This document shows positions 1-64,000 of a DNA stretch of 64,000 nucleotides, one piece after another (the stretch's first letter is position 1; each line of letters begins with the position of its first letter). A program made the position numbers and the translations under genes. The notes beneath the pieces were generated by a model that saw only the letters and a program-made list of their open reading frames with translations, was not told the origin of the DNA and did not search any database. Source of the DNA: Trichococcus alkaliphilus (GTDB lineage: Bacteria > Bacillota > Bacilli > Lactobacillales > Aerococcaceae); the NCBI RefSeq assembly GCF_003008695.1, contig NZ_PXZT01000013.1:1-64000 (forward strand). Direction: 5' to 3'.

Positions 1-105
1 TTTGCTTCGACCGAAGTCTAAGCTCCTTGCACATTTGGTTCGTTCATTCTTCATTCAGTTTTCAAAGGTCTAATGTGTCGCACGCTCTCACATGACAACT
101 TCTAT

Positions 106-236
106 ATAATACCACTTGCGGAACCAATTTGTCAACAACTTTTTCAAAAAATGTTATTTTTATGAATTGGTCTGAAAGTTCGTACGAGCATCAACAGCCG
201 TGGATACTTTTTACGGGTATCCGTTTGGCCTGTCAA
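106..236 (-). promoter_or_regulatory. Tandem promoters, probably of an rRNA operon running off the left edge
   Basis: On the minus strand a strong promoter has -35 TTGACA (130-135), an 18-nt spacer and -10 TATTAT (106-111). A second TTGACA (231-236) stands 17 nt from a weak TAAAAA (208-213), giving a tandem arrangement. Downstream, at 53-68, the transcript would carry CCTTTGAAAACTGAAT. This resembles the antitermination-type motif found in rRNA leaders and 16S-23S spacers of lactic acid bacteria. No mature rRNA is in the window, so the rRNA assignment is inference; the promoter itself is clearly visible. Confidence 0.6.
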
Positions 237-356
237 CGAATATCAATCATACCTGTGATAGGGGTTTTTGGCAAGCCTTTTTTGATTATTTATATTTTTT
301 TGTCGCATGCTAAAATCAAAAGGTCCTTGGAATAGGCCAATACTGCCATGGGCAGC

Positions 357-405
357 AAAAAAGAAGAGCCCTACCAAAGTGATTTCTTCGGAAGGACTCT
401 TCTTT
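357..405 (-). terminator. Rho-independent terminator after msrA
   Basis: In the minus orientation the stem AAGAAGAGTCC pairs with GGGCTCTTCTT and is followed by a T run. It lies just past the msrA stop codon and ahead of the promoters reading off the left edge. Confidence 0.8.
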
Positions 406-431
406 ACTATTTTGTTGTCTAAGAAAGCTTT

Positions 432-965
432 CTACTTTTTCCAATGCGATTCGATATACGAATCTCTGCCTGAATGGGAACGATACCCATGATAATGCGC
501 ACTGCTTTTTTTGTAGAAATCCTGATGATATTCTTCTGCAGCATAAAACGGTTGTGCCGGTTCGATGGAAGTCACGATAGGTTTAGTGAATTTCCCGCTG
601 TCTTGCAGCGCTTGTTTGGAAGCTTCTGCTATCTCTTTTTGTTCCGGTGAATGATAAAAAATAACCGGACGGTAAGAAGCACCGCGATCTACGAACTGAC
701 CCATGGCATCAGTAGGATCTGTCTGCTGCCAGTATACCTCCACTAAATCTTTGTACGGAAACAAAGCTGGATCAAATGTAATTTGGACGGCTTCCGTATG
801 CCCGGTTGTTCCGGCGCACACTTCTTCATAGGTCGGATTCTCTTTATGTCCGCCAGTATAGCCGGAAACAACTGATTCGATACCCGGAAGGCTATCGAAC
901 GGCTTGACCATACACCAAAAACATCCTCCGGCAAAAGTAGCTTTTTCCAATCTTGGTTTTGTCAC
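432..965 (-). CDS. msrA: Peptide-methionine (S)-S-oxide reductase MsrA
   Basis: Reduces methionine-S-sulfoxide in proteins and free methionine in the cytoplasm, as oxidative damage repair. The catalytic motif GGCFWC is near the N-terminus (nucleophile Cys about residue 15), and the C-terminal part has HQDFYKKS and [10 protein letters not shown] typical of MsrA. I chose the GTG at 965 because AAAGGA lies 9 nt upstream; an ATG at 974 directly abuts that Shine-Dalgarno and an ATG at 989 lacks one. A TACAAT -10-like element lies near 1005-1010. No msrB is fused or adjacent. Monocistronic, with its own terminator. Confidence 0.93.
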
Positions 966-1048
966 TTTTATCATTCCTTTCGTACGCATTTTCGTCTGAA
1001 ATGATTGTATCACATGACCAAAAGCTTACTCGCATATCTTGCTTGCGA

Positions 1049-2350
1049 TCAGCGTTTGTTGCTTGCGTTTTCTTTGGTTATTTTCGTGATGCCGCCCATG
1101 TATGGCACAAGTGCATCAGGGATCGTGACGGAACCGTCTTCGTTTTGGTAATTCTCAAGTATCGCAGTCACCGTGCGGCCGACAGCCAGCCCTGAGCCAT
1201 TTAACGTGTGCACAAATTCCAGTTTCCCTGTTTCTTCGTTGCGGTAACGGATTTTCGCACGGCGGGCTTGGAATGCCTCCGTATTTGAACAAGAACTGAT
1301 TTCCCGATAGGTATCTTGAGCTGGGATCCAGACTTCTATGTCATAAGTTTTGGCTGCGGAGAAGCCCATGTCACCCGTGCATAAAGTGATGGTTCGGTGC
1401 GGCAGGTTCAAGCCTCTCAGTACAGATTCAGCATCGTCCGTCATTTTTTCCAATTCTTCATAGGAAGTTTCTGGTTTGCTGAATTTCACCATCTCCACTT
1501 TATGGAACTGGTGCATCCTGATCAAGCCTCTTGTGTCGCGTCCTGCACTTCCAGCTTCAGAACGGAATGAAGGACTCATTGCCGTGAAATAGACAGGCAG
1601 TTCCGCTTCATTCATGATTTCATCGCGGTAATAGTTCGTCAAAGGAACTTCTGCTGTAGGGATCAGCGTGAAATTGCGCTCATCCGTCAACTGGAAGACG
1701 TCCTCTTTGAATTTAGGGAATTGTCCGGTACCGAACATAGAAGCTTCATTCGCCATGTAGGGAGGAATGATTTCCGTGTAGCCATGTTCTTCGGTATGCA
1801 AGTCCAGCATATAGTTGTAGCAAGCGCGTTCCAGGCGTGCTCCTAGGCCTTTATAGAAGACAAAACGGCTTCCGGTCACCTTAGCGCCACGTTCAAAATC
1901 CAGGATATCCAATGCCTCGGCGATATCATAGTGGGCTTTCGGTTCGAAATCGAACGCGCGCGGTGTCCCCCATCTTCTTACTTCCACGTTATCCTCTTCG
2001 TCCGCACCGACAGGAACGGAGGCATGCGGCAAGTTAGGCAATCTTGTTGCGATGTAGGTCGTCTTCTCTTCGATTTCATTCAGTTCTTCATCCAGCGCTT
2101 TGATTTTATCGCCGACTTCTTTCATTTCGGCAATCTTATCATCCGCATTCTCTTTGTTGCGTTTCAATTGCGCAATTTCCTGGGAAACACCATTGCGGTA
2201 TTGCTTCAGGTTTTCCGTCTCAACGATTTTCTCCCGGCGTTGTGCATCCAATTCCTTGAACGTCACCAACTCTTCCGTTTTAACGCCACGTGCAGCCAAC
2301 TTTTCTGCAGTGTCTTCAAATCCATCCCTCAAAAATTTTACATCCAACAT
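1049..2350 (-). CDS. serS: Seryl-tRNA synthetase
   Basis: Charges tRNA-Ser with serine (class II aminoacyl-tRNA synthetase). The 433-residue protein has the N-terminal antiparallel coiled-coil arm (about residues 30-100), class II motif 2 (FRSEAG within [17 protein letters not shown]) and motif 3 ([12 protein letters not shown]). The ATG follows GGAGGAAAGAGT. A T-box leader upstream controls it by tRNA charging. Full family length, no anomalies. Confidence 0.97.
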
Positions 2351-2375
2351 ACTCTTTCCTCCTCATTATGTGTAC

Positions 2376-2659
2376 AAAAATAGCCACTCCATCCCTAGAA
2401 TAATCTGGGACGAAATGGCTTTAACGTTCGCGGTACCACCCAACTTCAGCCAATCCTAAATAGGTCTGGCTGCGCTTCATTGCGTTAACGGACGGATCCG
2501 GAACAATTTAGTCAATTGCTTGTTTTCATTGTTCGCTTCATGTGGGGATTCAACAGGTGAAGGGTCAGTTCTCACCGAACCACTGACTCTCTGGGGCGCT
2601 TCACATCATCTACTGGTCACATGCATGGCTTTCTCTATTCAATTAGTCTAAGATTCGAT
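2376..2659 (-). promoter_or_regulatory. T-box riboswitch controlling serS
   Basis: The diagnostic T-box sequence GGGTGGTACCGCG reads on the minus strand at 2429-2441, followed by a terminator helix (2376-2421, AGCCA... pairing with TGGCT, then ATTTTT) just before serS. The upstream leader can form a long Stem I; a plausible serine specifier UCC sits in the GAATCCCC context (about 2545-2552), but I did not fold it. Uncharged tRNA would stabilise the antiterminator and switch serS on. Confidence 0.93.
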
Positions 2660-2665
2660 ATCCTC

Positions 2666-2694
2666 ATTTTACTGAACAAACCCTATGCTGTCAA
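2666..2694 (-). promoter_or_regulatory. serS promoter
   Basis: -35 TTGACA (2689-2694), 17-nt spacer, -10 TAAAAT (2666-2671), directly upstream of the T-box leader. Confidence 0.85.
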
Positions 2695-2733
2695 CAAAGC
2701 GGCCGGTCCAAATTAGCCTGCAACTATTCCGGA

Positions 2734-4077
2734 TCAGTCAAAAAATCCTCCGACAAAATCGGATACTGTTTGCCAAGCTTTACCGAACAAGTCTCCGACA
2801 ACGCGGCCGCCGCGCACAAAGATATTGGCTTTCTCAACGCTGCTTGCCACCGCGACTTTGACATCTTCGGAAGTCGTTCCGTCCAAATAGCCCAACTCGT
2901 CGCCTTCAACCGTCACAGCGACAGATCCGACTTCTGTGCCTTTTTCGATAGGCGCTTCAATCTCGCCGTCTTCATTCAGGCTCTCTTTAGCCGGTGTGAA
3001 AACAGTTGTGAGCGCCAGCTCTTCTGCGCCTTTTTCGGTAACAGTCACAAGGTCTTCATTGTAGACTAGCCCGACTTCAGTTTGCTTCCCTTTGGCTACG
3101 GTAATCGGCTCTTGCGTGGAAACAGCATCGCCTTTCGCCGCTATTGTCGTCTTTTCGAAGGTCGAGAAGGCATAGTCCATCAAACGATCGGTTTCAGTGA
3201 AACGTTTGGTGCTCTCATCAGCGCCAATGACCACAGTGATGATCCGCATTTCATCTTGCACTGCGGTACCAGTAAAGGATGCACCGGATTCCAGCGTTGT
3301 TCCGGTCTTCAGACCGTCCACACCTTCACGGTAATAAAACATTCCAGGCAACATCACGTTATAGCTGTGCATCATGATTTCGTCGGAGGTTCCCGCTTGG
3401 AAAGCCAACTCCGGAATGGAAGTCGTTTCCAAAACTTCAGGGTAATCATCGATCAGATGATCCGCGACCATCGCGATGCCACGCGCTGTCATTTTGTTGT
3501 AGCCGTCAGCCGGAGCACCCGGATAAAGGTTTTCTTCCGCGACATCGCTGTTAGACAAGCCGGTTGCATTATAGAGCTCATAGTTTTCTACGCCCCACTC
3601 ATCCAACTGGGCCTTCATCAGATCGACGAATTTCGCTTCCGAACCAGCCAAAGCTTCCGCCAAAGCGATCGTCGATCCGTTTGCGGAATAGATCAATGCG
3701 GATTGGTACAGCTCTTCCACAGAATACGTGATGTCCTGGCGCAAAGGCACATTCGAAAAATTGTAGTTCTGGCTGACTTCATAGACGTAGTCACTGACGG
3801 TGATTTGCTTGTTCCAAGTCAATTTGCCTTCTTCGATGGCTTCCAGTACCAAGTAGATACTCAGCATCTTTGTCATTGAGGCTATGCCCAGCGCTTCTTC
3901 CCCGTTTTGGTTGACAAGCACTTTGTCAGTCTCGTCTTCTATCACGAAAGCGGCTTTCGCATCGACAGAAGGTTGTTCAGCAGCCAAAGCAGCCGGTGCA
4001 GCAAACAAGCTGTTCGCCAATACAGCAGCAGCTGATAGTGTTCCCATAATCATTTTTCGGTTTTTTATAGTTATCAT
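2734..4077 (-). CDS. dacA: D-alanyl-D-alanine carboxypeptidase (low-molecular-weight PBP)
   Basis: Trims the terminal D-Ala from peptidoglycan pentapeptides at the outer membrane face. There is an N-terminal signal sequence (about residues 9-33, ending ALAAEQ). The three penicillin-binding motifs are in order: SMTK (Ser67, Lys70), SAN (131-133) and KTG (257-259). A PBP5-type C-terminal domain follows, and the last 20 residues form an amphipathic tail (VVGDLFGKAW...) typical of membrane anchoring. The ATG is preceded by GGAG at 13-nt spacing. It lies downstream of the VanRS-like pair on the same strand, separated by a terminator. Confidence 0.95.
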   Translation of the reverse strand: MITIKNRKMIMGTLSAAAVLANSLFAAPAALAAEQPSVDAKAAFVIEDETDKVLVNQNGEEALGIASMTKMLSIYLVLEAIEEGKLTWNKQITVSDYVYEVSQNYNFSNVPLRQDITYSVEELYQSALIYSANGSTIALAEALAGSEAKFVDLMKAQLDEWGVENYELYNATGLSNSDVAEENLYPGAPADGYNKMTARGIAMVADHLIDDYPEVLETTSIPELAFQAGTSDEIMMHSYNVMLPGMFYYREGVDGLKTGTTLESGASFTGTAVQDEMRIITVVIGADESTKRFTETDRLMDYAFSTFEKTTIAAKGDAVSTQEPITVAKGKQTEVGLVYNEDLVTVTEKGAEELALTTVFTPAKESLNEDGEIEAPIEKGTEVGSVAVTVEGDELGYLDGTTSEDVKVAVASSVEKANIFVRGGRVVGDLFGKAWQTVSDFVGGFFD

Positions 4078-4159
4078 TGTTTGTAGTTATCTCCAATCAG
4101 TCATATCGTTCGGTTCATATACCCTTCTATGTTAGCGGAAATATTGTAAAAAGACAACC

Positions 4160-4195
4160 AAAAAAAGGAACGTACACAGAAAGCGTACGTTCCTT
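4160..4195 (-). terminator. Terminator after the sensor kinase gene
   Basis: A perfect 11-bp stem (AAGGAACGTAC / GTACGTTCCTT) is followed by TTTTT on the minus strand. It overlaps the stop codon of the histidine kinase and separates it from dacA. Confidence 0.88.
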
Positions 4196-5333
4196 ATTCA
4201 TTGACAGGCGGAGTCTGTCTCAAAGGGAGATGAAGCACGAATTTAGTTTCCGCCTCATCCGATTCCGCATAGATATACCCGCCATGAAGCGTGACGATGC
4301 TTTGGGCGATCGCCAGCCCCAACCCGGTCCCGCCCGTCTCTTTGGAACGGGAATTTTCCACCCGATAGAAGCGCCCGAACAATTCCTGCAGCGATTCTTC
4401 AGGGATGCGCTCCCCGTTGTTTTTCACGGCAACGATCACTTCAGAGCCGATCTTTTCCGCTTCGATGTGTACCCAAGTGCCGCCATGCGCATACTTCAGG
4501 GCATTGGAAATCAAATTATTGAAGACACGGGCCATCTTATCGACATCCATTTCGATCATCAACGGATCCGTCTTCATGATGACCTCAGTCTCCATATGGC
4601 GTTTGCGCGACTCCAGTTCATAATCCGCGACGATCTGCTCCAAAAAATTGCCGATATTGATTGTCTTCAACAACAGCGGAGTCGTCGGTTGACGCACTTT
4701 TGTGTATTCGAAAAGATCATCGACAAGCACCTTCATCTGCAGCGCCTTTGTGTAAGCGATATGGATATAACGCAAGGCATCCTCTTCACTCGTGAATTGC
4801 TTGTCCTCTATCAATCCCAGGTAGCCGATGATCGAAGTCAAAGGGGTGCGGATATCGTGACTGACGTTCGTGATCAATTCATCCTTTGATTGTTCGATTT
4901 TCCGCTCCTCTGCCATCGCTTGGACCGTACTTTCCACCAGCGTATTGATGCTGTCGACAACATCAACATAGCTGCCGGCATTGTTTGCGTCGATTCGATG
5001 ATCGAAGTGCCCCGCTGCGATATAATGCAACTCGTCCAGGATATGCGTCAACTGCATCTGCTTGTATCTCCTGGCCAAACGCCAACCGGTGAAGATGGCC
5101 GCAAAAATCGCCGCTATCCATTGGAAAACATCATCATATATGGTCAGAAACGCGTCAACCACCATCACGAATCGCCTTAATGAGGGGATTTCCTTCAAAA
5201 TTGAGGGAGGGGTCGCGACCAGTCGGTTGAACATCAGCTCCATCCCGATATAGAGCAGATAGACGATGCCCAGCGTCAAAGCCCCTTCAAAAACGAGTTC
5301 ACTCAGTTCTTTTTTCTTCAACTTGTTAAACAA
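4194..5333 (-). CDS. VanS-like sensor histidine kinase
   Basis: Membrane sensor kinase of a two-component system with the adjacent regulator. Two transmembrane helices (about 14-36 and 64-86) flank a short extracytoplasmic loop of only about 27 residues, so the signal may be sensed at or in the membrane. A HAMP-like linker precedes the H box NVSHDIRTPLTS (phospho-acceptor His159). The N box (NNLISNALKYA) and the G2-type box (GGTGLGLAIAQ) form the ATPase domain. Translation probably starts at TTG 5333, preceded by GGAGGG at 7 nt. The family includes VanS and similar envelope-stress kinases; the ligand is unknown. Confidence 0.88.
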   Translation of the reverse strand: MFNKLKKKELSELVFEGALTLGIVYLLYIGMELMFNRLVATPPSILKEIPSLRRFVMVVDAFLTIYDDVFQWIAAIFAAIFTGWRLARRYKQMQLTHILDELHYIAAGHFDHRIDANNAGSYVDVVDSINTLVESTVQAMAEERKIEQSKDELITNVSHDIRTPLTSIIGYLGLIEDKQFTSEEDALRYIHIAYTKALQMKVLVDDLFEYTKVRQPTTPLLLKTINIGNFLEQIVADYELESRKRHMETEVIMKTDPLMIEMDVDKMARVFNNLISNALKYAHGGTWVHIEAEKIGSEVIVAVKNNGERIPEESLQELFGRFYRVENSRSKETGGTGLGLAIAQSIVTLHGGYIYAESDEAETKFVLHLPLRQTPPVNE

Positions 5334-5389
5334 AGCAGCACCCTCCCGACTCAGCTGATTTTTTCAGGCCTGCCCTTATGCAGGCCTGC

Positions 5390-6082
5390 CTACTCCCCGA
5401 TCTTATAGCCTACACCCCATACTGTCTGGATGACTTTCTCGCCACCTGTAGCCTCTTCAATTTTATCGCGAAGATGGCTCACATGCACCATCACGGTTTT
5501 GGCGGATACGATGCTTTCCTGTTGCCAAACGCGTTCAAAGATTTCATCGGCACTGAAGACGCGATTCGGATGGCTCGCCAATAAATGCAGGATGCCGAAT
5601 TCCAGCGCGGTCAACTGGATGCTCTTTCCGTTCAGTGTCTTCACTTCATGGGAATCCTTCTTGATGATCAGCGGACCTATTTCGATCGAGTCCACCTCTG
5701 AAGCATCCACCTGCATATTGGTCCGGCGCAAAAGCGATTTGATGCGGGCCATTACTTCCAGTGGGTTGAATGGCTTGGAAACATAGTCGTCCGCGCCTGT
5801 CGTCAAGCCTTGGATCTTATCCATGTCCGTGGATTTTGCGCTCAGCATCAGAATCGGGATCGGATTATTCTGTTCCCGCAGCTCCTTCACTACCGATATG
5901 CCGTCCTTCTTCGGCATCATCACATCCAAAATGATCAACTGGATGTCCGCATTTTCCTCCAACTTGCGAAATGCATCGGTGCCGTCATAGGCTTTTATCG
6001 GATCGTACCCTTCATTTTTGCAATAGATGCTCAGTAAATCCACGATTTCCCTGTCGTCATCGACGATCAACACTTTATTCAT
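5390..6082 (-). CDS. VanR/OmpR-family response regulator
   Basis: DNA-binding partner of the downstream kinase. The receiver domain has the acidic pocket VDDD (residues 7-10), the phospho-acceptor Asp53 in LDVMMP and the Lys of SKPF. A C-terminal winged helix follows, with VSAKTVMVHVSHLRDKI as recognition region. I place the start at ATG 6082, preceded by GGAAAGGA at 9 nt; the frame could extend to TTG 6103 but that overlaps the ribosome binding site. The kinase begins 56 nt downstream, so the two form an operon. Proximity to dacA suggests, but does not prove, a cell-wall regulon. Confidence 0.9.
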   Translation of the reverse strand: MNKVLIVDDDREIVDLLSIYCKNEGYDPIKAYDGTDAFRKLEENADIQLIILDVMMPKKDGISVVKELREQNNPIPILMLSAKSTDMDKIQGLTTGADDYVSKPFNPLEVMARIKSLLRRTNMQVDASEVDSIEIGPLIIKKDSHEVKTLNGKSIQLTALEFGILHLLASHPNRVFSADEIFERVWQQESIVSAKTVMVHVSHLRDKIEEATGGEKVIQTVWGVGYKIGE

Positions 6083-6213
6083 ATAGGACAATCCTTTCCC
6101 CAAAATATATATTTTCCCTCATCGTACCAAATTGTTCTAAATTTTTGCTTAAGGAAGCATAAAGAAATTCCGTTTTAATTATATCAGAAAGCTCCCACAA
6201 ACCGTGAGCATAA

Positions 6214-6250
6214 GAAAAAAATGTCCGGGAACAGTGTCCCGGACATTTTG
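6214..6250 (-). terminator. Terminator after guaB
   Basis: Stem ATGTCCGGGA / TCCCGGACAT with a T run on the minus strand, just after the guaB stop. Confidence 0.9.
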
Positions 6251-6263
6251 GGTTCTTGCGTTG

Positions 6264-7790
<1,527 letters not shown>

Positions 7791-7792
7791 CT

Positions 7793-7821
7793 AAAATACC
7801 ACCACCAACAACCTACGTCAA
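7793..7821 (-). promoter_or_regulatory. guaB promoter
   Basis: -35 TTGACG (7816-7821), 17-nt spacer, -10 TATTTT (7793-7798). Confidence 0.7.
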
Positions 7822-7864
7822 GCGCAAAGCTCCCTTTATCATACAATTCTCATATAGAAGCGTT

Positions 7865-7910
7865 TTTATCGAATGCTGTTGATTCGCGACTGCCGTAACG
7901 TTCGGAATTG
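7865..7910. promoter_or_regulatory. PurR operator-like box pair upstream of guaB
   Basis: An inverted pair of PurBox-like motifs: core CGAA at 7870-7873 and core TTCG at 7901-7904, separated by 27 nt. The second, read on the minus strand, is AATTCCGAACGTT, one mismatch from the Gram-positive PurBox AWWWCCGAACWWT. The same 27-nt core gap recurs at purE and purC. The purR gene is not in the window. Confidence 0.65.
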
Positions 7911-7965
7911 GCACTTACGTTTGCATCCAGGGATTCATATACAGTTTTTTTCTGTCAATATACGA

Positions 7966-8001
7966 AAATAGCCGAGATACAAGTTTTATTTGCATCTCGG
8001 C
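7966..8001 (-). terminator. Terminator after the DUF1129 gene
   Basis: Stem GCCGAGAT / ATCTCGGC followed by TATTTTCG on the minus strand, just after the stop at 8019. Confidence 0.7.
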
Positions 8002-8018
8002 CTCCACCACTTGACGGC

Positions 8019-8705
8019 CTACAAAATGCCGCCCACGATATGATATTTTTTCTTCAGATATACTTTTGCGCCAAAACCTACACCAGCGATCCCAAGGTAC
8101 AACCATGCAGGCAAAGCGATATTGATTGTGGCTGGAATAAGCATCATGGAAACAGTCATGATGAGCATCCAAAGCAACATAGCGGCCGTCGTCGCAAAGA
8201 TGTATTTCCCGAAGCCTTTTTCACCTTTTGGTGCATCTGGATTCGGTGTGTATTTGGAGATGATGAGCATGGCGATGCCGCCTACGATAAAGTTAAGGAT
8301 CAAGCTGATCAGACCCATTCCGATTACGTCTTCTCCACTGTTGGTCAGCAAGGAAACGCCTGAAATCATCGCGAAAAGAGACCCCAGCAATAAGCCGCCA
8401 TCCAAAGCGATCAACCAATCAGTCGAACGCACTTTCAGTTCGTTGTCTGTCGGATTTACCAGGATGTTTGATGCGCACTCAGACACTGTGCCGTATAATT
8501 GGCGGGCAGTTTTACCGGTTTTTTGGGCGTCCAACAATTCCCGCATCATTTTGTTGTAGATTTCCTCTCTGCGCCCATCTTCCAGGTTTGCAGCTCTCAA
8601 GGTTCTGTCCAGCCCCAGCATGTATTGTTCATTTCTTTTTGTCAAACTCTGCCATAAGGCTTTGTTTTCGACCTTCATTTGTGCAACGCTCTTCGTTTCT
8701 TCCAA
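8019..8705 (-). CDS. DUF1129 family membrane protein
   Basis: Function unknown. The soluble N-terminal part (about residues 1-110) is followed by about four hydrophobic segments (roughly 113-136, 143-168, 184-205 and 208-226), so it is an integral membrane protein. It resembles DUF1129 proteins of lactic acid bacteria, which are often encoded next to ychF, as here. It starts at TTG 8705, preceded by GGAGG at 9 nt. A nested-hairpin repeat separates it from ychF. Confidence 0.75.
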   Translation of the reverse strand: MEETKSVAQMKVENKALWQSLTKRNEQYMLGLDRTLRAANLEDGRREEIYNKMMRELLDAQKTGKTARQLYGTVSECASNILVNPTDNELKVRSTDWLIALDGGLLLGSLFAMISGVSLLTNSGEDVIGMGLISLILNFIVGGIAMLIISKYTPNPDAPKGEKGFGKYIFATTAAMLLWMLIMTVSMMLIPATINIALPAWLYLGIAGVGFGAKVYLKKKYHIVGGIL

Positions 8706-8742
8706 TGGTAAATCCTCCCTTGATTACATGCGGTATCCTTTA

Positions 8743-8860
8743 TAGAACGGTTCTGAATCCTAGAGTTCTCCGCCTAACACTGTTCAGGCCCACTCAGCCA
8801 AAACCGGGCTGCTTGGTCCTGACCTTCGTTAGTGCTTAAACTCTGAACTCAGGATTCATC
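8743..8860 (-). repeat. Nested-hairpin intergenic repeat, copy A (after ychF)
   Basis: Nested inverted repeats: outer arms GAATCCT (8755-8761) / AGGATTC (8851-8857), an AGAGTT / AACTCT arm, a GC-CTAAC / GTTAG-T-GC arm and an imperfect central hairpin (CAGG...CCTG). The first 36 bases (8743-8778) are identical to copy C (22402-22437). It begins about 7 nt past the ychF stop codon in transcript orientation. Confidence 0.75.
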
Positions 8861-8866
8861 ACACTC

Positions 8867-9967
8867 TTATACGTTAAAGCGGAATTCCATTACGTCGCCG
8901 TCTTGGACTACGTAGTCTTTTCCTTCAAGTCTTACTTTTCCTGCTTCTTTGGCTGCTTGCATGCTGCCGTAAGCCAACAGATCATTGTAGGAAACTGTTT
9001 CGGCACGGATGAAGCCGCGTTCGAAGTCGGAATGGATGATTCCGGCTGTCTGAGGTGCTTTCATCCCTAATCTGAATGTCCAGGCACGTACTTCTTTTTC
9101 GCCTGCTGTGAAGTAAGTTCCCAGCCCAAGCAGCGTGTAAGCTTTTTGGATCAGTTGATCAAGCCCGGATTGTTCGATGCCCAACTCTGACAGGAATTCA
9201 GCTTTTTCTTCATCATCCAATTCGGCCACTTCTTCTTCGATACGGGCACAGACGGTAACAACCTCTGCGCCTTCTGTCGCTGCAAAATCTCGGACAATCT
9301 TCACCATTTCATTGTCTCCGCCAGCTATTACGTCCTCTTCGGAGATGTTTGCGACATACAGAACAGGTTTTGTCGTCAATAGGAACAGGTTTTTCACGTA
9401 CACTTCTTCTTCAGGTGTGAATTCGATTGTGCGCGCGGATTTACCAGCTTCCAGCGTTTCTTTGATTTTATCCAATATCGCTAATTCGTAAACAGCATCT
9501 TTATCCTTCGTACGCGCAATTTTGCTGATGCGTGTATAGCGTTTCTCGATGGATTCCAAATCCGCGAAAATCAGTTCCAAGTTGATGGTTTCGACATCAT
9601 CCAATGGATCCACTTTACCGCTGACGTGTGTGATGTTATCGTCTTCGAAACAACGGACAACATGACAGATGGCATCCACTTGGCGGATGTTGGCCAAGAA
9701 TTTATTCCCTAGACCTTCTCCTTTGCTGGCGCCTTTTACGATTCCGGCGATATCCGTGAATTCAAAAGTTGTAGGGACGGTTTTTTTGGGTTTCACCAAT
9801 TCTGTTAATTTATTCAAACGTTCATCGGGAACTTCGACTACTCCGACATTTGGGTCGATTGTCGCGAATGGGTAGTTTGCCGCTTCCACTCCCGCTTTAG
9901 TGATGGCGTTGAACAAAGTGGATTTCCCGACGTTCGGTAATCCTACGATTCCTGCTGTTAATGACAT
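8867..9967 (-). CDS. ychF: Redox-regulated ATPase / Obg-like GTPase YchF
   Basis: Universal OLA1/YchF P-loop NTPase, ribosome-associated and implicated in stress and translation control. G1 motif GLPNVGKS (residues 9-16), a helical coiled-coil insertion, and a C-terminal TGS domain (YFTAGEKEVRAWTFRLG... to EFRFNV). Length 366 matches the family. It forms a probable operon with the DUF951 gene upstream and parAB further up. Confidence 0.96.
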   Translation of the reverse strand: MSLTAGIVGLPNVGKSTLFNAITKAGVEAANYPFATIDPNVGVVEVPDERLNKLTELVKPKKTVPTTFEFTDIAGIVKGASKGEGLGNKFLANIRQVDAICHVVRCFEDDNITHVSGKVDPLDDVETINLELIFADLESIEKRYTRISKIARTKDKDAVYELAILDKIKETLEAGKSARTIEFTPEEEVYVKNLFLLTTKPVLYVANISEEDVIAGGDNEMVKIVRDFAATEGAEVVTVCARIEEEVAELDDEEKAEFLSELGIEQSGLDQLIQKAYTLLGLGTYFTAGEKEVRAWTFRLGMKAPQTAGIIHSDFERGFIRAETVSYNDLLAYGSMQAAKEAGKVRLEGKDYVVQDGDVMEFRFNV

Positions 9968-10018
9968 TTCTTCACACTCTTTCCACTTAATATTGCTAAT
10001 ATTTATTCCTTCAAAGAC

Positions 10019-10237
10019 TTATTCGACAGTTTCTTCTGCCTTAGTCAGTACTTTTTTCATTTTCTTCTCGAATTCACGGCGCGGCATCATGACCATCTGC
10101 CCGCATTTCAGGCATTTGATCCGGATATCCATACCCATTCGGATGATTTCCCATGAGTTGTTTTTGCAGGGATGCGGTTTTTTCATTTCCACCACATCAT
10201 GCAATCCATAATCTTGTTGTACCAAGGCTAGATGCAC
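10019..10237 (-). CDS. DUF951 family small protein
   Basis: A 72-residue protein with three conserved cysteines (HPC, IKCLKCGQ) and the DUF951 core (VEMKKPHPC...WEIIRMG). This could be a small metal-binding domain, but the function is not known. DUF951 genes commonly lie between parB and ychF in Firmicutes, as here. GAGG lies only about 3 nt before the ATG at 10237, so a slightly later start (TTG after residue 4) is possible. Confidence 0.85.
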   Translation of the reverse strand: MHLALVQQDYGLHDVVEMKKPHPCKNNSWEIIRMGMDIRIKCLKCGQMVMMPRREFEKKMKKVLTKAEETVE

Positions 10238-10262
10238 CTCTTTCTGATGTCTTCGTCTATTC

Positions 10263-11156
10263 TTAATCGTCCAGGGAAATTTGCAGGATATCCAAAATCC
10301 GGGTCAGGTCGGCTGGAGAAAGGTATTCAATCTCGATTTTGCCTTTTTCGCCCTTGCTGGATATTTGTACGGATGTCCCGAATTTGTCCATCAAGCGTTC
10401 TTCGCTCTCTTTGATGTATACTGGCTTCGTTTCTTTTTTCTTCTTGGTTGTCTTTTTAGCGACATCTCCAGGATTGTTCAGTTGTTGGACCAGCAATTCC
10501 AGATGTCGGACAGTGATGCCTTCCTCGGCAGCACGTTTCGCTAATTCACTGATCAACGATTCATCGTTCAAGCCTAAAAGTGTACGGGCTTGCCCCATGG
10601 AGACCAATCCCTCTTGCAGCATCCGTTTGACGTCCTGCGGCAGATTCAACAAGCGCAGGTGGTTGGCAATATACGGACGGCTCTTCCCTAATCTTTGGGC
10701 GACATCCACTTGCGTAAGATTCAGCTTGTTCATCAAGGTTTGGTAGCCTTCCGCCTCTTCCAGCGGAGTCAGATCCTCACGCTGCAGGTTTTCCAGAATG
10801 GCGACTTCTATCATTGCTGTTTCGTCAAATTCACGGACGATTGCCGGGATTGTTGTTTTGCCGGCCAAGCGGGACGCGCGGACGCGGCGTTCGCCTGCAA
10901 TGATCTCATAACCTTTTACGCTGGATTGGCGCAGGATGACCGGTTGGATGACGCCGTTCAGCATGATCGAGTCAGCCAATTCCCGCAAAGTCGAGTCATC
11001 GAAGGTTTTCCGTGGCTGATAAGGATTGGGACGGATTTCGTCTAAAGTGATCTCCTGCACCTTCTCTGTCTTTTCATCGATCTTCTCGATATCTTCAAAG
11101 TTGCTGAAGAGCGCGTCGATGCCGCGTCCTAGCCCTTTGCTGTTTTTATTCGCCAT
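10263..11156 (-). CDS. parB: Chromosome partitioning protein ParB (Spo0J)
   Basis: Centromere-binding CTPase that loads at parS sites and recruits SMC. The N-terminal CTP-binding domain shows AGERRVRASRLAG and ENLQREDLTPLEEAEGY; the central helix-turn-helix is VDVAQRLGKSRPYIANHLRLL; a Lys-rich linker and C-terminal dimer domain follow. It overlaps the 3' end of parA by 11 nt. Candidate target sites lie at 59971, 61409, 63189, 63265 and 63635. Confidence 0.96.
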   Translation of the reverse strand: MANKNSKGLGRGIDALFSNFEDIEKIDEKTEKVQEITLDEIRPNPYQPRKTFDDSTLRELADSIMLNGVIQPVILRQSSVKGYEIIAGERRVRASRLAGKTTIPAIVREFDETAMIEVAILENLQREDLTPLEEAEGYQTLMNKLNLTQVDVAQRLGKSRPYIANHLRLLNLPQDVKRMLQEGLVSMGQARTLLGLNDESLISELAKRAAEEGITVRHLELLVQQLNNPGDVAKKTTKKKKETKPVYIKESEERLMDKFGTSVQISSKGEKGKIEIEYLSPADLTRILDILQISLDD

Positions 11157-11910
11157 CTGCTAACACTTCCTTTGCCAACTCAAGATAAACTTCCGCTCCT
11201 TTTGAACGGATATCATAGTCAACGATCGATTGTCCATAGCTTGGCGCTTCGGATAAGCGGACATTTCGTGGAATGATTGTCTTGTATACTTTCTCTTTGA
11301 AATATTTTTTGACCTCATCAACGACTTCGAAGCCGAGATTCGTACGGGCATCCAGCATCGTCAATAAGACCCCTTCCAATTTCAGGTCCTTATTGAAATG
11401 CTTCTGAACCAAGCGGAAGGTGTTCAACAGTTGGCTCAGCCCTTCCAAGGCATAGTATTCGCACTGGACCGGAATCAAAACGGAATCGCTGGCGGTGAAA
11501 GCATTGATCGTCAAATGCCCCAGCGATGGCGGGCAATCGATGAAAATGAAGTCGTATTCGTCACGCAACGACTGCACTGCATCATAAAGGCGCGCCTCAC
11601 GATGCGGTTGATTCGTCAACTCGATTTCGGCTCCTGCCAATTGGATGGTTGCCGGCACGACCCATAAATTTTCCCGCGAGGATTCTCTGATGACATTCTC
11701 GATGGGCTCTTGGTTCACTAATACATCATATATATCTTTTTCAACATCTGCTTTTGAAATGCCGAGTCCGCTGGTGGCGTTCCCTTGGGCATCACTATCT
11801 ATCAATAACACTTTTTTGCCTAAGTAGGCCAAAGAAGCTGCTAAATTGACGGTGGTCGTCGTTTTTCCGACGCCGCCTTTCTGATTTGCGACTGCAATAA
11901 TCCGTGCCAT
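11146..11910 (-). CDS. parA: Chromosome partitioning ATPase ParA (Soj)
   Basis: Walker-type ATPase that works with ParB in origin segregation and, in Bacillus, modulates DnaA. Deviant Walker A KGGVGKTTT (residues 11-19), Walker A' near VLLIDSDAQGNATSG and Walker B FIFIDCPPSLG. Length 254 is normal. Translationally coupled to parB by overlap. About 315 nt upstream separate it from rsmG. Confidence 0.96.
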   Translation of the reverse strand: MARIIAVANQKGGVGKTTTTVNLAASLAYLGKKVLLIDSDAQGNATSGLGISKADVEKDIYDVLVNQEPIENVIRESSRENLWVVPATIQLAGAEIELTNQPHREARLYDAVQSLRDEYDFIFIDCPPSLGHLTINAFTASDSVLIPVQCEYYALEGLSQLLNTFRLVQKHFNKDLKLEGVLLTMLDARTNLGFEVVDEVKKYFKEKVYKTIIPRNVRLSEAPSYGQSIVDYDIRSKGAEVYLELAKEVLADGE

Positions 11911-12225
11911 CTATTCTCCTCCACTTTCTGTCGTTCATTTGAAGCTGCTGTACCGCCGTTCTACTTTTTTGCCTAAAAAAAGAGAAAAAACGATACCTGC
12001 GCCTTTTCTCCTACGCATTTCTTCAAAATGAATCATCATTTATCGCTCAGTATGTCTATTTATAAAAAAGGCTATAACTTTACCAGACTATTGTAACAAA
12101 AAAAATTGGAAAAATATAGGATAGATAAAACCGATGACATAAAATCACTTTATGCTCGCATCTCAAACCCAAAAAGCCCGGCCTGCCTGCAAAGAAGCAG
12201 ACGGTCGGGCCGTTCCTTTTCCGAT
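11911..12225. other. Intergenic region between parA and rsmG
   Basis: An AT-rich 315-nt gap. It holds the rsmG terminator (12170-12212) and, on the minus strand near 12085-12090, a TACAAT hexamer that could be the -10 of a parA promoter with a poor -35. I see no gene or conserved RNA in it. Confidence 0.5.
12170..12212 (-). terminator. Terminator after rsmG
   Basis: GC-rich stem GCCCGACCGTCTGC / GCAGGCAGGCCGGGC followed by TTTTT on the minus strand. Confidence 0.85.
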
Positions 12226-12942
12226 TTACAATGGATTTTTGTTCGGTGTCCCGGCTTTTCTCGGGTAGGTCTTCGGTGTTTCTTTCGTTTTCTTGATCTT
12301 CACAATATGGCGTTCGCCTGCATCATTCGGCAGTTCAAAAAAGATATCCTCTTCTAGTTTGCCGCCCAGAGTTGCGATGGCGCGCTCTGCATCGCGGAGC
12401 TCTTCTTCCGTACTGGCTGCTTTCATCGCGACAAAAGTACCACCTTTTTTGGCCAAAGGCAGACACAGTTCGCTCAGGACGCTCAAGCGCGCAACCGCAC
12501 GCGCCGTCACCACATCGAATTGGGCGCGGAATTTCTTGTTCTGTCCAAAAGTCTCCGCACGGTCGTGGAAGCAGGAGACACCCGTCAAACCTAATTCGGC
12601 AACCAGCGTTTCCAGGAAAGTGATCCGTTTGTTCAATGAGTCCACGATCGTCACCTGCAATTTAGGGAAGGCGATCTTGAGGGGGATGCTCGGGAAACCG
12701 GCCCCGGCACCCACATCGCAAAGCGTGACTTCTTCTTCAGTGAAATCCATGTGGAATCCCAATGAAATGGAGTCATAGAAATGCTTCAGATAGACTTCAT
12801 CCGGCTCAGTGATGGCTGTCAGGTTGATTTTTTCGTTCCATTCGCGCAATAAACGCAAATAGGTTGCGTATTGTTCGAGTTGCGTTTCATTCAAAAGGAT
12901 CCCTTTTTCGGCAAGGGCCTCGGTAAATTGTTCTGGATTCAT
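12226..12942 (-). CDS. rsmG: 16S rRNA (guanine-527-N7)-methyltransferase RsmG
   Basis: SAM-dependent methylation of G527 in the 16S rRNA 530 loop. The SAM-binding motif is [19 protein letters not shown], followed by [12 protein letters not shown] and a conserved TARAVARL segment. The start at ATG 12942 has AAAGGA at 6 nt; the in-frame upstream ATG codons overlap this site. Normal length. Located next to parAB, the classical arrangement near oriC. Confidence 0.96.
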
Positions 12943-13031
12943 AATGTTTCCTTTCATCATTGGCTTCGTCTGTTTTTCTACCTCTCTACTTTATCCTGAA
13001 AGAGCGGTCTGTACAAGGGCTAAATCAACTT

Positions 13032-13068
13032 TAAAGCCGCCGTCCCGAATAAAGGACAGCGGCTTTTT
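13032..13068 (-). terminator. Hairpin after the HAD phosphatase gene
   Basis: Stem AAAGCCGCTGTCC / GGGACGGCGGCTTT; on the minus strand the tail is weak (TTTAAAGTT), while on the plus strand it ends in TTTTT. Possible terminator of the minus-strand gene upstream. Confidence 0.5.
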
Positions 13069-13077
13069 CCAATCTAT

Positions 13078-13740
13078 TTAAGCATCAAGCAGACTTGCGA
13101 TGATGATTTCCAGTTCCACAAAGGAGTTGGCGATGCGATCGGGGTTTTCCGCGCGCAAGGTTTGGGCGGAACTCCCTCCCCAGGTGATGCCGATGGTCTT
13201 TGTGCCTGCCATTTTGCCCATCTGCATATCATAGATGGTATCACCGATCATCACGGTTTCTTCTTTCGCCATCGGGATTTTCTCCCAGGCGGTGAAGATG
13301 CCTTCCGGATTCGGTTTGTGCTGGTTCATGTTGTCCAATCCGATGACGACCTCCATCAGGTCCAACAGGTCCACTGCAGCAAGACTGCGCAGCAAAGCTT
13401 TGGTTGCTTTGTTGGAAATCACGCCGAGATGGTGTCCGTTCCCTTTCAGTTCCATTAAGGACTCCCGCGATAAATCGTATGGTTCCAACAGCATATTTTC
13501 AAATTTTTCGTATTTATCCCAAAAGACTTCCATCAGCTTATCCAGCTCGACCGGAGAGAGTGCGTGTTTCTTCAGATAGCCGATAAACTTCACAAAATGG
13601 GGCTTTCCTCTATCCTCACGCAGTTGCTCAGGGGTTGGAACGGGATAGCCGAAATGTTCAAATGTATCCATTGTAGCCATTTCGCTAATTTTGCATGTTT
13701 CCGCCAAGGTACCGTCAAAATCGAATAATAGTAATCCCAT
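13078..13740 (-). CDS. HAD-family phosphatase (phosphoglycolate phosphatase-like)
   Basis: Cytoplasmic haloacid dehalogenase hydrolase with motif I FDFDGTLAET (nucleophile Asp), motif II VISNKATK and motifs III/IV NQHKPNPEG and MIGDTIYDM. An alpha-helical cap lies between motifs I and II. Substrate not predictable. Start at ATG 13740 puts motif I at the N-terminus as usual; the longer frame to 13860 adds about 40 unrelated residues. A -10-like TATAAT lies at about 13847-13852. Confidence 0.85.
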   Translation of the reverse strand: MGLLLFDFDGTLAETCKISEMATMDTFEHFGYPVPTPEQLREDRGKPHFVKFIGYLKKHALSPVELDKLMEVFWDKYEKFENMLLEPYDLSRESLMELKGNGHHLGVISNKATKALLRSLAAVDLLDLMEVVIGLDNMNQHKPNPEGIFTAWEKIPMAKEETVMIGDTIYDMQMGKMAGTKTIGITWGGSSAQTLRAENPDRIANSFVELEIIIASLLDA

Positions 13741-14090
13741 CTTCCATCTTCCCTTCGATCGCAAATATGAACCGGATGCGGACAATAGAGTGTACTCTAC
13801 TTTTGGCGCAGGAGCCCAAAAATTCCGAATGTTCACTATAATCAAAATTATAGCAAACAAAAACGACAGAATAATGAGGGTTTATTTAGAATTTGGAAAG
13901 AATTCCCTAGTTTTCGCCGTCTCTAACCCGCAATTTCCGAACGTTAAGAGATGGACGGTTTATTAATGTACTGAATTTACCCGTCCACTTCTTGCCCGTT
14001 GCGGTCTCCATCTTGGGACAGGGGCAATTGACGGAATATCAAAATTTGCGTATGCTTTTTAATGAATCCTGAAAGGAAGTTGGAAATGGA
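13741..14090. other. Divergent intergenic region with one PurBox-like motif
   Basis: A 350-nt gap between two divergent genes. At 13933-13945 the plus strand reads ATTTCCGAACGTT, which resembles the PurBox, but no mate lies 27 nt away, so it may be chance. A TATAAT (minus) near 13847-13852 could serve the HAD gene. I see no small gene. Confidence 0.4.
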
Positions 14091-14447
14091 ATGACACAGA
14101 GAAAAGAACTGCGGCGCCAATTCGAAGAGGTGCCTATCGAAGCGGGTGTTTACGAAGTAAAGAACACAGAAAACCAAAAGAGTTTCATCGGCAAAACCCC
14201 GAACCTGAAGACCTTGAACGGCATGAAACATATTTTGAACATGGGGGCGAACAACAACAAGGAGCTCCAAGCCGATTGGAACCACTTCGGGCAGGACGCC
14301 TTCACCTTTACGATCTTGGAAGTGCTGAAAAAGAGCGAGGACCCTTCCTTCAACGAGAAGAAGGCCTTGGAACAACTGGAGGAAAAATGGCTGAGCGACA
14401 AGCAACCTTTCGGGGAACGCGGCTACAACCGCAGGCCTAAAGCATAA
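14091..14447 (+). CDS. GIY-YIG nuclease-superfamily protein
   Basis: A 118-residue protein with the GIY-YIG signature as GVYEVKN (residues about 20-26) and SFIG (31-34), followed by a helical region DWNHFGQDAFTFTILEVL. It belongs to small stand-alone GIY-YIG proteins of Firmicutes, whose role (DNA repair, processing or none) is unknown. It is one of only three genes left of oriC transcribed against replication. It is followed directly by a bidirectional terminator. Confidence 0.75.
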   Translation: MTQRKELRRQFEEVPIEAGVYEVKNTENQKSFIGKTPNLKTLNGMKHILNMGANNNKELQADWNHFGQDAFTFTILEVLKKSEDPSFNEKKALEQLEEKWLSDKQPFGERGYNRRPKA

Positions 14448-14484
14448 AAAAGAAAACAAGCGCTCGCGCCTGTTTTCTTTTTTA
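14446..14484. terminator. Bidirectional terminator between the GIY-YIG gene and thiD
   Basis: Stem AAAAAAGAAAACA / TGTTTTCTTTTTT with T runs on both strands, between two convergent stop codons. Confidence 0.88.
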
Positions 14485-15264
14485 GTTGATGCGGTAAGCG
14501 TGATTGAGTGGGCCGCTGCCCTTGCCCAGATCCAGTCCGTCGCGCAGTGCGCCGGTGATGTAGGCTTTGGCCTTGCGGATGCTCTCTTCCATTCCGTGAC
14601 CTAAAGCCAGATTCGCTGCGATGGCTGAGGAAAGCGTGCAGCCGGTGCCGTGCGTATTAGGGTTTTCGATCCGTTCCGACTCGAACCAGCTGACTTTCCC
14701 GTCCATAAAGAGCAAATCGTCGGCACTGTCCTTGAGATGGCCGCCTTTCAGGAGCACACTGGTTCCCGCTGCTGAAGCGATGCGGTCCGCTGCTTCCAGC
14801 ATATCCGCTTTCGTCTCGATTTTGACACCGCTCAGCACCTCCCCTTCAGGAACATTTGGGGTGATCACATCAGCCAACGGCAACAGCAGCGTCCGCAAAG
14901 CCTGGCTGGCATCGTCCTGCATCAGGCTGCTGCCGCTGGTGGCCACCATGACCGGGTCCACGACGATATTCTCTGCTTTGTATTCGACCAGCTTCTCTGC
15001 GATGACTTTGATGATTGCGGCGTTCGACACCATGCCGATTTTTACTGCATCCGGGCGGATATCCTTGAACACGCAATCCAGCTGCTGCGCCACAAATTCG
15101 GGCGTCACTTCCATGATTCCGGCCACGCCTGTCGTGTTCTGTGCCGTCAGCGCCGTGATCACGCTCATCCCGTAGACTTTGTGCGCCATCATCGTCTTCA
15201 GGTCCGCTTGGATCCCCGCTCCGCCGCTGCTGTCCGAACCGGCGATCGTCAATACTGTTTTCAT
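14482..15264 (-). CDS. thiD: Bifunctional hydroxymethylpyrimidine kinase / phosphomethylpyrimidine kinase
   Basis: Phosphorylates HMP to HMP-P and HMP-PP for thiamine phosphate synthesis. Ribokinase fold; N-terminal AGSDSSGGAGIQADLKT, C-terminal GTGCTLSSAIAANLALG with the catalytic Asp context NTHGTGC. I start at ATG 15264, where the conserved MKTVLTIAGSD begins, with AAAGGA at 11 nt. Last gene of the thiM-thiE-HAD-thiD operon. Confidence 0.95.
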   Translation of the reverse strand: MKTVLTIAGSDSSGGAGIQADLKTMMAHKVYGMSVITALTAQNTTGVAGIMEVTPEFVAQQLDCVFKDIRPDAVKIGMVSNAAIIKVIAEKLVEYKAENIVVDPVMVATSGSSLMQDDASQALRTLLLPLADVITPNVPEGEVLSGVKIETKADMLEAADRIASAAGTSVLLKGGHLKDSADDLLFMDGKVSWFESERIENPNTHGTGCTLSSAIAANLALGHGMEESIRKAKAYITGALRDGLDLGKGSGPLNHAYRIN

Positions 15265-15272
15265 GTTTTGGC

Positions 15273-15914
15273 TCATCCTTTCCAATCCGAAAATGAATAG
15301 ATGTACTGCTCCGTCAACGCTTTGATGCGCTCCCTATCCTGTGCTGATGTCTCATCATAGACGCCGACTACCCGGAAACCGGCTGCCGTTGCCGTTACGA
15401 TGGCATGCAGGGCATCCTCAAAGACGACGGTCTTCCTGGAGGGAGCCCCAAGCTGTTCGAGCGCCCGCTGGTAAATGAGCGGATCCTCTTTGCCTGCCTT
15501 TACCTCACTGCTGGTCAGGATGGTGCTGAAATATTTCCGGATGCCCAATCGTTCCAAGGCGCTCTCGGCCAAATGCCTTTCGGTCGCGGTGGCGATGCAC
15601 ATCTTCACATTCTGTGCCTGCAATTTCTGCAGGTATTCCGCTACGCCAGCTTTAAGCGGGACTTCATAGCGGTAAAAATCCGCAATCAGCGTTGTTATTT
15701 CCGAAAGGATCGTTTCTTCGGCTTCGCGCAATCCGTAGACCGCTTGAAAATGTTGTGCGGCTTGCGGCAGGCTCATCTTCTTCAACGCATCCTGCAGACC
15801 TCGAGCCGGCTGCAGCTTTTTCTGAAGCAAGTAATTTTCTCCCAATCCTTGCCAGATCGGCATGGAATCCAGCAGTGTCCCGTCCAGATCGAAGATGGCT
15901 GCTTCCAGTTTCAT
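15273..15914 (-). CDS. HAD-family phosphatase in the thiamine operon
   Basis: HAD hydrolase with motif I FDLDGTLLDSM (Asp nucleophile at about residue 9), motif II IATATERH, motif III Lys near EVKAGKEDP and motif IV VVFEDALHAI. It overlaps thiE by 4 nt (ATGA) and is followed 8 nt later by thiD. Its place inside the thiamine operon suggests it acts on a thiamine or pyrimidine phosphate (for example TMP), but the sequence cannot show the substrate. Confidence 0.85.
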   Translation of the reverse strand: MKLEAAIFDLDGTLLDSMPIWQGLGENYLLQKKLQPARGLQDALKKMSLPQAAQHFQAVYGLREAEETILSEITTLIADFYRYEVPLKAGVAEYLQKLQAQNVKMCIATATERHLAESALERLGIRKYFSTILTSSEVKAGKEDPLIYQRALEQLGAPSRKTVVFEDALHAIVTATAAGFRVVGVYDETSAQDRERIKALTEQYIYSFSDWKG

Positions 15915-16552
15915 GATTGCACCATCGCTTCTGCTAACGGGCGCAGCCTTTTCACTGCCGCGGTTATGTCAGGCTGCGCAAAGATAGCGGATACGACGGC
16001 AACCCCATCAATGCCGCTGCCCTTCAGGTTGAGGATATTCCCTTCAGCGATGCCTCCGATCCCCACAATCGGTATGCTCACCGCTTGGCAGATCTGCTGC
16101 AGCGTTTCGATCGACAGCGTGTTGACATCCAGCTTCGTCGCTGTCCCGTAGATGGCACCGACACCCAGATAATCGGCCCCATTCCGTTCCGCCGCCAGCG
16201 CCTCTTCGACGGAATGGGCAGAAACGCCCAAGATTTTCTCCTCGCCGATCCGGCTACGGACATCTCCCGCCTGCATATCGCTCTGCCCCACGTGGACGCC
16301 ATCCGCATCCAGCGCCAAGGCCACATCGACCGCATCATTAATGATGAAGGGAACGCGGTGGCGTTTGGCCACGGCCTGCAGTTCCTTGCCCAGGGAGACA
16401 AAGGCGTCGAAATCCAGTTCCTTCTCCCGCAACTGCACGACGGTAACGCCCGCCTGGATGGCTTCTTCAAGCTGTTCCGCCAAAGACGCATTGCCCAGCC
16501 ATTGGCGATCGGTCACCGCATAAAGCAGCAAATCATTCTTATCTACTCTCAA
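15911..16552 (-). CDS. thiE: Thiamine-phosphate synthase
   Basis: Joins HMP-PP and thiazole phosphate to thiamine monophosphate. TIM barrel with VVQLREKELD, FIINDAVDVALALDADGVHVGQSD (pyrophosphate-binding) and VGIGGIAEGN near the C-terminus. The start is probably TTG 16552, preceded by AAGGGGG at 8 nt and overlapping the end of thiM by 14 nt, which indicates translational coupling. The longer frame to 16639 lies inside thiM and is not conserved in character. Confidence 0.94.
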   Translation of the reverse strand: MRVDKNDLLLYAVTDRQWLGNASLAEQLEEAIQAGVTVVQLREKELDFDAFVSLGKELQAVAKRHRVPFIINDAVDVALALDADGVHVGQSDMQAGDVRSRIGEEKILGVSAHSVEEALAAERNGADYLGVGAIYGTATKLDVNTLSIETLQQICQAVSIPIVGIGGIAEGNILNLKGSGIDGVAVVSAIFAQPDITAAVKRLRPLAEAMVQS

Positions 16553-17363
16553 TTTTAGCGCCCCCTTCCAGTTTTTCGGCCGACATCTTGCTGATTTCAT
16601 CGATGATGTAGCTGCGGTAGGATGAAGTCCCTGTGGCATTGCTTATCATCCTTTCGTAAGCCAACTCGCCGCTGACTCCCATTAGGCATACCGCTGCCGC
16701 CGTGGCATCCAGCAATTGCTCCGGATTCGCTCCGCAATAGGCTGCGATCAATGCCGACAGCATGCACCCGGTTCCGGATACCTTCGCCATCTGCGGATGT
16801 CCGTTGCGGATGATGAAAGCTCTGTCCCGGTCCGCGACGATATCGATCGCACCGGTGATCGCGACGACCGCATCATTCCGGTCGGCCAATCGTTTGGCGA
16901 AAGCGACAGTTGCCTCAAGCGTCTCTTCGGTCACGGCATCACTGATGTCGGCATCGACGCCTTTCGTCGTGCCACTGCCGGAATGGATCGTCTTCATTTC
17001 CGAAATGTTCCCTTTGATCACGGTGAAGGCAATTTCCTCCAGCAATCTGAATGTCGCTTCGGTCCTGAAAGGGGATGCCCCCGCACCGACCGGATCCAAA
17101 ACGACGGGATGGGAGAGCGCATTGGCTTGGTGCCCTGCCAGCAGCATGGACTCCACGGCTCGGCTATTCAGTGTTCCGATGTTCAGATTCAGGGATGTAC
17201 AAATGCTTGTGATATCCGCTACTTCCTCGGGGGCATCCGCCATGATTGGGGAGCCTCCAGCAGCCAAAAGGACATTGGCGACATCATTCACAGTGACATA
17301 ATTGGTGATGCAGTGGACCAGTGGTGTCTGTTGCTGTACATTTTCGAATAGCTTATTGAACAT
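16539..17363 (-). CDS. thiM: Hydroxyethylthiazole kinase
   Basis: Phosphorylates 4-methyl-5-(2-hydroxyethyl)thiazole for thiamine salvage. Ribokinase fold; VHCITNYVTVNDVANVLLA at the N-terminus, LDPVGAGASPFR, GNISE and SGTGCMLSALIAAY with the catalytic Cys region. First gene of the operon behind the TPP riboswitch. No thiazole synthesis genes (thiG, thiS, thiH) are here, so the operon is geared to salvage of both thiamine halves. Confidence 0.95.
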   Translation of the reverse strand: MFNKLFENVQQQTPLVHCITNYVTVNDVANVLLAAGGSPIMADAPEEVADITSICTSLNLNIGTLNSRAVESMLLAGHQANALSHPVVLDPVGAGASPFRTEATFRLLEEIAFTVIKGNISEMKTIHSGSGTTKGVDADISDAVTEETLEATVAFAKRLADRNDAVVAITGAIDIVADRDRAFIIRNGHPQMAKVSGTGCMLSALIAAYCGANPEQLLDATAAAVCLMGVSGELAYERMISNATGTSSYRSYIIDEISKMSAEKLEGGAKIESR

Positions 17364-17395
17364 GGGTTACCTCCAAATAGTTTGTTTGATGCGAC

Positions 17396-17433
17396 AAAAA
17401 AAGCGGGAAATGTCCGAATAGGCATTTCCCGCT
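17396..17433 (-). terminator. Riboswitch expression-platform terminator
   Basis: Stem GCGGGAAATG / CATTTCCCGC with a T run on the minus strand, placed between the TPP aptamer and thiM. This is the likely off-state structure when TPP is bound. Confidence 0.88.
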
Positions 17434-17456
17434 GAATGGATTCATTCAATGTTATT

Positions 17457-17536
17457 TCCCTACGTTGGCATTATCCAAATCAGGTAATAGGTCGAAGTTG
17501 ATTACTTCCTCTCAGCCTGCTGACACAAGCTCCCTT
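17457..17536 (-). ncRNA. TPP riboswitch (thi-box) aptamer
   Basis: On the minus strand the conserved elements appear in order: GGGAGC, GCTGAGAGGAAG, then ACCTGATTTGGATAATGCC and ACGTAGGGA. These match the TPP aptamer consensus (P2/P3 pyrimidine sensor and P4/P5 pyrophosphate sensor). Followed by a terminator and thiM. Confidence 0.97.
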
Positions 17537-17559
17537 TTTTCGTATGCAGTTATGACCTC

Positions 17560-17588
17560 ATCTTAGCATATGAGCCATCCTTACTCAA
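17560..17588 (-). promoter_or_regulatory. thiM operon promoter
   Basis: -35 TTGAGT (17583-17588), 17-nt spacer, -10 TAAGAT (17560-17565). The -35 lies within a short inverted repeat (ATCCTT-ACTC-AAGGAT, 17577-17592). Confidence 0.75.
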
Positions 17589-17598
17589 GGATGATTTT

Positions 17599-19146
17599 TT
17601 ATTTCGATTGATCGTTCAGCCACTCGAAAATATTTGTATAAGTGGTTTCGCCGACTGTCGCTGCAGCGGTTCCCCCTCCGGTAGCGTTGCTTGCTTCGAA
17701 GCCGAATGTTTCAGCGTCAGCCGAGGCAGCGATCGCCGCTTTGTCCTGAACGCCCGTCACCTGGTTATTGAACAAGTAGATCCAGGAGAAATGGCCTAGG
17801 TAAGTAGTGCTCGGGCTGTCCGTTCCTTCAACCGTTTCAAAGTAGGAAACCCAAGTGTTTTCCGCTCCTGCCTGGACGAGTGCCTGGTAAGTCGGCAACA
17901 GATAGTTCATAGGTACGACAACCGGATCGTCCGCGGATTGGACCAACCAGATCGGCAAGTCTTTGATCGCTTGGATTTTTTCTTCCGTGAACCAAACTTG
18001 TTCTGTTTTGACAAAACTGGATGTTCCGGTAGCTTCATCATCCGTTTTCACGTACGTGCCGTCGCTGTTGCGTTCGTATTCATAATACGCATATGCCTCG
18101 CAGACAGGGTAAGCCGCCGCAAAATAGGCAGGGTATTGGATGGCCATATTCATGGTCATGTAGCCGCCGTTCGAGCAGCCTCCAAGATAGATGCGGTCGG
18201 TATCGACATCCGGATGGGCAGCGACATAGTCATCGATCGTGTCCATCAAGATTTCCGTGTATCGGGAGATGCCGCTGCCGTTTCCGTTCGTTCCGTCCCC
18301 TTCATCCATCCAATAGGTAGGCGTTTGGACAGTCAAAACGTAAGCACCGGTCACGTCATCGGTTTGGAAATAGGACTGGATTTCCTCTTTTGCCAAGGCG
18401 GACACTTCATTCCCAAGGATGGCGATATCGGGATCGGTCCCGCCTTCCCCTTGGCCGTGCAGCCAAATGACCAACGGATTCGCTTCCCCTTCGGCAAGTT
18501 CTGCCGGCTCATAGGCAGCTGTCGAGAGCGTCAATTCCTCTTCCAGATCCGTCAGCGGATTCACGTAGGTGCCGCTGAAAGTCCCTCTGGCCGTGAATAA
18601 GTCGGTATCCGGTGAGATGCGGTTGTTCACGGCATCCTCCGTGATGCTCAAGGAGTAGGTTTCATCCTCGATTGTGACGGCCGGCGCAGCGATTGCGACC
18701 TCATAAGCTGGGGACCATTCATTCATCGATGTCGTCGTATTGTAGGTGAATGGGGATCCGACCACGCTGAAGGTTTCATCATTAAACCCGGTCTCCATAT
18801 CGATCGCGATGAAGTTTGAGTTTTCCTGCGGATTCCCGTTCTCATCGGATGTGTAGACGTCCGTAACCGTGCGTTCCGCCCCGGCTGTCATGACCTGCCA
18901 GCCACTAGGATCGACACTGTCGACCGCATCCGCCAGCTCGATGATAAGCTTCGGTACGCCCGGTCCTCCTTCGTAGCCTTTCACATAGATGCTGGTCTTG
19001 ACGACGCCATCGTATGTCTCCGCCTGTTGCATACTTTCTTGTTTGGCCGAATCCTGTTGATCCGCCGATTCTCCGGATCCGCAACTGGCAAGCAAGCCTG
19101 CCGTTATCCCTAATGTTAAAATCGTGCTGAATGTCTTACGTCTCAT
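17599..19146 (-). CDS. Secreted lipoprotein esterase/peptidase, alpha/beta-hydrolase fold
   Basis: Surface lipoprotein: signal peptide with lipobox LASC (lipidated Cys22). After an N-terminal beta-rich domain (about 45-200) comes an alpha/beta-hydrolase domain: WLHGQGEGGTD (oxyanion region), nucleophile Ser in LGGCSNGGYM, probable acid Asp in SADDPVV and probable His in LGHFSW. It resembles prolyl-oligopeptidase-like or feruloyl/acetyl esterases secreted to act on polysaccharide side chains. Start ATG 19146 has GGAGGG upstream. The AraC-type regulator gene lies upstream on the same strand and may control it. Confidence 0.85.
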   Translation of the reverse strand: MRRKTFSTILTLGITAGLLASCGSGESADQQDSAKQESMQQAETYDGVVKTSIYVKGYEGGPGVPKLIIELADAVDSVDPSGWQVMTAGAERTVTDVYTSDENGNPQENSNFIAIDMETGFNDETFSVVGSPFTYNTTTSMNEWSPAYEVAIAAPAVTIEDETYSLSITEDAVNNRISPDTDLFTARGTFSGTYVNPLTDLEEELTLSTAAYEPAELAEGEANPLVIWLHGQGEGGTDPDIAILGNEVSALAKEEIQSYFQTDDVTGAYVLTVQTPTYWMDEGDGTNGNGSGISRYTEILMDTIDDYVAAHPDVDTDRIYLGGCSNGGYMTMNMAIQYPAYFAAAYPVCEAYAYYEYERNSDGTYVKTDDEATGTSSFVKTEQVWFTEEKIQAIKDLPIWLVQSADDPVVVPMNYLLPTYQALVQAGAENTWVSYFETVEGTDSPSTTYLGHFSWIYLFNNQVTGVQDKAAIAASADAETFGFEASNATGGGTAAATVGETTYTNIFEWLNDQSK

Positions 19147-19315
19147 TCCCTAATCCCTCCATATCCCATTTATCCATCCAAACAGGTAAAAACCTACCCT
19201 TCTATAAAACGGTTTCATTCTAACAATAGCCGAAACGGGTAGCGCTTTCCCTACTTGTTATTTTAGGGAATTTCCGGCAGAAAAAGGGGCGATTTGTGCC
19301 ATCATTATGGGCAGT

Positions 19316-20164
19316 TTATGCCCTGTTCTCATCCCGGTAACGTTTCGGAGTCAGGCCGTATTTGTTTTTGAAGGCCGACGAAAAGGATTTTTGATTGGGA
19401 AAACCGCAAGCATCCACAATGTAACGGATGTTTTTGTCCGTGAACATCAGCAGTTTCACTGCTTTGTTGAGGCGTTGTTCTACAATATAGCTGTGGATCG
19501 TGCTGCCGGTTTCCTTTTTGAACAATCTGCACAGATGCGTATAGGAGAGATGGAAGGCCGCTGCCAGTTTATCGACCGCCAGATCTTTGTCCAGATTCTC
19601 GTCGATGTATTCCGTTATGGCGGAAATCAGCGGCAACGAAGCGATGCCTCTGTTCTTCTCCATTTTTGGGACAGAAAAGTACGTATCCAGAAGAAAGAGG
19701 ATCTGGTACAGCATCCCTTTCAGCAAAAGTCTGGATTTTACGGCGCCGTCGCTTTCCATAACGAAAAAGTAGCGGTCCAGCAAGACGCGCAATTCATTCA
19801 GCTTCTCTCTTTGCAGATCTGTGAAGCCAGTTCGATTCGTCAAACGGAAGCTTTTGTTATCGTAGTCAGGTATCTCGGATTTGATGAAGGCATACGGGAA
19901 AATGAGCGACAGAGCTTTCGTCTTGTTGTGATCATCCCATATGGAATGGATTTCATTTGAATTGACGACGAGGATGTCGCCGGCATTCGTTTCGTGGATG
20001 GTCCCATCGATCGTGAATTCGCTGATCTTTCCCGACATCGTATAGCTGATTTCCAGTGATTTGTGCCAATGGGCAAGGACGCCGGAATCCGTTCTTTCGT
20101 TGTGATAAATATAGAACACGGGGAGTTCCGGATTCGATTCGATGATTTCATGATGATAACGCAT
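19316..20164 (-). CDS. AraC-family transcriptional regulator
   Basis: N-terminal cupin-like sensor (AHWHKSLEISYTMSG, about residues 31-45) and C-terminal AraC DNA-binding domain with two helix-turn-helices (DLAVDKLAAAFHLSYTHLCRLFK and IRYIVDACGFPNQKSFSSAFK), ending YGLTPKRYR. Such regulators often respond to sugars. It is upstream of the esterase lipoprotein on the same strand (about 170 nt apart), so that gene is the obvious candidate target. Confidence 0.9.
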   Translation of the reverse strand: MRYHHEIIESNPELPVFYIYHNERTDSGVLAHWHKSLEISYTMSGKISEFTIDGTIHETNAGDILVVNSNEIHSIWDDHNKTKALSLIFPYAFIKSEIPDYDNKSFRLTNRTGFTDLQREKLNELRVLLDRYFFVMESDGAVKSRLLLKGMLYQILFLLDTYFSVPKMEKNRGIASLPLISAITEYIDENLDKDLAVDKLAAAFHLSYTHLCRLFKKETGSTIHSYIVEQRLNKAVKLLMFTDKNIRYIVDACGFPNQKSFSSAFKNKYGLTPKRYRDENRA

Positions 20165-20271
20165 CTGCTGCCTCCTATCCTTCTTGATTCAGTTCCAGAA
20201 GACGCTTGAACTTCTAAAACTCAAGCTCCATTATACTATAATTTCCCCTTCAAAAATCCAGGTCTGCAATC

Positions 20272-20307
20272 AAAAAAGCCGCTGCCCACTTATTCGGGCA
20301 ACGGCTT
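20272..20307 (-). terminator. Terminator of the mnmE-mnmG unit
   Basis: Stem AAGCCGTTGCCC / GGGCAGCGGCTT with TTTTTT on the minus strand, downstream of mnmG and of repeat copy B. Confidence 0.85.
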
Positions 20308-20322
20308 CATACTCTATTAAAC

Positions 20323-20436
20323 GCGTTCTGAATCCCAGAAATCTGCGCCTAAGCTGATTACCACAAGCGGACAAAAGCGTCCGCGTTGTGGTAATCCTCT
20401 TAGTGCTCGATTTCTACCCGGGATTCATCTCGCTCT
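20323..20436 (-). repeat. Nested-hairpin intergenic repeat, copy B (after mnmG)
   Basis: The best-formed copy. Four sets of arms nest inside each other: GAATCCC (20330-20336) / GGGATTC (20420-20426); AGAAATC (20337-20343) / GATTTCT (20409-20415); ATTACCACAA (20357-20366) / TTGTGGTAAT (20386-20395); GCGGAC / GTCCGC (20367-20384). It starts about 4 nt past the mnmG stop in transcript orientation and is followed by the terminator. Confidence 0.85.
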
Positions 20437-20439
20437 CAT

Positions 20440-22335
20440 TCATTCTGAAACTTTAGCGATTTTCCCTTGGGTCACGTAGACCATCAAAACGGAAATATCG
20501 GCTGGGTTGACGCCGCTGATCCGGCTTGCTTGGGCAATCGTTTCCGGTTGGATCTTCTTCAGATTTTGTTTGGCTTCGTTGGCGATTCCGTTGATGGCAT
20601 CGTAATCGATGTTCGCAGGGATGCGTTTTTCTTCCATCTTCTTCAGCTTGTCCACTTTTTCGGCGGCTTTCTTGATGTAGCCAGCATATTTGATCTGCAC
20701 TTCCACTTGTTTGATTACCTCTTTCGGCAAGGCTACTTCAAACGGCGCAAAAGCGATCAGGCCTTCATACTTCAATTCCGGACGCTTCAGCAGGTCGGCA
20801 AACAAAATGCCGTCCTTCAGCGGAGCGGATTCTTGTTCCGCAAGAAAAGCCTGCAGTTCTTCAGTCGGTTTCAGACGGGTTTTTTCAAGGCGGGCGATTT
20901 CCTTTTCAACGGACTGTTTTTTCTCCAGGAAGGTTTCGTAGCGTTCTTCCGTCACCAAACCGATCTCACGGCTCATTTCGGTCAAGCGGAAGTCGGCGTT
21001 GTCATGGCGAAGCAACAGACGGTACTCGGCACGTGAAGTCAACAAGCGATAAGGCTCCATTGTTCCTTTGGTGACCAAATCATCAATCATGACGCCGATG
21101 TAGCCATCGCTGCGTTTCAGGATCATTGGTTCTTTCCCTTGCACAGCCAAAGCGGCATTGATGCCGGCAACGATGCCTTGTCCGGCAGCTTCTTCATAAC
21201 CGGATGTGCCGTTCGTTTGGCCGGCAGTAAACAGATTCTTCACCAATTTCGTCTCCAAGGAAAGGCGCAACTGATGCGGTTTCACGACATCGTATTCGAT
21301 GGCATAGCCTGTCCGCATCATTTGCGCATTTTCCATCCCCGGTACGGAACGGATCAGATCAAGCTGAACATCCTCCGGCAATGAGGTGGATAAGCCTTGC
21401 ACATAGACTTCTTCGTTCTCGCGGCCTTCAGGCTCAAGGAAGAGCTGATGGCGCGGTTTGTCGCTGAAACGGACGATTTTGTCTTCGATTGATGGGCAAT
21501 AACGCGCCCCTACGCCTTCCACGATACCCGTGAACATCGGCGCGCGGTGAAGATTGTCGCGGATGATTTCATGGCTTTCCGGACTCGTATAAGTCAGCCA
21601 GCAGGATAATTGATCCTTCAGATAGTCTTCATCTTTGGAAAGGAAGCTGAAATGGTTCGGCTCAACGTCACCGGGTTGTTCCTCGGTTTTGGAATAATCG
21701 ATGGTCGAAGCCATCACCCGCGGCGGCGTGCCGGTCTTGAAGCGCGCCAATTCAAATCCCAGATCAAGCAGATTTTCGGATAACTTGATGGATGGCTGCG
21801 AGTTGTTGGGTCCTGATGAATAAACCAAGTCCCCGATGATGATTTTTCCTCGTGAAGAGGTTCCGGCCGTGATGACGACAGCCCCGGCGCGGTAAACAGC
21901 ACCAGTATGCGTCACTACGCCTTTGACTTCGCCGTCTTCTACGATCAATTCCTCAACGATGGCTTGCTTCAGCAGCAGGTTCTCCTGTTTTTCGATGGTG
22001 TGCTTCATATGGTGGGCATAGTCATCCTTATCCGCTTGTGCGCGCAACGCTTGGACGGCAGGGCCTTTCCCTGTGTTCAGCATACGCATTTGGATATACG
22101 TCTTGTCGATGTTGCGTCCCATCTCGCCGCCCAATGCATCAATTTCTCTTACGACGACACCTTTCGCAGGCCCGCCAATGGATGGGTTGCAGGGCATAAA
22201 GGCGACCATGTTCAAATCGATCGTGACCAGCATCGTGCTGCATCCCATCCGCGCAGCGGCAAGCGCCGCTTCGGATCCGGCATGTCCGGCTCCTACAACA
22301 ATCACATCAAAACTTCCAGCTTCAAATCTGTTCAT
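20440..22335 (-). CDS. mnmG: tRNA uridine-5-carboxymethylaminomethyl modification enzyme MnmG
   Basis: FAD-dependent partner of MnmE in modifying U34 of tRNAs (cmnm5U). N-terminal Rossmann FAD motif [19 protein letters not shown] (residues 12-30); family signatures [11 protein letters not shown] and [16 protein letters not shown]; a C-terminal helical tRNA/MnmE-binding domain. Length 631 is normal. Downstream of mnmE on the same strand, separated by repeat copy C. Confidence 0.97.
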
Positions 22336-22401
22336 TTTTCCATTCCTTTCGTTTGTGCTATCTATTTGTTCTTATTATTTTAGTTGATTTCTGAATTCTT
22401 T

Positions 22402-22461
22402 TAGAACGGTTCTGAATCCTAGAGTTCTCCGCCTAACGCTGATCTCAGGATTCATCACACA
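22402..22461 (-). repeat. Nested-hairpin repeat, copy C, internally deleted (after mnmE)
   Basis: Keeps both outer arms (GAATCCT / AGGATTC) and the left 36 bases identical to copy A, but lacks the whole central hairpin. It begins 4 nt past the mnmE stop codon. Confidence 0.75.
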
Positions 22462-22464
22462 CTG

Positions 22465-23856
22465 TTATTTACCCAAGCAAAACTGTGTGAATAGTTGGGT
22501 GAGGAGTTCGTCTTGGACGCTGTCGCCGGTGATTTCTCCGAGGAGATCCCAGCATCGGGTGAAATCGATCTGGACGAGGTCGATCGGCATGCCTGATTCG
22601 ATGCCGCTCAGCACTTCATCCAGCGAATCCATCGCATCATTCAACAGCGCGATATGGCGGACGTTGGATACATAGGTTGCATCCGTCTCGCCGGTTTCCC
22701 CGGAGAAGAACATCTTCGTGATCTGTTTTTCCAGTTGGTCCAGGCCGGTTTCGCTCAACATCGATGTTTCGATGATTCTTTCAGGATCGCTCCAAGGTTC
22801 CAGCTCACCGGTTGTCATCTTCGCTTCCAGATCCATTTTGTTCATAAGGATGATGCGGTTCATGTCCTTCGTGTCTTCCAGAAGCTGCTTGTCCTCTTCC
22901 GTCAGCCCTTCGTTCTGGTTGATCAGCAGGAGAATCAGATCGGCTTCAGCCAAAGCTTTGCGGCTGCGTTCGACCCCGATCTTTTCCACGACGTCATCCG
23001 TTTCGCGGATGCCCGCAGTGTCGATCAGCTTCAAAGGAACGCCTCTGACGTTTACGTATTCCTCGATCGTATCGCGGGTGGTGCCGGCGATGTCCGTCAC
23101 GATGGCTTTCTCTTCGCGCAACAGGCGGTTCAGCAAACTGGATTTCCCTACGTTGGGGCGGCCGATGATGGCTGTCTGAAGGCCTTCGCGCAGGATCTTC
23201 CCTTGCTTGGCGGTATCCAACAGATGCTGGATGTGTCCGCGCACTTCAATGGTGCGTTCCTGCAACAGCTTCGTCGTCACTTCCTCGACGTCATCGTATT
23301 CCGGGTAGTCGATGTTCACTTCGACCTCAGCCAACGTGTTCAGGATGATCTGACGGATATCACGGATCATGCCGGATAATTTTCCGTCCAACTGATGCAG
23401 AGCCACATTCATCGCGCGATCGGTTTTGGCACGGATCAAGTCCATGACCGCTTCGGCCTGCGACAGATCGATCCGGCCGTTCAGGAAGGCGCGCTTCGTG
23501 AATTCCCCTGGCTCGGCCATGCGGGCGCCGTTCTGGAGAATCGTCTGCAGAATCCGGTTGACGCTCACGACACCGCCATGGCAGTTGATCTCCACGACAT
23601 CTTCGCGGGTGAAGGTCTTCGGTCCGTGCATGACTGACACCATGACTTCATCGATCATGTCGCCTGTGCGCGGATCATAAAGGTGGCCGTAATTGATGGT
23701 GTGCGTGGCGACATCGGCCAAGTGCTTCGTCCCGGATCGGTATAGGGCATCGGCTATCTGGATCGCTTGGTCCCCGCTCAAACGCACAATCCCGATGGCC
23801 CCTTCTCCCGGCGGCGTCGAAATGGCGGCGATGGTATCAAATTCATTTATAATCAT
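22465..23856 (-). CDS. mnmE: tRNA modification GTPase MnmE
   Basis: Folate-binding N-terminal domain, a GTPase domain inserted in a helical domain (G1 [10 protein letters not shown]3 DTAG, G4 NKMD) and the invariant C-terminal C-L-G-K with the catalytic Cys. Works with MnmG on tRNA wobble uridine. Length 463 is normal. A terminator lies just upstream at 23890-23942, so mnmE needs its own promoter or readthrough. Confidence 0.97.
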
Positions 23857-23889
23857 TCATTATCGTCCTTTCTCGGTTGTTTCAGCGTA

Positions 23890-23942
23890 CAAAAAAAGCG
23901 CCCACTCCTCCCCTTCGTTCAAGCGGGAGGAAAAGCACTTTG
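23890..23942 (-). terminator. Terminator between the small membrane protein gene and mnmE
   Basis: Long imperfect stem (AAAGTGCTTTTCCTCCC with GGGAGGAGTGGGCGCTTT) followed by a T run on the minus strand. It ends about 35 nt before the mnmE start codon. Confidence 0.75.
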
Positions 23943-24045
23943 ACTGCATTTCATTTTGGATATTCTTTTCAGCTTACTATAAATAGATTTCTAGCCGATT
24001 ATACAAGCAATGCCGGCGCAATGCAAGCATTTAATGAACGGCTAT

Positions 24046-24255
24046 TTATTTCATCATCAGGTAGGCCGTACTCAACAAACCGCCGGTCACCAATAAGATG
24101 ATCACGTTGCGGATGTATCTTTTCCTGTCTACCTGGACACGCAATTGGATGTGCATCAAATCCATCACACCCAACACAATGATCATCACGACACCCACAA
24201 ACCCTACGATCAAAGTAATCATCGATACGATGAACAACAACTCACTGGTATTCAC
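24046..24255 (-). CDS. Small two-helix membrane protein, unknown function
   Basis: About 69 residues with two hydrophobic helices (about 5-35 and 50-66) separated by a basic loop (QVDRKRYIRN). The GTG at 24255 is preceded by GAGGAGG at 6 nt, a strong ribosome binding site that argues it is real. I do not recognise a family. It has a terminator downstream. Confidence 0.6.
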   Translation of the reverse strand: MNTSELLFIVSMITLIVGFVGVVMIIVLGVMDLMHIQLRVQVDRKRYIRNVIILLVTGGLLSTAYLMMK

Positions 24256-24363
24256 GGAAATCCTCCTCAAATAGTATGCGCTGAACTTCTAAAATAGTAT
24301 AGCACAGCGTTTTGAGGAGGTCCTGCTTTCCCGCCGGATTTATTTTATCCATTTTATTACGGA

Positions 24364-25356
24364 TCAGCCGATCTGCAGGGCGATTTTCCCCGTCTGTTCG
24401 GCATTTTCCAACCGCATGAAGGCCGATTTGAAATCCTCTGCAGGATAAACGGCGTCCACCACAGGATGGAGCGCATATTCCTCAACAAAACGGATCATCG
24501 CTTCATATTCTTCAAAACTGCCCAGCGTCGAACCTTTCAGCGTGTACTGTCCGTAAAAAAATTTCCGCAGATCGAAGGTGACCAGATCGCCTGTCGATGA
24601 TCCGAAAGTCACGATGGTGCCGCCTCTGCGGACCGCATCCAGCGATTTGTCGAAAGTAGCTGCGCCGACCGACTCGATCACCACGTCCACTTTTTCGCCG
24701 CCCATCGCTTCCACCCAATCCTCATCGTGCAGCAAACCTTTGGCGGCTCCGTGCTGCAGGGCCTTCGCCAATTTTTCTTGGGAGCGGGAAGTGACATATA
24801 CAGTCGCTCCGGCGGCCTTGGCGAATTGCAGCAGGTAGGTGGCCACTCCGCCGCCGATGCCTGGAATCAGGACTTTCATGCCTTCCGACACGCCGCCTTT
24901 TGTGAATAAGGCGCGGTAAGCCGTCAACGCGGACAGGGACAGGACGCCTGCTTCTTCCCAAGACAGATGAGCCGGTTTATGGACAGCATTCTCTTCGGAA
25001 ACAACGATTTCCTCCGCCATCGCGCCCTGTTCGGAACTCCCGAGGATCGTGAAAGTTGCCGGGGCTGTGTCGCTGTTCTCGCGCCAACCGCTTCCGGGAT
25101 AAAGCATCACTTCATCGCCGATCTTGAAACGAGTCACTTCTTCACCTACAGCCACGACGATGCCGGCAGCATCTGAGCCGATGACCACCGGGTGCTTCTC
25201 ATGGACTTGGCTCAAGGCAAAAAGGTCGCGATGATTCAGTCCGGCTGCTTTGACCTTTATTTTTATCTCGGAAGGTCCTGCCGGCTGTTCCGCACGGTCT
25301 TCCCATTTCAAACCTTCCAGTCCGACTTTTCCGCTGTGAATCAATGTTTTCACCAT
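24364..25356 (-). CDS. MDR-superfamily zinc-type alcohol dehydrogenase-like oxidoreductase
   Basis: NAD(P)-dependent medium-chain reductase. The N-terminal GroES-like domain has GLNHRDLFAL and GSDAAGIVVAVG; the nucleotide-binding Rossmann fold has IPGIGGGVATYLLQFAKAAGATVYVT. The catalytic zinc ligands of true alcohol dehydrogenases are not evident (Asn-His-Arg-Asp instead of Cys at the first site), which suggests a zinc-free quinone/enone reductase. Start ATG 25356 has GAGGAG at 8 nt. Substrate unknown. Confidence 0.82.
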   Translation of the reverse strand: MVKTLIHSGKVGLEGLKWEDRAEQPAGPSEIKIKVKAAGLNHRDLFALSQVHEKHPVVIGSDAAGIVVAVGEEVTRFKIGDEVMLYPGSGWRENSDTAPATFTILGSSEQGAMAEEIVVSEENAVHKPAHLSWEEAGVLSLSALTAYRALFTKGGVSEGMKVLIPGIGGGVATYLLQFAKAAGATVYVTSRSQEKLAKALQHGAAKGLLHDEDWVEAMGGEKVDVVIESVGAATFDKSLDAVRRGGTIVTFGSSTGDLVTFDLRKFFYGQYTLKGSTLGSFEEYEAMIRFVEEYALHPVVDAVYPAEDFKSAFMRLENAEQTGKIALQIG

Positions 25357-25419
25357 ATCGATCACTCCTCAAATGGATATTTCTGTTAGATTCAGTATAG
25401 CTTTCCCGGGCAGAAATAC

Positions 25420-25448
25420 AAAGAGGGAGACCGCAGCCTCCCCCTCAA
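25420..25448 (-). terminator. Terminator at the end of the purine operon
   Basis: Stem AGGGGGA / TCTCCCT followed by TTTGTATTT on the minus strand, just after the purD stop. Confidence 0.65.
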
Positions 25449-25452
25449 CTTG

Positions 25453-26727
25453 CTATTTTTCCGTAAAACGGATCGCTTTTGCTCCGATGTCGGAACGGTA
25501 GAACGTATGCGCAATCGGATTTGCGTTCAGGTAACGGTAAGCTTTGTCTTGCGCAGCCTGCAGCGTTTCGCCTTGGCCAGCGATCAACAGGATGCGTCCG
25601 CCGTTTGACAACAAACCTTGTTCGCCATTCTTCACGCCTGCTGCATAGACGATGCAGTCCGCATTTTCCGTATCCAGATCAGGCAACGGAATATCTTTCA
25701 TCGGCGCTTCCGGATAGCCTTCAGCGGCGACAACGACACCCAACGTGTAACGATCGGTATACATTTCGATGACCGGATCTTTTCCATTCAGGATGTCATC
25801 GATGACTTGCGCCAAGTCGGAAGCCATCTGGTTCATGATGACCTGCGTTTCCGGATCTCCGAAACGGGCATTGAATTCGATGACGCGCAACCCTTTGGCG
25901 GTGATCATCAAGCCGGCGTAGACAACACCCTTGAATGGGATGCCCTCAGCTACCATCGCCTCTACAGTCGGTTTTACGACCGTATCCAGCACTTCTTGAA
26001 TCATCGCTTCAGATACTTGCGGTACAGGCGAATAAGCGCCCATTCCGCCCGTATTAGGGCCTTTGTCTCCGTCGTAGGCACGCTTGTGGTCTTGTGCGAC
26101 GCCTGAATAATAATACTTCGCACCGTTCGCCAGCGCGAACAACGAGAATTCTTCCCCTTCAAGGTACTCTTCGATGACGACTTTCGGCTTGCCGGCTGCA
26201 TATTTCCCTTGCAGGAGCATGTCGTTCAGTGCATCCAGAGCCTCAGTCATCGTCATCGCGACAACGACGCCTTTGCCGGCTGCCAGACCGTCCGCCTTGA
26301 TGACGATCGGAACACCATTGGCTTCCACGTAAGCGACAGCTGCTTCATAGTCTTCGAATGTCTCATAGGCTGCAGTCGGGATGCCATATTTTTTCATCAG
26401 GTCTTTTGCGAATTGCTTGGAGCATTCCAAGTCGGCCGCTTTTTTGCTAGGTCCGAAGACTTTCAGGCCAGCCGCTTCAAATACATCCGTAACACCTTCA
26501 AACAAAGGGATTTCCGGTCCGACGAAAGTCCAAGCGATGTCGTTTTCTTTAACGAATTGAACCAATCCTTGATGGTCGTTTTCCGCAATGTCGACTAACG
26601 TGATGCCGTCCTGGGCCATCCCTGGGTTGCCTTTGGCGCAGTAAACTGTCTCCACCAACGGGCTTTGAGTTAATTTTTTAGCGATGGCATGCTCGCGTCC
26701 GCCACTGCCGATTACAAGAAGTTTCAT
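25453..26727 (-). CDS. purD: Phosphoribosylamine-glycine ligase (GAR synthetase)
   Basis: ATP-grasp enzyme of step 2 of purine synthesis. N-terminal MKLLVIGSGGREHAIAKKL, ATP-grasp region VIKADGLAAGKGV and IEEYLEGEEFSLFAL, and EFNARFGDPETQ near the C-terminus. Start ATG 26727 with GGAGG at 9 nt. Last gene of the operon; 148 nt carrying repeat copy D separate it from purH. Confidence 0.97.
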   Translation of the reverse strand: MKLLVIGSGGREHAIAKKLTQSPLVETVYCAKGNPGMAQDGITLVDIAENDHQGLVQFVKENDIAWTFVGPEIPLFEGVTDVFEAAGLKVFGPSKKAADLECSKQFAKDLMKKYGIPTAAYETFEDYEAAVAYVEANGVPIVIKADGLAAGKGVVVAMTMTEALDALNDMLLQGKYAAGKPKVVIEEYLEGEEFSLFALANGAKYYYSGVAQDHKRAYDGDKGPNTGGMGAYSPVPQVSEAMIQEVLDTVVKPTVEAMVAEGIPFKGVVYAGLMITAKGLRVIEFNARFGDPETQVIMNQMASDLAQVIDDILNGKDPVIEMYTDRYTLGVVVAAEGYPEAPMKDIPLPDLDTENADCIVYAAGVKNGEQGLLSNGGRILLIAGQGETLQAAQDKAYRYLNANPIAHTFYRSDIGAKAIRFTEK

Positions 26728-26763
26728 CTTTGAGATCCTCCAACCTTTTATATGAAGCTTGAT

Positions 26764-26884
26764 ATTAGTGCCAGTACTCAAAATGCTAAAGACCTCAAAC
26801 GTCGCACTGTGACGTTTGAGTGCCTAAGCTGTCAACCGCACACGGGCAAAAAATGCCCGCTTTGCGGTTGCCCTCTTAATGTCT
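26764..26884 (-). repeat. Nested-hairpin repeat, copy D (overlaps the purH stop)
   Basis: Divergent member: AACCGCA (26834-26840) / TGCGGTT (26863-26869) around GGGCA / TGCCC, flanked by GCCTAAG and CTCTTAATG as in copy B, plus an extra 10-bp hairpin (26794-26820, CTCAAACGTC / GACGTTTGAG). The CTCTTAATG end contains the complement of the purH stop codon. Confidence 0.65.
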
Positions 26885-28417
26885 GAAGTGTCTTACGCTT
26901 GTTTTCAGCATCGTGATGCCGTATTTGTTTGCCATTTCGATCGAATCTTGGTCCTTGATGCTGCCGCCTGGTTGAACGATTGCTTTGATGCCGTGTTTGG
27001 CAGCATATTCCACGCTGTCGTTCATCGGGAAGAAAGCGTCACTCGCCAATACAGCGCCTTCGATGGCGTTGGCTGCTTCAGCTTGCTCGATTGCGATTTT
27101 GACCGATCCGACACGGTTCATCTGGCCTGCGCCGATGCCGACTGTCTGTTTGCTGTTTGCCAATACGATGGCGTTGCTCTTCACGTGTTTAACGACTTTC
27201 CAGGCGAAATCCATTGCTTTCATTTCGTCTTCAGTCGGTTGACGTTCGGTCATGACTTCCCAATTAGCCGGTACGTCTTCTGTGTTGATGTCTTGCGTCT
27301 GTTCCAACATGCCGCCCAATACGGAGACAAATTCTTTTCCGCCTGCTTTTGCTGCAGTGAAGTCCAGCGTCATGATGCGGACGTTTTTCTTCTTGGACAA
27401 AATGGCCAAAGCCGCTTCCGTATAGCTTGGCGCCAGAACGATTTCCAGGAACATGCTGTTCAGTTTTTCGGCAGTCGCCACATCCAAAGGACGGTTCGCA
27501 ACCACGATGCCGCCGAAGATGGATACAGGATCAGCTGCATAGCAACGATCGAAGGCTGCATCGATGTCGTCTGCGATACCGACGCCGCATGGATTCATGT
27601 GCTTGACGGCAACCACAGCGGGCTCGTCAAATTCGCGGGCGATACGGATGGCCGCATCAGCATCTTTGATGTTGTTGTAGGACAATTCTTTTCCGTGCAA
27701 TTGGATTGCGCTCGCGATCGAGAACGGCACAGCCAATGGTTCTTGGTAGAAAGTCGCGGTTTGGTGGCCGTTTTCTCCGTAACGCAGGCTTTGTTTCAGA
27801 TCATAAGTCAATGTCAATTTTTCAGGTTCGGTTTCGCCGACCACATTGGTCAAATATTGCGCAATCAAAGCATCATAACTGGCTGTATGACGGAACACTT
27901 TTGCAGCCAAAGCTTGGCGCGTCTCGAAAGTCGTTTCGCCTGCATCTTCCAATTCGGCAAGGACTTTTGCATAGTCGATCGGATCGGTCAGGACAGTCAC
28001 GCTCGCGTAGTTCTTAGCCGCGCTGCGGAGCATGCTCGGGCCGCCGATGTCGATGTTTTCGATGGCATCAGCCAAAGTCACATCGTTTTTGCTGATGGTT
28101 TCCTTGAATGGGTACAGGTTGACGACAACGAAATCAATCGGTGCAATATTGTGCTCTTTCATGGCTTGCATATGGTCCGCAAGATCGCGTCTGCCCAAAA
28201 GTCCGCCATGGATCAGTGGGTGCAATGTTTTTACGCGGCCGTCCATCATTTCAGGAAAGCCGGTTACATCCTCTACGGAAATAGTCGGTACGCCTGCATC
28301 TTCCAAAGCCTTCTTCGTTCCGCCAGTTGAGATGATTTCGATTCCTTTTGCTGCTAATGCCTGTGCAAATGCTACAACGCCTGTTTTATCTGAAACACTG
28401 ATCAATGCTCTTGTCAC
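26876..28417 (-). CDS. purH: Bifunctional AICAR transformylase / IMP cyclohydrolase
   Basis: Last two steps to IMP. N-terminal MGS-like cyclohydrolase domain ([36 protein letters not shown]) and C-terminal AICAR transformylase ([44 protein letters not shown]). Starts at GTG 28417 with GGAG at 9 nt. Full length (513). An 88-nt gap with a hairpin separates it from purN. Confidence 0.97.
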
Positions 28418-28465
28418 TGTGTGTCACTCCTTAAATTTATGATGGATTAATGCGGTTCTAACAAA

Positions 28466-28496
28466 AGGAAGGACTTCCGCAAGCGCGGAGTCCTCA
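28466..28496 (-). terminator. Hairpin between purN and purH
   Basis: Stem AGGAC-TCCGC / GCGGA-A-GTCCT, followed by the weak tract TTCCTTTTGTT. It may be a leaky terminator or an mRNA stabiliser inside the operon. Confidence 0.4.
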
Positions 28497-28505
28497 TCCA
28501 TTTTG

Positions 28506-29078
28506 TTAACCTTTATTCTTTTGTGCCAATTGCTGGATCACTTGCGGGAAGATCCGGTGCTCCACTTGATGGATACGAGTCTCCAAAGTATCCAGCGTAT
28601 CCTCCGGAAGGATCGCCACTTTTTCTTGGGCGATGATCGGGCCGGTGTCGACCCCTTCATCGACGAAATGGACGGTGACGCCTGTCTCCGGAACGCCTGC
28701 TTCGAAAGCGTCCTGGATGCCATGCCGACCCGGGAAATCAGGCAGCAAGGACGGGTGGATGTTGACGATGCGGTCGGCGTAGGCCGTCAATAAAGTCGGT
28801 CCGACGATCCGCATATAGCCGGCCAGTACGACCAAGTCGACCTTTTCTTCAGCCAGATGCTTCAAAATTTCATTTTCGTAGGCGACCCGATCCTCGAAGC
28901 CTTTCGGCGTAAAGGAGATCACCGGGATATTGTATTGTTTGGCGCGCTCGATCGCATATGCTTTCGGCTTGTCGCAGAACAGGAAAGCGATCGTCGCATC
29001 CACTTCGCCTGACGCGATGGCTTCGGCGATGGCTTGAAAATTCGAGCCGTTTCCTGAAGCAAAGACAGCTATCCTCAT
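28506..29078 (-). CDS. purN: Phosphoribosylglycinamide formyltransferase (GART)
   Basis: Transfers formyl from 10-formyl-THF to [18 protein letters not shown] at the N-terminus, the catalytic cluster around [21 protein letters not shown] (Asn-His-Asp) and [14 protein letters not shown]. Overlaps the purM stop codon by 4 nt. Confidence 0.97.
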
Positions 29079-30124
29079 GCTTGAGCCTCTTTCAGGATAA
29101 CCTCTTTTTCTGATGTTTTTGCAGCCACGGATCCGATCACATAGGCTTTTTCATCGTTCTCAGTCAGAACGCCCAGTACTTCCGTCAAGTTTTCGGGAGC
29201 GACCGCCAGCACCATGCCAATGCCCATGTTGAAGATTTCGTACATTTCAAGAGCCGGAATGTTGCCGATTTTTTCCATCACTTGGAAGATCGGTAAGACA
29301 GGCCAGCTGCCTAATTGGATTTCCGCTTGGACGTTCTCGGGAAGCATGCGCGGCACATTTTCGACGAAGCCGCCGCCTGTGATGTGGGCAACGCCATGCA
29401 ACAGCTGTTTTTTGATCAACGGCAATAGGGCATTCACGTAGATTCTTGTAGGAGTCAATAAAACGTCGCCCAATTCTTGGTCTTCGATGCCTTCCACTTT
29501 GTCGGCCAATTTGTAGTCATTGTCCTTGAAGAAGATTTTGCGCACCAAAGAGTAGCCGTTCGAATGGATACCTGATGAAGGCAACCCAACCAACACATCG
29601 CCTTCTTTGATCAATGCAGGTGTCAACAAAGCATCTTTTTCCGCAATCCCTACCGTAAATCCAGCCAGATCGAAATCTTCCGGATCGTACATATCAGGCA
29701 TTTCAGCTGTTTCTCCACCGATCAGGGCAGCACCGGCTTGGACGCAGCCTTCAGCTACGCCAGCAACGATCTGCTCCAATTTTTCCGGACGGTTTTTGCC
29801 GACAGCTACATAATCCAAGAAATAAAGAGGTTCTGCACCTTGCGCTACGACATCGTTGACGCACATTGCGACACAATCGATCCCGATCGTATCGAATTTT
29901 CCGGCTTCGATGGCCAGCATCAGCTTCGTACCGACACCGTCCGTACCCGATACAAGCACAGGTTTTTTGTAGTTCAATTCAGAAAGGTCAAAGTTTCCGC
30001 CGAATCCGCCGACTTCACCAAAAACGCCTGGACGTTTTGTGCGGTCGATGTGTTTCTTGATGCGGCTTACTGTTTCATAACCGGCTGTGACATCCACACC
30101 CGCTTTTGCATATGCGTTTTCCAT
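29075..30124 (-). CDS. purM: Phosphoribosylformylglycinamidine cyclo-ligase (AIR synthetase)
   Basis: Closes the imidazole ring to form [18 protein letters not shown] at the start, [28 protein letters not shown] and [14 protein letters not shown]. Start at ATG 30124, overlapping the purF stop; a TTG just before is also in frame. Confidence 0.97.
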
Positions 30125-31584
30125 CAAACTTGTCCTCCCTTTAGATTCTCTTTTTGAATAGCTGTCATGTTGTTCACGTAATCCGCTTCATAGTCATAAA
30201 GCCCAGTCGGGTAGACCCCGTTGAAGCTGTCCATGCACAAGCCTGAATATGGCATATCAAATTTCAAACCGATTGAATCGATCAGACCTTCTTGGCTAAG
30301 GAAAGACAAGCTGTCCGCACCGATATACTCACAGATTTCGTCAACCGTCATTTTGGCAGCGATCAGTTCAGCTGACTTGCTGATGTCGATGCCGTAAAAA
30401 CTTGGGTAGATCAACGGCGGGGAAGAGATGCGGACATGCACTTCTTTGGCTCCCGCTTCTTTTAATAAAGTCACGATGCGTTTGCTGGTCGTCCCGCGCA
30501 CGATGGAATCGTCCACCATGACGACGCTCTTGCCTTGGACAACCCCTTTTACGGCGGACAACTTCATTTTTACTCCCAATTCGCGCAGCTCCTGCGTCGG
30601 TTGGATGAACGTTCGTCCAACATACTGATTCTTGATCAATCCCATTTCGTAAGGTGTTCCGCTCTCTTCCGCGAATCCGCTCGCTGCGGACAAGGAAGAG
30701 TTGGGCACACCGATGACGATATCGGCTGTCACTGCAGGTGCTTCGATGGCCAAACGCGTTCCCATCCGTTTGCGCGCAGTATGCACGTTCACGCCGGCAA
30801 TATTGGAATCCGGACGCGCGAAGTAGATATACTCCATCGCAGCGATGGAGATGGTTGTATCATCGGTATATTTTTCGATCGTCAAGCCGTTGTCGTCAAT
30901 AATCGCCAGTTCGCCGGCGTTGACGTTGCGGACAAAATCAGCGCCGATCGTATCGATGGCACACGTTTCGCTGGCCATCACATACGCGCCATTCGGCAAT
31001 TGGCCGATGACAAGCGGACGGAATGAATTCGGATCGACGGCACCGAACATTTTCTCTTCGGTCAAAAGGATATAAGTGAAGCCGCCTTTAACTTGGTTCA
31101 AGCTCTCTTTGATCTTTTCGATCAAGCTGTCTTTCTGGCTGCGTCTGATCAGATGCATCAGAACTTCCGTATCCGAAGTCGAATGGAAGATGGCGCCATT
31201 TTCCTCAAGATTGCGGCGCAATGATTTGGCATTCACCAAGTTGCCGTTGTGGCAAATGGCGATGTCCATATCATAGAAATGATACAAAAACGGCTGCACA
31301 TTCTCTATGCTGTTCTGTCCGGAAGTGGAGTAACGCACATGCCCGATGGCACGGTTACCGGTCAACCTCTGCAGATCCGCTTCGTCCTTGAAGACTTCGC
31401 TGATCAACCCAAGATTGCGGTGCACCAACAGTTTTCCTTCATCACATGAAACTATCCCCGCACCCTCTTGTCCGCGGTGCTGCAAGCTGTGCAAACCGAA
31501 GTAAGTCAACTGGCTGGCATTGTCGTCTCCCCAAATGCCGAATACGCCACATTCTTCGTTTAAGCTTTTTGTTTCAGCAAGCAT
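30124..31584 (-). CDS. purF: Amidophosphoribosyltransferase
   Basis: Committed step of purine synthesis, PRPP to phosphoribosylamine. A short propeptide (11 residues) precedes the Ntn nucleophile Cys12 ([11 protein letters not shown]); GHVRYSTSG is in the glutaminase domain and [16 protein letters not shown] is the PRPP loop. Start ATG 31584 with GGAGGAGG upstream. The Bacillus enzyme carries a 4Fe-4S cluster; here positions that I recall as cysteine ligands read Ala (IAAMEYIYF), Ser (YPSFYGID) and Ser (CMDSF), so the cluster is probably absent. Confidence 0.96.
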
Positions 31585-33788
31585 GGAATAGCCTCCTCCC
31601 ATTTCGTTTGTACTTCTTTAACATCCAAAGTGATTGTTTCGTTCTCGGCAGCGATTTTTGCGACAGCGTCAGCAGTCACGGTTCCGATTTGTGCAGCAGC
31701 TGATCCGAAGATTGCTTCCACAGCGGCAACATTTTCAGGTTTCACGGTCAGGATGAAGCGTGATTGCGTTTCGCTGAACAACAACGTTTTATCCATGTCA
31801 ACCGTTACATCAAAACCTAGGCCAGTGTCAAAGACGCTCTCCATCAAGCCGACAGCCAAACCGCCTTCTGATAAGTCATGCGCGCTTGCGATCAGACCAG
31901 CTTTGATTGCTTTCAGGACGTTCGCTTGGTTTTCTTTTTCGACAGCCAAGTCAAAGTCCATCAGTTTCCCTTCGATTTTGCCCAATTCCATTTTTTGCAG
32001 TTCGGACCCGTTGAAGTCCGCTTTTGTAGCGCCGATCAGGACAATGCGGTCGCCGGCAGTCTTGAAGGCTTGCGTTGTGATGTGCGCAAGATCCTCGATC
32101 AAGCCGACCATACCGATCATCGGTGTCGGATAAACGGCCACGCCGTCGGTTTCATTATAAAGTGACACGTTACCTGAGATGACAGGAGTATCCAATTGGC
32201 GGCAAGCTTCAGAGATGCCGTCTGCGGAAGTGCTTAATTCCCAGAAAATTTCTGGTTTATCAGGGTTTCCGTAGTTCAAGCAGTCTGTGATCGCCAATGG
32301 TTTCCCGCCGCTGGCAACGATATTGCGGGCAGCTTCAGCGACAGCGATCTGTCCGCCGATTTCCGGGTTCAAATACAGGTAACGGCCGTTGCAGTCTGTT
32401 GTCATTGCGATCGCTTTTTTGGTGCCGCGGACGCGGACAACTGCAGCATCGCTTCCTGGTCCTACGACCGTGCTGGTGCGGACCATGGAATCATACGTGT
32501 CGTAGACGCTCTTCTTGGAAGCCAACGTCGCTTGTTGCAATAAAGACACTAAGGTATCCTGCGCTGATGTGAAGACAGGTTTGTAGTCTTCCATAGCTGC
32601 GAATTCAGCGATGCGCGCAGGTACTGCAGTCGGTTTGTAGTAGACCGGTGCATCTTCAGCCAAAGCATCCACCGGAAGTTCAGCCACCACTTTGCCTGCA
32701 TGGGATAGACGGTACATACCATCATCGGTAACTTCACCGATCACGACTGCATCCAATTCATATTTTTTGAACAAGTCGACGATGCGTTGCTCTTCGCCCT
32801 TCTTGATGCACAAAAGCATACGCTCCTGCGACTCGGAAAGCATCATTTCGTAAGGTGTCATTTCTGTTTCGCGCTGCGGAACATCATCAAGGTTCAAAAG
32901 CAAGCCGCTGCCTGCCTTTGAAGCCATTTCCGAGCTGGAGGAGACCAAACCGGCAGCACCCATGTCCTGGATACCGATCAAAGCGTCGGAGTAGTCATAA
33001 ATGCATTCCAAACAAGCTTCCATCAATAGTTTTTCCATGAACGGATCGCCTACTTGGACAGCCGAACGTTGAGCTTCTTCCTCTTCCTTGAATTCTTCGG
33101 AAGCGAAAGTGGCGCCATGGATACCATCGCGGCCAGTTTTTGCACCCACGTACATGATCGAGTTGCCGACTCCGGCAGCTTGACCTTTTTGCATATCTTT
33201 TTGATCGATCAAGCCGACGCACATTGCGTTGACTAACGGGTTGCCTTTGTAGCAAGGGTCGAAGACCGTTTCGCCGCCGACAGTCGGGATGCCGATACAG
33301 TTGCCGTAACCGCTGATGCCGGCAACGACTTCTTCGAAGATGTGTTTCGTGCGGTCATTGTCCAATTCGCCGAAACGCAAAGAGTCCAGGATCGCAATCG
33401 GGCGCGCGCCCATGCTGAAGATGTCACGGATGATTCCGCCGACACCGGTAGCCGCGCCTTCATAAGGCTCGATAGCTGATGGGTGGTTGTGGCTTTCCGC
33501 TTTGAAAACGACAGCTTGGCCGTCGCCGATGTCCACGATACCAGCGCCTTCACCAGGTCCTTGCAATACTTGCGGGCCGGTAGTAGGGAATTTTCTCAGG
33601 ACTGGTTTTGAATTTTTATAAGAACAGTGTTCGCTCCACATAACGGCAAACAGGCCAGTTTCAGTATAATTCGGCAAACGATGCAAAATTTTATCGCAGA
33701 TTGTGCCGTACTCTTCGTCTGTCAGACCCCATTCACGATAAATTTTGGATTCTTTTACTTGTTCTGGCGTTGGTTCTAAAAATGCCAT
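31560..33788 (-). CDS. purL: Phosphoribosylformylglycinamidine synthase subunit PurL
   Basis: Large, ATP-using subunit of the three-part FGAM synthase (small-type PurL, 742 residues). [24 protein letters not shown] near the N-terminus, DMGAAGL in the middle, and [17 protein letters not shown] near the C-terminus. Works with PurS and PurQ encoded just upstream. Its 3' end overlaps the start of purF by 25 nt. Confidence 0.97.
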
Positions 33789-34468
33789 TATTTGTTCAGC
33801 TCCTTCTTATAATTTTCAACCATGGATTGGAACAGGCGAAGGCCGTCCGCTGATCCCAGCAAAGCTTCGACAGCACGCTCCGGGTGAGGCATCATGCCTA
33901 GGACGTTGCCTTTTTTGTTGATGATGCCGGCGATGTCTTCGATGCTTCCGTTCGGGTTGCCGTTGGCATAAGTGAATACGATTTGGTTGTTGGCTTTCAG
34001 GTCAGCCAAAGTCTCTGCATCGCAGAAGTAGTTTCCTTCACCATGTGCGATCGGAACAGAGATGATTTCGCCTTCTTTATAGAGGGAAGTGAATTGCGTA
34101 TCGGCATTCACGACTTTCAGATCCTGCGGTTTGCAGACGAACTTCAATGTGTCATTGCGGCGCAAAGCACCAGGCAATAAGCCGGCTTCAGCCAAAATTT
34201 GGAATCCGTTGCAAGTGCCGAATACAGGCTTGCCTTCTTCAGCGAAACGGACTACTTCGCTCATGATGTTCGCAAAGCGGGCAATCGCACCTGTACGCAA
34301 GTAATCGCCATAAGTGAATCCGCCGGGCAATAGGACAGCATCGAAACCTTCAAGACTTGTTTCATAATGTTGCACATACTCTGCATCTTCTCCAAGAATA
34401 TCTTTAATGGCTGCATACATATCTAAATCACAGTTAGATCCAGGAAAAACGATGACAGCGAATTTCAT
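33788..34468 (-). CDS. purQ: Phosphoribosylformylglycinamidine synthase subunit PurQ
   Basis: Glutaminase subunit supplying ammonia to PurL. Class I glutamine amidotransferase: nucleophile Cys in [10 protein letters not shown], His-Glu pair in [11 protein letters not shown]. Overlaps purL and purS by one base each, so translation is coupled. Confidence 0.97.
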
Positions 34469-34719
34469 TAAGCTTCAACCTCCTGGATTTCATAACGGTA
34501 AGTTTCCATAACCACGTTAGCCAGCAACTTGTCGCAGATCTCTTCGATGACTTGTTCAACGTTCTCTTCATCTTTGGATACTTGGATTTCAAAATATTTT
34601 CCTATGCGGATATCTTCGATTGTTGGGTAGCCCATACGGTGGACGGCACCCTTCACGGCTTCCCCTTGCGGGTCCAATACTGAGTCTTTATACGTTACAT
34701 ACACGGTTACTTTATACAT
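34468..34719 (-). CDS. purS: Phosphoribosylformylglycinamidine synthase subunit PurS
   Basis: Small bridging subunit (83 residues) of the FGAM synthase, typical of Gram-positive bacteria. [18 protein letters not shown] at the start, [12 protein letters not shown] in the middle. Start ATG 34719 with GAGG at 9 nt. Confidence 0.95.
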
Positions 34720-34789
34720 GTCCAAATTCCTCGCTTTTGTTTTTTTATTTTTTGTTTTTTTGTTTATTCGTTGGTTTCATTCGGATGGC

Positions 34790-35500
34790 TTACATTTTGT
34801 TCAGGCGGTCCAGCACTTCCACGTAGACAGGGATCAGATCTCCCAAGTCACGGCGGTAGATGTCTTTATCCAAGTGTTCGTTCGTTTCGATATCCCAAAG
34901 GCGGCAAGTATCCGGTGAAATTTCATCAGCCAGGATGATTTCTCCCTCAGCTGTCTTGCCGAATTCGATTTTGAAATCGATCAGGCGGATGCCGATTGCC
35001 TTGAACATCTCGATCAAGGCTGCATTGATCTTCAGCGCTTGCTTCTTGATTTCCGCGACTTCTTCTTCCGTTGCTGCTCCCAAAACTTGTACATGGGCAT
35101 CATTGATGAACGGATCATTGAGGGCATCGTCTTTGTAATAGAACTCCAAAACAGGGAACGGCAAGTCGATGCCTTCCTCCATGCCGAAACGTTTCGCGAA
35201 GCTTCCTGCGGATACATTACGCACAACCACTTCCAATGGGAACATATTGACTCTTTTTACTGATTGTTCGGTTTCTGATAGTTCTTGGATGTAATGGCTT
35301 GCGATTCCCTTTTTAGCCAGGTACTCGAAGATGCGGCCGGTGATCTGGTTGTTGAGTCTGCCTTTGCCCTCGATAGTGTCCTTCTTTACGCCGTTTAATG
35401 CGGTAGCCTGATTTAGGTATTCTGCCCAAAGGACATTCTCCTGATCTGTAGCGTACATCTTTTTAGCTTTCCCAGTATAAAGCAATTCTTTTCTTTCCAT
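34790..35500 (-). CDS. purC: SAICAR synthetase
   Basis: Phosphoribosylaminoimidazole-succinocarboxamide synthase. LLYTGKAKKMYAT at the start, VVVRNVSAGSFAKR and IDFKIEFGKT...ILADEISPDTCRLWD with the nucleotide- and aspartate-binding residues. First gene of the second purine unit, with its own promoter and PurR operator. Confidence 0.97.
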   Translation of the reverse strand: MERKELLYTGKAKKMYATDQENVLWAEYLNQATALNGVKKDTIEGKGRLNNQITGRIFEYLAKKGIASHYIQELSETEQSVKRVNMFPLEVVVRNVSAGSFAKRFGMEEGIDLPFPVLEFYYKDDALNDPFINDAHVQVLGAATEEEVAEIKKQALKINAALIEMFKAIGIRLIDFKIEFGKTAEGEIILADEISPDTCRLWDIETNEHLDKDIYRRDLGDLIPVYVEVLDRLNKM

Positions 35501-35515
35501 CGTCCCCGTCCCTTT

Positions 35516-35562
35516 CTAAATCCGAACATTAATTTGTATAAACACCTAATTCATTCGTTTAT
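35516..35562. promoter_or_regulatory. PurR operator-like box pair upstream of purC
   Basis: Box 1 at 35516-35528 (AAATCCGAACATT) matches the PurBox AWWWCCGAACWWT fully. Box 2 at 35550-35562 is inverted and weaker (TTCATTCGTTTAT). Cores CGAA (35523-35526) and TTCG (35554-35557) are 27 nt apart. The pair lies between the promoter and purC, where binding would block transcription. Confidence 0.75.
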
Positions 35563-35590
35563 ATTGTATCATCTGCCACCCGCTTGTCAA
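35563..35590 (-). promoter_or_regulatory. Promoter of the purCSQLFMNHD unit
   Basis: -35 TTGACA (35585-35590), 16-nt spacer, -10 TACAAT (35563-35568). Confidence 0.8.
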
Positions 35591-35657
35591 TGGAATTTTC
35601 ATGAAAATTGAAATAAATTTCCGATTTTTTTCAATGATTTCAAGGCATCCGGTGGAC

Positions 35658-35689
35658 GAAAAAAGGCCGGAACCGTAGTCCCAGCCTTT
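35658..35689 (-). terminator. Terminator after purB
   Basis: A 12-bp stem (AAAGGCTGGGAC / GTTCCGGCCTTT, loop TACG) and T run on the minus strand. It splits the purine genes into two units. Confidence 0.88.
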
Positions 35690-35692
35690 CCA

Positions 35693-36991
35693 TCAGTCGC
35701 CTAAACCAAGTCTTTCGAATACTTCGTCGACGTGACTCAAGTGATAGTTATAGTTGAAGGCATCAGCGATGTCTTCTTTCGTTAATTTTGCCATAATGAC
35801 TTCGTCAGCTTCCACCAATGGACGGAAATCGGTCTGATTATCCCATGAAAGGGCAGTCTTCGGCTGTACCAAGTCATAAGCTTCTTCACGGCTCATGCCT
35901 TTGTCGATCAATTTCAACAGAACGCGTTGGCTATAGATCAAGCCGAAAGTCGCATTCATGTTGCGGAGCATATTTTCAGGGAACACTGTCAAGTTCTTGA
36001 TGATGTTCGCAAAACGGTTCAATTGGTAGTTCAACAATGTCGTTGCATCAGGCAGGATGATCCGTTCCGCTGAAGAGTGCGAAATGTCGCGTTCATGCCA
36101 TAAGCCTACATTTTCGTAAGCAGTGACCATGTAGCCGCGGATGACGCGGGCAAGGCCTACCATATTTTCGGAACCGATCGGATTGCGTTTGTGCGGCATA
36201 GCCGAAGAACCTTTTTGGCCTTTCGCGAAGAATTCTTCAACTTCACGTGTTTCCGATTTCTGCAATCCACGGATTTCTGTAGCGAAGCGTTCGATGCTTG
36301 TCGCAATCAAAGCGATAGTTGCCATATATTCGGCATGCAGATCGCGCGGCAGAACCTGTGTCGAAATTTCTTGCGGTCTTGTGCCCAATTTTTCGCAGAC
36401 GTACTCCTCCACGAATGGCGGGATGTTTGCGAAAGTCCCGACAGCCCCACTGATTTTTCCGGCTTCAACGCCTTTAGCTGCGTGTTCAAAACGCTCGATG
36501 TTGCGCTTCATTTCCGAATACATAGTAGCCAGCTTCAGTCCGAATGTCGTAGGTTCCGCATGCACACCATGCGTACGGCCCATGCAGACAGTCTTTTTGT
36601 GTTCTTTCGCTTTTTCGCCGATGATTTCCAGCATGTTCTGCAGATCCTTGCGTAGGATATCATTGGCTTGCTTCAATTGGTAACCGTAGGCAGTATCGAC
36701 CACATCGGTACTCGTCAGGCCATAGTGGACCCATTTTCTTTCTTCTCCCAAAGATTCGGAAACGGCGCGTGTGAACGCTACTACGTCATGTCTGGTCTCT
36801 TTTTCGATTTCAAGGATACGGTCGATATCAAAAGTTGCATTCGCGCGGATTTTAGCCACGTCTTCCGCAGGGATTTCGCCTAGGGCAGCCCAAGCTTCAT
36901 CAGCAAGGATTTCTACCTCCAACCAGCATTTGTAACGATTGTATTCGGACCAAACTTCAGCCATCTCAGGGCGTGTATAACGTGTAATCAT
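35693..36991 (-). CDS. purB: Adenylosuccinate lyase
   Basis: Acts twice: SAICAR to AICAR and adenylosuccinate to [32 protein letters not shown] and the family signature [16 protein letters not shown] with the catalytic Ser. Length 432 is normal. One base after purK; last gene before the internal terminator. Confidence 0.97.
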
Positions 36992-36992
36992 T

Positions 36993-38135
36993 TTAAATTG
37001 TTCCTCCGTTCCAGATTTGGGTGTTGTCTATTTCTGTTAAGGTTGCTTCTTGATCATCCGTCAATATGGTGATATGTCCCATTTTTCTGTCTGTGCGTGA
37101 TTCCGCTTTGCCGTAGTAATGGAAAAACCAATCCGCTTTTTCTTCCCGCAGCGCAATCGTTCCTTCCATATGCTGTCCCAGGATATTTACCATGATGGCA
37201 GGCGACAATTGGCGCGCTGTCGGCATCGGCAATCCGGCGACTGCTTGGATATGGGCATCAAATTGGGAAACGTTCATTGCTTCGATTGTGTAATGGCCCG
37301 AATTATGCGGACGCGGCGCCAACTCATTGATGAAAATCGTGTCATCCGCTGCCAGGAACATTTCGATACCCAGCGTACCCACCAACTGAAGCGCATCGGC
37401 GATCTGGTGGGCCGCTTTGTTTGCTTTTTCGGCCACCGCAGATGTGACGCGAGCCGGCACGATCGATTCGTGCAGAATATTATTGATGTGGATATTTTCA
37501 GAAACCGGGAATACCGTAGCTTCGCCTTTTTGGTTGCGTACAATCATGACGGAAAGCTCTTTGGTGAACGGAACCCAGGCCTCCAAAACGCAGATGCTGT
37601 CCGCTGCCAGTTTCATGGCTTCCTCTTTGTCAGATTCCGATTTCAGGACAACCTGTCCCTTACCATCATACCCGAAACGGGTCGTTTTTAAAACACTCGG
37701 ATAGCCGATTTTGGCGATGGCCGCATCCAGTTGTTCCGCATTTTCGACTACCGCGAATTGCGCGATTGATACCCCGGCGGATTGAAGGAATTCCTTCTCC
37801 TTGATGCGGTCCTGCGTGATCGTCAAAATTCCGCTGCCTTGCGGAATGCTGGACAGTGTTTCCACTTCCTGCAGGGCTGCTGCATCGATGTTCTCAAATT
37901 CGAATGTCACGACATCGGATTTTTCGGCCAGTTCACGCAATGCCACCGCGTCAGCGTATGCCGCTTGGATGTGCCAATCCGCTACTTGGGCTGCCGGGCA
38001 GTTCTCGCCCGGATCCAAAATCCCGACGGTGAATCCCATCCGCTTTGCGGACTGTGCCAGCATGCGCCCTAATTGTCCCCCGCCGATGATGCCGATTACG
38101 TCATTTGGTTTCAGTACTTTATACAAGGTCTTCAC
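36993..38135 (-). CDS. purK: N5-carboxyaminoimidazole ribonucleotide synthase
   Basis: ATP- and bicarbonate-dependent carboxylation of AIR to N5-CAIR. ATP-grasp; [21 protein letters not shown] at the start, [28 protein letters not shown]. Starts at GTG 38135 within the end of purE (17-nt overlap), preceded by GGAAA. Confidence 0.96.
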
Positions 38136-38607
38136 TGCTTTCCAATACTTTTTGTTTTAAAGCTTCCCGTCTCTTTTCCAATTGATCGGCCAAATCCTGA
38201 TTTTCGATCGAAAGGATCTGCACGGCCAGCAGACCGGCATTGATCGCCCCTGCTTTGCCGATGGCTACCGTCGCAACCGGAACACCGCCGGGCATCTGGA
38301 CGATGGACAACAAAGAATCCATGCCGCTCAATGCGCGCGATTGGACAGGGACACCGATGACCGGAAGGGTCGTTTTCGCGGCGATCATACCCGGAAGGTG
38401 CGCTGCTCCACCCGCGCCGGCAATGATGACTTTCGTTCCTGCAGCCCGAGCTTGTTCCGCAAAAGTGAACATCAAATCCGGTGTCCGGTGAGCCGAAACG
38501 ACCTTCTTTTCATAAGCGATACCGAATTCATCCAGTATCAAGCAAGCTTCTTTCATAGTTTCCCAGTCAGAAGTACTACCCATTACGACAGAAACAACCG
38601 TATTCAT
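38119..38607 (-). CDS. purE: N5-carboxyaminoimidazole ribonucleotide mutase
   Basis: Class I PurE converting N5-CAIR to CAIR, paired with Pur[13 protein letters not shown] at the start, VSAHRTPD with the catalytic His and [11 protein letters not shown]. Start ATG 38607 with GGGGG at 8 nt; an in-frame extension to 38655 runs into the promoter and is unlikely. Confidence 0.96.
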
Positions 38608-38640
38608 CCATTTTTCCCCCATTATCAATTTTTCATTTTT

Positions 38641-38670
38641 AATATAGCACATCATCTCTCATTATTCCAA
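38641..38670 (-). promoter_or_regulatory. purE promoter
   Basis: -35 TTGGAA (38665-38670), 18-nt spacer, -10 TATATT (38641-38646). The -35 overlaps the proximal PurBox. Confidence 0.6.
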
Positions 38671-38708
38671 ACGTTTTTGGGAACATACGGCATTTTCGTT
38701 CGGAAATA
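38663..38708. promoter_or_regulatory. PurR operator-like box pair upstream of purE
   Basis: Proximal box ATTCCAAACGTT (core CAAA 38668-38671, one change from CGAA) and distal inverted box reading ATTTCCGAACGAA on the minus strand (core TTCG 38699-38702). The core gap is 27 nt, as at guaB and purC. The remaining 38709-38987 up to treR is AT-rich with no other feature I can support. Confidence 0.72.
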
Positions 38709-38987
38709 ATCTGTTTTGATTCCATTCCGGACAACCAATGCCCGAATTTTGCATTAAAAAAATCCCTGTTTTTTTATTCAAAAATCAACCCTTTCCCACC
38801 TTGAATGGCAATAATATGATAAAATGATGATGTGCAAACCCTTCCAAACTAAAAAAATTACTGATTTCCTTTTTATTTCTGTTCTTATCCTATAGAATAA
38901 AATGGAATAATATTATTAAACATGATTTTTTCAACTTACTTATTTAATTTCCAACAAACCCATCTGCTCACAGGAGGAACGATGATC

Positions 38988-39704
38988 ATGAATAAATTCT
39001 TCGATATCTATATGGATTTGAGAAAAAAAATTGAGCATGCAGAATTCGAAACCGGATCCCTGTTGCCCAGCGAAAAGACCCTGTCGGACCAGTATAATGT
39101 TTCACGGGAAACGATCAGAAAGGCTTTGGCGCTGTTGCTGGAAGGTGGCTATATCCAGAAGAAGCAGGGCAAAGGATCGATCGTGCTGGACATCAGACGG
39201 TTCAATTTCCCCGTTTCCGGGCTGACCAGTTTCAAAGAGCTTCAGGATTCCCAGCAGATCCCAAATGAAACGATTGTCATCAAGAATAAGCTCGAGACCA
39301 TTCCGGATTTCCTTGCCGAAGATCTGAAAGTGGATCCCGGCCGCAAAGTGATTTCCCTTATCCGGCTGCGGAAGATTGCCGGGGAAGTCGTCATCATGGA
39401 TAAAGACTACCTCTTCCATGACATCATCGAGCAAATCCCTTCCGAAGCTGCCGAAAACTCCATCTATGCGTACTTGGAGAATGAATTGGGTCTGAACATC
39501 GCTTATGCCAAAAAGGAATTCGTCGTAGAGGCGGCTACGCGGGAAGACCACAAGCTGATGGATCTGAAGGATGACACGCACGTCGTCGTCGTCAAGAGTG
39601 AAGTTTATCTGGAGGATACCCGTCTGTTCCAGTACACAGAGTCGCGCCATCGTCTGGACCGCTTCCGATTCGTCGAGTTCGCCCGCAGAAAACACAGCCT
39701 ATAA
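38988..39704 (+). CDS. treR: Trehalose operon repressor TreR (GntR family)
   Basis: N-terminal winged helix LLPSEKTLSDQYNVSRETIRKALALL (about residues 25-50) and C-terminal UTRA effector domain, 239 residues; the assignment to TreR rests on resemblance and on the trehalose genes 3 kb away. It probably binds trehalose-6-phosphate and represses treP-treC; palindromic operators TTGTATATACA-type lie upstream of treP. Start ATG 38988 with GGAGG at 10 nt; ATG 38982 is also possible. Transcribed against replication. Confidence 0.85.
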   Translation: MNKFFDIYMDLRKKIEHAEFETGSLLPSEKTLSDQYNVSRETIRKALALLLEGGYIQKKQGKGSIVLDIRRFNFPVSGLTSFKELQDSQQIPNETIVIKNKLETIPDFLAEDLKVDPGRKVISLIRLRKIAGEVVIMDKDYLFHDIIEQIPSEAAENSIYAYLENELGLNIAYAKKEFVVEAATREDHKLMDLKDDTHVVVVKSEVYLEDTRLFQYTESRHRLDRFRFVEFARRKHSL

Positions 39705-39705
39705 G

Positions 39706-39743
39706 AAAAAAAAAGATGAAGCCAAGCCGGCTTCATCTTTTTT
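39706..39743. terminator. Bidirectional terminator between treR and the GerMN lipoprotein gene
   Basis: Stem GATGAAGCC / GGCTTCATC with A/T runs on both sides, between convergent genes. Confidence 0.88.
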
Positions 39744-39760
39744 GCTTATGTAAGAGCTGA

Positions 39761-40891
39761 TCACTCATTGACATTCGTATAATCAACGGTGAAATAGGCC
39801 CCCTCGGCCATCAGGATATGCCCTGATTCATATGGGTTTCCGGCCACAGTAAGGTAGACTTCCTGCACACCGTAATATTCCCCGATCGTATTGACGACAC
39901 CCTGCAAAATCAGGGATTCAGCCGATGTCCCGGCATTCATCTCAGAAACGAATTCCTGCGAGAAGTCCACATAGACACGCCCGTCGTCACTCAAGGACAA
40001 GCTGTTGATGGAGACATTCGGTCCGATCAGACTTCCCCCTGGTGCATCCGGCACGTTCTTCAACGCCTCCGCCAGAATGGTGCGGGTAATGTCATTGGTC
40101 GCATAGGATAAGGAAACACTTGTTGCATCCAATCCCATCAGATCGCTATCCGGAAAAAAGACGCGCAACTGTTGCGTTTCCGGAACATTCTCGTTGCGGG
40201 CTTCCAGACTGGAAGAGACAATCATATCATCCCCAAGATCCGTGACCCGTTTCACCAAGCCCATATCCCTTACGTAATAGTCTTTGGTAGTAGAGGTTTC
40301 ATATGTAGTCGTCACTTCAAGCGCTTCGAAATTACCCATCGGCGTTTCGATCTGTGCAGTCAGATTCGTGATTTCGGAAGGGACTCCGCTCGCATTCACC
40401 CAACTGTTCCCGACTTCCAAAGGCTCCTTCAACAGAATATCCAACTGGTTGGCGGCATCGCCGCTTGCTGTTTTTTCCAGCATGTTTTCCCTGAAGTAGG
40501 TTTCCGGACGCGTGAATACTTCCCTGAGTTCCCCGTCAGCCAATTCCACTACCGTCACGATCTGCGTGCCTCCGTTGTTGGAAGTGATCTGCATCCGGTT
40601 GCCTTCGATGTATTGCGGGTAGACCGTGAAGGAAGCGTACTCATTCCCTTCGCCCAAATATTTGGTGAATACGGATGCGCTGAACGGATAATAAGCCTCG
40701 ATTGTTGTTGCATCTGCGGGTTCGGAAGAGGACGAGGAAGCCGAGCCGCTGTCTGTTGAACTGGACACGGAAGAAGCCACACTGCTGACACCTGAAGAAT
40801 CGGATGAGGCATCGGAGCCTCCAAAGAGACTGCAAGAAGCTAATAGGGGCACCAACAACGCTACCATCAGGTTCGAAACTTTCTTTCTCAT
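39761..40891 (-). CDS. GerMN-domain lipoprotein
   Basis: Exported lipoprotein: signal peptide with lipobox LASC (Cys20), then a Ser-rich low-complexity spacer (about 21-60), a middle domain of unknown type, and a C-terminal GerMN domain (about 255-365; ILAEALKNVPD, SLSDDGRVYVDFSQEF, LQGVVNTIGEYY). GerMN domains occur in spore germination protein GerM but also in non-sporeformers with unclear envelope roles. Start ATG 40891 with GGAG just upstream. Confidence 0.8.
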   Translation of the reverse strand: MRKKVSNLMVALLVPLLASCSLFGGSDASSDSSGVSSVASSVSSSTDSGSASSSSSEPADATTIEAYYPFSASVFTKYLGEGNEYASFTVYPQYIEGNRMQITSNNGGTQIVTVVELADGELREVFTRPETYFRENMLEKTASGDAANQLDILLKEPLEVGNSWVNASGVPSEITNLTAQIETPMGNFEALEVTTTYETSTTKDYYVRDMGLVKRVTDLGDDMIVSSSLEARNENVPETQQLRVFFPDSDLMGLDATSVSLSYATNDITRTILAEALKNVPDAPGGSLIGPNVSINSLSLSDDGRVYVDFSQEFVSEMNAGTSAESLILQGVVNTIGEYYGVQEVYLTVAGNPYESGHILMAEGAYFTVDYTNVNE

Positions 40892-41072
40892 ATTTTCTCC
40901 CACCTTCTGCCTTAGTTGTCTTCATTATATCACAACCGCTTTCTAAGGCATTGCCCTAACTATCGCTGCAACGCACGAATGCTGTAGCATCCAGCAGCTC
41001 CTTTCAAGTATAATGAAGCCAGCACGAAACCAAAAGAAACATTTCACAAATTCAAATAGAGGTGGAAAATTT

Positions 41073-42575
41073 ATGAAAGAAATCAGTTTGAACGATACCG
41101 TCTACAACCTGGTGAAGCAGTACCCTGAAATCAGGGAAGTCATCATCAGTCTGGGCTTCGAACCCTTGCGCAGCGACAAGATGCTGAATACCGCCGGCCG
41201 GATCATGACCATCGGGAAAGCTCTCAAACGCAATGACGTACCGGAGGATGCATTTGTTGAAACCCTGGCAAAAAATGGGTTCAGCGTGAAGGAATTGACG
41301 TCGGCAGCAGTTGCTCCAAGCGAAGCGGCAGAGACCGCCGCTCTAACCGGCGGAATTGCCCGTATGGGGTCAACGGAATTCCAGGAGCGCCAGGACATTC
41401 TGCAGAGCCTCATCCTGCGCTTGCATAAAGGAGAGGATTGGGATGCGGTGCAAGCCGACTTCAAGAAACATTTCACGGGCGTCAGCGCCTATGAGATTTC
41501 CGTCATGGAGCAAGGCTTGATGGGCAAAGGGATAGACGCCGAAGACATCCAACGCCTCTGCAACGTGCACGCATCGCTCTTCGGCGGATCCATCGAAGCG
41601 GTCTACACCACTTCAGCGGAACAGCAGCATGCCGGGCATCCGATCCAAGTTTTGAAACTCGAAAACTTGGCCATCGAAAACACGCTGGAGAAGGTCAGCA
41701 AATTATTGGCCGTCTACCTTGAAACGAAGGAACCCAGCCTGAAAGCAGGCATCCAGAAACAATTGGCGCTGCTCGGCGAATTCGACAAGCATTATGCCCG
41801 CAAAGAATACGCCATTTTCCCGATCATGGAGAACAAAGGCATCACTGCCCCGCCGAAAGTCATGTGGGGTGTCGATGACGATATCCGCGCCATGTATAAG
41901 GACTTCAAAACCCTTCTGCAAAACGAGGACTTCGCTGCGATTCCAAAAGCATTCTCCGACCTGAAATACGAAATGACGGAGATGATCACGAAGGAAGAAG
42001 ACATCCTCCTGCCGATGATCATCGACATCTTCAATGAGGACCACTGGCTGCAGATCGCCAAGGAGTCCGAAGAGATCGGCTACTGCATCGTCAAACCGGA
42101 AGCAAAATGGGTGCCGGAACGTTCCATTCCCGAGGATGTTTCACATGAAACACTGACGACTGAAGCGAATCCTTACATCACTTTCCAAACCGGGCACCTG
42201 ACGCCTCACCAACTGGAAAAGATGCTGAACAACATCCCTTTGGAATTGACTTTTGTGGATGCGGACAACATCGTGCGCTACTACAATGACAACGGCGAAG
42301 AAAAATTCTTCAAGCGCACCAGCAGCGCAATCGGCCGCGATGTCATGAACTGCCATCCGCCGAAGAGCCTGCCGATCGTCACAAAGCTGCTCGCCGACCT
42401 GAAATCGGGCGCGAAAGAAAGCGAATCGATGTGGTTCCGCGCGATGGGCAAATTCATCATGGTCACCTACCGCGCCGTCAGGGATGACGACGGCAGCTAT
42501 ATGGGAACCCTTGAATACGTGCAGGACATCCAACCGATCATCGATCTTGACGGCGAAAAGCGGACACTGTCCTAA
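41073..42575 (+). CDS. DUF1858-DUF438-PAS domain protein
   Basis: About 500 residues: N-terminal DUF1858-like domain (NDTVYNLVKQYPEIREVIISLGF, about 5-60), DUF438 region (about 95-170), a hemerythrin-like helical segment with metal-ligand type residues (HPIQVLKLEN, DKHYARKEYAIFPIME, TKEEDILLPM) and a C-terminal PAS-like domain (LELTFVDADNIVRYYND...). The family is thought to sense redox or gas signals, which is inference. Start ATG 41073 has GAGGTGG upstream. Contains a parS-like site at 42137-42152. Own terminator follows. Confidence 0.85.
   Translation: MKEISLNDTVYNLVKQYPEIREVIISLGFEPLRSDKMLNTAGRIMTIGKALKRNDVPEDAFVETLAKNGFSVKELTSAAVAPSEAAETAALTGGIARMGSTEFQERQDILQSLILRLHKGEDWDAVQADFKKHFTGVSAYEISVMEQGLMGKGIDAEDIQRLCNVHASLFGGSIEAVYTTSAEQQHAGHPIQVLKLENLAIENTLEKVSKLLAVYLETKEPSLKAGIQKQLALLGEFDKHYARKEYAIFPIMENKGITAPPKVMWGVDDDIRAMYKDFKTLLQNEDFAAIPKAFSDLKYEMTEMITKEEDILLPMIIDIFNEDHWLQIAKESEEIGYCIVKPEAKWVPERSIPEDVSHETLTTEANPYITFQTGHLTPHQLEKMLNNIPLELTFVDADNIVRYYNDNGEEKFFKRTSSAIGRDVMNCHPPKSLPIVTKLLADLKSGAKESESMWFRAMGKFIMVTYRAVRDDDGSYMGTLEYVQDIQPIIDLDGEKRTLS
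42137..42152. other. parS-like site inside the DUF438 gene
   Basis: TGTTTCACATGAAACA differs from the perfect parS TGTTTCACGTGAAACA at one base. It lies in coding sequence about 8 kb left of dnaA. Confidence 0.5.
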
Positions 42576-42613
42576 ACCGCCTTCGCGGGAAACTACCGAA
42601 AACAAAACAAATG

Positions 42614-42643
42614 CAAGCTGTCTCTTTTTGAGGCAGCTTTTTT
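42614..42643 (+). terminator. Terminator after the DUF438 gene
   Basis: Stem AAGCTGTCTC / GAGGCAGCTT with TTTTTT on the plus strand. Confidence 0.85.
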
Positions 42644-42849
42644 CGCCCTCAGACAACTTTCGGTATCCCCCTCCTCCTGCGAGCGGAGGCCCCGCCGGAG
42701 GAGGCCAACGTTCTCTCCTGCGTACTCCGACGAGGGCAGCTTCACCGGAGGGCACACGACTGACCATCAGTGTGTTCCGGTGGACGCACGCTTCACCGGA
42801 TCTGAGAAGAGATTCCGCCATCCTTCTCCGGCCAGCCGGCAGCTCACCC
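42644..42849. other. GC-rich intergenic segment between convergent genes
   Basis: About 200 nt much richer in G+C than the surroundings, between the terminators of the DUF438 gene and treC. It holds an inverted repeat CCTCCTCC (42670-42677) / GGAGGAGG (42697-42704), two copies of CTTCACCGGA (42740-42749 and 42791-42800) and a small palindrome CACACGACTGA / TCAGTGTG. No credible gene. Confidence 0.5.
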
Positions 42850-42884
42850 AAAAGAAGGGCCATCCCAAGGAGATGGCCCTTCTT
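42850..42884 (-). terminator. Terminator after treC
   Basis: Perfect 13-bp stem AAGAAGGGCCATC / GATGGCCCTTCTT with a short T tail on the minus strand. Confidence 0.75.
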
Positions 42885-42889
42885 GCTGG

Positions 42890-44545
42890 TTATTTGGTTA
42901 TCCTGAAAGCAATGGTTTCGTATGGCTTCAGCGCGAAGGCCGCCGTGACCTGTCTTTCCCCATAGTTGCCGGCCAAGAAACTGCTGGCCGTGTTTGCCCA
43001 TTCTTCCGGTATGCTGATTGTGTACTCGCCGGCATAGAAATGGTTCAGGACAAGCACTTTTTCCGATTCATTCTCCCGGATGTAGGCAAACACTTCGGGA
43101 TCGTCCAACAAGATACTCTCGTAGGAACCGTCGGAAATGACCGGATGTTCTTTGCGGATACGGATCAACTCCTGGTAGTAACGGAAAATTTTGCCCTCAG
43201 CGAGCTCCTTCTCGACGTTCACTTCCGGATAATTGGCCGCCACTTGCAGCCAAGGTTCGCCTGTCGTAAAGCCGGCGTGCGGGCTGCTGTCCCATTGCAT
43301 CGGCGTCCGGCTGTTGTCGCGGGATTTTTGTTTGATGATGCGCATGGCCTCCTGATGCGTCAATCCGGCAAGCTTCAGGTCGCGGTAGGCATTGTGCGAC
43401 TCGATATCCCGATAAACGCTGATGTCGTCATAGTCCGGATTCGTCATGCCGATTTCCTCGCCCTGATAGATGTAAGGCGTGCCCCGCAGCAGATGGATCG
43501 TTTGCGCCAGCATGGAGGCTGTTTCGAAAGGATAACGGATCGGATCGCCGAAGCGGCTGTTGGCGCGCGGCTGATCATGATTGTTCCAGAACAGTGCGTT
43601 CCAGCCGTTTCCGTCCGACATTCCTGCCTGCCACTCATTCAAAATTCGCTTCAGTTCAAGAAAATCGAAGGGATGATCCGTCCATTTTTCACCATCTTTG
43701 TAGTCGACCTTCAGATGGTGGAAGCTGAAGATCATCGACAATTCGTTCCTGTCCGGATTCGAATAAAGGATCCCGTTTTCGACAGTGGTCGAGGACATCT
43801 CGCCGACCGTGATGATATCCTCCAATGTGCCGAACGATGCCTGATTCAGCTCGTGGATGTATTCATGGACAATCGGACGATCCGTGTAGAGGCTCTTTTC
43901 GTTGCTTCCTTCACTGTCCACCAACGCGACATCCTTGCCGATGAGGTTCAAGACATCAAAACGGAAACCCTTGATGCCTTTTTCCAACCAGAAATTGACG
44001 ACTTCCTGCAGTTCTTGGCGCACTTTCGGATTGCGCCAATTCAGATCCGCTTGCGTGACATCAAACAGATGCAAATAGTACTTGCCGGTGTTCCCGAATG
44101 GCGCCCACGCCTCCCCGCCGAATTTCGAACCCCAATTGGTCGGCAGGCTGCCGTCTTCTTTCGGATCGCGGATGATGTAATAATCCTGGTACTCTTTGTC
44201 CCCTGCCAATGCCTTCTGGAACCACTCATGCGTAGTCGACGTATGGTTGAACACCATGTCGAACATGATTTCGATGCCGTGCTGCTTCAGCTTGCGGATC
44301 AGTTCTTCAAAATCTGCCATCGTGCCGAAAACAGGATCGATGGCATAATAATCAGTGATGTCATATCCATTGTCCATCTGCGGAGATACGAAGATCGGAT
44401 TCATCCAGATCATATCGATGCCCAACTCCGCCAAATATGGCACTTTGCTGATGATCCCCTGGATGTCACCGACGCCGTTGCCGTCGGAATCCTTGAACGA
44501 TTTTGGATAAAGCTGATAAATCACTTTTTTTTGAAAGTCTTTCAT
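42890..44545 (-). CDS. treC: Alpha,alpha-phosphotrehalase (trehalose-6-phosphate hydrolase)
   Basis: Cytoplasmic GH13 enzyme splitting trehalose-6-P to glucose and glucose-6-P. YQLYPKSFKDSDGNGVGDI, FDMVFNHTS, nucleophile Asp in GFRFDVLNLIG, acid Glu in ITVGEMSSTT and FWNNHDQPRANSR. Start ATG 44545 with GGGGGG at 7 nt. Could also be read as oligo-1,6-glucosidase by homology alone, but the treP neighbour and a likely TreR decide for trehalose-6-P. Confidence 0.92.
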   Translation of the reverse strand: MKDFQKKVIYQLYPKSFKDSDGNGVGDIQGIISKVPYLAELGIDMIWMNPIFVSPQMDNGYDITDYYAIDPVFGTMADFEELIRKLKQHGIEIMFDMVFNHTSTTHEWFQKALAGDKEYQDYYIIRDPKEDGSLPTNWGSKFGGEAWAPFGNTGKYYLHLFDVTQADLNWRNPKVRQELQEVVNFWLEKGIKGFRFDVLNLIGKDVALVDSEGSNEKSLYTDRPIVHEYIHELNQASFGTLEDIITVGEMSSTTVENGILYSNPDRNELSMIFSFHHLKVDYKDGEKWTDHPFDFLELKRILNEWQAGMSDGNGWNALFWNNHDQPRANSRFGDPIRYPFETASMLAQTIHLLRGTPYIYQGEEIGMTNPDYDDISVYRDIESHNAYRDLKLAGLTHQEAMRIIKQKSRDNSRTPMQWDSSPHAGFTTGEPWLQVAANYPEVNVEKELAEGKIFRYYQELIRIRKEHPVISDGSYESILLDDPEVFAYIRENESEKVLVLNHFYAGEYTISIPEEWANTASSFLAGNYGERQVTAAFALKPYETIAFRITK

Positions 44546-44573
44546 TGTAATTCCCCCCTGTCTTCTCACTATG

Positions 44574-44615
44574 ACTGAAGGCAAAAAGCTCCACTAACAG
44601 CTTTTTGCCTTCAGT
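44574..44615 (-). repeat. Long perfect hairpin between treP and treC
   Basis: Arms of 17 bp (44574-44590 and 44599-44615) are perfectly complementary around an 8-nt loop. The hairpin follows the treP stop by about 10 nt and ends about 28 nt before the treC start codon. It is not followed by a T run beyond the stem, so mRNA processing or protection is more likely than termination. Confidence 0.8.
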
Positions 44616-44625
44616 AATTCAATTT

Positions 44626-46071
44626 TTACTTTTGAGTTTGGATAACCGGTGCGTCCTCGACTTCGCCTTTGGGAACGAAAAGTTGTTTCTTATCAAACGC
44701 AATCGTCAACAGGAATGGCACAACGATCGCAATGGCCATACATACGATGAACATCACCATCGAATCAGTCTGGATGCTGAGGAAACCAGGAATCCCGCCG
44801 ACTCCGATACTGTTCGCCATGACATTGAAGGTCGTAGCCACCAAACCGGCGATCCCGGATCCGATCATCGCTGCAACGAACGGATAGATGTATTTGATGT
44901 TGATACCGAACATGGCCGGCTCGGTTACGCCCAAGTAGCAGGAGATGGCGGCCGGTATGGAAACCTGTTCCTCTTTTTCATTCCCTCTGTGCAGGAAGAT
45001 GATCGCCATAACGGCCGATCCTTGTGCAATGTTCGAAAGGGCGATCATCGGCCACAGGTTCGTGCCGCCGAAATCCGCGATAAGCTGCAGGTCGATGGCA
45101 TTGGACATATGGTGAAGCCCCGTTATGACGAGCGGCGAATACAGCGTACCGAAGAACAGACCGAACAGCCATCTGAAGTCCCCTGTCAATCCGGCATAGA
45201 CGACTTCGGAAACCCATTGTCCGATTGTCCAACCGATAGGACCCAGCACGGTATGCGCGATGATGACAGTAGGAACCAAGGCCAACAACGGAACAACAAT
45301 CATCGAAATGTACTGCGGAATCCATTTACGCAGCCAGATTTCCAAGTAGGCCAACACAAACCCAGCCAACATGGCAGGAATGACTTGCGCTTGATAACCG
45401 ATCTTGTTGATTGTGAAAGCACCGAAATCCCAGAATGGAATCTGTTCCGCCCCGGCGACACCATAGGCATTCAATAATTGCGGTGATACCAATGTGATCC
45501 CGAGAACGATACCCAGAATTTGCGTAGTGCCCATCTTTTTCGTGATGCTCCAAGTGATACCGACTGGCAAGAAGTGGAAAATCGCTTCACCGATCAGCCA
45601 AAGAAAATCATTGACGCCTGTCCAGAACTGCGAGTTGGAAACAATCGTACCGTTGGCAAAATTGATTCCTTCAAGCACGTTGCGGAAACCGAGGATAAGA
45701 CCCCCTACTACGATGGCCGGAATCAGCGGCGTAAAGATTTCCGCCAGAACAGCCATGGCACGCTGCACAACATTCTGATTCTGCTTAGCTGCCGCTTTTG
45801 CCTCATCTTTTGAGACGCCCTCTTTGCCGGATACCTTCGCGAACTCGTTATAAAATTGTGGCACTTCATTACCGATGATGACCTGAAATTGTCCTGCTTG
45901 GGTGAAGGTTCCTTTAACTGCGGGTATGTCTTCGATCTTCTTGATGTTGGCGGCAGCGGGGTCATTCAGGACGAAACGCATCCGAGTGGCACAGTGACTG
46001 ACTGCAGAAATATTATCGGGTCCCCCGATATACTCCAGCAAATCTTTTGCATCTTTGTTGAAATCTACCAT
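44626..46071 (-). CDS. treP: PTS trehalose-specific EIIBC component
   Basis: Takes up trehalose and phosphorylates it. N-terminal EIIB domain with phospho-Cys27 (SHCATRMRF), then an EIIC domain with about ten membrane helices and the family-typical GLHHMSNAIDLQ and VTEPAMFGINIKY. Length 481 is normal for an EIIBC without EIIA, so another EIIA-Glc serves it. Preceded by GGAGGAG and by TreR-type operators. Confidence 0.93.
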   Translation of the reverse strand: MVDFNKDAKDLLEYIGGPDNISAVSHCATRMRFVLNDPAAANIKKIEDIPAVKGTFTQAGQFQVIIGNEVPQFYNEFAKVSGKEGVSKDEAKAAAKQNQNVVQRAMAVLAEIFTPLIPAIVVGGLILGFRNVLEGINFANGTIVSNSQFWTGVNDFLWLIGEAIFHFLPVGITWSITKKMGTTQILGIVLGITLVSPQLLNAYGVAGAEQIPFWDFGAFTINKIGYQAQVIPAMLAGFVLAYLEIWLRKWIPQYISMIVVPLLALVPTVIIAHTVLGPIGWTIGQWVSEVVYAGLTGDFRWLFGLFFGTLYSPLVITGLHHMSNAIDLQLIADFGGTNLWPMIALSNIAQGSAVMAIIFLHRGNEKEEQVSIPAAISCYLGVTEPAMFGINIKYIYPFVAAMIGSGIAGLVATTFNVMANSIGVGGIPGFLSIQTDSMVMFIVCMAIAIVVPFLLTIAFDKKQLFVPKGEVEDAPVIQTQK

Positions 46072-46086
46072 TTTTTCTCCTCCTCA

Positions 46087-46102
46087 ACTTGTATATACAT
46101 GT
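46087..46102. promoter_or_regulatory. Proximal TreR operator-like palindrome
   Basis: ACTTGTATATACATGT lies just downstream of the treP -10. It resembles the TTGTATATACAA-type operator of the Bacillus tre operon. Confidence 0.75.
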
Positions 46103-46115
46103 TCCTGACATTTCT

Positions 46116-46144
46116 ATTTTACCGCGAAACATTCTATAATGCAA
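46116..46144 (-). promoter_or_regulatory. treP promoter with overlapping cre-like site
   Basis: -35 TTGCAT (46139-46144), 17-nt spacer, -10 TAAAAT (46116-46121). GGAAAACGTTTGCA (46141-46154, minus) matches 12 of 14 positions of the CcpA cre consensus and overlaps the -35, consistent with catabolite repression. Confidence 0.75.
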
Positions 46145-46168
46145 ACGTTTTCCGTCTGCTTCGTTTTT

Positions 46169-46184
46169 ACTTGTATAGACAAGT
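46169..46184. promoter_or_regulatory. Distal TreR operator-like palindrome
   Basis: ACTTGTATAGACAAGT, a near-perfect palindrome about 25 nt upstream of the -35. Together with the proximal site it would allow loop repression. Confidence 0.75.
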
Positions 46185-46230
46185 TTCCTGTTTTCCGTAT
46201 TTTATGAAGCGTTAACAAGCTGGACAACAC

Positions 46231-46285
46231 CCTAAAAAAAAACGACAAAAGAATCGGATGATGCCCGGTTCCTTGCCGTTTTTTG
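46231..46285 (-). terminator. Terminator after the acrylyl-CoA reductase-like gene
   Basis: Imperfect stem (AACGGCAAGGAACCGG with CCGATTCTTTTGTCGTT) and a long T run on the minus strand. Confidence 0.75.
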
Positions 46286-46300
46286 ATTATGCTGAGTCGT

Positions 46301-47308
46301 TCATATCCCGTTTTTCACTTTCACCAACGTACGCCCATGCATCTTTCCGTCCATGATTTTCTCGAAAGCCTCTGGCAAATCTTCCAGCGTGATTTCCTGT
46401 TCGACCAGCAACTCGAGATTTTCCGGCTTCAGATCGCCTGCCATGCGCCCCCAAAGTTTGATGCGCTCAACGTACGGATGGTTCACCGAGTCGATCCCCA
46501 CAAGCTTGACACCCCTCAGGATGAATGGCAGCACGGTCGCTTCGAATGCGATTCCGCCGGCATTTCCGCTCAAAGCCAGACAGCCGCCGTAGTGCAGCTG
46601 CGCCAACAAATCAGGCAGCATCGGACCGCCGACCGGATCGACGATCGCCGCCCAACGTTGCTGCGCCAATGGCCGCTTCTTATCCAGCGCCACTTCATCG
46701 GGATGGAATACCGCTTCAGCTCCGAGTCCCTTCAGGTAATCCAGGCAGTCCACTTTCTTCCGGGACACGGCTTCGACCGTATACCCAAGACGCTTCAGCA
46801 TGGCAATCGCCATCCCGCCGACACCGCCGGAAGCTCCCCTCACCAAAACAGCACCCGTTTGCGGCTGGATGCCTTGTTGCTCCAAAGCATCAACCGATTC
46901 CGCCGCTGTGTACCCGGCCGTTCCGATGATCATCGCTTCCTTCAGGCTCAAACCTTCAGGCAACGGCACGACCCAGGCCGCAGGGACCCGGGCATATTGG
47001 CTGAATCCGCCGAAATGATTCACCCCTAAACCGTAGCCAGTCACGATTACCTCATCCCCTGCCCGGAAAGCCGGATCGAGCGATTCCACAACCACACCGC
47101 TCAGGTCGATCCCCAAAATCATCGGATAATTGCGGATGACTCCGCTTTTCGGATTGGTTCCGGCCAGCCCGTCCTTGTAGTTGACGCTCGAATAGTGCAC
47201 TTTGATCAGCACCTCCCCATCAGGCAAGTCCTCTTTTTTGAATGTTCTGATTGTTGTCTCCACTTTTGCATCTGTATTTTCCGCCCATAAAGCCTTGAAC
47301 TCTTCCAT
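46301..47308 (-). CDS. acuI: Acrylyl-CoA reductase family (AcuI/YhdH) oxidoreductase
   Basis: NADPH-dependent MDR enzyme without zinc. SSVNYKDGLAG, MILGIDLSGVVVES and the nucleotide fold VRGASGGVGGMAIAMLKRLGYTVEAVS are typical of AcuI/YhdH. Detoxifies acryloyl-CoA or related enones in characterised relatives; the substrate here is not known. Start ATG 47308 with AGGGG upstream. Confidence 0.85.
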   Translation of the reverse strand: MEEFKALWAENTDAKVETTIRTFKKEDLPDGEVLIKVHYSSVNYKDGLAGTNPKSGVIRNYPMILGIDLSGVVVESLDPAFRAGDEVIVTGYGLGVNHFGGFSQYARVPAAWVVPLPEGLSLKEAMIIGTAGYTAAESVDALEQQGIQPQTGAVLVRGASGGVGGMAIAMLKRLGYTVEAVSRKKVDCLDYLKGLGAEAVFHPDEVALDKKRPLAQQRWAAIVDPVGGPMLPDLLAQLHYGGCLALSGNAGGIAFEATVLPFILRGVKLVGIDSVNHPYVERIKLWGRMAGDLKPENLELLVEQEITLEDLPEAFEKIMDGKMHGRTLVKVKNGI

Positions 47309-47409
47309 ACTGCATTCCCCTCTTTTCCGCTTGTATTTTATTAAGTTTAGTCCATCTTCCCATAATTTGCGACCTCTTCCCCGCAACCCACAGGAAAAAA
47401 GAGCCAAAT

Positions 47410-47455
47410 AAAAAAACCTTCGCCAGGGATCAGCTTGATTCCCGGTGAAGGTTTT
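47410..47455 (-). terminator. Terminator after khpB
   Basis: Long stem (AAACCTTCACCGGGA with TCCCTGGCGAAGGTTT) and T run on the minus strand. Confidence 0.88.
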
Positions 47456-47465
47456 GGATGTACGC

Positions 47466-48290
47466 TTAGTCCGCTATCTCAACGACCAAATAACGATGCG
47501 GCTCTTTGCCCTCGGAATGGGTTTTGATGCGTTTGTTCTGGCTCAAACGCGCATGGATCTGTTTTCTTTCGAAAGCAGGCAGCGGCTCAAGGAACACGGG
47601 TTGTTTCGTTTTGATGACGCGTTCCGCAGTACGGTCGGCGATGCTTTCCAATACGGCAGCTCTGCGCTCACGGTAGTCCCCGACATTCACGATTACGGAC
47701 AGGCGACGACGCACATAGCGTTGCACCAGCGCTTGCGCCAATATCTGCAGAGCATTGACGATTTTTCCGTATTTGCCGATCAATAACCCTGGCTTTTCGC
47801 TTTCCATTTGGAAAATCAGCATATTGTTCTTCTCTTCGACCGTCACGATCGCAGGAGCCCCGTATGCTTCAGCTACCGAAGTAAGATACTCGGTGACAGC
47901 GGCAATCGCTTCATCACGGCCGGATTCTTCATCATAATCTTCATATTCTTCGGCTTCTTCATCCTCATCAGAAGAAATCAGTCTATCAATTTCAGGTTGA
48001 TCAGCCAATATCTTTTCCGCAGTTTCCGGATAATCCTCTTCAAGATCTTCTACGATATCTTCGACTGTCTCTTCGATTTCAGCTAACTGGATATCGCTTG
48101 CTTCATCAAAGTCCCTGATTTCTTTGAGCGTGATTTCAACGACTGCCTCTTTTTGTCCGAATCCAAAAATCCCTTTTTTACCTTCAGAGATTACGACGAT
48201 ATCGGCTTCATGGCTATCTACGCCCAGCAAATCCAGACCTTTGCGAATCGCTTTATCAACGGTCGTATCTTTCGCAATTACTTTATCCAT
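47466..48290 (-). CDS. khpB: RNA-binding protein KhpB/Jag
   Basis: RNA-binding protein linked to cell elongation and division. N-terminal Jag_N domain (residues 1-50, KGIFGFGQKEA), a strongly acidic linker (about 60-130), a type II KH domain with GKYGK as GxxG loop and a C-terminal R3H domain (ERRAAVLESIADRTAE). Lies directly downstream of yidC, the conserved order next to oriC. Confidence 0.94.
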   Translation of the reverse strand: MDKVIAKDTTVDKAIRKGLDLLGVDSHEADIVVISEGKKGIFGFGQKEAVVEITLKEIRDFDEASDIQLAEIEETVEDIVEDLEEDYPETAEKILADQPEIDRLISSDEDEEAEEYEDYDEESGRDEAIAAVTEYLTSVAEAYGAPAIVTVEEKNNMLIFQMESEKPGLLIGKYGKIVNALQILAQALVQRYVRRRLSVIVNVGDYRERRAAVLESIADRTAERVIKTKQPVFLEPLPAFERKQIHARLSQNKRIKTHSEGKEPHRYLVVEIAD

Positions 48291-48325
48291 AATAGAATGT
48301 CATCCTTTCCTACTTCAAAGTATAA

Positions 48326-49156
48326 CTAGTTTTTCTTTTTCTTTTTAGGATTTTGAGCTTTCTTCAATGCTTTTTCGCGCGCTTTTATTTGTGCTTCCGC
48401 TTGTTCGCGCTCGCGGATAGCCTTGTATGGGTTGTTCAGCATCAGCGTCTGACCGACCGAGAAGGCATTGCTTGCTACCCAGTACAATGACAAGGCGCTC
48501 GGGAAGTTGATACCCATCATCAAAATCATGATCGGCATCGTGTAAGTCATCGATTTTGTCGCGGGATTCGCTTCCGTCTGTGACATCATCGTCAGCTTGC
48601 TTGTGGCATACGTCAGGATGGCGGCCACTACCGGCAGAATGAAGAATGGATCGCGTTCTCCCAAGTTCATCCATAGGAAGCTGCCGCTCTTCAAAATTTC
48701 AGTTCTGCTGATCGCTTGGTACAACGCCATCAAGACAGGCATTTGAACCAAAACAGGCAAACAACCCATATAAGGATTTACATCGTTATCTGCATAAAGC
48801 TTGGAAACTTCTTTCTGCAGATGTTCTTGCGTTTCCCGATCTTTAGAGGCATATTTTGCCTGCAACGCTTTTATCTGCGGTTGAACAGCCGACATTTTTT
48901 TCGTGCTCTTCGTCTGGAAATGATTGAGTGGTAACAGGATCACCCGGATAATGATCGTGAAGGCAATGATTCCTAGGCCATAATTACTGAAAAATAGATC
49001 GGACAACCACACGATCATGTTGGAGAAATTAAAGACAACATAACGATCCCAAAAACCGGCACTTTCTGAGGTGATGGGTTCCGTTCCACACGCTGATAGG
49101 ACAATCATAACAGCAAATAAGCTGAGTGTAAAAAGTAATCGCTTACGCTTTGACAA
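48326..49156 (-). CDS. yidC: Membrane protein insertase YidC/OxaA
   Basis: Sec-dependent and independent membrane insertase. Lipoprotein signal with lipobox LSAC (Cys23), as in Gram-positive SpoIIIJ/YidC1. The conserved Arg in IIRVILLPLNHFQTKS lies in the hydrophilic groove; five hydrophobic segments follow the signal. Basic C-terminal tail (KKAQNPKKKKKN) for ribosome contact. Normal length. Confidence 0.95.
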   Translation of the reverse strand: MSKRKRLLFTLSLFAVMIVLSACGTEPITSESAGFWDRYVVFNFSNMIVWLSDLFFSNYGLGIIAFTIIIRVILLPLNHFQTKSTKKMSAVQPQIKALQAKYASKDRETQEHLQKEVSKLYADNDVNPYMGCLPVLVQMPVLMALYQAISRTEILKSGSFLWMNLGERDPFFILPVVAAILTYATSKLTMMSQTEANPATKSMTYTMPIMILMMGINFPSALSLYWVASNAFSVGQTLMLNNPYKAIREREQAEAQIKAREKALKKAQNPKKKKKN

Positions 49157-49187
49157 GAGAACTCCTCCTTAATAGGAATAACATAGT

Positions 49188-49532
49188 TTATTTATTGTTT
49201 AAAAGGTTGGAAAGCTTAAGGACATGGACCAGACTCTTCTTGACTTCCGCAGACGACATTTCAGCAACCGGTTTGCGCGCGATAACGATGAAGTCAATAT
49301 CCTGAACCAAATCTGCCTTCAATTCCGTGAGTGCTTGGCGGATTTTTCTTTTGACGGCATTCCGCACCACGGCATTGCCGATTTTTTTGCCAACGGACAG
49401 ACCGACACGAAAATGCGGTTGCCCCTTTTTATCGAGCACGTAGATCACGAATTGGCGGTTCGCTTTGGACACGCCATTATGAAATACTTTCTGAAATTCT
49501 TTTTCTTTCTTAACACGAAAAGATTTCCTCAT
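49188..49532 (-). CDS. rnpA: Ribonuclease P protein component
   Basis: Basic 114-residue protein that assists RNase P RNA in tRNA 5' maturation. [16 protein letters not shown] at the start and the RNR-type motif [17 protein letters not shown] preceded by AGGGAAGA. The rnpA-yidC-khpB order is conserved. Confidence 0.95.
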
Positions 49533-49726
49533 GTTCTTCCCTCAAATCTGCAATCATAACATGCAAAAAAAATCTCCCCCAAATGGAGAAAAACAGAAAA
49601 ATTTCTCTCTCCGTTATCATCACAAATATGAACCCACTCCCGAGGCATTGCTGCTTTCGGTTCTGTTGGACACATTTGTCATACTCTCCATTTAAGAAAG
49701 ACATTTTTGCATTTTTCGAAATACTT

Positions 49727-49760
49727 AAAAAAAAAGACCACTGAAACGGTCAGTGATCTA
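49727..49760 (-). terminator. Terminator after rpmH
   Basis: Stem GATCACTGA / TCAGTGGTC with a long T run on the minus strand. It separates rpmH from rnpA, which starts about 195 nt further on. Confidence 0.85.
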
Positions 49761-49892
49761 TGCAGAGATAACTTTTCTGCCTTTAGCGCGTCTTCTTGCT
49801 AATACTCTACGGCCGTTTTTTGTGCTCATACGTTTACGGAAACCATGAACAGATTGACGGTGACGTTTTTTAGGTTGGTATGTTCTTTTCAT
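49758..49892 (-). CDS. rpmH: 50S ribosomal protein L34
   Basis: A 44-residue, highly basic protein beginning [18 protein letters not shown] and ending GRKVISA, the full L34 sequence. Preceded by AGGAGGTG at 7 nt. First gene left of oriC. Confidence 0.98.
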
Positions 49893-49962
49893 TGATCTTT
49901 ACACCTCCTGATAAACTATCTTTCAAATAGGTTATATTTCACTGTTTAGACAGTCCATTAAC

Positions 49963-49992
49963 ATTATAAAGAGACAGAATGTGACCTGTCAA
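49963..49992 (-). promoter_or_regulatory. rpmH promoter
   Basis: -35 TTGACA (49987-49992), 18-nt spacer, -10 TATAAT (49963-49968). Confidence 0.85.
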
Positions 49993-50096
49993 GTAAAATT
50001 GGTTCATTTTATTGAACTCACTGAGATATAATAGCACAAAACATTGAAAGATAAAACACCTTTCTTGAAAAAAATTTGATTCTCATCAAAATAAAA

Positions 50097-50409
50097 TTAT
50101 CCACAACCTTTTTTTTAATACACAATGCCACGGGATAACTCCTGTAGCCTCCTTGATTGCTCACACCTTCGACCCGATTTATCCACATTCCTACAGCATG
50201 TGCATTTCTTCCGAAACCCCACTCCCAAAACCTGTGGAAAAGTGTATCAAACGCTGTAACAATCAACATTTTCAGAACGCGTCATTCCACAACAGACAGT
50301 GGACAACCGCTTCGTCCACAAACCTTGTCCACACCCTCCGCAAGCCTGTGGACAACTATTTATGCACCGGTTAATTGTTTTATTCACAGCTGAAAAGAGT
50401 TGTGGAAAA
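50097..50409. other. oriC, DnaA-box cluster upstream of dnaA
   Basis: Perfect DnaA boxes (TTATNCACA) lie at 50097-50105, 50179-50187 and 50380-50388. One-mismatch boxes lie at 50116-50124, 50233-50241 (minus), 50325-50333, 50347-50355 (minus), 50360-50368 and 50401-50409 (minus). This is the upstream half of a bipartite Gram-positive oriC, and the box at 50401 abuts the dnaA -10. Confidence 0.9.
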
Positions 50410-50417
50410 CTTTTTGA

Positions 50418-50423
50418 TATAAT
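50418..50423 (+). promoter_or_regulatory. dnaA promoter (extended -10)
   Basis: TATAAT preceded by TGA (extended -10 type); no good -35. A DnaA box lies 9 nt upstream (50401-50409), consistent with autoregulation. Confidence 0.65.
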
Positions 50424-50462
50424 GCTAAAATAAAAAGGACTCACTAAAAGGAGGTGTCCCAT

Positions 50463-51794
50463 TTGGATGACATCTATTCATTATGGCGTTATCTGCAAGA
50501 AAAATTTCAAGAATCATTGTCCAAAGTCAGCTACGATACTTGGATAGACAGCGCAGTCCCGGTCCGACTGACTGATACGAATATCATCATCGAAGTTCCC
50601 TCTTCTTTACATAAAGATTATTGGCAAAATAATTTGATGAGCAGAATTGTCGAAGGCATCTACGAATTCAGCGGCAAAGAACTGACTCCCATTTTTATGA
50701 TCAAGAATGAGGAAATGCCTGATATTGCAAAACCGACCATAAAACGCACCAACAACAATCGTCTCTTCAAGGATGCCCAACTGAACAGCAAGTATACCTT
50801 TGACACCTTTGTTATAGGAAAAGGAAACCAGATGGCTCATGCTGCCGCCCTCGTCGTGGCGGAGGAACCCGGCACAATCTACAACCCGCTCTTCTTCTAT
50901 GGAGGCGTCGGCTTAGGCAAGACCCATTTGATGCACGCCATCGGCCATCAAATGCTGCAACTGCGGCCAACCGCACGGGTAAAATATGTCAGCAGCGAAA
51001 CGTTCGCCAATGATTTCATCAATTCCATCCAGAATCGGACGCAAGAGCAATTCCGCAATGAATACCGCAGCGTCGACTTACTGATGGTCGATGATATTCA
51101 ATTTTTTGCCGACAAAGAAGGAACGCAGGAAGAGTTCTTCCATACTTTCAATGCGCTTTACGATGAACGCAAACAGATTGTACTGACGAGCGATCGCTTG
51201 CCGAACGAAATCCCTAAACTGCAGGAACGGCTTGTCTCCCGTTTTGCTTGGGGCTTATCGGTTGATATCACGCCGCCCGATCTGGAGACGCGCATCGCCA
51301 TTCTGCGTAAAAAAGCCAACAGCGAACGCCTTGAAATTCCCGATGACACTCTCAGCTATATCGCTGGGCAGATAGATTCCAACATCAGGGAACTGGAAGG
51401 TGCCCTCGTGCGGGTTCAAGCCTATTCAGCGATACAAGGGACCGACATCACCACCAGTCTGGCGGCGGACGCGCTGAAGAGCATCATGCCTTCCGAAAAA
51501 CCAAAAGCTTTATCCATCTATGCCATCCAGCAGGCGGTAGGGAAATATTACCATGTGACCGTCGAGGAATTGAAAGGCAAAAAGCGCACTAAGGGAATCG
51601 TCGTGCCAAGACAAATCGCCATGTATCTTTCCCGAGTGATGACCGACAATTCCTTACCGAAGATCGGTTCCGAATTCGGCGGCAAGGATCACACAACCGT
51701 CATTCACGCCCATGACAAGATTGCCCTTTCCGTAAAAAAAGACCCTGTTCTGCAACGCGAAATCGAGACGATCCAAAACAGTCTGAAAAAATGA
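50463..51794 (+). CDS. dnaA: Chromosomal replication initiator DnaA
   Basis: Binds DnaA boxes and opens oriC. Domain I (about 1-85), flexible domain II, AAA+ domain III with Walker [11 protein letters not shown] and Walker [10 protein letters not shown], and domain IV with the box-recognition helix [12 protein letters not shown] choose TTG 50463 (AGGAGG at 8 nt); the in-frame GTG at 50454 lies inside the Shine-Dalgarno. Length about 443. Confidence 0.97.
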
Positions 51795-51807
51795 TCCTCT
51801 CGCGCAT

Positions 51808-51950
51808 TGTGGATAAGCCAATAAATAAGACGGCATTTACGAACACGTTATCCACAGGTGGAAAACTATTGGTTTTGTCAGCTTCTTTCACTTATCCACA
51901 GTATGAACAGGCCCTACTACTATTACTAATATTATTTAATTTATATTAAT
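51808..51950. other. oriC, dnaA-dnaN half with unwinding element
   Basis: Three perfect DnaA boxes: 51808-51816 (minus), 51848-51856 and 51892-51900. The last is followed by a GC-rich spacer (51908-51913) and trinucleotide repeats CTA-CTA-CTA-TTA-CTA-ATA-TTA from 51914, then an AT-only stretch. This matches the bacterial origin unwinding element (DnaA-trios) described for Bacillus. Confidence 0.9.
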
Positions 51951-51971
51951 AACCATCGGAGGTCCCTTATT

Positions 51972-53123
51972 ATGAAATTTTCCATTAATCGTCAGGTTTT
52001 GATCAAACACTTATCTGACGTACAAAGAGCTATTTCCAGCAGAACGACAATCCCTATTTTGACAGGGGTAAAAATCAGTGCTGATGAAAATGGGATCGTA
52101 TTGAGCGGAAGCGACTCGGATATTTCTATCGAAACGCTGATTCCTGTGTCAGAAGAAAATAACCAGATCGAAATCCACACACAAGGCGGCATTGTCCTGC
52201 CGGCTCGTTTCTTCAGCGAAATCGTAAAAAAATTAGCTGACGAAAAAATCACGATTGAAGTCAAAGATCATTTCCAGACAAACATCACTTCTGCAAAAGC
52301 ATCTTTCACCATCAACGGAATCGATGTAAACAACTATCCGAATTTCCCGGTCATCGATTCGAATGAAGTCATCACCTTGCCGACCGCTTTATTCAAACAA
52401 GTGATCCAGCATACGGTAATCGCAACGTCGACACAGGAAAGCCGTCCGATCTTGACTGGGGTGAACATGACCATCCAAAATGGGAAATTGACAGCTGTCG
52501 CTACGGACAGCCATCGTTTAAGCCAGCGCATCATCTCGATCGCGGCTCCGGAATCACAGCTGGAAAAAACCTACAATGTCATCATTCCCGGAAAAAGCTT
52601 GGTGGAACTCTCACGGATCGTTGAGAACCAAGCGACGATCGAAATGATGATCACGGAGAACCAAGTCCTTTTCAAAGCCGAAAATGTTTATTTCTACTCG
52701 CGCTTGCTGGAAGGCTACTATCCGGATACAAACCGGTTGATTCCGGCCAGCTCCAGCACGCAGATCGTCCTGAATGCCTATGATTTGCTGCAGGCTACCG
52801 ACCGTGCCTCCCTGCTTTCGCATGAAGGCAAAAACAATGTCGTCAAACTGTCCATCGACGCAAACAAAGTCGAGTTATCTGGAAACTCTCCTGAAGTCGG
52901 CAATGTGGAAGAATCCTTGGCTTATGAGTCCGCCAGTGGCGATCCGCTGATCATTTCCTTCAATCCTGATTACATGAAGGATGCGCTGCGCACATTCGGC
53001 CAACAGGATGTCCAAGTCAATTTCACTTCGGCTGTACGCCCGTTCACGGTCGTGCCCGCAGATCGTGAAGACGATAACGATAATTCGTTCATCCAATTGA
53101 TTACGCCTGTAAGGACCTATTGA
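51972..53123 (+). CDS. dnaN: DNA polymerase III beta subunit (sliding clamp)
   Basis: Ring-shaped processivity clamp, 383 residues in three similar domains. MKFSINRQVLIKHLSDVQRAI at the start and ITPVRTY at the end (hydrophobic cleft). Preceded by GGAGG. Its terminator follows, so it is not co-transcribed with yaaA by default. Confidence 0.97.
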   Translation: MKFSINRQVLIKHLSDVQRAISSRTTIPILTGVKISADENGIVLSGSDSDISIETLIPVSEENNQIEIHTQGGIVLPARFFSEIVKKLADEKITIEVKDHFQTNITSAKASFTINGIDVNNYPNFPVIDSNEVITLPTALFKQVIQHTVIATSTQESRPILTGVNMTIQNGKLTAVATDSHRLSQRIISIAAPESQLEKTYNVIIPGKSLVELSRIVENQATIEMMITENQVLFKAENVYFYSRLLEGYYPDTNRLIPASSSTQIVLNAYDLLQATDRASLLSHEGKNNVVKLSIDANKVELSGNSPEVGNVEESLAYESASGDPLIISFNPDYMKDALRTFGQQDVQVNFTSAVRPFTVVPADREDDNDNSFIQLITPVRTY

Positions 53124-53139
53124 TCCGAAAGATATAGTC

Positions 53140-53179
53140 AAAAAAGCAAGGAGACGATCCGATCGTTTTCTTGCTTTTT
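53140..53179 (+). terminator. Terminator after dnaN
   Basis: Stem AAAAAGCAAG...CTTGCTTTTT with internal ACGAT / ATCGT pairing, on the plus strand. Confidence 0.85.
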
Positions 53180-53385
53180 GCTTATCCAAAAATGAAAACG
53201 CTCGGACCAGCCGTTTTTCCCATAGGAAGAAAGTCCGCATCCGCTCCATTTGTTCAGTTAAAGATAAAATGACCGAAAAACGCGAATTTTAAATTTATAA
53301 GCCTATAGACGCGTTCGTTGGGATATAGCTAATTTGTATTGTTTTCGAAAAAAATTGAAATAAGGGCCTTTTTTTTCGCGAAAAT

Positions 53386-53414
53386 TTGAAATTGATCAAA
53401 AAAAATAGTATAAT
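53386..53414 (+). promoter_or_regulatory. Promoter of yaaA-recF-gyrB-gyrA
   Basis: -35 TTGAAA (53386-53391), 17-nt spacer, -10 TATAAT (53409-53414). Confidence 0.85.
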
Positions 53415-53435
53415 AAACATATTAATGAGCGTTGT

Positions 53436-53466
53436 TGCGTGGATTTTATTTTCCACGCTTATTTTA
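53436..53466 (+). terminator. Attenuator-like hairpin in the yaaA leader
   Basis: Stem GCGTGGA / TCCACGC, loop TTTTATTT, tail TTATTTTATT, between the promoter and yaaA. It could attenuate the recF-gyrase operon. Confidence 0.5.
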
Positions 53467-53486
53467 TTGGAAAATAGGTGAATTTC

Positions 53487-53749
53487 TTGAAAAATATTGT
53501 GAATATTGATGCAGAGTTCATTACTCTTGGTCAACTACTGAAACATGTCAATCTGATTTCCAGCGGCGGAATGGCCAAATGGTTCCTTTCAGAATACGTG
53601 GTGTATGTAGATAACGAAAAAGAAGACCGCAGAGGCCGTAAATTGTTTCCCGGTACGATGATTGATATCCCTGGTGAAGGCACTTTCTTCATCCAGTCAA
53701 CAAAATCGGATAAAGAAGAGGCTGAGCAAGACAACAGTGAGTCCGAAGC

Positions 53750-53753
<4 letters not shown>
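53487..53753 (+). CDS. yaaA: S4-domain protein YaaA
   Basis: Small S4-type RNA-binding protein conserved between dnaN and recF in Firmicutes. EFITLGQLLKHVNLISSGGMAKWFLSE and NRRGRKL-type motif DRRGRKLFPG. Role unresolved (ribosome or replication-linked). Start TTG 53487 has AGGTG at 6 nt; GTG 53478 is an alternative. Overlaps recF by 4 nt (ATGA). Confidence 0.88.
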
Positions 53754-56813
<3,060 letters not shown>

Positions 56814-56831
56814 AAGGGGGTTGGAAATTAA

Positions 56832-59459
56832 ATGTCTGATGAAATTGAAAAAATAAATGATCAAGCCATGGAACAAAGGGAATTAAGTCATGAAATGGAA
56901 ACTTCATTCCTGGAATATGCCATGAGCGTTATCGTAGCCAGGGCTTTGCCTGACGTCCGTGACGGACTCAAGCCGGTCCATCGCCGTATTCTGTACGGTA
57001 TGAGCGAATTAGGCGTTACGCCTGATAAAGCACACAAAAAATCCGCACGTATCGTCGGGGACGTAATGGGTAAGTACCATCCCCACGGTGACAGTGCCAT
57101 CTATGAATCCATGGTGCGTATGTCCCAGGATTTCAGTTACCGTTATCCGTTGGTCGATGGACACGGAAACTTCGGCTCCATCGATGGAGACAGCGCCGCA
57201 GCAATGCGTTACACCGAAGCGCGGATGTCAAAAATCGCCTTGGAAATGCTGCGCGACCTCAACAAAGATACAGTCGATTACCACGACAACTATGACGGTT
57301 CCGAAACTGAGCCTGATGTATTGCCGGCCCGCTTCCCTAACCTCTTGGTGAATGGTGCTTCCGGTATCGCCGTTGGGATGGCGACAAATATCCCGCCGCA
57401 TAACCTGACGGAAGTCATTTCCGCCCTGCATATTCTGATGAATGATCCGGAGGCGACGACTGCCGATTTGATGGAGGCCGTTCCCGGCCCCGATTTCCCT
57501 ACAGGCGGTATCGTCATGGGCAAATCAGGCATCAGAAAAGCCTATGAAACGGGCAAAGGCTCCATCATTGTCCGCGGACGTGTAGAAGTCGAAATCCTGA
57601 AAAACGGCAAAGAACGCATCATCATTTCCGAATTGCCTTACATGGTCAACAAAGCGAAATTGGTCGAACGGATTGCTGAATTGGCCCGCGACAAACGGAT
57701 CGAAGGCATAACCGACTTGGCGGATGAGTCCGACCGCGACGGCATGCGTGTCGTCATCGATGTCCGCAAAGATGTCAGTGCCGGCGTCATTCTGAATAAT
57801 CTGTACAAATTGACGCCGCTCCAATCCTCATTCGGCTTCAATATGTTGGCGATCGTAAAAGGCATTCCTAAAGTGTTGGGCCTCAAGCAGATTCTGGTCC
57901 ATTACCTGGAACACCAAGAAGAAGTCATCCGCAGAAGAGCTGCATTCGACAAACGAAAAGCGGAAGCACGTGCGCATATCTTGGCCGGCTTGCGGATCGC
58001 ATTGGATCACATCGATGAAATCGTAGCGATTCTGCGCGGTTCAACCAATGGCGATGCAGCCAAACAAATCTTCATCGACAAATACGGCCTTTCCGACAAA
58101 CAAGCGCAAGCCATTTTGGATATGCGTCTGGTGCGTCTGACCGGTTTGGAAAGAGAAAAAGTTGAAGCGGAATATGATGCGTTGATGGCTTTGATTGCTG
58201 ATTTGACTGATATTTTAGCGAATGAGCAGCGTGTCTTCGACATCATCTATACGGAATTACTTGAAATCCAAGAAAAATTCGGCGACAAACGCCGCACGGA
58301 ACTTTTGGTCGGAGAAGTATTGTCGCTTGAGGATGAAGACTTGATCGAAGAGGAAGACATCGTCCTGACTTTAACTCATAACGGCTACATCAAACGTTTG
58401 CCGAACAGCGAATTCAGAGCCCAAAAACGCGGCGGACGCGGTGTCCAAGGCATGGGCATCCATGATGATGATTTCATCGAAACACTGATTTCGGCATCGA
58501 CGCATGATGTGTTGTTGTACTTCTCGAACCAAGGGAAAGTATACAAAACAAAAGGCTATGAAGTGCCTGAATACGGCCGCCAGGCAAAAGGTTTGCCGAT
58601 CATCAACTTGCTGAACTTGGATGCCAACGAAAAAATCCAAGCCATCATCAACGTCAAAGGCGGCCCGCAAGACGGGGATTACTTGTTCTTCACGACGCGG
58701 ATGGGTACCGTCAAACGGACATCCGCTACGGAATTCCAAAATATCCGTCAAAGCGGTCTGCGCGCAATCAACCTGAAGGATGAGGATGAGCTGATCAAAG
58801 TATCCTTGACTGACGGCAACCAGAACATCATCATCGGAACGCACTTCGGCTACTCCGTAAGCTTTGATGAAAAGGACGTCCGTGATATGGGTAGGACCGC
58901 TACCGGTGTCCGAGGCGTGAAATTAAGAGGAGATGACTACGTTGTCGGCATGGATGTGCTCAAACACGAGTCGGAAGTTCTGATCATTACTGAAAATGGT
59001 TACGGCAAACGTACGGCAGCCGATGAGTATGCCATCAAAGGACGCGGCGGCAAAGGGGTCAAAACAGCCAACATCACTGAGAAAAACGGTAAATTGGTAG
59101 GCTTGACGACTGTCTCCGGCGATGAAGACATCATGATCATCACAGACAAAGGCGTCATGATCCGTTTCCATGCAGATGCCATTTCCCAAACAGGCCGTGC
59201 CACTCTGGGCGTACGCTTAATCAAGCTTGATGGCGAAGCTATTGTATCGACAATGGCAAAAGTTGAGCGCGAGGAGGATGAAGAAGCTGTCGCACCTCTG
59301 AATGAAGAAGTGGGCTCAGAAGGCGAAAACAGCACCTTAGAAGCAGCTGATGCTACCGAACAGGCAAATACGCCAGATACAGCAGAAACATCCGAAATAG
59401 CCGATAAATTGAGCGATTTCGCAGATGAACTGTTGGATGAAGAAGATTCGGAAGAATAA
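56832..59459 (+). CDS. gyrA: DNA gyrase subunit A
   Basis: Breakage-reunion subunit. Catalytic Tyr127 ([10 protein letters not shown]); quinolone-resistance region [10 protein letters not shown] with Ser88 and Glu92, i.e. the sensitive-type residues; GyrA-box-like [10 protein letters not shown] starts the DNA-wrapping C-terminal domain. The protein is slightly long (875) because of a Glu/Asp/Ser/Ala-rich acidic tail of about 60 residues. Operon with gyrB. Confidence 0.98.
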
Positions 59460-59487
59460 AACTTCGATACCAAAGCTAATAGCGCAA

Positions 59488-59530
59488 AAACAGAGGAAAC
59501 CGTCCCAGGACAGTTTCCTCTGTTTTTTTT
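59488..59530 (+). terminator. Terminator after gyrA
   Basis: Stem AAACAGAGGAAAC / GTTTCCTCTGTTT with TTTTT on the plus strand. Confidence 0.9.
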
Positions 59531-59561
59531 CGCCCTCTTTCAAGGCGGTTGAAAAAAAGGC

Positions 59562-59590
59562 TTGCCATAAAAAATGGAATATGGTACAAT
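59562..59590 (+). promoter_or_regulatory. Promoter of rpsF-ssb-rpsR
   Basis: -35 TTGCCA (59562-59567), 17-nt spacer, -10 TACAAT (59585-59590). Confidence 0.8.
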
Positions 59591-59674
59591 CTTTAGATGT
59601 GAGTAATCCTGAAAAGGTACTCTCCTTGCTCTTACATAAGTAAGGGCCAAAGTCCACAAGGAGGTGACAGTCAA

Positions 59675-59968
59675 ATGAGCAATTACGAAATCAACTACAT
59701 TATCCGTCCTAACATCGAAGAAGAAGCTAAAGCAGAATTGATCGCACGTTTCGATTCTATTTTAACTGATAATGGCGCTGAAGTTATTGAATCAAAAGAC
59801 TGGGCGAAACGCCGTTTAGCTTATGAAATCAAAGATTTTCGTGAAGGTATCTACCATATCGTGAAAATTTCTGCTTCAGATGCTAAAGCAATCGACGAAT
59901 TCGACCGTCTAGCAAAGATCAATAGCGATATCATTCGCCACATCGTTGTTAAAGTAGAAACTAAGTAA
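59675..59968 (+). CDS. rpsF: 30S ribosomal protein S6
   Basis: Binds with S18 in the central domain of the small subunit. [19 protein letters not shown] at the start, [20 protein letters not shown] in the middle. Preceded by AAGGAGGTGA. The leader of about 75 nt may carry the autogenous S6:S18 site, but I could not confirm its fold. Confidence 0.97.
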
Positions 59969-59970
59969 AG

Positions 59971-59986
59971 TGTTCCACGTGAAACA
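59971..59986. other. parS site between rpsF and ssb
   Basis: TGTTCCACGTGAAACA, one base from the perfect parS TGTTTCACGTGAAACA; begins 2 nt after the rpsF stop. Confidence 0.8.
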
Positions 59987-60006
59987 TTTTGAAAGGAGTA
60001 AGATGA

Positions 60007-60558
60007 ATGATTAATAATGTTGTCTTAGTCGGCAGACTTACAAAAGATGTTGATTTACGCTATACATCCAGCGGCACAGCAGTCGGAACCTTCGCTCTTG
60101 CAGTAAACAGACAGTTTACTAACCAAGCAGGAGAAAGAGAAGCTGACTTCATCAATTGTGTCATTTGGAGAAAATCTGCAGAGAATTTCGCGAATTTCAC
60201 TCGCAAAGGCTCTTTAGTCGGTATCACTGGCCGAATCCAAACAAGGAATTATGATAATCAACAAGGACAGCGCGTATACGTGACTGAAGTCGTTGCAGAT
60301 AATTTCACATTGTTGGAATCGAAAACAACTACCGAACAAAGACCGAGAGAGACTGGCGCAGCTTCTTCAAATCAAGCAGCTCCGAGTGCAAACTTCGGAT
60401 CAAGCAAATCTTTTGAATCTAACCAAAACCAAGGACAGTATAATAATCAATACTCTTCTCCGAAACAAAACGGTTTTTCTGATTTTAACTCAACTGCTGA
60501 TCCGTTTTCATCAAACGGAGAATCAATTGACATTTCAGATGATGATTTGCCGTTCTAG
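60007..60558 (+). CDS. ssb: Single-stranded DNA-binding protein
   Basis: OB-fold domain (residues 1-105: [32 protein letters not shown]), a Gln/Asn/Ser-rich linker and the acidic C-terminal tip DDDLPF that recruits partner proteins. Preceded by GAAAGGAG. Length 183. Confidence 0.97.
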
Positions 60559-60601
60559 TCTTTAGGACAGAATGGTTAGTTTAGGAAAAGGAGGAATTGA
60601 C

Positions 60602-60844
60602 ATGGCATTTCAACGTAACAGCAGAGGCGGACGCAAACGTAAAAAAGTTTGTTATTTCTGTGCTAACCACATTGATCATGTAGATTACAAAGAGACTGAT
60701 TTATTGAAACGTTATATATCTGAAAAAGGTAAAATTTTACCTCGTCGTGTAACAGGTACATGCGCTAAACATCAAAGAACTTTGACTGTATCTATCAAAC
60801 GTTCTCGTATCATGGCTCTTATGCCATTTACATTAGCAGAATAA
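60602..60844 (+). CDS. rpsR: 30S ribosomal protein S18
   Basis: Basic 80-residue protein; [21 protein letters not shown] at the start and [19 protein letters not shown]. Start ATG 60602 with AGGAGG at 7 nt. Two Cys pairs (CYFC, TCAKH) leave open a zinc-binding S18 type. Confidence 0.97.
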
Positions 60845-60847
60845 TAT

Positions 60848-60882
60848 TAAGGGAGTCGCTTCCAGGAGCGCTCCTTTTTTTG
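60848..60882 (+). terminator. Terminator after rpsR
   Basis: Stem GGAG-CGCT / AGCG-TCC type hairpin with TTTTTTT on the plus strand. Confidence 0.85.
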
Positions 60883-61396
60883 TACCCAAAAACAGGAACT
60901 GAACATGGACACGTGTTGCATCGGATCGGCTATCACGGGAACTCCCCTTTCCCCTCTTTCGGGTACAACTTTTTTTGGACACGCCCTATCTGTTTCTGTT
61001 GAACGATTAGTATGCTCAGGTGAAGCAAACTGTTTGCTTCATCGTTCCGAGTGTCTCCTCCTATGTCTCCTTTAGGTATCACTAAATCAGCTAAGGATAG
61101 ACTATTTTTTTTATCAGGCTGAGAGCGGATCATTCCAATACATCGCTCAATACATGGGATACCCACTTTAAATGCCCTCCCCTACTCTTCACGCTAGCAG
61201 AAAGCTTCCTAGACATTTTTCCATAACCGGCTGGTTATTCTCCATCGGAGGCATAAGGCTAAGCACTAAAATGATTTGATCGGGTCATTTTACCCCTGTG
61301 AGAACGAATTAGCATTAGACTCAGGTAAATACTTCAAATAAGAATACAGGTGCTGTCAGAAGCTAAAATATAGCCGAATTGAATAAAGAAAAATCG

Positions 61397-61436
61397 CCAG
61401 CGCTTAAATGTTCCACGTGGAACATTTAAGCGCTGG
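61397..61436. other. parS site embedded in a perfect 40-bp palindrome
   Basis: The core TGTTCCACGTGGAACA (61409-61424) is a perfectly symmetric parS variant. The symmetry continues 12 bp on each side (CCAGCGCTTAAA / TTTAAGCGCTGG), so the whole 40 bp reads the same on both strands. Confidence 0.85.
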
Positions 61437-62366
61437 TTTGATGCGAAATAATTTTCAGATCGGTCCTAATGAATCCTTCTTAGGGAGTATTGCTCCCAAC
61501 AATTGAAAGCGGGATGCCCAAAAAAACAGCACCTGCTGATCTATGCCCTTGCCTGAAGCGTGTGCTTCAGGTATAAAGAAAACATTTCTGAAAGCAGAAA
61601 GAACTGAGTTGTTGGGGAATGCCCACAGCATACAATCCAGAAAAAATAAAATCTTCCAGTCCATCCATCACCCATCCTATGGTTATCCCGATCAGCAAAT
61701 CGATACAATGATATAAGGCCTGCTGGTGGTGGATCGTAAAAATTAGTAAGAATGAATGAACCATAAAAATAGTGAATCGGCATCAAGGGAAATGCATAAG
61801 CCCGCTTCAACAAATCTAAAAGCGGAAGCAGATACCTGAGATAAGACAACAAAAAGCAGCGACAGACCTCCCCTATCATCGTAAACGCCATATAACAGAC
61901 AGAGATATGTGAAGAAATCAGATTCTTTCCATTATATATTGTAGAGAATCTGAGGACTTAGCATCGGGAGCTATCAAACATCTTAGCCTAAAAGTTGCCT
62001 GTTTTGATACATACATAGCCGTAGAACTTATTAGTAGATGCAGATGATCAGGTTTCGGCCTGTAAAAAGTGTACACGCAAATCTACAGTAAGGACAGGTA
62101 TCATATCTAAAGATAAAAATAGATTGAGACTAATCGAAACTACTCGAGTTAAGGGATACTTTTTCTACGAATTGAGTAATTTGTACCTTCTAAAAGACGA
62201 GAAAGAGGAAGTCTACTCACACCAGACCTTCCTTAGGATGATTGGGCGATTGCGATGCATCAAAATTTAAGTACCGTGCTGGAAGAGCAAAAGACTCTCT
62301 TTTGCATACTATATTAATGAGATGGTTTCATAGACGCATTTGATGTCACTGGAAAGGATCCGTAGG

Positions 62367-62906
62367 TTGTACACAGGCTGATTATATTTTTGTTCTTCAA
62401 TTGTCCACAAAAGGATATGACGATGATCTCGAGACTAATATTACTTCAAAAATAGGATGTGGAAAACTATTTCCCGAAATTTATCCACAGAAGAATCCTA
62501 CTAATACCAACTGGCTTCTGGTATGCATTTGCAAACGAGCGGGAATGACTAAATGCTGGATATACGGGTGACTTCTTCAATATTTAGCAATTTTCATTAA
62601 AATGATAGTAAATTCATCCAAAATAAAGGGCATCATTTCATTAATACACTAATCAAACAAATGTTCAGAAGAAAATGAAGAAATCGGCGTAATATCCCTG
62701 ACTTATACACAGGATGTCCACAGGCATTCGACAGAGACAAAGGTGTCATAAATAGTATCAGAATAATAAGTTATCAACAAAGTCATTTTATGACAGAAAT
62801 CCTACTGTACCAAGGCTAGAAAGTAGTATTTGATTTAGTTATACACAGGAGAACTACGAAAAATGTGCATAACTAAAAAGGTTGGGTATGGTTTGAGTTA
62901 TCCACA
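62367..62906. other. Third DnaA-box cluster
   Basis: Perfect TTATNCACA boxes at 62481-62489, 62703-62711, 62839-62847, 62864-62872 (minus) and 62898-62906. One-mismatch boxes at 62367-62375, 62401-62409, 62458-62466 (minus) and 62772-62780. Eleven kb from the dnaA-linked oriC. Confidence 0.75.
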
Positions 62907-63188
62907 AGAACAGGAGTTGCTACAGGAAAAGGAAACTGAGAAAAGATAGAGAGGATGAAAATCCATTTTCAAGCAAGAAAATGGATTCTGCAGATCATAT
63001 GAAAAAAAAGGAGAACATCGTATAGCTAGATTATTCAAATTATTAGTGAAATAGTAATTGAAGTCACCAGAAAAATCGTTTTCCGTAAAAAAAGCTAATA
63101 GAAGTAATAAATTGAAAGAGAGCGAGTTTATGCCAAAAAATAGCAACAGTAGGAATCAAATCGAAAAAACAACATGATCGAACAAAAA

Positions 63189-63204
63189 AGTTCCACGTGG
63201 AACA
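63189..63204. other. parS-like site
   Basis: AGTTCCACGTGGAACA; matches the symmetric parS variant at 61409 except for the first base. Confidence 0.7.
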
Positions 63205-63264
63205 TCGGTTAAGAAATAAACGTACACAGGATTTGAAGAGAAATTTAAGAGGGTAATCAATAAA

Positions 63265-63280
63265 TGTTTCACGTGGAACT
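63265..63280. other. parS-like site
   Basis: TGTTTCACGTGGAACT; two changes from the perfect parS. Confidence 0.7.
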
Positions 63281-63634
63281 ATTGAAGATAGTAGAGGGAA
63301 TCGCACCCAACTTATAACTATAATAATAATTACATTCGAATCGAAAATGGTAACTATTTTGAGAGATAGATTTTCACGGCGCTCAAATCCGTTAGTAGAT
63401 AATTACCCATCCAAAATGCAGTTATGCTTTGAAAAAATATCCAGAAAAAATGCAGCATTATAATCCAATCTAGTCGATGGCGTAATGAAGACTGGACGGT
63501 AACGTTTGAACCATCGATCCTTGAGCATATATCATCACTGAGTAAATTTATACTTTTCAGTGCCTAAAACATAGCAACGATCCTTCTCGTTCAGAAAATC
63601 TGCTTTCCGAAATACGGACATTATCCAGAGGAAA

Positions 63635-63650
63635 TGTTTCACGTGAAACA
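63635..63650. other. Perfect parS site upstream of gdpP
   Basis: TGTTTCACGTGAAACA, identical to the Bacillus parS consensus. It lies about 115 nt before the gdpP start. Confidence 0.92.
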
Positions 63651-63765
63651 TTCAATTTGATGTTGAGTTGTCAACTAATCCCGTCAGAAAGGGCATTATA
63701 GCTATTATTATCTGAATATGTTAAAATGTACGAGTGCAAAATGTAGGTTCAGTAAAGGAGCTATC

Positions 63766-64000
63766 ATGAAAATAAAGGAAAAGTTAAAGAATCTTCCTCA
63801 CTTCATAAAGGCTGACAAGATTAAGGTTCCTTTCCTGATTATCGTGTTCTTATTGCTGGTGATCGTTGTTTTGACTTTCATTGCAGATTGGAAAATCGGA
63901 ATTGGAATTACGCTCTTATGCGTTGGGATTGTTGGATTCATCAGTTATTCTTCGGAGTATTTGATTGATGAGACAAATCAATACATATCTGACTTATCTT
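63766..64000 (+). CDS. gdpP: Cyclic-di-AMP phosphodiesterase GdpP, N-terminal part
   Basis: Only the first 78 residues are in the window. A basic N-terminus is followed by two membrane helices (about 22-41 and 44-63) and the start of a degenerate PAS region (SSEYLIDETNQYISDLS). In Gram-positive genomes the gene after rpsF-ssb-rpsR is gdpP (yybT), followed by rplI and dnaB/C, which fits. The catalytic DHH domain lies beyond the edge. AAAGGAG lies 7 nt before the ATG. Confidence 0.82.
   Translation, partial: MKIKEKLKNLPHFIKADKIKVPFLIIVFLLLVIVVLTFIADWKIGIGITLLCVGIVGFISYSSEYLIDETNQYISDLS

Follow-up and report, generated by a model that had tools for sequence, protein, structure and literature searches.

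A candidate ParB-loading centromere with a built-in DnaA-box cluster between rpsR and gdpP, 11 kb from oriC

Do the start of replication and the partition of chromosomes communicate through DNA that they share? The question is still open, and most work on it has been done in Caulobacter, Vibrio, and Bacillus. It is raised here by a gene-free spacer of 2.9 kb between rpsR and gdpP, 11 kb from oriC, in which DnaA boxes and parS sites are found together. The window, that is, the whole stretch of DNA analyzed (64,000 nucleotides), makes up the first 64 kb of a contig of 92.7 kb in a genome of 2.96 Mb and 25 contigs, and includes the normal bipartite oriC at 50097–50409 (boxes upstream of dnaA) and 51808–51900. 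The names of rpsR, dnaA, gdpP, rpsF, and ssb, and of the TrkA/KtrA-like and HtrA-like proteins mentioned below, were assigned by Pfam. The spacer is bordered by the following features:

60602..60844, plus strand: rpsR, left border of the spacer (Pfam Ribosomal_S18, E 5.2e-26; the ORF begins at 60572, the start was taken as 60602)
60857..60880, plus strand: intrinsic terminator of rpsR, from a scan for terminator-like sequences; mostly invariant across 10 genomes
63766..64000, plus strand: gdpP, right border of the spacer, running past the window end (whole gene from the flank: Pfam PAS_GdpP, GGDEF_GdpP, DHH, and DHHA1)

It is the longest gene-free stretch of the window: The next longest without an ATG-initiated ORF of at least 130 aa measures 1,528 bp among the stretches listed, a listing that omits the one reaching the window end (rpsR, the spacer, and the start of gdpP). 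Five perfect TTATNCACA boxes and five near-boxes fall within 539 nt of this spacer (62368–62906):

62368..62376, plus strand: near-box TTGTACACA, weak and poorly conserved
62401..62409, plus strand: near-box TTGTCCACA, which reads TTATCCACA in eight of nine aligned relatives (G009 excepted)
62458..62466, minus strand: DnaA box TTTTCCACA (a near-box), invariant in 10 well-aligned genomes
62481..62489, plus strand: perfect DnaA box TTATCCACA, invariant in the same 10 genomes
62703..62711, plus strand: perfect DnaA box TTATACACA
62714..62722, plus strand: near-box ATGTCCACA, which reads TTATCCACA in G007 and G011
62771..62779, plus strand: near-box TTATCAACA, invariant in 10 well-aligned genomes
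62839..62847, plus strand: perfect DnaA box TTATACACA, left member of a convergent pair
62864..62872, minus strand: perfect DnaA box TTATGCACA, right member of that pair, which spans 34 bp in all 10 aligned genomes
62898..62906, plus strand: perfect DnaA box TTATCCACA

Counted by the pattern TTWTNCACA, the spacer holds six boxes against a mean of 0.30 in shuffled sequence of the same composition, a number equaled by none of 200 shuffles; for the reversed motif the count is one. Genome-wide there are 76 TTATVCACA sites, which are densely grouped at only three places, namely oriC, the rpsR–gdpP spacer, and a stretch between ktrA and htrA. As a noncoding cluster of DnaA boxes outside oriC and beyond chance, the spacer cluster is by sequence a candidate for the same class as the DnaA-box clusters (DBCs) of B. 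subtilis and datA-like sites.

Four parS sites are found in the same spacer, one to the left of the boxes and three to their right, and a fifth lies close by:

61397..61436, no strand assigned: 40-bp perfect palindrome with a parS (61409–61424) at its center, which is also a minus-strand terminator-like hairpin; its arms covary in the genus
63189..63204, no strand assigned: parS AGTTCCACGTGGAACA
63265..63280, no strand assigned: parS TGTTTCACGTGGAACT
63635..63650, no strand assigned: parS TGTTTCACGTGAAACA, the only perfect one among the four of the spacer
59971..59986, no strand assigned: parS TGTTCCACGTGAAACA, in the 38-bp gap between rpsF and ssb (Pfam Ribosomal_S6 and SSB), 0.9 kb left of the spacer

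Allowing up to three mismatches, the whole window has nine parS-like sites, compared with 0.40 expected. With no more than one mismatch to TGTTNCACGTGNAACA, the genome has six parS sites, all on the oriC contig (42137, 59971, 61409, 63189, 63265, and 63635), so that the spacer accounts for four of the six. A single ParB_N gene is found at C4:10782–11066, that is, at 10.8 kb on the oriC contig; 16-bp parS palindromes near oriC together with a ParB gene in the genome are what characterizes a ParABS centromere. These observations agree with a preliminary description of the locus, which had recognized the bipartite oriC flanking dnaA, the spacer as the only large gene-free stretch of the window, and parS sites on both sides of five perfect and four near-perfect boxes in 540 nt; our count adds one near-box.

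In the palindrome around the rpsR-proximal parS, the letters vary and the pairing is kept. Its perfect arms reach at least 20 bp in 8 of 11 genus genomes (maximum 28), and measure 17 in G001 and 13 in G008, with one central substitution in G003. At positions 9–20 from the center, 118 of 120 cells are paired over 10 distinct rows and 31 are changed on both sides; reshuffling of the rows (2,000 times) gave on average 74 paired cells (maximum 102) and 5.6 double-changed cells (maximum 22), a comparison that treats the rows as independent and does not control for their kinship. Copy-correction of palindromes could also generate such covariation without selection. An A-rich run to the left of the palindrome in all 11 genomes fits the expectation for a minus-strand terminator, and arms of this kind surround 16 of 43 parS sites in group g1 and 5 of 52 in g8. 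In a scan for conserved RNA structure the palindrome was the strongest structure by energy, and a weaker hairpin was seen at ~62.9–63.0 kb. Between 45 and 64 kb no Rfam family matched at gathering scores, and at E up to 1 the sole match, to the palindrome, scored 23 bits and is attributed to chance. A plasmid origin was considered and rejected, there being no plasmid match. There is a leftward promoter-like site at 63724–63695, but because of its overlap with the gdpP promoter region and its lack of obvious conservation in group g12, no leftward transcript is claimed.

To what extent are the two sets of sites conserved? The genus set comprised 13 genomes including that of the window, of which G006 gave no match and G010 has the interval split over two contigs. 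The 11 intact intervals measure 2.7–4.35 kb and have 5–7 TTWTNCACA boxes and 3–4 parS sites each; the box count of each was reached by 0 of 200 shuffles, and the reversed motif occurred once or not at all. In G010, one piece carries seven boxes arranged as in the intact intervals, and each of two pieces has one parS (at most one mismatch). Box places are kept in 10 of the 11 intervals. The exception is G009, a poorly aligned genome of distinct arrangement (46% identity to the window, compared with 61% for G007 and 55% for G008), in which the pair set against 62458/62481 is 34 bp apart, like 62864/62898; because the assignment of boxes there is unsure, G009 was kept out of the conservation counts. 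Eight boxes, chosen as those of the window, have a mean identity of 0.951 in G007 and G008 against 0.58 for background 9-mers, a value reached by none of 20,000 random sets. Conservation is uneven from box to box, with 62368 at background and 62401, 62703, and 62714 only within the top 15–20% of 9-mers. The 25 minor alleles in nine boxes fall on position 5 (12 alleles), which is the free position of TTATNCACA, position 3 (seven), and positions 1 and 7 (three each), and nowhere else. The fixed spacing of the boxes is only mildly above background (34-bp spans were unchanged in 199 of 844 random placements) and is suggestive only.

Sixteen runs of at least 8 bp show no variation among 10 genomes: Boxes or parS sites account for seven, two belong to the rpsR terminator, four lie near the gdpP promoter or start, and three match none of these classes (62619 CAAAATAA, 63026 CTAGATTAT, and 63317 ACTATAATAATA). 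Once the runs at the rpsR terminator and near the gdpP promoter and start are set aside, 7 of the remaining 10, which lie between these two regions, are boxes or parS sites. The spacer has 15 frames of at least 50 aa when the first M, V, or L is taken as the start; not one of them is matched stop-free in every one of the ten further spacers of the genus. Closest to a kept frame is one of 51 aa that starts at the end of rpsR and is stop-free over 36–52 residues in five genomes. This pattern indicates that the boxes and parS sites of the spacer are kept by selection in the genus, and it bears out the early suggestion that the spacer is kept for DNA-binding proteins and not for coding. Boxes that are absent or scattered in close relatives, or no denser than in shuffled sequence, had been named as evidence against the early reading of the locus, and the genus intervals show neither.

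The ktrA–htrA cluster (contig 23; L143 8010–8330) has nine TTWTNCACA boxes, with a tenth inside ktrA, and no parS. The stretch is present in 12 of the 13 genus genomes with most boxes and a similar spacing kept and with parS in none of the 12, and lies ~370 kb (G001) or 317 kb (G005) from dnaA; a convergent box pair 24–25 bp apart is common to both clusters. It thus appears that the genus carries two clusters of DnaA boxes besides oriC, just one of which seems to sit in the centromere.

To extend the comparison we used a family set of 76 genomes, with rpsR found in 73 (not in G006, G043, and G077) and the split G010 set aside, leaving 72 loci. At 13 of these gdpP was not found in the stretch (G019, G048, G049, G050, G055, G057, G058, G060, G070, G074, G089, G090, and G091), which gives 59 rpsR–gdpP intervals with adjacent gdpP. 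At least one parS (at most one mismatch, four variants) is present in 55 of them, and at least two boxes in 28, every one of which also has parS; the 28 are distributed over groups g1 (11), g8 (9), g12 (5), g9, g10, and g27 (1 each). Two intervals have a single box (G023 and G072) and 29 have none, 25 of the latter being 113–286 bp long. When only intervals of at least 350 bp are considered (36, of which 34 are from the family and 2 from other families), 28 have box counts reached by at most 2 of 200 shuffles, and eight (G015, G021, G023, G025, G061, G069, G072, and G078) fail this comparison.

In the nine g8 (Aerococcus-like) genomes with adjacent gdpP and all parS places listed, some of them draft assemblies, 45 of 45 exact TGTTNCACGTGNAACA sites are located in the interval, together with 4–9 boxes. 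Six further g8 genomes have gdpP apart from rpsR, and in five of these, examined over longer stretches, boxes and parS sites occur together just upstream of gdpP, where ORFs of at least 120 codons are absent, with three boxes and five parS sites in G055, four and four in G049, three and five in G057, three and two in G048, and three and 11 in G050. In the sixth (G019), as in G089–G091 of group g34, our query did not find gdpP in the examined stretch. We also noted that gdpP of G055 is apparently split into two frames. Boxes and parS sites therefore stay together when rpsR and gdpP part. The comparison of the rpsR–gdpP interval across related genomes, which had been proposed as a check, thus found the boxes conserved in the genus, and it indicates that their combination with parS recurs across the family and survives rearrangement.

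In eight other families (45 loci), parS was found downstream of rpsR at 28 loci: 11 of 11 in f2, 6 of 10 in f3 (three f3 loci with an interval length of 0, the gdpP start being extrapolated into rpsR, were counted as misses), 5 of 7 in f6, 6 of 7 in f8, and 0 of 10 in f4, f5, f7, and f9 together. Alkalibacterium sp. MB6 and Enterococcus lemanii are examples with a parS soon after rpsR. Two or more boxes were seen in the rpsR–gdpP interval at 3 of the 45 loci, of which two in f3 (G034 and G181) have the same layout with parS, and one in f7 (G109) has four boxes and no parS. From these numbers it follows that the boxes are dispensable for the centromere, and that the place of parS after rpsR is wider in distribution than the boxes and probably predates them. 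A GdpP tree requires five changes in the presence of two or more boxes, at least four of them forced by well supported branches; this was a quick tree with long branches, from which 3 of 76 rows shorter than 450 aa were excluded, and it does not distinguish gains from losses.

Our best explanation, to which we give about an even chance, is that the spacer is a composite locus, namely the main ParB-loading centromere, represented by the parS array, with a built-in cluster of boxes for the binding and titration of DnaA. DnaA would bind the cluster, which would be duplicated very soon after firing because it lies only 11 kb from oriC, and would then take up free DnaA and damp re-initiation, as has been proposed for datA and the DBCs of B. 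subtilis. ParB clamps loaded at the flanking parS sites would slide over the cluster, and DnaA occupancy and ParB traffic would affect each other, as is reported of RctB and ParB2 at the rctA/parS2 locus of V. cholerae. The locus may thus tie the start of replication and the separation of chromosomes together at one place. Counting against this explanation are the conserved second cluster without parS in the genus, the uneven conservation of the boxes, their rarity in other families, and the judgment that the DBCs of B. subtilis have no significant role (PMC5295017). Of the three roles offered in the preliminary description, the titration site and the ParB–DnaA hub are both still plausible, boxes and parS recurring together across the family; the auxiliary origin is not supported.

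A more tentative reading, which we consider possible and rather less probable, is a switch between initiator and centromere: Sliding ParB clamps would strip or stabilize DnaA, duplication and segregation of the centromere would reset free DnaA, and initiation would be coupled to partition in cis, the association having been gained or remade at rpsR–gdpP more than once (f1 and f3). The finding that in B. subtilis the control of DnaA by ParA is independent of parS location and does not need parS near oriC (accessible text of PMC7614844) stands against a coupling of DnaA and ParB in cis.

It is unlikely, in our estimate, that the primary role is instead to trigger segregation, with DnaA at the boxes committing the centromere to separation or movement in the manner of Caulobacter, and with titration a secondary consequence. 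The anatomy is Caulobacter-like in that the parS region, a few kb away from the origin, contains DnaA boxes, and the boxes remain with parS in the rearranged g8 genomes; in Caulobacter, partitioning can begin at DnaA levels insufficient for replication initiation, and a DnaA site inside parS is required (Mera et al. 2014, as summarized in the accessible parts of PMC6399470 and PMC4468827). However, the contrast in the other families between parS (28/45) and two or more boxes (3/45) shows that segregation does not generally depend on the boxes.

Similarly doubtful is mere co-residence, in which an expanded gene-free spacer near oriC tolerates two unrelated sets of sites, the DnaA-box cluster and the parS array. 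The ktrA–htrA cluster without parS, the four boxes without parS in the rpsR–gdpP interval of G109, and the wider spread of parS than of boxes at rpsR–gdpP are what it would predict. It accounts less well for the joint occurrence of boxes and parS in g1, g8, g9 (G020), g12, g27, and f3 (G034 and G181), for their persistence together once gdpP has parted from rpsR, and for parS in 28 of 28 family intervals with at least two boxes (although parS is also in 55 of 59 overall), nor do the five changes on the GdpP tree, at least four forced, speak for it. Moreover, there are box-less intervals of 549–671 bp (G015, G025, G061, and G069), and therefore length alone does not bring boxes.

Two further readings are very improbable. 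A DnaA-controlled regulatory region of gdpP (or rpsR) would fit the boxes on the gdpP side in the rearranged g8 genomes, but in the window 0.8 kb separates the boxes from the gdpP promoter region downstream of them, in g8 most boxes are close to rpsR, and 29 of 59 family intervals have none. An auxiliary replication origin or origin element has to be weighed against the second part of the regular origin:

51808..51955, plus strand: dnaA–dnaN part of oriC, with three boxes followed by the DnaA-trio-like CCTACTACTATTACTAAT and an AT-rich element; its least stable 50-mer ranks 14 of 63,950

The AT-rich stretches beside the box cluster are almost as unstable as this element (least stable 50-mers of −53.7 at 62578 in the cluster, rank 76 of 63,950, and −53.5 at 63309 in the spacer, against −51.6 in oriC), but with oriC intact and complete at dnaA–dnaN and the CTACTAATA at 62498–62506, first noticed as an echo of the DnaA-trio and indeed present next to a box as in a Bacillus-type origin, unconserved and lost in relatives, such a role is highly unlikely.

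How does the putative composite locus compare with known systems? In E. coli, noncoding DnaA-box clusters distant from oriC (datA, DARS1, and DARS2) act on DnaA; IHF is required by datA and DARS2, and Fis also by DARS2, and no centromere is mentioned in the accessible text (PMC5742627). The DARS core described there consists of three boxes in fixed spacing, box I being opposite to II and III, an arrangement that the tight triplet of the spacer does not share (+, −, + at 62839, 62864, and 62898). The DBCs of B. subtilis likewise lie outside oriC, in a Firmicute; removal of six led to early initiation (Okumura et al. 2012, cited in PMC5295017), their role has also been called not significant, the effect being strong only with all six gone, and the accessible text mentions no association with parS (PMC5295017). 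In Caulobacter crescentus, DnaA binds in the centromere region, with parS within 8 kb of the origin (Mera et al. 2014, as summarized in the accessible parts of PMC4468827 and PMC6399470), and the spacer likewise has DnaA boxes inside an origin-proximal parS region; that system, however, as far as these sources describe it, is from an alphaproteobacterium with a polar anchor, whereas the spacer is from a Firmicute, gene-free, with about ten boxes and near-boxes and parS on both sides. On chromosome II of V. cholerae, rctA/parS2 lies beside the origin, binds the initiator RctB, seems to titrate it, and has an embedded centromere site, and ParB2 counteracts it (accessible parts of PMC6399470 and PMC4468827). 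In arrangement, both loci combine initiator sites with embedded parS near an origin, DnaA binding, titration, and an effect of ParB being putative in the spacer; the differences, by the same sources, are the initiator, RctB and not DnaA, and the setting on a secondary chromosome of a Gram-negative. No description of the rpsR–gdpP combination of boxes with parS was found in our searches of the open-licence literature, which lacks most subscription papers. Each half, the box cluster and the parS array, is of a known kind; what is new, within the reach of our searches, is that Firmicutes combine them. Because both kinds of site occupy a single short gene-free stretch, which is found again across the family, and because natural relatives have the centromere without the boxes, the putative coupling can be tested by removing the boxes or the parS sites alone.

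The sites and short motifs distinguished in and near the rpsR-gdpP spacer were as follows, with the strand given where one applies.

59971-59986: parS in the 38-bp rpsF-ssb gap.
61397-61436: parS inside a long palindrome; the two arms of the palindrome show covariation among the genomes of the genus.
62619, 63026 and 63317: three short runs, AT-rich and invariant, within the spacer (CAAAATAA, CTAGATTAT and ACTATAATAATA, respectively).
63695-63724, leftward: TTAACA-18-TATAAT, a promoter-like site that overlaps the promoter region of gdpP.

The promoter-like site was recognized by eye in all 11 of the genus sequences compared, and a non-coding RNA may be transcribed leftward and end at the parS palindrome; the palindrome itself can also be read as an intrinsic terminator on the minus strand. 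The AT-rich runs match neither DnaA boxes nor parS. Next to rpsR, the stretch 60880-61000 combines C-rich loops (CTCCCCTTTCCCCTC) and closing arms (GTACCC/GGGTAC) followed by a T-run; to the eye it resembles a small RNA, and a search of Rfam returned nothing matching it.

A domain search of the whole genome recovered a single gene encoding a ParB_N domain, and by that search there is therefore no Noc paralogue.

A second DnaA-box cluster outside oriC occupies the ktrA-htrA gap on contig 23 of the same genome (G000:C23:71801-72329, corresponding to 7802-8330 of locus L143). This cluster is devoid of parS, and the stretch is present in 12 of the 13 genomes of the genus, with most boxes retained. 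In G109, a genome of another family (f7; locus L241), the interval downstream of rpsR contains no parS, and four DnaA boxes lie within ~320 bp 3' of rpsR.
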